Shown here: positions 1 through 33,070 of the stretch, piece by piece
How the letters are laid out: every line of letters starts with the position of its first letter
Position numbering within the stretch: the stretch's first letter is position 1
Origin: a virus
Direction: 5' to 3' (one strand)
Virus record (IMG/VR): IMGVR_UViG_3300010413_001256
Coordinates: 1 to 33,070 of that record
DNA length: 33,070 bases
The notes under the pieces: model-generated
What the model was told of the DNA's origin: nothing
The model's database searches: none
The model's input: the letters and a program-made list of their open reading frames with translations, nothing else
Made by a program: the position numbers and the translations under genes

Positions 1-1
1 G

Positions 2-955
2 TACCTGTACCTAGCGTTCCCCCAAGTGTGGGTGAAAGTCAAGAAAACAGACAAGGGGGCAAAGTTCCCGCACCCGGACGAATTCGGCAAGTTGCGCCAG
101 CAAACAGAAGAGGCTAGCGAGAACTGGCGGTTGTACCTTGACGGTGACCTTAGCGTTACGGGCCGCGACTATTACGACCTACTAGACATCGAATTCAGAG
201 TAGCAGAGGCAGAGGACGCGGCACAGGCGGCAATCAAAGAGGCACAGGCCACGGAGCAAGCAAGGCGGAAACTGCTAGCACAAAGCAAGCCGAAAGAACA
301 ACCACAATCGGGGCCGGTTGTGGCCGCTGGTAAACCAATTGCGCCAGCTACCTCACCACCAAACGACCTGTTTCTTGATACCACACTAAACCCAACCAAA
401 ACAGCGCAAAAGCGGTCTGGCGATGATAGCGGGAAACCAATTCCGATACGGGCGTTTGTAACATCCGAAGACGGCAGGAGTTACTTAGAGTATATGGCTA
501 AGAACTCGCGAAATCCACAGGTCAAAGAACACTGCGAACTTGCGCTTGCTTGGTGGGACACATACGGGGTTAAGGGTGCCGACTTACCCGGCGCGGTTGT
601 TACTGTTGGCGCGGACGACAAAGAGGGTGCCGCCGCCGAAGACGGTAGTAAGGTTGAGCCAGCGGTTAGCCCGGTATCACAGGGCGCAAAAGTGCCAGTA
701 CCAGAAAAAGCGCCAGAATGGAATGATGGTGTCAACAATATGACTACGCTAGGGCAGGCGCTAGGGCTAAAGCAGGCCGATCTTTCTTGGCTGTGGAACA
801 CCTTAACCCAAGGCGATGAACCTATTTGGCCCGATGGTAGACCGCCGAAACCAACCGACACGGACGCGTACAGAATAGCGTTTGATGCCATTGCGAGAGT
901 CATCACAGAGACAGATGAAGAGGCGGAAAGTTCGCCGCGCCCTTTCGACCATTAG
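2..955 (+). CDS. Partial phage protein, 5' end outside the window; possible upstream partner of a -1 frameshift
   Basis: The frame is open to the first bases of the window, so the true start lies upstream; a GTG at 26 is only an internal candidate. I do not recognise the N-terminal part. It has a charged helical stretch (about residues 30-85), then a Pro/Ala/Lys-rich linker, then a segment with Y-L-E-Y-M-A-K spacing faintly like the YLEW helix of ExoX-type C-terminal domains, a second low-complexity linker, and a C-terminal helical stretch. The frame closes at 955 just after a CCCTTTC heptamer (940-946). Re-reading base 946 in the -1 frame would add 129 residues from the next reading frame. 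Linkers between small modules, and neighbours such as a RuvC-like resolvase, suggest a recombination or DNA-binding role, but that is inference. Confidence 0.6.
   Translation, partial: YLYLAFPQVWVKVKKTDKGAKFPHPDEFGKLRQQTEEASENWRLYLDGDLSVTGRDYYDLLDIEFRVAEAEDAAQAAIKEAQATEQARRKLLAQSKPKEQPQSGPVVAAGKPIAPATSPPNDLFLDTTLNPTKTAQKRSGDDSGKPIPIRAFVTSEDGRSYLEYMAKNSRNPQVKEHCELALAWWDTYGVKGADLPGAVVTVGADDKEGAAAEDGSKVEPAVSPVSQGAKVPVPEKAPEWNDGVNNMTTLGQALGLKQADLSWLWNTLTQGDEPIWPDGRPPKPTDTDAYRIAFDAIARVITETDEEAESSPRPFDH
940..946 (+). other. Candidate -1 slippery heptamer C CCT TTC
   Basis: The zero-frame codons are CCT and TTC preceded by a C, so the heptamer fits X XXY YYZ. Slipping back one base reads CCC TTT and then CGA, entering the open frame that runs to 1335, just before the zero-frame stop at 953-955. 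A weak 5-bp stem (962-966 with 984-988) lies downstream at a longer spacing than usual. CCCTTTC is not among the most efficient known sites, so this is plausible rather than established. Confidence 0.4.
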
Positions 956-1335
956 ACCCGGCGCTACTCAAAGCACTGTTGACTAGCGAATCAAATAAGC
1001 TGATTGAGAAAATGGGCGATGAACCATCAACAAAGGCTCAGTGGGGTGTTGTGATCGGCTTGCTTAAGGGTGCACTAACGGGTGACGACCAAAAGGTTGA
1101 CGATTTTTACAGAGCGTTCCTAGACTGGTTGTTTGCAACCCGGTCAACAAAAGAGCTACTTAAGCGTGAAGCGGCAACGCTAATCAACTGGCTTATGTGG
1201 AATGAGCAGACAGAAGAATTCGACACTTACAGGCAAGATAAACCGTTTATGTCAGATACGGCGCGAACCGAATTCCTGTCGGCTGTGCGTGATGCGCTTA
1301 AGATGTCTAATGATCAAAGGTATCTAGAATTGTAG
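946..1335 (+). CDS. Helical C-terminal module, probably expressed by -1 frameshift (or from a TTG at 979)
   Basis: This frame is open from 919 to the TAG at 1333-1335. It has no ATG or GTG near its beginning; the only usable start is TTG at 979, and no Shine-Dalgarno sequence precedes it. The sequence with T-K-A-Q-W, then a D-W-L-F turn, then K-E-L-L-K-R-E-A-A-T-L-I-N-W-L resembles the small helical domain (pattern: T..Q...I..LL, then S.keLtk.EAs.lI..L) found at the C-terminus of many phage single-strand annealing and related DNA-binding proteins. The match is by eye. Read from the slippery heptamer at 940-946 it would extend the upstream protein by 129 residues. If the frameshift is wrong, the feature is a 118-aa protein starting at 979, or the two frames are one gene split by a sequencing or real indel. 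Confidence 0.6.
   Translation, partial: RPLDPALLKALLTSESNKLIEKMGDEPSTKAQWGVVIGLLKGALTGDDQKVDDFYRAFLDWLFATRSTKELLKREAATLINWLMWNEQTEEFDTYRQDKPFMSDTARTEFLSAVRDALKMSNDQRYLEL
1238..1250. promoter_or_regulatory. Copy of secondary palindrome ATAAACCGTTTAT inside a coding region
   Basis: This 13-bp dyad has the same AACNGTT centre as the 17-bp palindrome family. It matches exactly the accessory palindrome beside the 17-bp site at 18619. It lies in the 979-1335 frame, 139 bp (centre to centre) before the 17-bp site at 1375. It may be a binding site or chance. Confidence 0.3.
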
Positions 1336-1343
1336 GTAATGAC

Positions 1344-1373
1344 ACAGGGGGTAGGTTAGTCCCTACCCCCTGT
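1344..1373 (+). terminator. 12-bp GC-rich hairpin without U-tract
   Basis: ACAGGGGGTAGG (1344-1355) is perfectly complementary to 1362-1373, leaving a 6-nt loop. It begins 8 nt after the stop of the preceding frame and is followed directly by the 17-bp palindrome at 1375, not by a run of T. It could be a terminator-like or mRNA-stabilising hairpin. Confidence 0.5.
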
Positions 1374-1374
1374 C

Positions 1375-1391
1375 TGTCTAACCGTTAGACA
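1375..1391. promoter_or_regulatory. 17-bp palindrome, site 1 (TGTCTAACCGTTAGACA)
   Basis: This is a dyad with 8-bp arms around one central base. It sits in the 67-bp gap between two + strand genes, 11 bp before the next start codon and right after a hairpin. The same palindrome recurs at 10974, 18619, 26892 and 32445. The position fits an operator/stoperator, or an RNA hairpin with a 7-bp stem and CNG loop. Confidence 0.75.
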
Positions 1392-1402
1392 AAAGGTGAC
1401 TT

Positions 1403-1633
1403 ATGAAAAAACCAGAGAGTGAAGAGACGACGCACCAACCTATGACAATTGATGAAGTGCTGAGGGTTGTAAGAGAGGGCAAGAGAAAGCGCCTCAGTAG
1501 CCGTGATGCGCACACGTTTTTCGGCCATAGATCGGGTCACGGAAGATTTACCAAGGCAACTATGACACGAGAAGAGCGCCGAAAACGGCGCAAATTAGCG
1601 AGAAAAAGACGAAAGGCAGGTAGGGGCAGATGA
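1403..1633 (+). CDS. Small very basic protein, unknown function
   Basis: The 76-aa product starts at ATG 1403 behind an AAAGGTGA ribosome site. Its C-terminal third is a dense run of Arg and Lys (about residues 55-76), following an R-L-S-S-R-D-A-H segment and a possible helix. Such a tail fits nucleic-acid binding, but no family is recognisable. Its stop overlaps the ATG of the next gene (ATGA), so the two are translationally coupled. It is the first gene after the 17-bp palindrome and hairpin, so it may be among the genes controlled there. Confidence 0.65.
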   Translation: MKKPESEETTHQPMTIDEVLRVVREGKRKRLSSRDAHTFFGHRSGHGRFTKATMTREERRKRRKLARKRRKAGRGR

Positions 1634-2214
1634 AAAACATACTGGTCTATTTGACATCTACAGCATTGGGTGAGGAAGCGTACCGGCACTATCAAGAAGC
1701 GGTAAGCCTGTGGGGTTTGCCAATCGACATAGAAACACATTTTTTCCCAACCAGAGACTACGGAAGTGGTGTCGTGTCGGTTCTATCAAGGTCTATGCAA
1801 CAGGCAGACGCGCTTGTTTTCGACTTTAGCACTATCGAAGCTAATCCCGATGTGCTGATATCGGCGGCATTGGCTGTTGGTATGCAAAAGAAAATCTACT
1901 ATATGGGCACTCCGCCCGATATGATAAAGCCATACTTTGACGACGCGCCAAGTAATAAGATTGTGAGATTCGGCAGTGTCGCCAACCTATTGAAAGAAAT
2001 CGCGCTAGACAACGCGCTTGCGGTGCTTAATGACGAGATAGATATGGAAATCATCTACGATACAACGGTCAAAAACGCACCATACGCAAAGACTGTGTAC
2101 CTATACACCGAAAACCACGGCGCTATCAAGATAGCTACGAATTGCGCCTGTGGTGGTGTTGGCGGACTCAGTATTGATTGGGAAAATCTTAAATACGACG
2201 AAATTCCGTTTTAG
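1630..2214 (+). CDS. Nucleoside 2-deoxyribosyltransferase-like/Rossmann-type protein
   Basis: This 194-aa protein begins at ATG 1630 overlapping the previous stop, with AGGGGCAG upstream. The first ~125 residues look like an alpha/beta fold of the deoxyribosyltransferase type: a beta strand N-I-L-V-Y-L-T-S at the N-terminus, a long helix, then A-D-A-L-V-F-D-F followed by N-P-D-V and A-A-L-A-V-G-M-Q-K-K-I-Y-Y-M-G. This last part resembles the 'aD.vvadl...E.g.A...gkpv' pattern of that family. The usual catalytic Glu before the A-x-x-x-G helix is not clear (an Ile-Ser is there), so enzymatic activity is doubtful. The C-terminal 65 residues, containing C-A-C-G-G, are unrecognised. It sits just before a resolvase gene. 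Nucleotide metabolism or a nucleotide-sensing role is inference. Confidence 0.45.
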   Translation: MKNILVYLTSTALGEEAYRHYQEAVSLWGLPIDIETHFFPTRDYGSGVVSVLSRSMQQADALVFDFSTIEANPDVLISAALAVGMQKKIYYMGTPPDMIKPYFDDAPSNKIVRFGSVANLLKEIALDNALAVLNDEIDMEIIYDTTVKNAPYAKTVYLYTENHGAIKIATNCACGGVGGLSIDWENLKYDEIPF

Positions 2215-2223
2215 GGGTGACTG

Positions 2224-2847
2224 TTGGCGCGTAGCAATGCAGATATAGCAATGGTCCTGGACCTTGCATTTCACACAACCGGGGGTGTCATCTTTGACAT
2301 AAGAGATGACATCCCAATAGCAACTTTTCAGTTCACCGCAAGAAACAAAACCGGCAAACCGGCTAGTGACAATGCGGCGTATGTGGCACACATCGGCGGT
2401 CAAATATATGGTCACATTCTTGATCGTGCGCAAGAACACGATGTAACAATGATAATCTACGAATACACGGACTGGCACCGAAACATATTAGGCGGAAGAA
2501 AGTCGGTAGAACAAAGGCGAAAGGATTTGCACATAGAAATAAAGACTCAGCGGACGCTAGGCAGAACTGAGGGCTTGTTGGCTATGATCGGGCTATTGCA
2601 CGGTTATGAAATTATAGGGTTTGGTGTAAACGATGTAAAGAAATCGTTTAGCGCGCAATCTAAAGAGGGCGTTGCTAGAATGGTTTCCGCCGTGTTGCCC
2701 AGATACTATGAATACACAGGGGATAGCAAAAGGCCACTTAGGGAAGTTGACACCGGAAAGCTTTTATCGCATCATATAAGCGATGCACTAGCACTTGCGT
2801 TACACGCCTCACAGCACATTAGAATGAAGCGGGCACTGAACCGCTAG
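2224..2847 (+). CDS. RuvC-like Holliday junction resolvase (RNase H fold)
   Basis: The 207-aa protein uses a TTG start at 2224 with an AGGGGTGA ribosome site just upstream. It shows the RuvC layout: an N-terminal strand with Asp13 (V-L-D-L), a second strand with Glu80 (I-I-Y-E-Y), a helix and strand ending G-V-N-D-V-K-K with an S-A-Q-S-K-E-G-V-A helix, and the C-terminal H-H-I-S-D-A-L-A-L-A-L motif with Asp187. In RuvC these acidic residues bind two metal ions and cleave four-way junctions. One of the two C-terminal acids is replaced by His here. It would resolve replication or recombination intermediates before packaging and matches the nearby replication genes. It belongs to a tightly packed operon. 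Confidence 0.75.
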   Translation: MARSNADIAMVLDLAFHTTGGVIFDIRDDIPIATFQFTARNKTGKPASDNAAYVAHIGGQIYGHILDRAQEHDVTMIIYEYTDWHRNILGGRKSVEQRRKDLHIEIKTQRTLGRTEGLLAMIGLLHGYEIIGFGVNDVKKSFSAQSKEGVARMVSAVLPRYYEYTGDSKRPLREVDTGKLLSHHISDALALALHASQHIRMKRALNR

Positions 2848-2860
2848 AAAGGTCTGCGTT

Positions 2861-3145
2861 ATGTCACCGGAATATGGACCACTTGTTATAAGCTTGATCT
2901 TCTCACTTGGGTGCTTCACGTCACTGATTATGGGCGCTATGTTTGTAATATTTATCCTGGTTAAGAGCGGTCGATTTGACGTGTATGAGTACAAAGAAGT
3001 CGTCTCTGAGCCACGCAAGGCGCAACAGGACATAGAGCCTTGGTTGCGGTTAGGATACCACGTCATAACATCATACGTAAGTGAGGCACACGGTAAGGCG
3101 TTAGTCATTACACTAGAAAAGAAAACGCGGAGAATAATTGTATGA
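2861..3145 (+). CDS. Small single-pass membrane protein
   Basis: The 94-aa product starts at ATG 2861 after an AGAAAGG ribosome site. Residues about 8-34 form one long hydrophobic helix (L-V-I-S-L-I-F through F-I-L-V), followed by a basic then mixed cytoplasmic tail of ~60 residues ending in a K-K-T-R-R-I-I-V segment. No family is recognised. The last codons overlap the start of the next gene by 4 nt (ATGA). Candidates include a membrane-anchored accessory protein; a holin is less likely because it lies among replication and recombination genes. Confidence 0.6.
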   Translation: MSPEYGPLVISLIFSLGCFTSLIMGAMFVIFILVKSGRFDVYEYKEVVSEPRKAQQDIEPWLRLGYHVITSYVSEAHGKALVITLEKKTRRIIV

Positions 3146-3504
3146 GTTGGGACACGCGCGCTACTCCACCCAGGCCCGGAACTGGACCGGGCAAACGAAA
3201 AAGCAGAGACGAATCGGAAATTGATCGGGTTAGAGCCTGGGCTAGACAGGGGGGTTTCTATTGCCCCGCCTGCGGAGACCCTATAGCCGATCACGCGGAC
3301 GTTGATTGCGTAACCACAATGGGATTGGCTGTCAAAGCCGTTCTTCGTCTTCACACCGGAATAACGAAAGAAGAGTTTGACCAATTGGCCCGAACGCTCT
3401 ACGAAACAACCGTCACGTTTTACCGTAATCAGAGCCAGGTGATTGAGACTTGGCGCAACACGTTTGATAGTTGGGGTCTGTTGGAAGAGGAAGAAAAATC
3501 CTAG
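3142..3504 (+). CDS. Small protein with CCHC zinc-knuckle-like motif
   Basis: This 120-aa protein overlaps the previous gene (ATGA). Its N-terminus is Pro/Gly/Arg rich and probably disordered. Residues Cys41, Cys44, His51 and Cys56 form C-x2-C-x6-H-x4-C, like an elongated zinc knuckle, suggesting single-strand nucleic-acid binding. The rest (60-120) is helical and ends in an acidic tail. Function is unknown. It is the last gene before the 3515 promoter and the structured non-coding segment. Confidence 0.6.
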   Translation: MSWDTRATPPRPGTGPGKRKSRDESEIDRVRAWARQGGFYCPACGDPIADHADVDCVTTMGLAVKAVLRLHTGITKEEFDQLARTLYETTVTFYRNQSQVIETWRNTFDSWGLLEEEEKS

Positions 3505-3514
3505 AAAATCTTAC

Positions 3515-3543
3515 TTGACACGACACCGCTACTGTGATATACT
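3515..3543 (+). promoter_or_regulatory. Strong sigma-70-type promoter
   Basis: TTGACA (3515-3520) is separated by exactly 17 bp from TATACT (3538-3543), with a TGA extended -10. The start would be near 3550. It shares TGTGATAT around the -10 with the promoter at 5278. It drives the structured leader and the downstream zinc-ribbon/primase genes. Confidence 0.85.
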
Positions 3544-3549
3544 GTTTTT

Positions 3550-3720
3550 AAGTGGCTCTGGCGGGCCAAATTCAAGCGGGGGCTATTATCTTAACTCCAT
3601 ATCGGCACATCTTGTTAGCGGTTGACCAGCCCGTAACAATCCCCGCTATAGGTTGGGCAACCGCCAGGGTCAACCGCTAACCAGAGTGCCGATTTAGTTA
3701 CCAGAAAGGAAACCCACGAT
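3550..3720 (+). ncRNA. Structured RNA-like leader or non-coding RNA, unknown class
   Basis: No coding frame is convincing here, while self-complementarity is extensive. Arm 3601-3608 (ATCGGCAC) pairs with 3686-3693. Inside it 3614-3627 (GTTAGCGGTTGACC) pairs perfectly with 3668-3681 (14 bp). The 40-nt terminal loop holds a small hairpin (3651-3662, GGTT/AACC with GGGC loop). Within that loop, CCCCGCT (3641-3647) is complementary to AGCGGGG upstream of the stem (3575-3581), a pseudoknot-type pairing. CTGGCGG (3558-3564) can also pair with CCGCCAG (3661-3667). A perfect promoter lies just upstream, and an AGAAAGGA ribosome site (3703-3710) follows the outer stem. It may be a riboswitch-like leader, a trans-acting RNA or, at DNA level, a replication origin. 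I do not recognise a known class. Confidence 0.65.
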
Positions 3721-3721
3721 T

Positions 3722-4015
3722 ATGCCTTGTGACCACGATGAAAAGCATTGGCAGGATTTGATAAAAGCCTCACAACCCAAAAAACACACCATTTGCAAGC
3801 ACTGCGGTAAGCCAGCGGATATCACGGAGCAATGTGATGATTGTTGGGAAGTTACAGCGCGCCTTGATGACATCAAGCGCGTTGCGCTTTTTAGTGAGGA
3901 ATTCACTAGGCAACTTCTAGACATCGTTGTTGAGTCTGGTATGCTTGCCGACTATCGCATTAGGGGTGATGAACCTAAGGTGTTCACTAATGCTTGGTGG
4001 AAGCAGGCTTGCTAA
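3722..4015 (+). CDS. Small zinc-ribbon protein
   Basis: The 97-aa product starts at ATG 3722, 11 nt after AGAAAGGA. Cys25, Cys28, Cys38 and Cys41 give C-x2-C-x9-C-x2-C, a compact zinc ribbon, preceded by a C-D-H-D-x3-H segment that might add ligands. The C-terminal half is helical (residues 45-75). It is the first gene after the structured leader, so it is the most likely target of any cis-regulation there. The stop TAA overlaps the next ATG (TAATG). It probably binds nucleic acid or protein; function unknown. Confidence 0.6.
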   Translation: MPCDHDEKHWQDLIKASQPKKHTICKHCGKPADITEQCDDCWEVTARLDDIKRVALFSEEFTRQLLDIVVESGMLADYRIRGDEPKVFTNAWWKQAC

Positions 4016-4218
4016 TGACAGAACCAACCAGACCCCCCGATATGACACTTCACGTTTGGGTAGTAGAACACGGCATAGAGGCGGCGATTTTGCGCGGAGA
4101 CGAAATAGTGTATTCGTGGGCGCGCGATTTCGCCGGTTCTTATACAATAGAGATGCTGTTACAGAGCCTACAGCAAGCATTGTGGCAAACGCTTGAAAAG
4201 TGGCGGAAAGGTCTATGA
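4015..4218 (+). CDS. Hypothetical small protein
   Basis: I prefer the ATG at 4015, which overlaps the previous stop codon as TAATG, over the in-frame GTG at 3994. The product is 67 aa. It has a beta-strand-like part with V-W-V-V-E-H-G-I-E-A-A-I-L-R-G and a C-terminal helix (L-Q-S-L-Q-Q-A-L-W). No family is recognised. It is translationally coupled between a zinc-ribbon protein and a primase-polymerase, so a replication accessory role is possible but unsupported. Confidence 0.5.
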   Translation: MTEPTRPPDMTLHVWVVEHGIEAAILRGDEIVYSWARDFAGSYTIEMLLQSLQQALWQTLEKWRKGL

Positions 4219-4237
4219 CGCGAAAAGAGGCTATGCT

Positions 4238-5281
4238 ATGTCAGCACAAATGTTAAACGCCGCACTTGAATATTTCGATATGGGGCTATCAGTAATCCCA
4301 ACAGAGCCAAAAGGCAAAAGACCGGCGATTGATTGGGAAAGATATATGTATGAGCGCGCCGAAAGGGATGAAGTTCTAAAGTGGTTCGGCAACGGTCACG
4401 AAAACAATGTTGGTATAGTACACGGCGCGGTCTCAAACAACTATATAGTTATTGATGTAGACGGCGATAGTGGCATTTTTATGAAAATGAGAGAAGCGTT
4501 TTCTGAGATGTTTTCAGGGCGCTATATTATTTCCGGTTCACGTCGCGGATATCACGTGCCACTATGGTTGGGCGAGTTGCCAAACTTCGGAACAACTGAG
4601 AGAGACGGTGTTGTTCGGCCAATAGGTAGCAGGGCTTGGAAAACCGAATTCGGTTCGGTAAACATCCGGTCTCAATTTTGCCAGTCACTAGCGCCGCCGT
4701 CTGTACATCCATCGGGGCAAACATACGATCTTATGCAAGGCGGGTCAATCACTTGGTTGCCTAATCTTGATGACTTTATTCTTTGGGTTGCGCAATTTGA
4801 AGTGCAGACTGAGAACCTTAAAAAGAACGCGAAGTTACGCGGGCAACTCCAAGAAAGCGGAACACAATTAAGCGGAGACTTGCTAACGCGCGTATTGACG
4901 GTTTGGGACACAATTGGTATCATAGACTACTTTGGCTTAAACCACAGCGGGACAAAGCCAGAAAGAACGGGCGAAACAAGATACTTAAAGAATGGCGGCT
5001 TACTAGTAAAGCCAGACAACTTGCAATGGTATTGCTTTGAGGCCCAACAGGGCGGCGGGCCTGTCGAGATGTGGGCTTGGCAACGAGAGGGGCACTACAA
5101 TCACGCCCACTTTAGAAAGTATATCGTAGAAATGGCTTGGGCCGCTGGACTTGATTTAGAGGCCTTGCTTGTGCGCTCAGACTGGAAATACCTTAGGGGA
5201 ATAGAGCGTGAGGGCGGAGATCGCAACAGATGGACAAAGAGATACAGTGAGTTGCTACCACAGCCCGCCGCACTTGCTTGA
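4238..5281 (+). CDS. PrimPol-type DNA primase/polymerase (bifunctional primase-polymerase N-terminal family)
   Basis: The start at ATG 4238 has AGAGG 7 nt upstream; an upstream in-frame ATG at 4193 would overlap the previous gene and lacks a site. The 347-aa product opens with the usual family pattern: A-L-x-Y-x-x-M-G-L-S-V-I-P, a P-K-G-K-R-P-A-I-D-W segment, the catalytic D-V-D at Asp73/Asp75 (V-I-D-V-D-G-D), the S-R-R-G-Y-H motif with His106, and P-P-S-V-H-P-S-G at 153-160. These residues bind the metal ions and nucleotide for primer synthesis. The C-terminal 150 residues are less familiar and lack a helicase ATPase; the helicase is a separate gene at 7102. It should prime phage replication together with the initiator and helicase downstream. 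Confidence 0.85.
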   Translation: MSAQMLNAALEYFDMGLSVIPTEPKGKRPAIDWERYMYERAERDEVLKWFGNGHENNVGIVHGAVSNNYIVIDVDGDSGIFMKMREAFSEMFSGRYIISGSRRGYHVPLWLGELPNFGTTERDGVVRPIGSRAWKTEFGSVNIRSQFCQSLAPPSVHPSGQTYDLMQGGSITWLPNLDDFILWVAQFEVQTENLKKNAKLRGQLQESGTQLSGDLLTRVLTVWDTIGIIDYFGLNHSGTKPERTGETRYLKNGGLLVKPDNLQWYCFEAQQGGGPVEMWAWQREGHYNHAHFRKYIVEMAWAAGLDLEALLVRSDWKYLRGIEREGGDRNRWTKRYSELLPQPAALA

Positions 5282-5306
5282 CAAATATTCTATAGTGTGA
5301 TATTAT
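5278..5306 (+). promoter_or_regulatory. Strong sigma-70-type promoter
   Basis: TTGACA (5278-5283), a 17-bp spacer and TATTAT (5301-5306) with TGA just before the -10. It overlaps the stop codon of the primase gene and precedes the membrane-protein gene at 5340. It resembles the promoter at 3515 through TGTGATAT and a C before TTGACA. Confidence 0.85.
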
Positions 5307-5339
5307 ATTATCACTCCAAACAAGAAAGGATGTTTCTAG

Positions 5340-5960
5340 ATGAAACCCAATCGCTATCACTTAGTACGCTTTGCTACACTGATCGGCTTTGCTTTGATTT
5401 TCGAAGCACTTTCATTCACCGGCTCACACGTTTTCCGTTCCCCAGACTGGACACCGCTTTTGTTCATCGCCTTTGCCTTTGCGTCTAGCCTTGTCGGGCG
5501 CGCGCTGGCATACCTGACAATCTTTGAATGGCTTCGGTTCCCTTTCACAAAAGTTGTAGAGCACTCTTCGGGCGCTGGAAATGACGTGCATTCGCTGAGC
5601 GCCGGTGTTGAATCGCCCGCCTGGAAAATCGTCCGTGAAGTTGTTGGCGATTGGATTAGTTGCCCCATTTGCGCGGGCACCTGGGGTGCTCTGGGTCTGG
5701 CCGTGTTCTATTCATTTGACCCGACTATGGGCAAATTCCTGATTTACGTGTTGGGCGGCGCTGGCTTTGCTATGTTGGTGTCACGCCTTTCAGAACTGAT
5801 TGAGTGGTCTTGTCATCTGTCACACGAGTTGGCCGGGAAATACAACCGGGAAAACAAAAACGCGATGTTGTTCTATAGCCTTGGTGAAAATGACCCATAT
5901 GAAAAAGAGAATGAAGACGGCGATATGGGTAGAACCATCTCAATTTTAGCGCGGAGATAA
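5340..5960 (+). CDS. DUF1360-like integral membrane protein
   Basis: The 206-aa protein starts at ATG 5340 behind AGAAAGGA. It has two N-terminal hydrophobic segments (about 8-27 and 39-60), a central soluble stretch, then the motif W-I-S-C-P-I-C-A-G-T-W-G leading into hydrophobic segments (about 112-150). The S-C-P-x-C-x-G-x-W signature ahead of a membrane helix is typical of the DUF1360 family, found in bacteria and phages, function unknown. The C-terminal ~45 residues are charged. It has its own strong promoter and a 4-nt gap to the next gene. A role in altering the host membrane early in infection is a guess. Confidence 0.7.
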   Translation: MKPNRYHLVRFATLIGFALIFEALSFTGSHVFRSPDWTPLLFIAFAFASSLVGRALAYLTIFEWLRFPFTKVVEHSSGAGNDVHSLSAGVESPAWKIVREVVGDWISCPICAGTWGALGLAVFYSFDPTMGKFLIYVLGGAGFAMLVSRLSELIEWSCHLSHELAGKYNRENKNAMLFYSLGENDPYEKENEDGDMGRTISILARR

Positions 5961-5964
5961 AATT

Positions 5965-6180
5965 ATGTCTTCCAGAACATTTGTTCTGCAAAAAGGCACA
6001 CAGCAAGAAAGGCAGATCACGCTAACACAAGACGGTCACGGTGTGCGCTGGTCCCCAAGCGGCCAGCTTGCCCCAGGATGGAAGCTTGACGGATACGTTG
6101 ATTACATCTCTATGATATGGGGTGTACTAGGTATAAGCTGGCTAGAAACAACTGCGGAGAGCAAAGATAGTGGCGAATAA
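5965..6180 (+). CDS. Hypothetical small protein
   Basis: The 71-aa product starts at ATG 5965 with GGAGAT about 9 nt upstream. The first half looks like beta strands (T-F-V-L-Q-K-G, Q-I-T-L-T-Q-D-G, V-R-W-S-P), the second contains a short hydrophobic stretch (I-S-M-I-W-G-V-L-G-I-S-W). No family is recognised. It overlaps the next gene by 11 nt, so the two are co-translated with the initiator-like gene. Confidence 0.55.
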   Translation: MSSRTFVLQKGTQQERQITLTQDGHGVRWSPSGQLAPGWKLDGYVDYISMIWGVLGISWLETTAESKDSGE

Positions 6181-7099
6181 GTACGTTTCTTATGGGTTTG
6201 ATAAGTATGAGTGGAAACGCGACGAACTTCGTCTAGCCTGGATGATAACGGCTCTGGGTGATTGGTCAGATGACGATGGAGTGTCATTCCCTAGCGTTGC
6301 GCGCCTTGCGCTCAGGTGCAAGGTAAGCACACGCCAGTGCACGGCTATGACAGGGAAGCTTGAAGATCGTGGCGACATACTGATCATAAGACCATCCAGA
6401 CAGGGGCGCGGGCAATACAATCACTACCTTATCACCGACGACAAAAGCGAAAGTGAAATTGCGGACGTGATCAGGCGACACCCCAGATTCAAACACCTGA
6501 ATCCAGAGGCAACGGCGGCGGACGTTATAGAGAAGCGCCGTGCCTCTGGCAGAAAGATTAAGGAAGAGGATATGCCAGACGAAAAACAAAAAAAAGAGCG
6601 TCTTACCCAAGAGAATTTTACCCCTGAAATCGAAGCGGCGATGCTAACGACCTGGGGTAAATTAAGTGTTCCACCCGGCTTTGATGCGGCTATGCTTTCA
6701 GAAATACAGACCGCTATAGAGCGTTCTACGTGGCGACTGACAGAAGACGAAAAGAAGCTTGCTTGCTATCTCGTGCACGCTACAAATTGGCCCTTACCGA
6801 CAGACAAACAGGGTAGAAAGGCCTGGATAGCCGGTTTTAGGCAACACAAAGAAATGTTGAGCGGCGCAAGCCTTGAAACAATTGGCTTGCTATATGCAGC
6901 GTCTTTTGCACAGATGCGCGAGTATCAAAAGCGCGCCAAGGAAGAAAGCAAGCCGTTTACAATTAACCCTGTACCCCAAACACTTACCAGGACTATGCGC
7001 GGAAAATGGGCCGAAATGCAAGAAAGGGAACGCGTCGAAAAAGCCAAGCTGCTTGACAGGGCCGACGCTTGGGCGGCATTTAGGCCAGAAAGAAACTAG
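6170..7099 (+). CDS. Replication initiator/helicase-loader-like protein with N-terminal winged helix
   Basis: The GTG start at 6170 lies 9 nt after GGAGA, inside the end of the previous gene. The N-terminal ~90 residues follow the pattern of phage replication proteins of the O/DnaD type: A-L-G-D-W-S-D-D-D-G-V-S-F-P-S, then an L-A-x-R-x-x-V-S-T-R-Q helix-turn-helix, G-K-L-E-D-R-G-D-I-L-I-I and a wing ending in Y-N-H-Y. The middle is charged and probably a linker. The C-terminal half is helical, with a long basic/acidic helix near the end. In phages this gene commonly precedes the helicase and loads it on origin DNA, matching the DnaB-type gene 2 nt downstream. Assignment is by pattern and context. 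Confidence 0.65.
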   Translation: MANKYVSYGFDKYEWKRDELRLAWMITALGDWSDDDGVSFPSVARLALRCKVSTRQCTAMTGKLEDRGDILIIRPSRQGRGQYNHYLITDDKSESEIADVIRRHPRFKHLNPEATAADVIEKRRASGRKIKEEDMPDEKQKKERLTQENFTPEIEAAMLTTWGKLSVPPGFDAAMLSEIQTAIERSTWRLTEDEKKLACYLVHATNWPLPTDKQGRKAWIAGFRQHKEMLSGASLETIGLLYAASFAQMREYQKRAKEESKPFTINPVPQTLTRTMRGKWAEMQERERVEKAKLLDRADAWAAFRPERN

Positions 7100-7101
7100 C
7101 G

Positions 7102-8580
7102 ATGCAAACCCCCGAAGAAAACATAGTAGAAAGTTGGGATACATTAAGCGGCAAAGTGGTTGCAACCGTTCTTACTGACCCCGGTTCAATATTCCCCGTT
7201 ATTGAAGTTTTGGGTTATCATACTGAATGGGTATCACCCGCTTTCCGAACCATCTATGCCACTATGGTGCGGTGTATTGATGAAGACCTCTCACCGACAC
7301 CAACAAATATAGCCGCCAAGTCTGGCGGAAAGCTTTCTATAAAGCATCTCGATAACGTATCGGACGCGCTGTGGACAGATGAAGCAAGCCGTGACTTGGT
7401 TGCAAACACAAATGCGCTCAGGGAACTTGGTATCTTGTTCGGTATCAGGTCAGTTGGGACTTCGGCGGCTAACGCAACAGACCCAAGCAAAATACCCGAT
7501 CTCTTATCGTATGTAGAACTTGAACTAGCTAAGATAGCCTCACAAAATAGCAGACGGCGCGGTGATGCTCAGGCGATATCAGACCGTGCTTGGAAATTTG
7601 AGGGGCAGGTACTCAAAACGGGTCTGCCATTCTTTGATGACAAAGCGGGCGGATTCTGGACAGGGCGGATACATTGGGTAGTAGCCCGATATAAGGGCGG
7701 CAAATCAACTATGATGCGCTGGCTAGTATGGTACTTTCTTAGGCAGGGCATAGCGTGTGAAGTGTTCGTCGCTGAGGGGAGTCAGGAACAATTCGCGATT
7801 GACATTCAAACAATGATGGCCGTTGATTTGATGCTGGAAAGTGGTATACCCATTGGGGAAATCAGATTAGAGCCTGATTTGGTTACACGTGCCCACGTTC
7901 CGCCGTTTGACGTTACGTTAACAGCCGAAGAAGTGACGGCGCTAGAATTTGCAAAAGCGGAGTTTGTGAAGTTCCCGGTACGCGCCTGGGATATTGCGGA
8001 TGGTATTGACGACCTGAGCACTCTTTCATTTGTAACGAAACAGGGAAAGATGCAACAGGGTAGCAAGGTAGTTTTTCTAGACTATGCCGGTCTATTCAGG
8101 GTGCGGGGTGCTACTGGCATTTATGAGAGCGCCACAGCCGTTGCGACGGCACTTCAAAAGCTGGCGGCTAAAGAGGGTATAGCCGTTGTTGTCCTGGCTC
8201 AGAAAAACGAGTTGGGTGTCAAGCACACCGGGAAAGAAAGCTTCTCAGCTAACGTGTCTGGCGGCGGCGCGGCACCCGCAACGGCTGACTATCTCTTTGA
8301 GCCTAATATCACGTCAGACCCAACAGGCCAAAGCAATGTAAATGTAATGGACATCAAGCTAACTCATTCACGCCACACTAGACCGTCATTTGGCCGTTTT
8401 CCAATCCACGCCGGTAGCGGGTTGTTCTTGCACGAAAGGCTAAGAATAGACCGGGTGACACTTGATGCTATGGTAGCTCAGAGTAGTATGACAGAAGATG
8501 ACGTGATATTTTTGGGACCGTCGTGGAATAGTAGGGACGAAGACGCTATAATTGACCGTGAATTTCGCAGCATAGAATGA
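7102..8580 (+). CDS. DnaB-type replicative DNA helicase
   Basis: The 492-aa protein has a DnaB-like N-terminal helical domain (about 1-110) and a RecA-fold ATPase. Walker A is A-R-Y-K-G-G-K-S-T at 195-203, keeping the G-K-S of DnaB helicases. Walker B is V-V-F-L-D-Y with Asp327. A V-V-V-L-A-Q strand follows with Gln367, as expected for the DnaB motif with Gln. A G-G-G-A-A-P-A-T-A-D-Y-L-F-E segment replaces the usual R-x-S-G-x-I-E-x-D-A-D block. It would unwind DNA as a ring at the fork. It starts 2 nt after the loader-like gene. The stop overlaps an ATG that opens a 36-codon frame. Confidence 0.85.
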   Translation: MQTPEENIVESWDTLSGKVVATVLTDPGSIFPVIEVLGYHTEWVSPAFRTIYATMVRCIDEDLSPTPTNIAAKSGGKLSIKHLDNVSDALWTDEASRDLVANTNALRELGILFGIRSVGTSAANATDPSKIPDLLSYVELELAKIASQNSRRRGDAQAISDRAWKFEGQVLKTGLPFFDDKAGGFWTGRIHWVVARYKGGKSTMMRWLVWYFLRQGIACEVFVAEGSQEQFAIDIQTMMAVDLMLESGIPIGEIRLEPDLVTRAHVPPFDVTLTAEEVTALEFAKAEFVKFPVRAWDIADGIDDLSTLSFVTKQGKMQQGSKVVFLDYAGLFRVRGATGIYESATAVATALQKLAAKEGIAVVVLAQKNELGVKHTGKESFSANVSGGGAAPATADYLFEPNITSDPTGQSNVNVMDIKLTHSRHTRPSFGRFPIHAGSGLFLHERLRIDRVTLDAMVAQSSMTEDDVIFLGPSWNSRDEDAIIDREFRSIE

Positions 8581-8687
8581 GACACGTTGCCGCCTTAGAC
8601 AAGTTATCACCACGCATCGGAAATTTATCAATAAGGAGTCTGACTGTCTACCTACGAGACGCTTCGAAAGTGTTGAGGGACACTTAA
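8577..8687 (+). CDS. Possible 36-aa leader peptide or gene remnant
   Basis: An ATG overlaps the helicase stop (ATGA) and opens 36 codons ending at TAA 8685-8687, with residues such as L-D-K-L-S-P-R-I-G-N-L. The same frame has a second TAA at 8697 and is then open for 43 protein-like codons to 8828. This may be a decayed gene of ~84 codons, a real tiny protein, or coincidence. I see no family. Confidence 0.25.
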   Translation: MRHVAALDKLSPRIGNLSIRSLTVYLRDASKVLRDT

Positions 8688-8835
8688 GAAGTGGGATAAA
8701 AAGGCAATCCAAAACCGAACAACCGTGAGCACGAGATACGCAAATTTTACAATCCGAACCGGGGTGATAGCTTGTTTAAGGCGGCAACAAACGATACGTA
8801 TAACCAGTTAAAACATACCAAAGAAAGGTGATCTT
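8688..8835 (+). other. Gap without convincing gene
   Basis: The interval between the helicase gene and the gene at 8836 contains two in-frame stops in the frame of the 36-aa ORF, a small 6-bp hairpin upstream (8667-8684, AAGTGT/ACACTT) and no clear promoter. It ends in a GAAAGGTGAT ribosome site for the gene at 8836. Confidence 0.4.
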
Positions 8836-9366
8836 ATGACTAGCCAATACCTGATTGACGGAACACTCAAAATGTGGGAAGAGTGGGAACAATGGGTGCA
8901 ACCAAACGCGTTTGACGGTACGCTGTTTTTGACGACTGAGGCTATAGAGGCCCTGATTGCTATTGGGTTTCACCCAGAGCACACCAACTTGCTTACACCA
9001 ACTGAAATTTCTATTATCGCTTTCCTTGCCGCCGTTCGCCGTGTTCTAGAGCAGGTGCTCAGAGACAAAGCATATGTCAGAAATAACGATAAGGCGGACT
9101 ACGGGGCAAATTCGCTTGGTGTTCACGCGAATGTTGAAGATGTTGTAAACGCTGTGTTACACGCGTTAGACAATCTAGATTTGACGGCACCCGAAACAGC
9201 CGCTTCAGAGATCGGTGACGCTAACCTGATGACACACGTTATAGCGCGTACACTGGGCGTTGATATCACCGAAATAGTCAACGAGAAGCTAGAAATTATG
9301 CACCAAAAAAGAAAGCAACGCGCGCTAAAATTCATTGAGCCTAACCCCAGGCACAAGGAAGTATAG
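8836..9366 (+). CDS. MazG-like helical protein (possible nucleotide pyrophosphohydrolase)
   Basis: The 176-aa protein starts at ATG 8836 with a GAAAGGTGAT ribosome site. It is all-helical. The C-terminal part reads E-I-G-D-A-N-L-M-T-H-V-I-A-R-T-L-G-V-D-I-T-E-I-V-N-E-K, then L-E-I-M and a basic end, quoted here in two pieces. It closely follows the end of MazG-type pyrophosphatases (E-L-x-D, hydrophobic helix, L-G-I-D, E-K-x-x-x-N-x-x-R). The first metal-binding E-E-x-x-E helix is not obvious, so it may be a divergent or inactive relative. MazG-like proteins are common in phages and hydrolyse nucleoside triphosphates or alarmones. Confidence 0.45.
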   Translation: MTSQYLIDGTLKMWEEWEQWVQPNAFDGTLFLTTEAIEALIAIGFHPEHTNLLTPTEISIIAFLAAVRRVLEQVLRDKAYVRNNDKADYGANSLGVHANVEDVVNAVLHALDNLDLTAPETAASEIGDANLMTHVIARTLGVDITEIVNEKLEIMHQKRKQRALKFIEPNPRHKEV

Positions 9367-9371
9367 CCACG

Positions 9372-9701
9372 ATGGTGATAGACCAAGAAACCATAGCCGC
9401 GCCAATCTTGGCGCTCGATGAAACCGAAAAGACGCTTGACGGTCTGCCATTCGTTATAGAAAATGGCACACACAGACTCAAGGGATTTGTTGTGATACGT
9501 GTCTTAAACCCGGAAACGGAAAACTATCACCCGCGCGTATGTGATATCAACCATATAATGCTGTGGAATAAGGCGCTACGCCTCTGGCGGTTTTTCAAAG
9601 CAACACAGGAATTGGGCGAACCTGGAATAGCTGAGCGTTGGGCTAAAGTTGAAAGTTATGTATTGAAAGGTGGTAGTCTGGATGAAAGTGTGCTTGATTA
9701 A
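9372..9701 (+). CDS. Hypothetical protein
   Basis: The 109-aa product starts at ATG 9372, 5 nt after the previous stop, with AAGGAAG about 12 nt upstream. It has a beta-rich middle (L-P-F-V-I-E, L-K-G-F-V-V-I-R-V-L) and a tryptophan-containing helix (L-W-N-K-A-L-R-L-W-R-F-F). No family is recognised. It overlaps the start of the next gene by 20 nt. Confidence 0.5.
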   Translation: MVIDQETIAAPILALDETEKTLDGLPFVIENGTHRLKGFVVIRVLNPETENYHPRVCDINHIMLWNKALRLWRFFKATQELGEPGIAERWAKVESYVLKGGSLDESVLD

Positions 9702-10155
9702 CCAACACAAGCGGTATGCAACGTTAGACAAAATGGAAACTGAGGGAAGAGAACTTGATATTGATTACTTTGCACAGCTAACGGGCGTTGATGCAAGCAA
9801 TTGGGCTAGGCATTGCCCAGAACCAAATTGTCACGGAGAATTGCGAGTAGTGCTTGAAAGCGAAAACACATACACGCTATGGTGTGGCCTGTGCGGGTGG
9901 TTGCCTGAAGATGGATTTGACATCCCGCTACGATCTATACACGTGTCAGAAGCGGCGCGCATTGCCGGGGTAGCTGAAACGACAATGACAGCCGCCATTA
10001 AAAATGGGCATATGCCTGGATGGAATAGAGCGGCGGGCAGTGGCGAAATAAACGGGTCTTGGTATGTACCGCTTTTCGCAATGAGACTTATAGAACAAAG
10101 AGGGTATAAATGGTACATAGTCAACAACCTAATGAGCAACGCGATACAGGCGTAG
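9682..10155 (+). CDS. Zinc-ribbon plus helix-turn-helix DNA-binding protein
   Basis: I choose the ATG at 9682, about 10 nt after AAAGG, over an upstream GTG at 9670. The 157-aa protein has Cys45, Cys50, Cys68 and Cys71 spaced as a zinc ribbon (C-P-E-P-N-C ... C-G-L-C), then a helix-turn-helix at about 87-112 (H-V-S-E-A-A-R-I-A-G-V and T-T-M-T-A-A-I-K-N-G-H-M-P) in the excisionase/MerR style, followed by a wing-like W-Y-V-P-L-F. Such a combination fits a sequence-specific regulator. It is one of the few candidates in the window for binding the 17-bp palindromes, one of which lies ~0.8 kb downstream. The gene ends 46 nt inside the next one. Confidence 0.55.
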   Translation: MKVCLINQHKRYATLDKMETEGRELDIDYFAQLTGVDASNWARHCPEPNCHGELRVVLESENTYTLWCGLCGWLPEDGFDIPLRSIHVSEAARIAGVAETTMTAAIKNGHMPGWNRAAGSGEINGSWYVPLFAMRLIEQRGYKWYIVNNLMSNAIQA

Positions 10156-11261
10156 CGCCATACAGGATTGAAAGCGGCACTGCTGAAGCAATAGTGAGTG
10201 CCGCATCTGAAATAGTCCACTTGCTGATGTCTGGGGAAGAGGCGGCGATTGACCGCTTGCTGTTTATGCTAGACGAAGACCCAAACTGGGAAACGGCAAT
10301 AGGTTGGGCCTCTATGCTATCAACCATTACCAGTCTATCACAGTGGGCCATTGGCGATATGTTGTATTTTATGAAACACCGATGGGCACACGAAACAATA
10401 GCAGTTTTTGAGTATGATGGAAACGGTACGCCTTGGCCCGAAACACTGTATGACTTCATTCAAAAACGGTATGGGCTTAATCTTACGGTGCTACTATCAA
10501 ACCCGGAAAATCACATAATTGACTTTCTTGGATGGACCGCTTATCAGTTTGATAAATTCTGGTTACTGGTTGGCTTCAAAGAAATCAGGATATGGCACCA
10601 CACCGGCAAAGACACACCAACAGAAAAAGAGTGGGAAGACACCATAGCCGCCCACTTTACGCCGCATCTCAGTGAGATCAACGAGAAAACGGCCTGGGCA
10701 TACTATGCCGCTTCCGCCGCTTGGCCCAGAGACAAGCGCAGATTGCACGTCCGATGGACCGCACATTTTGAATTGCGCAATATGCTGGCATCTGATGTTG
10801 ACGATAAGCTTGAGGGTGATGACAGGCATTTTGCAGCGGGAAAACTCGCAGACGAACAAATGTCGGATTGGGAAAAAGAGGGAAAAAAGATAACGCCGAC
10901 ATTCGTTAGACAAGAACGGACTAGGCGGGTTGCTGAGCGCCGGGGGTATGAATGGCACCTACCAATCCCAGAGTGTCTAACCGTTAGACAGATTGGCGGC
11001 GAACAACCGGGGTTGTATCGGGCAATCGTATTCCAAACAGATGACTACGAATTTTTCTCTTACGTAGCATTTCACTCTGGGCTTATCAAGCAAGTCACTT
11101 CCTCTTCGTTTCGTATTATCGTGAGGGGTGATAGCCTTATTGACGAAACCAGCGGAGAAGTAATGGCTACACTTGAAAATCTCGATATAGACGCTGTAGA
11201 TCAGGCAATCAGCGCGCTAATAAAACGACTAAGGTGGAAAGTAGATGAAAAGGCCGTATAA
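10110..11261 (+). CDS. Large protein of unknown function
   Basis: The 383-aa product starts at ATG 10110, within the end of the previous gene, behind AAAGAGGG. The segment S-Q-W-A-I-G-D-M-L-Y-F (about 76-86) recalls a motif (W-x-G-D-x-L) in a helical protein family common on actinobacterial and phage genomes, but the rest diverges. The middle contains helices with many Trp/Tyr (W-A-Y-Y-A-A-S-A-A-W) and the C-terminal third looks like alternating strands and helices. No catalytic motif is visible. A 17-bp palindrome (10974-10990) is embedded in its coding sequence in the codons for C-L-T-V-R. Confidence 0.55.
   Translation: MVHSQQPNEQRDTGVAPYRIESGTAEAIVSAASEIVHLLMSGEEAAIDRLLFMLDEDPNWETAIGWASMLSTITSLSQWAIGDMLYFMKHRWAHETIAVFEYDGNGTPWPETLYDFIQKRYGLNLTVLLSNPENHIIDFLGWTAYQFDKFWLLVGFKEIRIWHHTGKDTPTEKEWEDTIAAHFTPHLSEINEKTAWAYYAASAAWPRDKRRLHVRWTAHFELRNMLASDVDDKLEGDDRHFAAGKLADEQMSDWEKEGKKITPTFVRQERTRRVAERRGYEWHLPIPECLTVRQIGGEQPGLYRAIVFQTDDYEFFSYVAFHSGLIKQVTSSSFRIIVRGDSLIDETSGEVMATLENLDIDAVDQAISALIKRLRWKVDEKAV
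10974..10990. promoter_or_regulatory. 17-bp palindrome, site 2 (inside a coding region)
   Basis: TGTCTAACCGTTAGACA is identical to sites 1 and 3 but lies inside the gene at 10110-11261. No promoter is visible around it. Its presence within a coding frame argues for conserved function rather than spacer drift, or for a stoperator-type role. Confidence 0.65.
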
Positions 11262-11568
11262 ACTGCTTATAGCAGGTTCGCCAAGCATCGCAAAAGACCC
11301 AGAGAGTGATGACCGGGTTGCGTGCTGGCTAGATAGTTTGTTGATGTATGTCGATAAAAATGAAGTCGAGATTATAGTCAACACTAGGTTTTTGCCCGCG
11401 CAACTGTGGGCCAGAGAACGCGGATATACAGAAAGAGTCGAAGCGGGTTATTATGCCGTGTTGTTCTGGGATGGTGTTGATGAAGAGATATCAACGCTAC
11501 GTAACCATCTTAACCGAATGGGCATACAATACCGCTTTGTGCGGTATGATATACGGGGTAGCTGTTAA
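11245..11568 (+). CDS. SLOG-superfamily (YspA/DUF2493-like) protein
   Basis: The 107-aa protein starts at ATG 11245 after AAGGTGGA, overlapping the previous gene by 17 nt. It shows the expected order: L-L-I-A-G-S-P-S-I, then L-D-S-L-L, then E-V-E-I-I-V-N-T, a helix with A-Q-L-W-A-R-E-R-G, then A-V-L-F-W-D-G-V and a helix and strand ending M-G-I-Q-Y-R-F-V. The final F-W-D-G motif is characteristic of the DUF2493/YspA group of SLOG proteins, which bind nucleotides or nucleotide-derived ligands. The glycine-rich loop (normally G-G-A-x-G-A-D) is replaced by N-T-R-F-L-P-A, so ligand binding may differ. It is the last + strand gene before the convergent junction. Confidence 0.55.
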   Translation: MKRPYKLLIAGSPSIAKDPESDDRVACWLDSLLMYVDKNEVEIIVNTRFLPAQLWARERGYTERVEAGYYAVLFWDGVDEEISTLRNHLNRMGIQYRFVRYDIRGSC

Positions 11569-11570
11569 TA

Positions 11571-11599
11571 CGGAAAGACCCGCCGAAGCGGGTCTTCCG
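11571..11599. terminator. Hairpin at convergent junction (bidirectional)
   Basis: GACCCGC (11577-11583) and GCGGGTC (11588-11594) enclose a CGAA tetraloop, extended by CGGAA/TTCCG with one bulged A. It begins 3 nt after the stop of the last + strand gene. No T-run follows on either strand. Confidence 0.6.
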
Positions 11600-11619
11600 C
11601 CTGCATTGGTGGGGGGTAG

Positions 11620-11665
11620 CCAACACAGGGGCTAGGCTGATTTTGTAGCCTAGCCTCTATGTTGG
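11620..11665. terminator. Second long hairpin at convergent junction
   Basis: 19-bp arms (11620-11638 with 11647-11665; one mismatch and one G-T pair) around an 8-nt T-rich loop. The stop codon of the - strand gene (11657-11659) lies in the arm. With the hairpin at 11571 it likely stops or processes both converging transcripts. Confidence 0.6.
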
Positions 11666-12733
11666 TGCTCCCCATTCCTGCCTTAGATACGTTAGATATT
11701 GAGCGGCAAAGCGAACGTCTTCGAAAAATACAAAATCCCCGTTCGGCGTCATAACAGTAGCGCCAGAGCCTAGCCCGCAGGTGCCTCTAAACCCCATACG
11801 TCGCGCGTACCCATCGTCTGTTTTGTATGTACCAGTAACCAGGGCATAGCGCCGTTTCCTGTGGCGATGGAACGGGCGCAACCACGTACCAGTGTGAAGA
11901 TGTCCGCCAACCCCGATATCAAAGTCAGTGTCACCACGTTCCCAACCAACCTCTATGCCGTGGCTATCATTAAAGATTGAATATCCGCGCCACTGATGAC
12001 GAACCTTAACGACCCAGGAAACATCACCTATGGTAAGTGTGAATACAACTTCGTGTGGGTCATAGAGTAGCCGGGTGCCTTTTAGGGCTTCAGCTATACT
12101 ATCTCGACCGCTTAAGATATATTCCCAATTGTCGTGGTTTCCGGGCACGGCCCACAGCAACTTATCACCCAGTATCTTTAACAGATCAAGCCCTAACCTG
12201 ATTTCATCTTCTATTGATAGGCGCTGGTTTCTAGCCTGTGCCTGTAGACGACCAATTATCCAATTGTCGCCCAAGTCACCGTGAAAACCGCCGTAGAAAC
12301 CCTTTGTGTTAGCTACAGTTATAAAATCGGTGTGTGCGCTCACATAGTCTACGTGCGGTGAGCCAATGTGTATATCACTGAACCATCCTATAGCAATCGG
12401 CACATCTGGTAATTTTATAATCTGTCCGTCGCGTTTCTCTTGTCGCCTTTCCTCTTCTTTCTGCCTGTTTTTGGCGCGTTCCCACAATTCCTCTATGGGT
12501 AGCATTTCTTCAGAATAGTCAGGCGTTATACCCTCTATGTAAACCTCTCCGTCTTCCCCTGTAAAGTGTCCTGAACCATCACCTACCTCTAAGCCCCTTG
12601 CCTTTGCCCATTGTTTCCAATCCCGTATGGTACTTGCCGCTCTATCGTACTTTAATGACAACTCGCTAGTGCTCATAACATATGTGTCGCGCACAAACTC
12701 TTCTATTCTTTTTTTCGGTGGCTTGCCAGCCAT
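11657..12733 (-). CDS. Calcineurin-like metallophosphoesterase with N-terminal helix-turn-helix
   Basis: The 358-aa protein has a full set of metallophosphoesterase motifs: D-I-H (Asp120, His122), G-D-x-x-D-N (Asp153, Asp156), G-N-H-D (198-201), a His at 246 and G-H-L-H (277-280). These bind two metal ions for phosphate ester hydrolysis. Residues about 20-46 (S-T-S-E-L-S-L-K-Y-D-R-A-A-S-T-I-R-D-W) look like a helix-turn-helix, then a charged linker leads to the catalytic domain. Such phage enzymes can be nucleases or phosphodiesterases; the substrate is unknown. It is the last gene of the late block, starting 15 nt after the response-regulator gene ends, and its stop lies in a hairpin. The HTH may direct it to DNA. 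Confidence 0.8.
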   Translation of the reverse strand: MAGKPPKKRIEEFVRDTYVMSTSELSLKYDRAASTIRDWKQWAKARGLEVGDGSGHFTGEDGEVYIEGITPDYSEEMLPIEELWERAKNRQKEEERRQEKRDGQIIKLPDVPIAIGWFSDIHIGSPHVDYVSAHTDFITVANTKGFYGGFHGDLGDNWIIGRLQAQARNQRLSIEDEIRLGLDLLKILGDKLLWAVPGNHDNWEYILSGRDSIAEALKGTRLLYDPHEVVFTLTIGDVSWVVKVRHQWRGYSIFNDSHGIEVGWERGDTDFDIGVGGHLHTGTWLRPFHRHRKRRYALVTGTYKTDDGYARRMGFRGTCGLGSGATVMTPNGDFVFFEDVRFAAQYLTYLRQEWGAPT

Positions 12734-12748
12734 AAAACGTTTCTCCTT

Positions 12749-13105
12749 TCACCCCATAAATTGATGGATGTGTGCTAGTAGCTCTTTGGCGTCAACCGGC
12801 TTTTGTAGATAGTGACTAGCGCCTGCTTCAAGCGCCCTATCTTTGTACTGAGGGTAAGCCGTAACCGCTATGATCGGTACATTAGCATCAAACTCCCTTA
12901 TGCGCCTGGTAGCTTCTATCCCATCGTATACGGGCAATCGGATATCCATTATTATCAGGTCTGGGCAAAGCAACCTTGCTTTTCTAACACCTTCCGGGCC
13001 TGATTCCGCCGTTATTACTGTTATGCCCTTTCCGCCGATCTCGACAATAGACCTAAACAAATCTTTAAGTTGATCTTCTACGATTAGAACCGTTCTTTTT
13101 TTCAA
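12749..13105 (-). CDS. Stand-alone response-regulator receiver (REC) domain
   Basis: The 118-aa protein is a complete receiver domain and nothing else. Conserved residues are all present: the acidic pair Glu10-Asp11, the phosphoacceptor Asp54 (L-I-I-M-D-I-R-L-P), Thr82 (I-A-V-T-A-Y) and Lys102 (Q-K-P-V-D). It should accept a phosphoryl group from a histidine kinase; none is encoded nearby, so a host kinase would be the donor. It has no output domain, like CheY or Spo0F. The start overlaps the stop of the membrane coiled-coil gene by 4 nt, and the HTH-phosphoesterase follows. Such genes are unusual in a phage morphogenesis block; it may be host-acquired. Confidence 0.85.
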   Translation of the reverse strand: MKKRTVLIVEDQLKDLFRSIVEIGGKGITVITAESGPEGVRKARLLCPDLIIMDIRLPVYDGIEATRRIREFDANVPIIAVTAYPQYKDRALEAGASHYLQKPVDAKELLAHIHQFMG

Positions 13106-13422
13106 GAAACATCACCATTGCCAAGGTGACGTATCAAGCGTTCCATATACTCAATCAGTACCCCTACCCTTGCTTCCATAGATGCGGTCGCCTGGTTGTG
13201 TGTGTGCATACTGCCTATTAGCGCGTCTAGCTTTTCTTTTCTATGCTGGTCGCTTTCAAGCTTTCTTATTTCTAGTTCGTGTTTTCTCTCAGCGTTCTTT
13301 TGAAAAAACTCGAAGATGACTTTCCAGTTTCTAGAAATAAATATGCCGGTTCCGATGACAATGAGGAAGAGTAGCAGTGAAAGAACGTTGTCGGGGTTCC
13401 ATAGGTTTAGTAGTTGTTCCAT
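13102..13422 (-). CDS. Membrane-anchored coiled-coil protein (holin-like or signalling partner)
   Basis: The 106-aa product has one hydrophobic segment (about 13-31, V-L-S-L-L-L-F-L-I-V-I-G), then a basic stretch and a long charged coiled coil (about 42-100). This topology is seen in small phage holin or holin-associated proteins, and the position after the tail-fibre genes is where lysis genes often lie. It is translationally coupled to the receiver-domain gene by ATGA, so it may instead tether or interact with it. No endolysin was seen nearby, weakening the lysis reading. Confidence 0.5.
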   Translation of the reverse strand: MEQLLNLWNPDNVLSLLLFLIVIGTGIFISRNWKVIFEFFQKNAERKHELEIRKLESDQHRKEKLDALIGSMHTHNQATASMEARVGVLIEYMERLIRHLGNGDVS

Positions 13423-13478
13423 CGTCTTAATCCTAATTTATCATAAATGCCCGTGTTTTGCAATCCCATACCAGGGTA

Positions 13479-13811
13479 CTACGCGTCTGGGTCTGGAAAA
13501 ACAGCGTCCCTTATATCGGGATAGTTTTGTGGGATGTCTCTTAGTGCTTGACGAAATGCAGCCGCTTTTTGTTTAGCATTTGCCGTAGCGGGGCTATCTT
13601 CCAAAAACATCCAATCGTACTCGGCCATAATCCTAGCGCGCATTTCACGGAACCTAGATAGCAACTCTGCCTTGATCTCCGCATCTGTTGGAACCTCACC
13701 ATTTGGGCCATACATCGCGCTAATTTGAGTTTTAATCCATTCGACAAACACGCCTTGCCAAGTAACCGAATCGCTTTCTAGTGTCACATTATCCAATTTA
13801 AGTTTAGGCAT
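13479..13811 (-). CDS. Phage tail fibre assembly chaperone-like protein
   Basis: The 110-aa protein ends with the pattern of the phage tail assembly chaperone group associated with tail fibres: R-I-M-A-E-Y-D-W, then E-D-S-P, a K-Q-K helix, F-R-Q-A-L-R-D-I-P-Q and a short Pro-rich tail with a V-F-P-D-P. In many phages this small gene directly follows the fibre gene and helps it fold or attach; here it follows the beta-helix spike by 15 nt. A 56-nt gap separates it from the next gene on this strand. Confidence 0.7.
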   Translation of the reverse strand: MPKLKLDNVTLESDSVTWQGVFVEWIKTQISAMYGPNGEVPTDAEIKAELLSRFREMRARIMAEYDWMFLEDSPATANAKQKAAAFRQALRDIPQNYPDIRDAVFPDPDA

Positions 13812-13826
13812 AATACCCCCGCACTA

Positions 13827-15470
13827 TTACGGTCTGTATCCAAACAAATCGACAGTCCACAGGTGCCAAGAAACAGCATTCATATCAAAAACAAGGCCCA
13901 TACGCGATGGTGTCCACGACCATCCTCCACCACCGGACACCATACGCCAAACAGCATATTGGCCTATATCCATTGCTGGTGTCATTCCGTTCACTTGCCA
14001 GCTTGACCATTGCGTTCCGGTCGCGTTAAGCCCAATCATATATGGCGGTGCTGTATATTCTACGTTGCTGTCAACCGTAGAAACTCCGCCTCCGCCAATC
14101 TGATACCTAAGCCTTATACTCCAAGTCGTGCTACTGTAAACATAAAGAACAATTTCAACAAAGTTACTCGTTGTTCCATCGTCCCAACGCAACCCCCCAT
14201 ACCTACCTGCCTGGTTGATATTCGTTGCCACTTTCGCCCAAAGCCTAGTCTCGGCTGTGTCGGCTGTCTTGTACAGAAAGAACTGGCCCGCCGTTGTGTC
14301 ATCTTGTATCAACACCTGGCTAGGGTACGCACTGTTAGCATAATCAACGTTGTTTGGCGTGCCGCTAAAGGGGCTGCCAGCCCAGGCCCAACCGCTAGGC
14401 AGTGACCCACCTTCAAAGTGCTCGTGCGGAGCAACGACATATCTATAATCAAATCTGTCAATCAGTCCGATGCCTTCATCGGGGTGAACATCGTTACTTG
14501 CGGTAGCAAGTACAATGCCAGTTGCATCAAACTGCGCAACCTCTGAGCCGCCAATGAAAACGTCTATTACATCGTCACTTGGGCTATCCAAATAGCTGTC
14601 TGCGTCCGCGTCCAAAAAAAGTGGGCGACCAACCATATAAATTCCGCTGGTTGGGTCTATCCACACCCCGGCTATTGTCGGTGAGCCGGTAATGTTATTT
14701 TCGATTGACGGCATATTGTGTAGCTCAACATCGCCAGTACCCGACATAGCCATACCGACCCCGGTTCCGCCGATTGGGGTTATTATGATTGAGCCACCCC
14801 ACATATCAACGCCTGATAAACTGTCGTCGTTAATCCCGGTTGCGTCATTTGATGCAATGATAGTCATATCAACATCATAAAGCGCAACCTCATTGCTATC
14901 TGTTAGATCAATCCCTAGCGCATCACCACTTGTGCCCTGATTGGTAACGGATAATTCCACGTTGTTTAGTCTGAATGCACACGAACCATATGAGCTTGTG
15001 CTAATCCCTGTATTTGTTGCGCTGTTGTTGTTTTGTCTGTTATAGATTGTAAGGTCTTCAATAACTGTAAGGCTTCCATCTGGTATGATGAATGAAACAC
15101 CTGTGCCGGTGTACTCCAAAATCGTCGCCTGTCTGCCAAGCCCGCGAACGTGCACGTTTGCGGTTATGGTTATTGTGGTTCCAAACTGGTACGTTCCGCC
15201 CATCACCCAGACAACATCATTGGCAGATGCGGCGGCTAGGCCCGCCGTTATTGTGGTGTGATCGCCCGCGCCGTTCGCCTCAACTATGATAACGTTACTT
15301 CCCATTTTCCATCCGATACTAGCGGCATCTATCTTTCCTATGATCTCTCCGCTTGCATCGAATATAATCAGATAGTCGCCCGATGTATATGCCGAAACGG
15401 TTGTCAGGCCCTCTATGTCAACAACGCGCCTAACCAGGCGCAAGCCACGACTGTCTACTTTTTTCCTCAT
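13827..15470 (-). CDS. Tail spike/fibre with parallel beta-helix
   Basis: I place the start at ATG 15470, which overlaps the previous stop (TAATG). The 547-aa protein has a short N-terminal attachment region, then residues about 55-320 rich in turns of V-x-I-x-G and N-x-x-I repeats typical of a pectate-lyase-like right-handed beta helix (T-I-T-A-G-L-A-A-A, V-W-V-M-G-G-T-Y, V-H-V-R-G-L-G-R). A C-terminal beta-sandwich-like module (about 350-547) has many Trp and Gly residues and resembles the C-terminal part of the neighbouring 15470-16243 product. It probably binds or degrades a host surface glycan. No catalytic residues are assigned. Confidence 0.7.
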   Translation of the reverse strand: MRKKVDSRGLRLVRRVVDIEGLTTVSAYTSGDYLIIFDASGEIIGKIDAASIGWKMGSNVIIVEANGAGDHTTITAGLAAASANDVVWVMGGTYQFGTTITITANVHVRGLGRQATILEYTGTGVSFIIPDGSLTVIEDLTIYNRQNNNSATNTGISTSSYGSCAFRLNNVELSVTNQGTSGDALGIDLTDSNEVALYDVDMTIIASNDATGINDDSLSGVDMWGGSIIITPIGGTGVGMAMSGTGDVELHNMPSIENNITGSPTIAGVWIDPTSGIYMVGRPLFLDADADSYLDSPSDDVIDVFIGGSEVAQFDATGIVLATASNDVHPDEGIGLIDRFDYRYVVAPHEHFEGGSLPSGWAWAGSPFSGTPNNVDYANSAYPSQVLIQDDTTAGQFFLYKTADTAETRLWAKVATNINQAGRYGGLRWDDGTTSNFVEIVLYVYSSTTWSIRLRYQIGGGGVSTVDSNVEYTAPPYMIGLNATGTQWSSWQVNGMTPAMDIGQYAVWRMVSGGGGWSWTPSRMGLVFDMNAVSWHLWTVDLFGYRP

Positions 15471-16243
15471 TACGCCTCTACCCAACTAATCAGGCTCATT
15501 GCAGCGCCGGGGTTTAGTGCGGTATTATCTCGTGCCGATATGAAAAACCCGATACCATCAGCCGTTAAATAATCAGTCCTAGCTACGCTGTATATGTAAT
15601 TAAAGTTCAAACCGTCACCGCTTATGTGAAAATAGAGATTTGTGCTATCGTCTTGAATTCGCATCCAGGCATACGGAGAAAGCATATCGCCAACATTTGT
15701 GATGTCTGTATACGCCGCTGTGTCTGTAGAGCTATCCGCGTGCTTGACAACCGCTATTCGCCAGCTACCATTCCACTGCAATCTAAACGTGATCAACTTG
15801 CCGTCTGAAGATTGCCTTAAGCATAGACCGCCGTTTCTGTAGTTGATCGGCGGCATAGCAAACGCAATTAGCGCCGTAACCGTGTATGGTGCGCTTGGTA
15901 TGCTTCTGTAACGCACACGATAATTCACAACATTTCCCTGGACATCTTCGGCTATTTGTTGGATACCAAGACTCGCGTCAAGTGTAGCAGAGCCTTGGTT
16001 GTCCCAACTCCAACCGCTCGACAAAGGTAACGTGATCGGGTACGTTCCCCAATACGCTTGCCAAGCCGCGCCGGTCCATACAAATTCAACTGGCGAATCC
16101 GTGCACTTATAGATATCGCCCGCGCTTGTTGCAGACCCAGGCAATGATGAATATGCGCCTATAGAAACAGACGAGCCACTACCACCACCACCATAAGCGC
16201 CAGCCATAACCCTGGTATCAATTGCGCCTAATTGTCTTGCCAT
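15470..16243 (-). CDS. Tail/receptor-binding protein with lectin-like domain
   Basis: The 257-aa protein starts with a short conserved head and a Gly/Ser-rich linker (about 17-27). It then has a Y-K-C-T-D-S-P-V-E-F-V-W-T-G-A-A-W segment common in phage fibre proteins, where a displayed text-like repeat ends in W-x-Y. The rest reads as a beta-sandwich of the concanavalin/lectin type: strands with L-C-L-R, W-R-I-A-V-V-K, W-M-R-I-Q-D-D, L-Y-F-H-I-S-G-D-G, G-F-F-I. It is a candidate host-receptor binder. The stop overlaps the start of the beta-helix spike gene. Confidence 0.6.
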   Translation of the reverse strand: MARQLGAIDTRVMAGAYGGGGSGSSVSIGAYSSLPGSATSAGDIYKCTDSPVEFVWTGAAWQAYWGTYPITLPLSSGWSWDNQGSATLDASLGIQQIAEDVQGNVVNYRVRYRSIPSAPYTVTALIAFAMPPINYRNGGLCLRQSSDGKLITFRLQWNGSWRIAVVKHADSSTDTAAYTDITNVGDMLSPYAWMRIQDDSTNLYFHISGDGLNFNYIYSVARTDYLTADGIGFFISARDNTALNPGAAMSLISWVEA

Positions 16244-16247
16244 ATCA

Positions 16248-16604
16248 TCACCCTATGTCCATTCTGTTAACGTAACCGGCCACTAGCAACACACTGCCTT
16301 GACCGGGCGTGTACACGCGAACCGCTTTCGCCTGGTTTAGTGGTATACCCGGTGTAACAGCGTATAGACCGTCACGACTGGTCACGCTTAATTGTATCCT
16401 GTCCCTGTCTTGCGTTCCGCCCCACTCAACAAATACGGGCACGTTAGCCGCGTATGTTGTTGACATATACAGATACACGTGATCGGCTTGCGCTGTGCCA
16501 GAAACAGCCGTATGTACCAGCGTTCCCGGCGATGCAACAGCCGTAACCAGGATACCATCACCGTAAGAACTAGCACTAAGTAAATGTCTAGATGGTGCTG
16601 TCAT
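16248..16604 (-). CDS. Small beta-rich virion protein
   Basis: The 118-aa product is predicted as a single beta-sandwich: alternating V/L/Y strands, T-A-V-S-G-T-A-Q, V-Y-L-Y-M-S-T-T, V-F-V-E-W-G-G, V-L-L-V-A-G-Y-V. It sits 3 nt from the next upstream gene and 4 nt from the following one, inside the tail-fibre cluster. It may be a fibre accessory or decorating protein. No exact family is recognised. Confidence 0.5.
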   Translation of the reverse strand: MTAPSRHLLSASSYGDGILVTAVASPGTLVHTAVSGTAQADHVYLYMSTTYAANVPVFVEWGGTQDRDRIQLSVTSRDGLYAVTPGIPLNQAKAVRVYTPGQGSVLLVAGYVNRMDIG

Positions 16605-16607
16605 TTT

Positions 16608-17117
16608 CTAGCCTCCGAATTCAAGTAGCCAAATTTCGTTTATGTCTAGGGTAAGAGCGCCGCCAGCGCCCGCGTCTGTTTGTTCTATGCTATCAGTTGC
16701 GGTCAATACTCTTTCAACGGTTAGGGAAGCATCAGCTTGCAGCACAACGTATTGAGCATCATACGGCGCAATAGCAGTGGATGATATAGTGCCAACGTCC
16801 GCATATGTAGTCACAAAGGTTGGCTGTGTCACCGCTGGCGCTGATCTCAAACGAACGTCAAGTGATTTTGTCGTAGAGTTTAGCGCAATGACATCAACCA
16901 TCTCAAAAGCCTGGTACGTTGATAGTGTCGGTGATGCTATTTGGGTGCGCGTTCCGCCGTCATTTACAAATAGCTCTACGGTTACATCCCCGGTGTCTCT
17001 ATTTAGAACGGAAATGTACTTCACAACGCGCGTATTGTCGCCGGTTGGCGCACCAACTACCTCTCTATAGTTTGTGCCTGTCAAGTCCCCAACGTTTCCG
17101 CCTTCCCTGAATGCCAT
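16608..17117 (-). CDS. Tail-fibre-type protein with one ~40-residue repeat
   Basis: The 169-aa protein has an N-terminal beta-sandwich part with V-E-L-F-V-N-D-G-G-T and, at about 119-159, one copy of a repeat found three times in the neighbour at 17122-18465: Y-V-V-L-x-A-D-A-S-L-T-x-E-R-V-L-T-A, then I-x-x-T-D-A-G-A-G-G. The last residues (E-F-G-G) match the end of that neighbour (F-F-G-G). The repeat and context make it a fibre or baseplate structural protein. Confidence 0.55.
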   Translation of the reverse strand: MAFREGGNVGDLTGTNYREVVGAPTGDNTRVVKYISVLNRDTGDVTVELFVNDGGTRTQIASPTLSTYQAFEMVDVIALNSTTKSLDVRLRSAPAVTQPTFVTTYADVGTISSTAIAPYDAQYVVLQADASLTVERVLTATDSIEQTDAGAGGALTLDINEIWLLEFGG

Positions 17118-17121
17118 TTTA

Positions 17122-18465
17122 CTAGCCTCCGAAAAACCACACCCTTTGCCTCATTTCTTGCATAAGGGTTGCATATGTCTGTTTGCGCTTATCGGCGTCA
17201 GCCTCTTCCAGATAATATATGTCGCTTTCGTCCGTTGTCGTCTTTTCTGTCAGATCGGCTATAGATAGCGATACCGTGTATGTACTACCCGCGCCCGCGT
17301 CTGCGGCTGACAAACCTTCGCCCACTGTGAACACACGTTCGTCTGTTAGTGTTGCGTCGGTTGCAAGCGCCAGGTACTTAGCATCAGTGGGTGCACCACC
17401 ACCCCCGCCGCCAGACGACGCTATCACGACACCCTTACCCGGTCCCTGGTCTGTGATCGTAACATTTGCCCCGGCAAGCAGCATTCTTTCTGCGGTCAGG
17501 TCTGGGCTATAGGTTAGCGTTACGTACTGCGCACTATCGGGTGCTACGTTCTTGCCCGCTACGGTAACGTTGCCGCCCGCGCCGCCGTCTGTGATGTCTA
17601 TGTATGAGCCAGCGACTAATACGCGCTCATCTGTTAGCGTTGTATCAGCGGCCATTACCACGAACGCAGCGTTTTTAACCGCGCCCGCCTGGTCTGGCAC
17701 ATTCATACCCAACAGAATTCGGTAATCTATTATGTCGCCTTCAGATACGTATTGCTGATCTCCCCACAGCCTGATAAGCGCGCTTGGTATAGCGTATGAC
17801 GGCATACCCGGCAACGGCGGGGTTATTGTCGAAGAGTATGTTGTTGCATTGCCCGGTGTGCTGTAAAGCAAGTTGTCTCGTGGGTCAAGATATGTTAGGA
17901 CAAACCGCGCTTTGCCTGAGGCGGGTTGGTGCGATGACAGGTCCAGTTCGCCGCCAGTAAATTGTTTGAATTGATTGTTGTATGTATATGAGTATGGGGC
18001 TACTTTGACATATAGCCCTGAATACGACCTGGAATAAGAGCGCAACGGAACTAAGGCGCGCGGGTAAATTTCTACCGCATCAGGCCCGCGCACCCTGTCA
18101 GGCCATTGGTGCGTCCAGGCGTGTTTTCCTGGGTATGCGTTACCATCCCAACCAGTGCCCACATTTAGCAGCGCGGACTTGTCAACGTCTATGACTTGCC
18201 ACACGTCACCGACCGGCACCTTCTCGACCAAAACGGGCAGGTTCCAAATATCCGAAACCTTATCATTAAGAACTTTCCATTGCGCGCCGCCCAACGCCTT
18301 GATACGAACGTATACCAAGTCAGGGCGATTTGGAACGCGTATCGTAGAACCATCGGAGTGCCCCATAGCCGCCCGGTGTATAACGCGCGCCTCTTGGAAT
18401 TGCTCTTGAAATGCCCTAACCGCCCTTAAAGCACGGTCTTTTGCACTTTCCTTGTTTGTCGGCAC
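17122..18465 (-). CDS. Tail-fibre protein with three tandem ~40-residue repeats
   Basis: The GTG start at 18465 has AAAAGG 9 nt upstream. The 447-aa protein opens with a helical region (1-35), a globular middle, then repeats at about 264-303, 310-350 and 360-400. Each reads Ala-x-[FY]-V-x-x-A-x-x-x-x-L-T-[DA]-E-R-[VM]-[FL], then G-x-x-I-x-x-x-D-x-G-x-G. The third is preceded by a poly-Gly linker. Such repeats occur in phage and prophage fibres of many hosts. It ends in W-F-F-G-G. A 163-nt gap with a 17-bp palindrome separates it from the tail hub gene upstream. Confidence 0.65.
   Translation of the reverse strand: MPTNKESAKDRALRAVRAFQEQFQEARVIHRAAMGHSDGSTIRVPNRPDLVYVRIKALGGAQWKVLNDKVSDIWNLPVLVEKVPVGDVWQVIDVDKSALLNVGTGWDGNAYPGKHAWTHQWPDRVRGPDAVEIYPRALVPLRSYSRSYSGLYVKVAPYSYTYNNQFKQFTGGELDLSSHQPASGKARFVLTYLDPRDNLLYSTPGNATTYSSTITPPLPGMPSYAIPSALIRLWGDQQYVSEGDIIDYRILLGMNVPDQAGAVKNAAFVVMAADTTLTDERVLVAGSYIDITDGGAGGNVTVAGKNVAPDSAQYVTLTYSPDLTAERMLLAGANVTITDQGPGKGVVIASSGGGGGGAPTDAKYLALATDATLTDERVFTVGEGLSAADAGAGSTYTVSLSIADLTEKTTTDESDIYYLEEADADKRKQTYATLMQEMRQRVWFFGG
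17266..17676 (-). repeat. Three tandem ~40-residue protein repeats
   Basis: Protein-level repeats with the signature L-T-x-E-R-[VM]-[FL]-x-x-G and D-x-G-x-G are spaced about 45-50 residues apart. A fourth copy lies in the next gene at about 16641-16763. DNA identity between copies is modest, so they are old duplications. Confidence 0.7.
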
Positions 18466-18628
18466 CTTAGAATACCTTTTAATTGCACCGCTATGCCCAT
18501 TGCACCCATTTCTAAGCTACTTCCGCGCGAAACAGGACACCCAGTACCTTGAAATCTTAGAACGGCTCTGGGCAAGCCACGTGAAATCTGTCACGAGTAT
18601 CTATAAACCGTTTATGTGTGTCTAACCG
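18466..18628 (-). other. 163-nt gap between the tail hub and fibre genes
   Basis: No gene is visible. It carries the palindromic sites at 18603-18615 and 18619-18635. Read on the - strand it has a weak promoter-like pair: TAGACA in the palindrome arm and GATACT 17 nt downstream. The ribosome site for the fibre gene is at its end. Confidence 0.5.
18603..18615. promoter_or_regulatory. Accessory palindrome ATAAACCGTTTAT
   Basis: This 13-bp dyad shares the AACNGTT core with the 17-bp palindrome next to it; the centres are exactly 18 bp apart (18609 and 18627). The same pair, on the opposite strand and also 18 bp apart, occurs at 26892-26924. Confidence 0.6.
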
Positions 18629-18635
18629 TTAGACA
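18619..18635. promoter_or_regulatory. 17-bp palindrome, site 3
   Basis: TGTCTAACCGTTAGACA overlaps the stop codon (18629-18631) of the - strand tail hub gene. Flanking GTGTG and CACAC could lengthen an RNA hairpin. It is paired with the accessory palindrome at 18603. A -35-like TAGACA lies in the arm on the - strand. Confidence 0.75.
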
Positions 18636-21600
18636 AACACACACGTTTTGATCTCCCCCGTTGTCGGCAAGTTTAGCGTAGCATCCGCCCACGTTGCGCC
18701 GTCATCTTCAGACTGTACAACCATCACAGACTGTGCCGTGTTAGAGCCAACCGCAATTGTGGCTATCGTGCTATCGGGCGGAAACCTGATAGCGAACGCA
18801 TCAACATTTACCAGGCCCACAGGCAGATCGGATATATCGGACACATACGACAGGCTTTCGGCACCCCTATACATTTTCGGCACGCTTGCGGCGGCTGACA
18901 CGACACCATACCAGGTGCGCGCGCCGTCTGCAAAGCCCTCTGCGCGGAAGTTGGTTAGCACTGAAGTTCCCAACCCGTTTTCACCACTGGTAAATGTGCT
19001 TCCACCATCGGCAGATTGTATTAAGTGTTGCACGCCGCTTAGCCCTGCGGGGCTTGACATTCTACCGAAAATGTAAACCCGATTTTTTGTGAAAGTCGGC
19101 GTGTAAGGCGCGGCATAGTATGTGCCATTGTTAAGTTCTGCTATGGTGCAACTACCCAAGTCAACTTCGGTGCCGCTGGCCGAATAATCTGCGGTAAGAA
19201 CCCGCAGCAACTTAAGCTTGTCCGCATCTGTCCAGGCAGTAATATTAAGCGTGCTACCGTCTTCACTGTCGGTATCCATCCATATAGCGCGTATCTCCCC
19301 AGGCGCGCCGCCAGTACCGGTCACATTTGAGGCACGAACACTGTCGATGTACATATTCCAACCGTCACAGTCTCCGCCCTCAAAGGTTGGGCCACACTTT
19401 AATTTGACATATTGAAAATCAGATGGAATTGTAGCCGCCGCCGTCCAAACATACGAACCGCTTTCATCGGCCCATCCGGTTGAACCACCCGCCGCCGTCC
19501 AACTAATACCGTCAGCACTCCAATCTATACCATTAACTGAGATGAACCATCCATTTTGACAAACAGCGTCGGCGGGGTCACTCTTTATATGGACATTCAC
19601 AGTTGACGTGCCACTTACTGTAAGCACTTCCCCAAAGTCAACAATTATGTTAAAGTAATTTAGATATCCGCCGCCAGAATAATATACGTGGGTGAATGTC
19701 GTCGCATCACCCCCGGCGTCACCGCTAAACGTGCCAGAAACAGAAATGTCCTTTTCTGTTGTAGACCCCTTTTCTACTGAGCTAAAACCGCCAAAGCAAT
19801 ACGTCGCATCACAAGAACCGCCGCCCATTAAATCGTGCAAGCTGACCCATTGCCACGTATCACCGTCATCTTCTGTAACTAGTACCCACGACCGCCATTC
19901 ATCAGAGGCGTTTTGCCAAGTCCCCAAAAAGTAATGGTGCCTGTGCTTATGTATATTATCGGTTCGTTGAATATATGTAAGGTCCGATACTGTAGGCGCG
20001 GGGCTATCTGACCAGTCGTTAGGCGGGTCTTCTATGGGTATCTTAAGTTTCCAGGCCTTACCCAAATTTTTATCTTCGTAGATCACAGATTCTTGGGTAT
20101 TCCAAATAATCGCCTCTTCGGGGTTGGTCGTGTTCTTTTCCTCAGGGGTAAACCACCAGGGATTCCAACCAACCTGTGTTACAGCCGTTGTTTCCAGGCC
20201 GGTGTTGCGCTCTACCCACAGCGTTGCGCCAATGGGCAACCACCAAACACCGTTTACCAAATCGCCTATCAATAGGTCTTGTGGGTTGATCGTAGGCGGC
20301 TGAATGGGCACTATTGGAGTTATCCCGGTTCCCGTATCTTTGGGCGGTTCGTCTGGGTAGTCGCCCGTTATACCGGCAGGACCGAAAGAGTCTTTTTCAA
20401 ATGTCGGGCTAACCTTAAGCACGCTTTTTTCGTGGTCGTATTCTATGCTCACAGACCGGCAAATTAGCTTTTGTGCTGACCATACAATACCGCGCCGCGT
20501 ATCGGCGGCAACTAGCGTCATTTCTGTGTATTCCTGCGGGGCTATGTCGAAAATTCGCCAGTTAAAAACGGGTATTGCAACCTCTTTCCATATGTTATTC
20601 TCATTTGCCAAATATAGGCCAGCCAACGCGTTACTTTCGCTCTGGCTATCGGCGCGTATGCCGTCTATTTTCTTGACTTCCCCCGTTATGTACTGGTCGC
20701 CTGGGGCTAGTGAATAATACGCGCGCGGGTCTTCTCCGTTATAGCCAAATGCCACAAAATCGACCTGTGCCGTCAACTTTTCGTGCTCTTCGACCGCTAG
20801 TGATAGTCCTGGGTCTGCGCGAATTGGGCTATCTATGGTTAACGAATGCACCGTAGCAATTGAAGACCTTTGTGACACAACCATAAGGTTAGGGTTTAGA
20901 TCAAAGTATATGTGCCCCTGTCTGTCTGATAACAAGTTGCCGCCAATTGGCTTCAGGCAGTAGTCATTTATTTGGGTAAACGGGTCGTCTTCGGGTATGT
21001 CTATGTAGAGCATACGCTTTGTGCTACCAGTCAAGTTTACATCACAAATTTGGTCCATTGTGGTGTGCTCTGTGATGATATGGAAAGCCGCCCTGTCCGC
21101 CGTCATCCTGCTTAATTCGTGCCAACCATCGGGGCTACTGTCGTCTTCAAGATTGGCGGGCCAACATAGTAGCTCTTTCATCTTCTCGACCGGGCCTAAT
21201 ACATCAAACGTTACCGAACCTTTTTCATTGTCTCTGTGTACCGTGTCGCGCGAAATCCATCCGCCAAAAACTATGTGCTCTGCGTACCGCCAGTTGCCGC
21301 CTATGCTTGTCTCGTGACCGGCGTAATGGTCCTGCGCGAAAATAACAACCATTGCGTCTTCGGGGAAGTTTGAGATATCAGCGTCTTGCCAGACAGTAAA
21401 CGTGCCAGTCCAGCCGCCGCTACTAAAAGACCCTGAGAGGCTATCTAGTGTCCAATCACAATATGCGTCTGTGATGCTGTCAAAAATCCATACCGGCATA
21501 CGTCGCGTATGCGTTTTTCCGTTATCGTCCGTAACAACGTATTTCACATAGTGCGGTTGATGCCCGGTTGCCGTTGACCAAGTTACCTCTATTGGGTTTG

Positions 21601-22174
21601 CCTCAGTGCCAGCACTGGAAGAGCTACCCGGCGAACCACTAGGAAAAGTCCAGGCGTGACTAGCGATGGTTGCGCCGGTTGCCATAGCCGTACTGTTTGA
21701 ATGAAACTTTACGGCTTGATCAGTGTAGCCAACCATCCCAATAGGACCAATTCGACCTAACGGGTGATAATTGGTGTTTTCGTTGGAATAGCTAACGTTG
21801 CCGTCTTCGTAATCGTTGCCTAGATCGGGCAAAATCGAAACGGGGTCTATAACCTCTTTGATCGTAACATAGGAGTAAGTTTGCCAATCTATGAAGTTGG
21901 GCGCTGTTGTGAGCGTGCTACCAGACAACGACTTCATACGCACCTTGCCGCCGTCTGACAGGCCCGCCGCACTTCCAGCCCACACACTCATATGCTTGGC
22001 GGGGGTTGCGGTCGTTACAATATTGGTAAGCACAACGGTTGCGGCACCCACAGCCGGTGTTCCGCTGATCTCGGCAGAAACCATAGTGCGCGGCTGAAAA
22101 ACAGCCATAGCAAGCTTTGTGCCTTGCGGGAACGTGTTTAGCGTTGTCTTGTCCGCATTGCTAACCGCTGGCAT
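18629..22174 (-). CDS. Large tail hub/fibre protein with PKD-like and Asp-box (BNR) regions
   Basis: The 1181-aa protein starts at ATG 22174 behind a G-rich ribosome site. The N-terminal ~600 residues resemble a siphovirus tail-tip protein: S-G-G-W-T-G-T-F-T-V-W, F-G-G-W-I-S-R-D, V-T-F-D-V-L-G-P and mixed strands. Residues about 148-232 look like a PKD/Ig domain (A-H-A-W-T-F style, ending Y-V-V-T-D-D-N-G-K). The second half carries three Asp-box-like motifs at about 770 (D-D-G-D-T-W), 1054 (D-G-G-S-T-F) and 1158 (D-D-G-A-T-W), as in sialidase-type beta-propellers. It likely forms the tail tip or central fibre and contacts the host. Stop overlaps palindrome site 3. Confidence 0.65.
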   Translation of the reverse strand: MPAVSNADKTTLNTFPQGTKLAMAVFQPRTMVSAEISGTPAVGAATVVLTNIVTTATPAKHMSVWAGSAAGLSDGGKVRMKSLSGSTLTTAPNFIDWQTYSYVTIKEVIDPVSILPDLGNDYEDGNVSYSNENTNYHPLGRIGPIGMVGYTDQAVKFHSNSTAMATGATIASHAWTFPSGSPGSSSSAGTEANPIEVTWSTATGHQPHYVKYVVTDDNGKTHTRRMPVWIFDSITDAYCDWTLDSLSGSFSSGGWTGTFTVWQDADISNFPEDAMVVIFAQDHYAGHETSIGGNWRYAEHIVFGGWISRDTVHRDNEKGSVTFDVLGPVEKMKELLCWPANLEDDSSPDGWHELSRMTADRAAFHIITEHTTMDQICDVNLTGSTKRMLYIDIPEDDPFTQINDYCLKPIGGNLLSDRQGHIYFDLNPNLMVVSQRSSIATVHSLTIDSPIRADPGLSLAVEEHEKLTAQVDFVAFGYNGEDPRAYYSLAPGDQYITGEVKKIDGIRADSQSESNALAGLYLANENNIWKEVAIPVFNWRIFDIAPQEYTEMTLVAADTRRGIVWSAQKLICRSVSIEYDHEKSVLKVSPTFEKDSFGPAGITGDYPDEPPKDTGTGITPIVPIQPPTINPQDLLIGDLVNGVWWLPIGATLWVERNTGLETTAVTQVGWNPWWFTPEEKNTTNPEEAIIWNTQESVIYEDKNLGKAWKLKIPIEDPPNDWSDSPAPTVSDLTYIQRTDNIHKHRHHYFLGTWQNASDEWRSWVLVTEDDGDTWQWVSLHDLMGGGSCDATYCFGGFSSVEKGSTTEKDISVSGTFSGDAGGDATTFTHVYYSGGGYLNYFNIIVDFGEVLTVSGTSTVNVHIKSDPADAVCQNGWFISVNGIDWSADGISWTAAGGSTGWADESGSYVWTAAATIPSDFQYVKLKCGPTFEGGDCDGWNMYIDSVRASNVTGTGGAPGEIRAIWMDTDSEDGSTLNITAWTDADKLKLLRVLTADYSASGTEVDLGSCTIAELNNGTYYAAPYTPTFTKNRVYIFGRMSSPAGLSGVQHLIQSADGGSTFTSGENGLGTSVLTNFRAEGFADGARTWYGVVSAAASVPKMYRGAESLSYVSDISDLPVGLVNVDAFAIRFPPDSTIATIAVGSNTAQSVMVVQSEDDGATWADATLNLPTTGEIKTCVFV

Positions 22175-22186
22175 ACCTACCCCCCC

Positions 22187-22600
22187 CTAGACCGCAATCA
22201 AGTTGGTGAATTCAATCTCGCTTACTAACCATCTGTTATACTTACCTAATAGCACACCCTCTTCAGGCCACTTCATTACAGCTTGATAGGTTGCATACTG
22301 CGGTTGGTATGTACCTGCTACCAGTTCTACCGTTCTTGTCGGCACCGTTATGTATGCGGTGCCAGATGCCGCGCCCTGTGTCACGTTCCACAATTGGTAA
22401 TATTGCGCTGAAGTAAGTTCTATGCCTGGGTAAGTCCACACAACGCGCGGATATCCAACGGGCACGCTTTCACCACACACAACGTCTTCTTTCGTGCCTA
22501 ACTGATACTCTACGTTAGGCTCTACTTTGCACGTTTCCATACCGCCCTGTGTGGCACCGATTCTAACGCCTATTTCAAACCCTAAATCAGTTCTTGCCAT
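22187..22600 (-). CDS. Tail tip-associated protein, unknown
   Basis: The 137-aa product lies between tape measure and tail hub, overlapping the tape-measure stop by one base (TAATG type). It has beta-rich character with T-A-Y-I-T-V-P-T-R-T-V-E-L and a Trp-rich end. By position (after tape measure in lambda-like phages) it corresponds to the small distal tail proteins such as lambda gpM, but no sequence motif confirms this. Confidence 0.55.
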   Translation of the reverse strand: MARTDLGFEIGVRIGATQGGMETCKVEPNVEYQLGTKEDVVCGESVPVGYPRVVWTYPGIELTSAQYYQLWNVTQGAASGTAYITVPTRTVELVAGTYQPQYATYQAVMKWPEEGVLLGKYNRWLVSEIEFTNLIAV

Positions 22601-25600
22601 TATCTTAACCCACGGTTGTTGTGTGAGAATGTGTTGGTTATCGCATCATAAGTCCCCTCTTCCCACAGCCTGCGAGTTTCATCAGCATCAAGCCTCAATT
22701 CAACATTCATTGCGCTTGCAGTAGCCGCCGCCAACCCGCTACCCGTTGCCTGCGTACCGGCTATTGCCTGTTGCGCCGCCTGGTACTCTAGTTGTTGGTT
22801 CATATAGGTTAGCTCTTGCAGCATCGCGCTAAGTTCTATAAATCCTGTCGCTATGCGTTCCATAGCAAATTCGGTGTTCATAACCATCTTAGCCCACTCC
22901 ATTTGCCATTCGAACGAAATCATTTCCATAGTGCGTATGACAACGGAGTAAAGCGTTTCCAGGTGTGGACGCAATTGGTTAGGCAGGTTTCGGTATAGAT
23001 CAACTATACTGCGCATCATATCAGGTATGATGCTTCTTGAAACAAGGTCTTCGTCAAGCTGTGTGGCCCACGCATAAGGCGGGTCATATAAGGTTTCTTT
23101 TGATGCCTTGTCTATATCTGGCGCAACGGCTTTAACAGCGCCGGGTAGAACTTCGTACCACAGCTTTTCCCACGGCTGTTGCCAACCCGCTATTGTTTCA
23201 TCCGCACCCTTAAGTGCGTCCGCAACATTGCCCGCCAGCGCGCCAAAGTCTACTATGTCCGTTGTTCCGCCTTCCATACCAAGCAACTTAAACAGCGGGC
23301 CAAAAGCCTTATCTATGCTTTCCTGTACTTTGTCGAGACCCTTAAGCGCCAGAATAGCAAACGTGCCCTCTAAGTCGATGTAGCTCTTAAGGATGTCTTT
23401 TCCTTTCCAGAGAATCAGGCCCAACAAAAGCGTGAGCGGTAGCACTAATGCGCTTACCCCGCCAGCGGCAACCCCGCCCGCACCGATACCGAACGCGCCA
23501 AGTACATTCATAAGAGCGCCGAACAAACCAACTGAGCCAGAGAAAGCAATGCTGAAAACCAGCGGAAGAACCTTTGTAGCTACCGTGACAACGCCCTTAC
23601 CAGCGCCCAACAATAATGGCCCGCCGCCTATACCGAATAAGCCGCCAATTAACAGCAACAGGCCCTTAACGTTTCCGGGGTCTTCCAGTGTCAGCACGAG
23701 ACCTGCGGCAAGTGATAGCTTGGGAAATACGATCACGCCTATTACCGCTTTCATAATCTCTTTTAGCCAGGGGGGTGTATTTTGGTCAACTTCTTGCAGT
23801 ATCTTAAGGAAGTTCTGTATTTGCTGACCCAGGCGCGTTATACCGTCTATGATGTTGTCAATCCCGGTACGCATCGCCTGACCCTGTAAGAACATATCGG
23901 TTATGCCGCGTATCTTGTCCGGGTCAACCCCGATAAATCCGCGCGCAAAGTCTGCTATGTCACCGAAACCCTCTTTCCATACATCAAATAGCGGCTGTAG
24001 CTTGTCGGAAAAAATTTTCTTCCACTTTTCTATTTCCGCTTCAAGCTTGGTTGTATCTATACCCTCAACGTCCTGAAAAGATTTATCTAATTCACTTTTC
24101 GCCTCATCTTCCTTTTCTTCTTTTTCCCTGACTTTAGCTTGCGCTTCCAGTGCGCGTAAAACGCGCTCTTGTGTACGCAAATATTCCTTAGTAGCTTTAA
24201 GTTGTTCCTTTGCAAGTTCAAGTGCTTTCTTTCTCCGCTTTTCTTCGTCCTGCGCGGCTAACAACTCATACTCTAACTGCCTACGTCTAGCCCTAGTAAA
24301 CCGTTCTGGTATGTCTTCGGTTGCCAGGTCAAATAACTTGATCTCGCGCCGCTTGGCGTCTACGGCTTCACTGGCTTCGTCTACCCATTTCTCTAATTGC
24401 TTGATTGCCTTTTCTTGTGCAAGTTCCTGTGCTTCAAGGTTTATCACGTTGTCTAGTATGTTTTTAGCCATTGCCTTGATTTGATCACTAGACAGACCGG
24501 CAACCAGGCCCTCAATATATGCCTTGATCGTATTTTCGCCGCCCTCTCTGATCTCGCTTAGCGGTCCCATCGGCGGCGGAGACGCACCGATAAAGAAGCT
24601 ACCGATTAGCTGAGCTATGCTTGTGATTGCCGGGATAACAAAATCAGTGACGGCAGTTAGCAAGCCCTCACTAAAGTTGATCATCAATTCAAGGCCAGCA
24701 TCAAACCAACTTTCAGGGTCAAATTGATCTAGCCCGGTGATATCGGCTATAAAATCCCAGGCCCGATCAAAGCCATTGCTTAAGCCCTCACCAAACGCTT
24801 GCGCGAAACCCTGTAGTTGGGGTTGGTTCTCTTTGACAAAATCTCTAAGCTTGACAATTTGCTCAGTGATTTTGTCCATAGTAGGCTCACCCAAAATCCT
24901 GAAAAACTCTCTAAACATACTGTCTAGGCCCTGAAGCGCGACCGGCAGTGTGTTTGATAGTTTCTCAATCATCAGGTCAACATCAATATTTGCCTCTTTG
25001 AATAATATGTCTAGTGCTTCTACAGGGTTGGCCGCTTGCTCAAATGCGCGCTTGACCATCCCGGCGTTAAACAACTCAAATCTTTGAACAAGTGAGCGCG
25101 CGCCAGCGGCGGTGCCTTCCATAAAGTTAGACAACGCAAACATAGCGCCCTCTACCCCTTGTACCGGGTCTAAGAAGCCCAAAACTATCGCCTTTCTCGT
25201 TAATTCGGTGAATGCCTCAAAGTTTTGGCCGACCTGGGTAGGAAGACGCTTAGCATTTTCCACTAGCTTATCAACGCTAGTACCAGTTTCAATTGATAAT
25301 TGCTTGATTATTTGTAGGTAACGCCCGCCCATCTCTTCAGAGCCGCCAGATAGCGCAGTGAACATTTGTTCCGCGCTCTGCATACGCATATTAGCGCCAA
25401 CTATGCTATCTGCTATAGCCCTGAATCCTTCGGCTACTTTGCGCCAGCCAGACCAAATCAACATAGCGGTCGTGATGCGCCCGAAGATGCTATTCCACAA
25501 CGTTAGCGTCTTTATTGTGTTTTTGGTGACGGTTCCGAATCGGCGGATTGAGGACGAAGCAACGTTAACGCCCCTGGAAAACCCTTGAAACGCGCCTTCG

Positions 25601-26007
25601 AAGTTTATTCCAGAAAGCGATTGGCGGAGATTTGAAAATATGCCCGTTGTTCCGCGTGATAGCTCTCGTGATTGCCCCTGTAACGCGCGCATAGCATCAG
25701 CAACCAGAGAGCCGCCGCCCATAGTGATTTGGGGTGCAGTACCCGCGCCCATACCACCTAGCGCGCGCGTTGTTTGCTGTTGGGCTGAAACGGCGGACTG
25801 AGCAGCACGCCTAGCGGCGGCTGATTGCATCTCCAAAGCAGCAGCGGCATTTTGCGCGGCTTGCGCAACACCCTGAAACATATTCATTTGTGCAGCTTGG
25901 GTAAGTTGAAGCTGATTTTGGAGTGCTTTCAGCGCCGCTTGTGCGCTCTTTAGCTCTTTACTTTTGAATATGACCTTGATGTTAACTAAAATCGTCTGCG
26001 CCTGCAA
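22600..26007 (-). CDS. Tail tape measure protein
   Basis: The 1135-aa protein has the expected make-up: an N-terminal long Ala/Gln-rich helix (about 15-80), helical domains, a heavily charged coiled region (about 540-680), and a block of hydrophobic segments (about 747-867) rich in Gly, Leu and Val. The C-terminal part has Ala-rich amphipathic helices. It sets tail length by spanning the tail lumen and its hydrophobic part may reach the host membrane. Its start overlaps the end of the gpGT frameshift product by 26 nt, the classic arrangement. At this length the tail should be roughly 150 nm or more, by the usual proportion. Confidence 0.9.
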   Translation of the reverse strand: MQAQTILVNIKVIFKSKELKSAQAALKALQNQLQLTQAAQMNMFQGVAQAAQNAAAALEMQSAAARRAAQSAVSAQQQTTRALGGMGAGTAPQITMGGGSLVADAMRALQGQSRELSRGTTGIFSNLRQSLSGINFEGAFQGFSRGVNVASSSIRRFGTVTKNTIKTLTLWNSIFGRITTAMLIWSGWRKVAEGFRAIADSIVGANMRMQSAEQMFTALSGGSEEMGGRYLQIIKQLSIETGTSVDKLVENAKRLPTQVGQNFEAFTELTRKAIVLGFLDPVQGVEGAMFALSNFMEGTAAGARSLVQRFELFNAGMVKRAFEQAANPVEALDILFKEANIDVDLMIEKLSNTLPVALQGLDSMFREFFRILGEPTMDKITEQIVKLRDFVKENQPQLQGFAQAFGEGLSNGFDRAWDFIADITGLDQFDPESWFDAGLELMINFSEGLLTAVTDFVIPAITSIAQLIGSFFIGASPPPMGPLSEIREGGENTIKAYIEGLVAGLSSDQIKAMAKNILDNVINLEAQELAQEKAIKQLEKWVDEASEAVDAKRREIKLFDLATEDIPERFTRARRRQLEYELLAAQDEEKRRKKALELAKEQLKATKEYLRTQERVLRALEAQAKVREKEEKEDEAKSELDKSFQDVEGIDTTKLEAEIEKWKKIFSDKLQPLFDVWKEGFGDIADFARGFIGVDPDKIRGITDMFLQGQAMRTGIDNIIDGITRLGQQIQNFLKILQEVDQNTPPWLKEIMKAVIGVIVFPKLSLAAGLVLTLEDPGNVKGLLLLIGGLFGIGGGPLLLGAGKGVVTVATKVLPLVFSIAFSGSVGLFGALMNVLGAFGIGAGGVAAGGVSALVLPLTLLLGLILWKGKDILKSYIDLEGTFAILALKGLDKVQESIDKAFGPLFKLLGMEGGTTDIVDFGALAGNVADALKGADETIAGWQQPWEKLWYEVLPGAVKAVAPDIDKASKETLYDPPYAWATQLDEDLVSRSIIPDMMRSIVDLYRNLPNQLRPHLETLYSVVIRTMEMISFEWQMEWAKMVMNTEFAMERIATGFIELSAMLQELTYMNQQLEYQAAQQAIAGTQATGSGLAAATASAMNVELRLDADETRRLWEEGTYDAITNTFSHNNRGLR

Positions 26008-26416
26008 CGTGTTTACCCCCGAACATCACAAGCCTCTGGGTTTCATCTAGCGCGTTATAGAAGTCATCTTCTGTCATTTGCGGACCTTCAAGGCTTTTGA
26101 TGATGCGTTGCAAGTGCCTGCTACCATCCTTGGAAAGTGACCCGCCTATTGATACGGCGGTTGCCAGAATTTGATCACGCAAAACGCCCGCGTCAAATTC
26201 CATTTTCTTAATCCATAGGAATAGCGCCTGTGGCAACGTGAGTTGAATAGCGTCATCAGGTCTTATGTAGAATGGCCCGCCAGCGAGTAGGGCAACTAAG
26301 TGGTCAACTTCATTACCCCATTCGGTTTGCCTATCTATGTAGAGCTTGCTGTATCCTGTGAGCTTATCGCTCCAATTACCGCTTCTACTATCGTCGGCAG
26401 AAGCGGTTCCAGCAAG
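25982..26416 (-). CDS. gpT-like extension of tail assembly chaperone, made by -1 frameshift
   Basis: After AAAAAAC (26416-26422), the -1 frame is open without a stop to 25982 (144 residues). A separate start is unlikely: the first start-like codon is a TTG at 26236 without a ribosome site. The sequence continues the protein logically: a Gly/Ser stretch, then D-R-Q-T-E-W-G-N-E-V-D-H-L-V-A-L-L-A-G-G, then P-Q-A-L-F-L-W-I-K-K-M. This is the gpG/gpGT system of lambda-type tails. The fusion is about 297 aa (153 + 144) and helps assemble major tail protein around the tape measure. It overlaps the tape-measure start by 26 nt. Confidence 0.85.
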   Translation of the reverse strand, partial: LAGTASADDSRSGNWSDKLTGYSKLYIDRQTEWGNEVDHLVALLAGGPFYIRPDDAIQLTLPQALFLWIKKMEFDAGVLRDQILATAVSIGGSLSKDGSRHLQRIIKSLEGPQMTEDDFYNALDETQRLVMFGGKHVAGADDFS

Positions 26417-26874
26417 TTTTTTAACAGCGCCTCAAACCACTTGACGCCGTTAACCTCTACGAGAAGACGAATAAGAAATTCTATCTGCGCGACTGGCGCG
26501 GCTTCGATGTCCTCTTTTTTCAAGTCTGGTATTAAGGGTAGCAATAAGTGGTATGGGGTCTCTACCACCTTTGCTAGAAAATCCTGGACAGTCGTAGATA
26601 TAACGTTGACCCCTAGACTATCCTTGTCGTCTTGTTCTTCTATGTAGGCCTTAGCGTCTTCTTCAGTGTCAAAAGTCTCTACTGTTTCACCGTCGCGCAC
26701 AACCTCATAAGTTGGCCCGATTGCCTCAAACATACCGCCGATGTCTTTGAGCAACGCATCAAACTCCATAACGCGTCCCAACGGCTGAGGCCTTAGGGTG
26801 TAGGTAGCAGTACCTATGACAGTTTCATATAGTTGCGGTTCCCATACCGACTTGATAGTTTTGGCCTTTGTCAT
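26335..26874 (-). CDS. Tail assembly chaperone gpG-like protein
   Basis: The 179-aa protein lies between the major tail protein and tape measure, the constant gpG position. It begins with a small beta-rich part (Y-T-L-R-P-Q-P-L-G) and continues in helices, including an insert with D-T-E-E-D-A-K-A-Y-I-E. The slippery site AAAAAAC is near codon 153, so most of the protein is shared with the gpGT form and the last 26 residues differ. It follows the 17-bp palindrome at 26892, and its start has a GGGGGGAA ribosome site. Confidence 0.8.
   Translation of the reverse strand: MTKAKTIKSVWEPQLYETVIGTATYTLRPQPLGRVMEFDALLKDIGGMFEAIGPTYEVVRDGETVETFDTEEDAKAYIEEQDDKDSLGVNVISTTVQDFLAKVVETPYHLLLPLIPDLKKEDIEAAPVAQIEFLIRLLVEVNGVKWFEALLKNLLEPLLPTIVEAVIGAISSQDTASST
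26416..26422 (-). other. -1 slippery heptamer A AAA AAC
   Basis: Read on the - strand, codons TTA AAA AAC contain AAAAAAC in the right phase. Slipping gives AAA AAA then CTT in the -1 frame, which is open to 25982. AAAAAAC/G-type sites are well-known phage tail chaperone frameshift sites. Confidence 0.85.
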
Positions 26875-26891
26875 TTTTATTCCCCCCGATT

Positions 26892-26908
26892 TGTCTAACA
26901 GTTAGACA
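26892..26908. promoter_or_regulatory. 17-bp palindrome, site 4
   Basis: TGTCTAACAGTTAGACA lies in the 46-bp gap between the major tail protein and gpG-like genes, 12 bp after the upstream stop on the - strand. It shares with site 3 (opposite strand) an extended ~38-bp match including a second palindrome. Confidence 0.75.
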
Positions 26909-26911
26909 GAC

Positions 26912-26924
26912 ATAAACCGCTTAT
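26912..26924. promoter_or_regulatory. Accessory palindrome next to site 4
   Basis: ATAAACCGCTTAT (one mismatch to perfect symmetry) is centred 18 bp from site 4 and overlaps the end of the major tail protein gene including its stop. Same geometry as at site 3. Confidence 0.55.
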
Positions 26925-27532
26925 AGCTCTCTGATACGATACCAGTTCGCATTGTATGGCGCGTCTTCGTCGGGTAGTGGAGTCATCTCGACTGAAGCTG
27001 TCTGCGGGTTGCCACGGTCCCAGGCCGTTTCACTATCAGCGCCAGAGCGTTTGCAGTTAGGAAATACATCCATTACCAAGTTTGCGGCGGCTGAAGCGCC
27101 CTCAACCAAGTGCAACGCAGCAACGCGCCACTCGGTGACTTCGGGTTTATCCCAGAAGTATTCTACGGTGTCACCATCAGCGTTGGTGGTACGTCCGTCC
27201 GCTTCGTGTGCCAGGTCCATAACCTTGTCAGTAAGCGTTTGCATCATTGTAAACGTGATGGTTCTATTCCAGTTGCCAACCTGGATGTTGATGCGCCCCG
27301 CCTGTTGCGAAATCCACTCGGTTGTTTCAAATCCGTCACTGATATTAAACGGTTCGGAAGTGTGACCAACATCTGTCCAGTTAGCTTGCGGCTGATAGGT
27401 GGTTAGGTTCAACACATCCGAAATCAGTTCCGGGTAAGTCGTGGCGGATTTTAGAGCAACGATAACGCGGGCCGGTCCACCTAGTACCTTTGCTTCGTTG
27501 ACACCGTTGTTCCAAAAATCTGAAGTTGCCAT
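26921..27532 (-). CDS. Major tail protein (tail tube)
   Basis: The 203-aa protein occupies the position before the gpG/gpGT pair and after the tail completion genes, where the lambda gpV-type tube protein lies. Sequence is beta-rich with a conserved-looking start (V-L-G-G-P-A-R-V-I-V-A), then W-T-D-V-G-H-T-S-E-P-F-N-I-S, T-T-E-W-I-S-Q-Q and a G-N-W-N-R-T-I-T-F-T strand: a tube-type fold comparing an intended 'new versus reference' value. The stop is followed by palindrome site 4. Confidence 0.7.
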   Translation of the reverse strand: MATSDFWNNGVNEAKVLGGPARVIVALKSATTYPELISDVLNLTTYQPQANWTDVGHTSEPFNISDGFETTEWISQQAGRINIQVGNWNRTITFTMMQTLTDKVMDLAHEADGRTTNADGDTVEYFWDKPEVTEWRVAALHLVEGASAAANLVMDVFPNCKRSGADSETAWDRGNPQTASVEMTPLPDEDAPYNANWYRIREL

Positions 27533-27545
27533 TTGTTCACCCTCA

Positions 27546-28061
27546 CTAAATCATATTTGCTAATCGTGCAACGTGTGCATCTAGATTAAAGTTTTCTAGC
27601 GTTTGGTCTGCTACGGGGTGTGGGGGTGTACCAAAACCGGCCACACCACCTATGATCACCCAAGCCGTATAAAAACCCTCTCCCTGTGGCCCATCTTCCC
27701 AATAGAAATACATTTCTGTGCTTGTGTTTCCTAAGCCCCTTGGTATTGGCCTTGGGTCTGTACCTTCTACAATCCACTCTGCGCGCGGGTCAACGTTGGA
27801 TATGTCCAAAGTAGCCAATTCTGGCGTTGGCACGTTGACTTCGAAAACCCACGATTGGGAAAAGCTTTCGCCTTTTGGTCTCCGCCGCCAGTCTTTGCCC
27901 CGCAACTTATCCTTGGGGCTTAAGACCTGGGCAATGAATGTAAATTCTATGCCCCACTCGTGAAGTTCGCGACCAACACGCACCATTGTGCCCGTTTCTT
28001 TGTCTCTGAGGGCACGTACTGCTTGGTTTATCCCGGTTTCGGTTATGCTAAAGCTTATCAC
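27546..28061 (-). CDS. HK97 gp10-like tail completion/neck protein
   Basis: The 171-aa protein follows the HK97-gp10 pattern: an N-terminal helical part, L-S-P-K-D-K-L-R-G, a S-F-S-Q-S-W-V-F-E-V segment, A-E-W-I-V-E-G-T-D-P and a C-terminal P-P-H-P-V-A-D-Q-T-L-E. In phages this family links head and tail and sits just before the tail tube gene. Its start overlaps the previous stop by 4 nt. Family assignment is from pattern and position. Confidence 0.65.
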   Translation of the reverse strand: MISFSITETGINQAVRALRDKETGTMVRVGRELHEWGIEFTFIAQVLSPKDKLRGKDWRRRPKGESFSQSWVFEVNVPTPELATLDISNVDPRAEWIVEGTDPRPIPRGLGNTSTEMYFYWEDGPQGEGFYTAWVIIGGVAGFGTPPHPVADQTLENFNLDAHVARLANMI

Positions 28062-28567
28062 GGCGAACCTTGCATATATACCAGATCAAACCGAACTCTC
28101 AAACCCTTAACTAGAGAGTTGCCGCCACTGTCGTAGACATTCGCGCTAGGCTCAAACCTTATGTTTTCCACGGCAAAGAATGGGCCTAGATTTAGCCTTG
28201 GGTAATCCGCTAAAAAGAGGAAAGTCGCCTCAGCGTGACGTAGTACGATTTTGGCTAATTCCCTATCGTCAATACCCCTGAGATAGTAGACTAAGCGAAC
28301 ATCCATAGCGTAGTATCTACCGGCGCGCTGTACTGCCATAGTGTCACCCGGTAGTTCTGTTAAGTTGCCAACACCAATGCCCAACGATGGAAAGGCAGTG
28401 AAGAAAACAATGTTTTCAGGTTGTACCGTTATCCGCCTTTCCTCAAAGTCATATAGGGTGATCGGGTCACTTGAAGACCAGTTGGCCTCAACCGCTGTTA
28501 GGTATGTCTGGTAGTTGTCAGCAAACAGGCTTTGTATCTGTTTTGCTATACCCTCAGGCGTGTGCAT
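28058..28567 (-). CDS. Putative tail terminator/head-closure protein
   Basis: The start at ATG 28567 overlaps the stop of the connector gene (TAATG) and has GGGGGG upstream; an in-frame start at 28594 is less likely. The 169-aa protein has helix I-A-K-Q-I-Q-S-L-F, strand segments and a helix D-D-R-E-L-A-K-I-V-L-R-H-A-E, then beta-strands ending V-R-F-D-L-V-Y. This alpha/beta layout is typical of tail terminators. No definite motif; position between connector and gp10-like genes supports a neck role. Confidence 0.5.
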   Translation of the reverse strand: MHTPEGIAKQIQSLFADNYQTYLTAVEANWSSSDPITLYDFEERRITVQPENIVFFTAFPSLGIGVGNLTELPGDTMAVQRAGRYYAMDVRLVYYLRGIDDRELAKIVLRHAEATFLFLADYPRLNLGPFFAVENIRFEPSANVYDSGGNSLVKGLRVRFDLVYMQGSP

Positions 28568-29109
28568 TAAAACCCCCCAATTGCCCTCCGCCAAGCCGCG
28601 CCAACTGACCTAACATTGGCTTCGTCTGTGTATTGATCGGCGGCGGCGCGTTGCGGAAACCGCAAGTACCTCTTTTCAGTTTCGCCAGACGCATCACCAA
28701 CACCGCGCGGCATAGTCGATGGGCGCGGGTCTGTCTGTTTGTCACTACCGTCTAATATGTCACCGCCACTTTCAATCAACTGAGACAGGCGGGCCATATA
28801 TCTTTCCCAATAGCGTGAAGCGCGCGTATTACCCTCTTCGGTGTCTTGACCTAGCAAACCATCAAGAATAATAGCGGACGCACCAAACAGCTTTGTGTTA
28901 CGCGCCCAACTTATGTTATTCGTATTAGCCAGAGGCAAACTAAACCCCAAGCGATTCAGGGCTAAGTTTACCTCTGCGCTAATTTCGGTACAGATGCTAT
29001 CAGCCTCACTTTCTATCATAACGCCGGGGTTGGTCGATGTAGATGGAAAATCCCGGCCTAGATTTATGAAGCCCTCAACATCCGCGTGCGTGATATCACC
29101 GTTAGCCAT
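28567..29109 (-). CDS. Head-tail connector/adaptor-like protein
   Basis: The 180-aa protein is helical, with A-D-V-E-G-F-I-N-L-G, a long helix E-A-D-S-I-C-T-E-I-S-A-E-V-N-L-A-L and W-E-R-Y-M-A-R-L helix, and a polar C-terminus (ends A-W-R-R-A-I-G-G-F). It directly follows the major capsid gene (18-nt gap), the position of the gp6/FII-type adaptor in HK97/lambda phages. Name rests mainly on position and helical make-up. Confidence 0.55.
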   Translation of the reverse strand: MANGDITHADVEGFINLGRDFPSTSTNPGVMIESEADSICTEISAEVNLALNRLGFSLPLANTNNISWARNTKLFGASAIILDGLLGQDTEEGNTRASRYWERYMARLSQLIESGGDILDGSDKQTDPRPSTMPRGVGDASGETEKRYLRFPQRAAADQYTDEANVRSVGAAWRRAIGGF

Positions 29110-29127
29110 ATAACCCCCGGCGAAACT

Positions 29128-30198
29128 TTAGCTGATCACGTGAGCACAAAGCACCCAATTGCGGGAAGTGCTAGGAAAGTCGGGCCAAGCGTAGATGCCC
29201 GCGCCAACTTCCACAACCCAAGGGTCTTCACGCTCTTTAGACCACGCAAATTTCCCGGTGTTATAGTTGTTTGGCTTGGCGGGCGCTGTAGCCATACGTC
29301 CAAGCTGAACACCGATGGGCAGCAACCAAATGTAGTTGGCATTCATCATATTAACTTTGGTTCTCGTGCCCGTTCCTGCGGCGGGTGTCCTGGTCGTGTA
29401 CTGAGCATTGTAGGTAATCACTTCGTCAATACCGACGATGCCTATAGCCTCAGCGATCATTCTTGACTGAACGGGGTTAAGGCTATCGGGCGCGGCAAAC
29501 GCAGGGTTGCGCGCGGCAACCGACCACAGTTCGCGCACATCGGCAGCGCGGGCCATTTTGCCAAGAACTGAGCGGCTAGTGAGCATAGCCCAACTCTCGT
29601 GCCCGGTCAACGTGCCGACATCTTCTACCCAATTTGACAAATCGGTAATGATAGTCGGTGATGCACCATCCCACTTAGGACTAGCAACCTTGCGGTTAGT
29701 ACCAATCCAGTTACCGGCATAAGTCACGGTGTATTTCGCCATACTATCGTCGTAAGCGATTGAGCCGTTAAGCGCGTTGGCAAGCAACCACTCTAACCGC
29801 GCGTCAATCGACATAGATAGACGGTCAACGGTTCGTGTGATTTTCGCCTCTTCAGCGCGCGCGCTCTGTGCCGTGAGCGAGTTAGGGTCATTTACACCCG
29901 GTTCCCAAAAGATGCGCAAGTCAGATTCCTTAAATCGCGCCTTGTACCGGATATAAGCAACGGCCCATTTCTCAATCCCGGTCAGTTCACCTTGCATCAC
30001 AGGTGTTTCCGCGTCGATATTTACAAACGGGGCTAGATCGACTTCATCAAGAACAACCAGGCTCTCAAATTCGTCGGCCTCTACGCCCTCTAGCGGAAAC
30101 CAGCGTTGCAAAAGATAGTTTGCCGGGACATCGGCAGAGCGGACATAACCCGTAATGCGCGGGTTAGTCAAGAAGTTTGGTATATTTGCTACTGGCAT
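29128..30198 (-). CDS. Major capsid protein (lambda gpE type)
   Basis: The 356-aa protein fits the gpE family: an N-terminal L-L-Q-R-W-F-P-L-E-G-V-E-A-D-E-F-E-S-L-V motif near residue 29, D-L-A-P-F-V-N, a helical spine region (A-R-F-K-E-S-D-L-R), D-R-L-S-M-S-I-D-A-R-L-E-W-L-L helix, and later W-L-L-P-I-G-V-Q-L-G. It forms the icosahedral shell. It follows a small decoration-protein gene and a protease-scaffold gene exactly as in lambda. Length is typical. Confidence 0.85.
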   Translation of the reverse strand: MPVANIPNFLTNPRITGYVRSADVPANYLLQRWFPLEGVEADEFESLVVLDEVDLAPFVNIDAETPVMQGELTGIEKWAVAYIRYKARFKESDLRIFWEPGVNDPNSLTAQSARAEEAKITRTVDRLSMSIDARLEWLLANALNGSIAYDDSMAKYTVTYAGNWIGTNRKVASPKWDGASPTIITDLSNWVEDVGTLTGHESWAMLTSRSVLGKMARAADVRELWSVAARNPAFAAPDSLNPVQSRMIAEAIGIVGIDEVITYNAQYTTRTPAAGTGTRTKVNMMNANYIWLLPIGVQLGRMATAPAKPNNYNTGKFAWSKEREDPWVVEVGAGIYAWPDFPSTSRNWVLCAHVIS

Positions 30199-30231
30199 TG
30201 TAATTTATCCTCCACCTAAGTTATCGTACTA

Positions 30232-30636
30232 CTACAGGCGTGTGGCGGGGTCAACGAACCAAACCCGGTCCCCTAGCGCCGTTTTCGTGGCGGCAAGCAC
30301 AGTCCCGTAAGTACCGTTATCGGTGCAGTAGTTTTCAACCACGTCACCACGGTGCAGAACTGCGCCAACCTCATCAGCCTCTTGAACATCGACCTGTTGA
30401 AGCAAGACACCCACAGCGGTAAACCCGTAAGAAGTGTAGTTAGGAACAACCTTGCCAGTGGCCGGGTTGTATCCAACAACCTGCCCCTCATACAAAATCT
30501 TCCGGGTACGACCATCGGCCATAGTTACAGGAGTAACATAGTTCTGGTCAACCGTGTAGGTGCTGGCGATGTATTGACTAGAGGCTAGGATGTCATAATG
30601 AGTTTCATACGTTGTTGCTGGCGATTGGTACGGCAT
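30232..30636 (-). CDS. Head decoration protein (gpD-like)
   Basis: The 134-aa beta-rich protein has repeated G-Y-N-P-A-T-G-K-V-V-P and V-L-H-R-G-D-V-V-E-N-Y segments typical of gpD-family capsid decoration proteins (K-G-x-V-L-G and L-x-x-x-V-x-x-G-D-x-V). It lies between the protease-scaffold and major capsid genes, the same place as lambda D. It would cap the three-fold positions of the expanded capsid. Confidence 0.75.
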   Translation of the reverse strand: MPYQSPATTYETHYDILASSQYIASTYTVDQNYVTPVTMADGRTRKILYEGQVVGYNPATGKVVPNYTSYGFTAVGVLLQQVDVQEADEVGAVLHRGDVVENYCTDNGTYGTVLAATKTALGDRVWFVDPATRL

Positions 30637-30667
30637 TTGAATTACCTCCTAGATTTTTATCCTCTGC

Positions 30668-31330
30668 CTACATCTGAACAGCATCGCCGGTAGGTAAGTT
30701 ACGATCATACTTAATACCCTCTTCAGCCTCTTCCGTGGTTTCTTCAACCCTACTCATATAAGGATTGCCGGTTTTGGCTGAGCTATGCGGCGCTTCGTCC
30801 TGGTTGTCATATGCGTAAGAAAGCGGCATATCGGTTATGCGCCCAGGAACTAGCTTAAGCAGTTCCACAACGGCACTAAACAAGTTGACGCTCTTCTTTA
30901 CGTTAACACCACCATCCCCAGGAACACTAAGCGTGATAGTCGCCTGCGCCAGTGGCTCAGTAGCACCCAAAATTTGCCGCGCGGTTTCCACCACCACCGG
31001 AGCAACACCCCGGCTTAACGCAGTGTCACACGCCTCAGCAATCGTGCGCTCACGATCACGCGCCAAAAGCGTAGCGTTTTGGGAAAGCAGACCCTCAATA
31101 TCCGCCTGGGTAAACGTCATACCACCAATGGTAACGGGTGCGCTGGCAGTAATTGGTTGCTCAGTAACGTGGGGTTGCTCTTCTTCCGTTTCTTCCGTCT
31201 TTTGGCTAGTGACTGGCTCTGGCTGACTTAGCGATTCTACCTGCTCTACTACTTCATTAACCGCGCTTTCCTGATCATCAGTTTCAGCACCGTCAATGAC
31301 GCCTTCGGTATCATCAAACAACACTTCCAT
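30668..31330 (-). CDS. Scaffold protein from an internal start (Nu3-like)
   Basis: Inside the protease gene, in the same frame, ATG 31330 is preceded by GGAG 8 nt upstream (read on the - strand). The product from here would be 220 aa, highly acidic with Gln/Glu runs, and a helical C-terminal part. Lambda makes Nu3 scaffold from an internal start within the protease gene C; this gene shows the same arrangement. The evidence is the ribosome site and the boundary between protease domain and acidic region. Confidence 0.6.
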   Translation of the reverse strand: MEVLFDDTEGVIDGAETDDQESAVNEVVEQVESLSQPEPVTSQKTEETEEEQPHVTEQPITASAPVTIGGMTFTQADIEGLLSQNATLLARDRERTIAEACDTALSRGVAPVVVETARQILGATEPLAQATITLSVPGDGGVNVKKSVNLFSAVVELLKLVPGRITDMPLSYAYDNQDEAPHSSAKTGNPYMSRVEETTEEAEEGIKYDRNLPTGDAVQM

Positions 31331-32386
31331 TTTTTCCACTCCATCTGAAAAGGATTTTAGCAATGAGCATTCCAGACCATCACAACCTGGACCACTCTTA
31401 CTAAGAACGGCTATAGCGTTCTGTCTATGAACAAATGGCCTGTTTGTTGCTCCGCACCCTAGCAACGTTGGGCCATAGTCAACCTGTGTCTCTGGGTCTC
31501 GATAGTTCTCAACAAACTCGATGCTTGCATAGCGCCACACATCACCCAGGACACCGATACCCAAATACGTTGGCTTTACCCAAAGATCAAACGTTTCACC
31601 GTCATATGTTATGTCTTCTATCCAAGCTAACGCGCCTTGGTGTGGGTCGTGATCGGGGTCTATTGCTAGATCGTAACCGACAACGCTGGTTGCCCAGTTG
31701 TCTATGAAGCTCTCAAATAAATCGTCATCGAGATAGATGGTTCCCCACCACGGATGTTCCAATGTAGTATTGCGTGCCGCTGGTATTCTGATCAACCCTT
31801 CGTGATCATCGTCAACCGCTTCGTCTGACAGGCGCGACGTGTCAAACATAGCGAAAAATCTATGCGCCCCGACATCCTCAGCCAGTTCTATGTCATCAAC
31901 AACTTCATCGCTGTTGGCGATTGGCTTGACTTTGTACTTACGCGCAAGCCTGTTAATCCTGGCTCTAACTTTGGCGCGGCTTCTGTCGTCGTATTTGTCG
32001 GAGTGCTGAGCAAAATATGATTTGGCGGAAATAGCGTGCTTTTTGTCTGGAACGGGGTATAGATAGTTTACGGGGTCTCCGAACTGGCTGTCACTTAGGC
32101 TCTCCCATTCACCCGGCCTGGTAACATTGCCGTCTTCTTCTCTAATGGAAATACCATAACGCTTTGCCCTGGCTTCTTGCGCTTTCTTCTCTTTTGTTTT
32201 AGCCGCCATAGATTGTTTACTCCCCTTTCTTTTGCTTTTCCCCGCAGCGTGAATACAGGCAAAAATAGCATCTTCTTCAGTGCCGCCGTCTTCCAGAACG
32301 GCATTAGCCGCCGCTACGCACTTTTTCTTTTGAGCGGATGTCCAGTTCTTAGCTACGCTTGGCGGGTCGTCAACTGTCCACGGCAT
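30668..32386 (-). CDS. Prohead protease-scaffold with fused N-terminal domains (Mu I-like)
   Basis: ATG 32386 is preferred; the upstream GTG at 32404 lies inside the terminator stem. The 572-aa protein has an N-terminal ~50-residue module starting M-P-W-T-V-D-D-P-P, with A-A-N-A-V-L and A-I-F-A-C-I-H-A-A-G-K-S-K, a type often found at the start of phage-encoded proteins. A second small module follows (W-E-S-L-S-D, L-Y-P-V-P-D-K-K-H-A). From about residue 170 comes a Mu I-like protease domain, with D-P-D-H-D-P-H and Y-A-S-I-E-F then L-L-G-C-G-A-T-N-R-P. The last 220 residues are an acidic scaffold. No ribosome site is visible before the start. Confidence 0.75.
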   Translation of the reverse strand: MPWTVDDPPSVAKNWTSAQKKKCVAAANAVLEDGGTEEDAIFACIHAAGKSKRKGSKQSMAAKTKEKKAQEARAKRYGISIREEDGNVTRPGEWESLSDSQFGDPVNYLYPVPDKKHAISAKSYFAQHSDKYDDRSRAKVRARINRLARKYKVKPIANSDEVVDDIELAEDVGAHRFFAMFDTSRLSDEAVDDDHEGLIRIPAARNTTLEHPWWGTIYLDDDLFESFIDNWATSVVGYDLAIDPDHDPHQGALAWIEDITYDGETFDLWVKPTYLGIGVLGDVWRYASIEFVENYRDPETQVDYGPTLLGCGATNRPFVHRQNAIAVLSKSGPGCDGLECSLLKSFSDGVEKMEVLFDDTEGVIDGAETDDQESAVNEVVEQVESLSQPEPVTSQKTEETEEEQPHVTEQPITASAPVTIGGMTFTQADIEGLLSQNATLLARDRERTIAEACDTALSRGVAPVVVETARQILGATEPLAQATITLSVPGDGGVNVKKSVNLFSAVVELLKLVPGRITDMPLSYAYDNQDEAPHSSAKTGNPYMSRVEETTEEAEEGIKYDRNLPTGDAVQM

Positions 32387-32390
32387 AAAT

Positions 32391-32422
32391 AAAAAAACGG
32401 GCACGGCTTTTGCCGCACCCGT
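32391..32422 (-). terminator. Intrinsic terminator just before the protease-scaffold gene
   Basis: On the - strand, an 11-bp stem (ACGGGTGCGGC/GCCGTGCCCGT, with two G-T pairs), an AAAA loop and a run of seven Ts. Its T-run ends 5 nt before the ATG of the protease gene. It would stop transcripts from the upstream promoter unless antiterminated. Confidence 0.85.
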
Positions 32423-32444
32423 TGTCTCCTACGTTTCTACGGGT

Positions 32445-32461
32445 TGTCTAACGGTTAGACA
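32445..32461. promoter_or_regulatory. 17-bp palindrome, site 5
   Basis: TGTCTAACGGTTAGACA lies between the stop of the 55-aa ORF and the terminator. Here the dyad extends to 21 bp (32443-32463, GTTG.../...CAAC). Confidence 0.75.
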
Positions 32462-32462
32462 A

Positions 32463-32630
32463 CTATTCTTGCTTAGGTTCCCTCTCGCCCGCTATGCGCC
32501 ACGTCAACGTACTACTTCTTTTATCCCACTCGATTAAAAGAAGCCCATAATCGCGCAAATTTTGCAATTGGCGCAATCGGCGGAGTAAATTCAATTCTTC
32601 TTGCGTGACAAGTTCTTGTATTTTACCCAT
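32463..32630 (-). CDS. Small hypothetical protein (55 aa)
   Basis: ATG 32630 opens a 55-codon frame, stop TAG at 32463-32465. The product is mostly helical with an L-N-L-L-R-R-L-R-Q-L-Q-N-L-R stretch, then L-L-I-E-W-D-K, strand-like L-T-W-R-I-A and a charged end. It lies between the hairpin at 32639 and site 5. There is no evident ribosome site, so translation is uncertain. It may be a small DNA-binding or regulatory peptide. Confidence 0.45.
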   Translation of the reverse strand: MGKIQELVTQEELNLLRRLRQLQNLRDYGLLLIEWDKRSSTLTWRIAGEREPKQE

Positions 32631-32638
32631 AAAATGCT

Positions 32639-32680
32639 AGTAGCCCGCACTTGCCGGTTCCACGTCAAGTGCGGGCTACT
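32639..32680 (-). other. 15-bp hairpin in the 5' leader of the promoter at 32724
   Basis: Arms 32639-32653 and 32666-32680 are perfectly complementary (15 bp, 12-nt loop). The expected RNA start is near 32689, so the hairpin begins about 9 nt from the 5' end. Read on the - strand it is followed by a T4 run. It could stabilise the 5' end or act as an attenuator. Confidence 0.65.
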
Positions 32681-32695
32681 CAGGCTTTGGATTAC

Positions 32696-32724
32696 ATCTT
32701 AACATAGTTTTTTCTTTTTGTCAA
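32696..32724 (-). promoter_or_regulatory. Sigma-70-type promoter reading into the late region
   Basis: On the - strand, TTGACA (32719-32724), 17-bp spacer and TAAGAT (32696-32701) with an extended TGT. Its -35 overlaps the stop codon of the upstream small gene. It faces the 55-aa ORF, palindrome site 5, the terminator and the morphogenesis genes. Confidence 0.75.
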
Positions 32725-32984
32725 GTATTCTTTAGTAGAAATTCAATCATCATTTCTTTTGCGGCCTCAAACGCCGCATCAATCGGCGCGCGCCGCTCGA
32801 CCAAACTAGAAAGCACGTGCTCATCAAACATTTTTCTTAGAACCGCTTCCCTTTCCTCATCGAACGGTTCTACACTAGCTATCAATTCCAATTTGCCAGG
32901 TGCCGTAGTTGACCGGCTAATTGTCACTGATATCTTGTTGACTAATATTGAGCGCACTGGTTTTATCGTGGTGTCTTTGCACAT
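32721..32984 (-). CDS. Hypothetical small protein
   Basis: The 87-aa product starts at ATG 32984 after a GGGAGG site about 13 nt away. It has a beta-rich N-terminal part (I-L-V-N-K-I-S-V-T-I-S) and a helical C-terminus (F-D-E-H-V-L-S-S-L, A-A-F-E-A-A-K-E-M-M-I-E-F). No family is recognised. It overlaps the end of the upstream frame by 68 nt, which is long for a phage; one of the two may be misjudged. Confidence 0.5.
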   Translation of the reverse strand: MCKDTTIKPVRSILVNKISVTISRSTTAPGKLELIASVEPFDEEREAVLRKMFDEHVLSSLVERRAPIDAAFEAAKEMMIEFLLKNT

Positions 32985-33070
32985 CAGGTTTCGTTATCCT
33001 CCCATCCCTGCTAGTGCCTTCGACTTCGGACAGGGCTATACCTAGTTCGTTTGCTAACTCAACCGCCGCC
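32917..33070 (-). CDS. Partial protein with E3-binding (peripheral subunit-binding)-like motif
   Basis: The open frame enters from beyond the window and stops at 32917-32919. The visible residues, A-V-E-L-A-N-E-L-G-I-A-L then E-V-E-G-T-S-R-D-G-R-I-T-K-P-D-V, match the small E3-binding domain (A-x-x-L-A-x-E-x-G-I-D-L-x-x-V-x-G-T-G-x-x-G-R-I-x-x-x-D-V). In phages such a module can serve as a protein- or DNA-contact domain. The rest of the protein cannot be seen. Confidence 0.5.
   Translation of the reverse strand, partial: AAVELANELGIALSEVEGTSRDGRITKPDVQRHHDKTSALNISQQDISDN

Follow-up and report, generated by a model that had tools for sequence, protein, structure and literature searches.

In the window, by which we mean the whole 33,070-base virus record analysed here, the + strand bears the early genes, for a RuvC-like resolvase, zinc ribbon, Prim-Pol, O-like initiator and DnaB-like helicase. 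The late genes, for a capsid of the E type and a tail tube, are on the − strand. A gene for a response-regulator receiver domain, unusual for a virus, was also observed on the − strand (12749–13105; PF00072, E 1.5e-23). One of the few large intergenic gaps of the window, 217 bases at 3505–3721, precedes the zinc-ribbon gene and is the subject of this study.

The gap holds a sigma-70-type promoter on the + strand (TTGACA-17-TATACT, 3515–3543) with a TG before the −10 box and a predicted start at about 3550. A previous annotation made from the letters alone, hereafter the sequence-only reading, had called this promoter perfect; with 11 of 12 consensus matches it is very good but not perfect. The first gene (3722–4015, +), preceded by a Shine-Dalgarno-like AGAAAGG (3703–3709, +), encodes a protein of 97 aa that is zinc-ribbon-like by sub-threshold matches. 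The hairpin described below lies immediately 5′ of its ribosome site. The gene itself does not lie just before the primase, as had been stated: a 67-aa ORF (4016–4219, +), whose start overlaps the preceding stop, intervenes between it and the Prim-Pol family primase/polymerase gene (4238–5281, +; PF09250, E 4e-17). A second near-consensus promoter (TTGACA-17-TATTAT, 5278–5306, +) was noticed where the primase gene ends; it precedes a gene for a DUF1360 membrane protein.

The same segment had been described as devoid of a good coding frame. One frame is nevertheless open from a GTG at 3552 for 42 codons, with a codon score of 4.4, a value that real genes also show and that slightly exceeds the 95th percentile for spurious open frames (3.5). 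If translated, this frame (3552–3680) would end inside the 3′ arm of the hairpin described below and might couple translation to hairpin opening. However, it has no Shine-Dalgarno sequence, its first codon lies 2 nt away from where transcription is predicted to begin, an in-frame stop immediately precedes it, and no relatives were found. We find a leader peptide scarcely credible.

A long hairpin in the leader

The 8-bp outer stem (3601–3608/3686–3693) and the 14-bp inner stem (3614–3627/3668–3681) proposed earlier are both exact. A UCU/AGA step (3610–3612/3683–3685) fuses them into a single helix of 25 Watson-Crick pairs, with no G-U pair, one bulge and one mismatch. Its 5′ arm (3601–3627, +) and 3′ arm (3668–3693, +), each identified by folding and exact complementarity, enclose an apical region of 40 nt (3628–3667, +). 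The 4-bp loop hairpin GGTT-GGGC-AACC of the sequence-only reading is present in this region, but two of its bases are also used by the pairing of 3661–3667 (see below). The leader is highly structured, as had been claimed: its folding energy was −69.8 kcal/mol (z −3.7), and none of 200 dinucleotide shuffles folded as low. Of the mid-range inverted repeats in the window, the hairpin is one of the strongest, but it is not the most stable fold, 8586–8788 and 11521–11690 being stronger. Promoter and stems lie exactly where they had been placed. The feature is real and non-random.

A stem without G-U pairs is also what a DNA inverted repeat would show, and the neighbourhood of primase genes would suit a cruciform origin, a primase start site or a protein-binding repeat. 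The 7-mer ACCGCTA occurs in the promoter spacer and again in the stem arms. This 7-mer is, however, common in the window (13 sites), and the promoter reads straight into the element. Neither iterons nor tandem repeats were found near it and the local GC skew does not change, so that the suggestion of an origin is left unsupported. A role as DNA element is in our view extremely unlikely.

Two ordered complementarities between leader and loop

Two segments located 5′ to the stem are exactly complementary to segments of the apical region. CTGGCGG (3558–3564, +), which we designate a1-like target, matches the a′-like antisense CCGCCAG (3661–3667, +), located flush with the 3′ arm (gap 0). Similarly, the b1-like target AGCGGGG (3575–3581, +) matches the b′-like antisense CCCCGCT (3641–3647, +). 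Both 7-bp pairings had been recognised before, and correctly, but the supposed competition between them disappeared on inspection: since their order is a-b-(stem)-b′-a′-(stem), they are collinear, nest and are compatible with each other. A pseudoknot within one molecule, as then proposed, is conceivable, but we prefer to see here a target and an antisense part that share one transcript. A small 5′ hairpin of 4 bp, UGGC-UCUGGCGG-GCCA (3553–3568, +), could present a1 in its loop, a position like that of a1 in P4 and N15, but when 3550–3600 (51 nt) is folded the structure of lowest energy is a different one.

Judged on duplex energy only, this pairing stands out modestly from shuffled sequence (69 or 115 of 2000 shuffles). 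In the window the loop pairs with the ribosome binding site no better than expected by chance (z +0.5 against shuffles), and masking of this site by the loop was rejected for that reason. Downstream of the hairpin, no second target pair (a2/b2) was found with one mismatch in total allowed, and the 19 nt separating b1 from the stem contain neither a terminator nor a T-run.

We then compared the element with sequence models. No Rfam family matched the leader, and at E ≤ 10 only a chance mir-34 was reported. Across the window, C4 (RF01695, gathering threshold 45 bits) gave no match at gathering or at E ≤ 10, c4-a1b1 (RF03163) none at E ≤ 10, and the isrK-type leader terminator (RF01394) none either. 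No riboswitch or ribozyme of Rfam was reported in the leader at E ≤ 10, and no convincing hammerhead core was seen in the window. The strand order does not fit HDV- or twister-like topologies. The earlier statement that no known riboswitch or ribozyme class is recognisable holds for sequence models, but not for architecture, which is C4/CI-like.

An undescribed riboswitch or self-cleaving ribozyme, built around the pseudoknot, would be consistent with a strongly structured 5′ leader and compatible pseudoknot pairings, and the related phage G005 described below has a hammerhead-like core at a similar leader position. Against it stand the empty Rfam result and the topological strain that full-length a/a′ and b/b′ pairing would impose within one molecule; moreover, the layout already has a precedent. 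We therefore regard this possibility as very unlikely.

Comparison with the C4 and CI RNAs of P1, P4 and N15

C4/CI RNAs set phage immunity. In the annotation of the P1 record (NC_005856), a1 (48255–48261) and b1 (48269–48276) are followed by C4 (48343–48419), a2 (48423–48429), b2 (48452–48459) and icd, from 48470. P1 resembles the leader in its a1 of 7 nt, b1 of 8 nt, C4 hairpin of 77 nt and target gene start at most 51 nt away, as well as in an a′ (CUGUCAA) flush with the 3′ arm and a b′ in the loop. It differs in that P1 C4 represses translation via a2/b2 at icd, a pair not found in the present leader, and in its downstream genes, icd/ant in place of zinc ribbon/primase. The UUCG-type hairpin 1 of C4, located between the 5′ arm and hairpin 2 in P1 and P4, is missing from 3628–3640 of the window.

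The P4 CI region is recognised in Rfam by C4 (74.9 bits), c4-a1b1 and isrK. CI RNA pairs with seqA and seqC, and expression of the replication genes in the lysogenic state is blocked by premature termination (PMC4825925). As in the leader, a promoter is followed by a1, b1 and a closed stem whose loop contains b′ and ends in an a′ that abuts the 3′ arm, and the whole heads an operon with a phage primase. In P4, a1 lies in a hairpin loop and b1 is single-stranded. P4 has in addition an isrK-type terminator, which separates the targets from CI, and a seqC farther downstream; its stem has 17 pairs. The window element has 25 pairs, no terminator, no seqC that we could find and no match to a sequence model. 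The N15 element, independently called C4 by Rfam (78.8 bits, with a c4-a1b1 match), shows the same part order and was recovered by the layout scan described below; it differs from the leader in the same respects as P4 and lies upstream of antirepressor genes.

The C4 layout was thus found in the leader: a long closing stem of 25 pairs around an apical region of 40 nt (28–60 nt in the layout), an a′ complementary to a1 and directly 5′ of the 3′ arm, and an apical b′ complementary to a b1 lying 3′ of a1. In other words, the leader shares the C4-type build with the P1, P4 and N15 RNAs but no detectable sequence.

Search by layout and chance controls

The layout was converted into a scanner, which looks for a stem with 15 or more pairs (13 or more of them Watson-Crick) that closes a loop of 28–60 nt. 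A 7-mer (a′) no farther than 2 nt from the 3′ arm must be complementary to an a1 that lies upstream, and another 7-mer (b1), situated 3′ of that a1 by at most 30 nt, to the loop. A first version missed P1 and P4, and the thresholds were then loosened a single time so that G-U pairs and longer leaders were accepted; both versions detect the window element. The control phages (lambda, T7, P22, N15, P4 and all of P1; about 234 kb together) yielded only the annotated C4 RNAs of P1, P4 and N15. The leader element was the single match in the window, and nine further loci (94 kb) gave none. An inverted repeat in locus L014, the strongest additional match of the first, looser scan, was rejected as coding sequence.

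Locally shuffled versions of the window gave 25 matches in a first run of 50.6 Mb and 22 in a second of 54.5 Mb (47 in about 105 Mb), or about 0.015 per window. None of the matches of the second run had 18 or more Watson-Crick pairs, against 25 in both the window and G005 elements. When the hairpin was kept fixed and the 5′ segment shuffled, the a1 + b1 rule was satisfied in 19 of 40,000 trials for the window and 56 of 40,000 for G005. These numbers are supportive but no blind test, because the a1/b1 rule was framed after the window and G005 leaders had been read; the independent part of the test lies in the C4 RNAs of P1, P4 and N15 and in the phages that gave no match.

A similar leader in the distant relative G005

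Phage and plasmid collections contained no close relative with a usable DNA match, and searches of viral and genome contigs with primase, helicase, capsid, zinc ribbon or stem pattern returned only a few distant viruses. One of them, surfaced by the capsid search, is G005 (IMGVR_UViG_3300042731_008413), a virus of 83 kb with homologues of the window capsid (55%), primase (38%), helicase (28%), tail proteins and other genes. The scanner reported a single place in it, a C4-like leader on the − strand ahead of the replication genes (57362–57151; region L011 17151–17400, about 57397–57151 of G005).

As in the window, a consensus promoter (TTGACA-17-TATAAT) stands in front, and the genes downstream on the same strand include O-like, DnaB-like and Prim-Pol genes. 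The 5′ segments a1 (TGACACAA) and b1 (GGACGAG(GAAATG)) are again complementary to segments of the hairpin loop, and a′ is flush with the 3′ arm of a 27-pair stem. In contrast, the two leaders have no sequence similarity and are not alignable. The G005 loop has an additional pairing of its own (CCGGCAA/UUGCCGG), and its stem is followed by U7, unlike that of the window; because of this U7 the G005 leader could double as a terminator. The loop segment CATTTTCTCGTCC (b′) pairs at 11 of 13 positions with GGAGGGTAAAATG at the start codon/ribosome site, a value equalled by shuffles. Consensus promoters of G005 mostly have short leaders, and structured ones were seen at only two.

These data bear on another reading, a leader acting only in cis, whose 25-bp hairpin would be an RNase III site and/or an mRNA stabiliser, with the 5′ pairings incidental or forming a cis switch. 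The lambda N leader and the T7 early intergenic hairpins are precedents for such sites upstream of a ribosome site. The stem would be suitable: its Watson-Crick pairs run almost without a break through roughly two turns of helix, and it stops 9 nt short of the Shine-Dalgarno sequence. Further long intergenic hairpins exist in the window (8586–8788) and in G005. But this explanation does not predict that, in both phages, the leader should match the loop in two 7-bp stretches of set order, one of them flush with the 3′ arm; we hold it to be unlikely although worth keeping in mind.

Proposed mode of action

We favour, as the probable interpretation, a divergent C4/CI-like antisense RNA module heading the phage replication operon. 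The suggestions of a new leader regulator and of a trans-acting RNA therefore pointed in the right direction, since the parts are arranged as in C4/CI, which are leader-derived trans-acting RNAs. The leader would work like C4/CI without being a member of RF01695; we limit the claim to this likeness because an Rfam match, a2/b2, the terminator and the UUCG hairpin are missing and the duplex energy is modest.

By analogy with P4 and P1, transcription from the promoter at 3515–3543 (start about 3550) would produce a leader with the targets a1 and b1, while the hairpin 3601–3693 would display the matching b′ and a′. The hairpin would be released, or accumulate, as a small stable RNA, whose a′ and b′ could pair in trans with a1 and b1 on transcripts newly made by a copy that is resident or replicating. 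The zinc-ribbon gene, the primase gene and those that follow in the operon would thereby be expressed less, resulting in copy-number-like or superinfection control. With neither a nearby terminator nor a2/b2, this lowering might involve Rho-dependent termination, altered processing or decay.

The C4 RNAs entered in Rfam by a 2010 survey were from Proteobacteria and phages only (PMC2864571). Antisense immunity RNAs are perhaps under-counted: two unclassified phages match the layout without giving any sequence signal, each at its replication operon, which is also where the P4 element lies. We tentatively raise the possibility, which we would not yet call probable, that antisense leaders of C4 layout and freely drifting sequence are a hidden, widespread control of replication operons in phages outside the known C4 group, maybe of more than one origin and invisible to models built on sequence, such as the C4 model of Rfam. 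Such viral self-control switches may thus occur in more phages than sequence searches reveal. A simple way of finding them would be to search for the interleaved a1-b1-stem-b′-a′-stem pattern in place of sequence.

Other structured elements in the window and in G005

A second, stronger structured non-coding element of the window (8586–8788, +) is located between the helicase gene and an ORF at 8836. Its 36-nt arms, 86% complementary, surround 131 nt, with a folding z of −6.9; Rfam gave no match at a useful level, and upstream a/b pairing is absent. A bidirectional stem (11620–11665) lies between the converging early and late blocks, where the window has its most stable fold.

In G005, a hairpin with 25-nt arms (L012 14971–15079, −) ends directly at GGAGG-ATAAA-ATG; no a/b pairing was found there. 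Another element of 193 nt (L012 16371–16563, +; about 76370–76562 of G005) has a perfect 21-bp closing stem and sits behind a TTGACA-17-TATTAT promoter, ahead of an ORF. Not reported by Rfam, its hammerhead-like core reads GCGA-CUGAUGA-GGAG..CUCC-GAAA-CAUA..UAUG-UA-UCGC.
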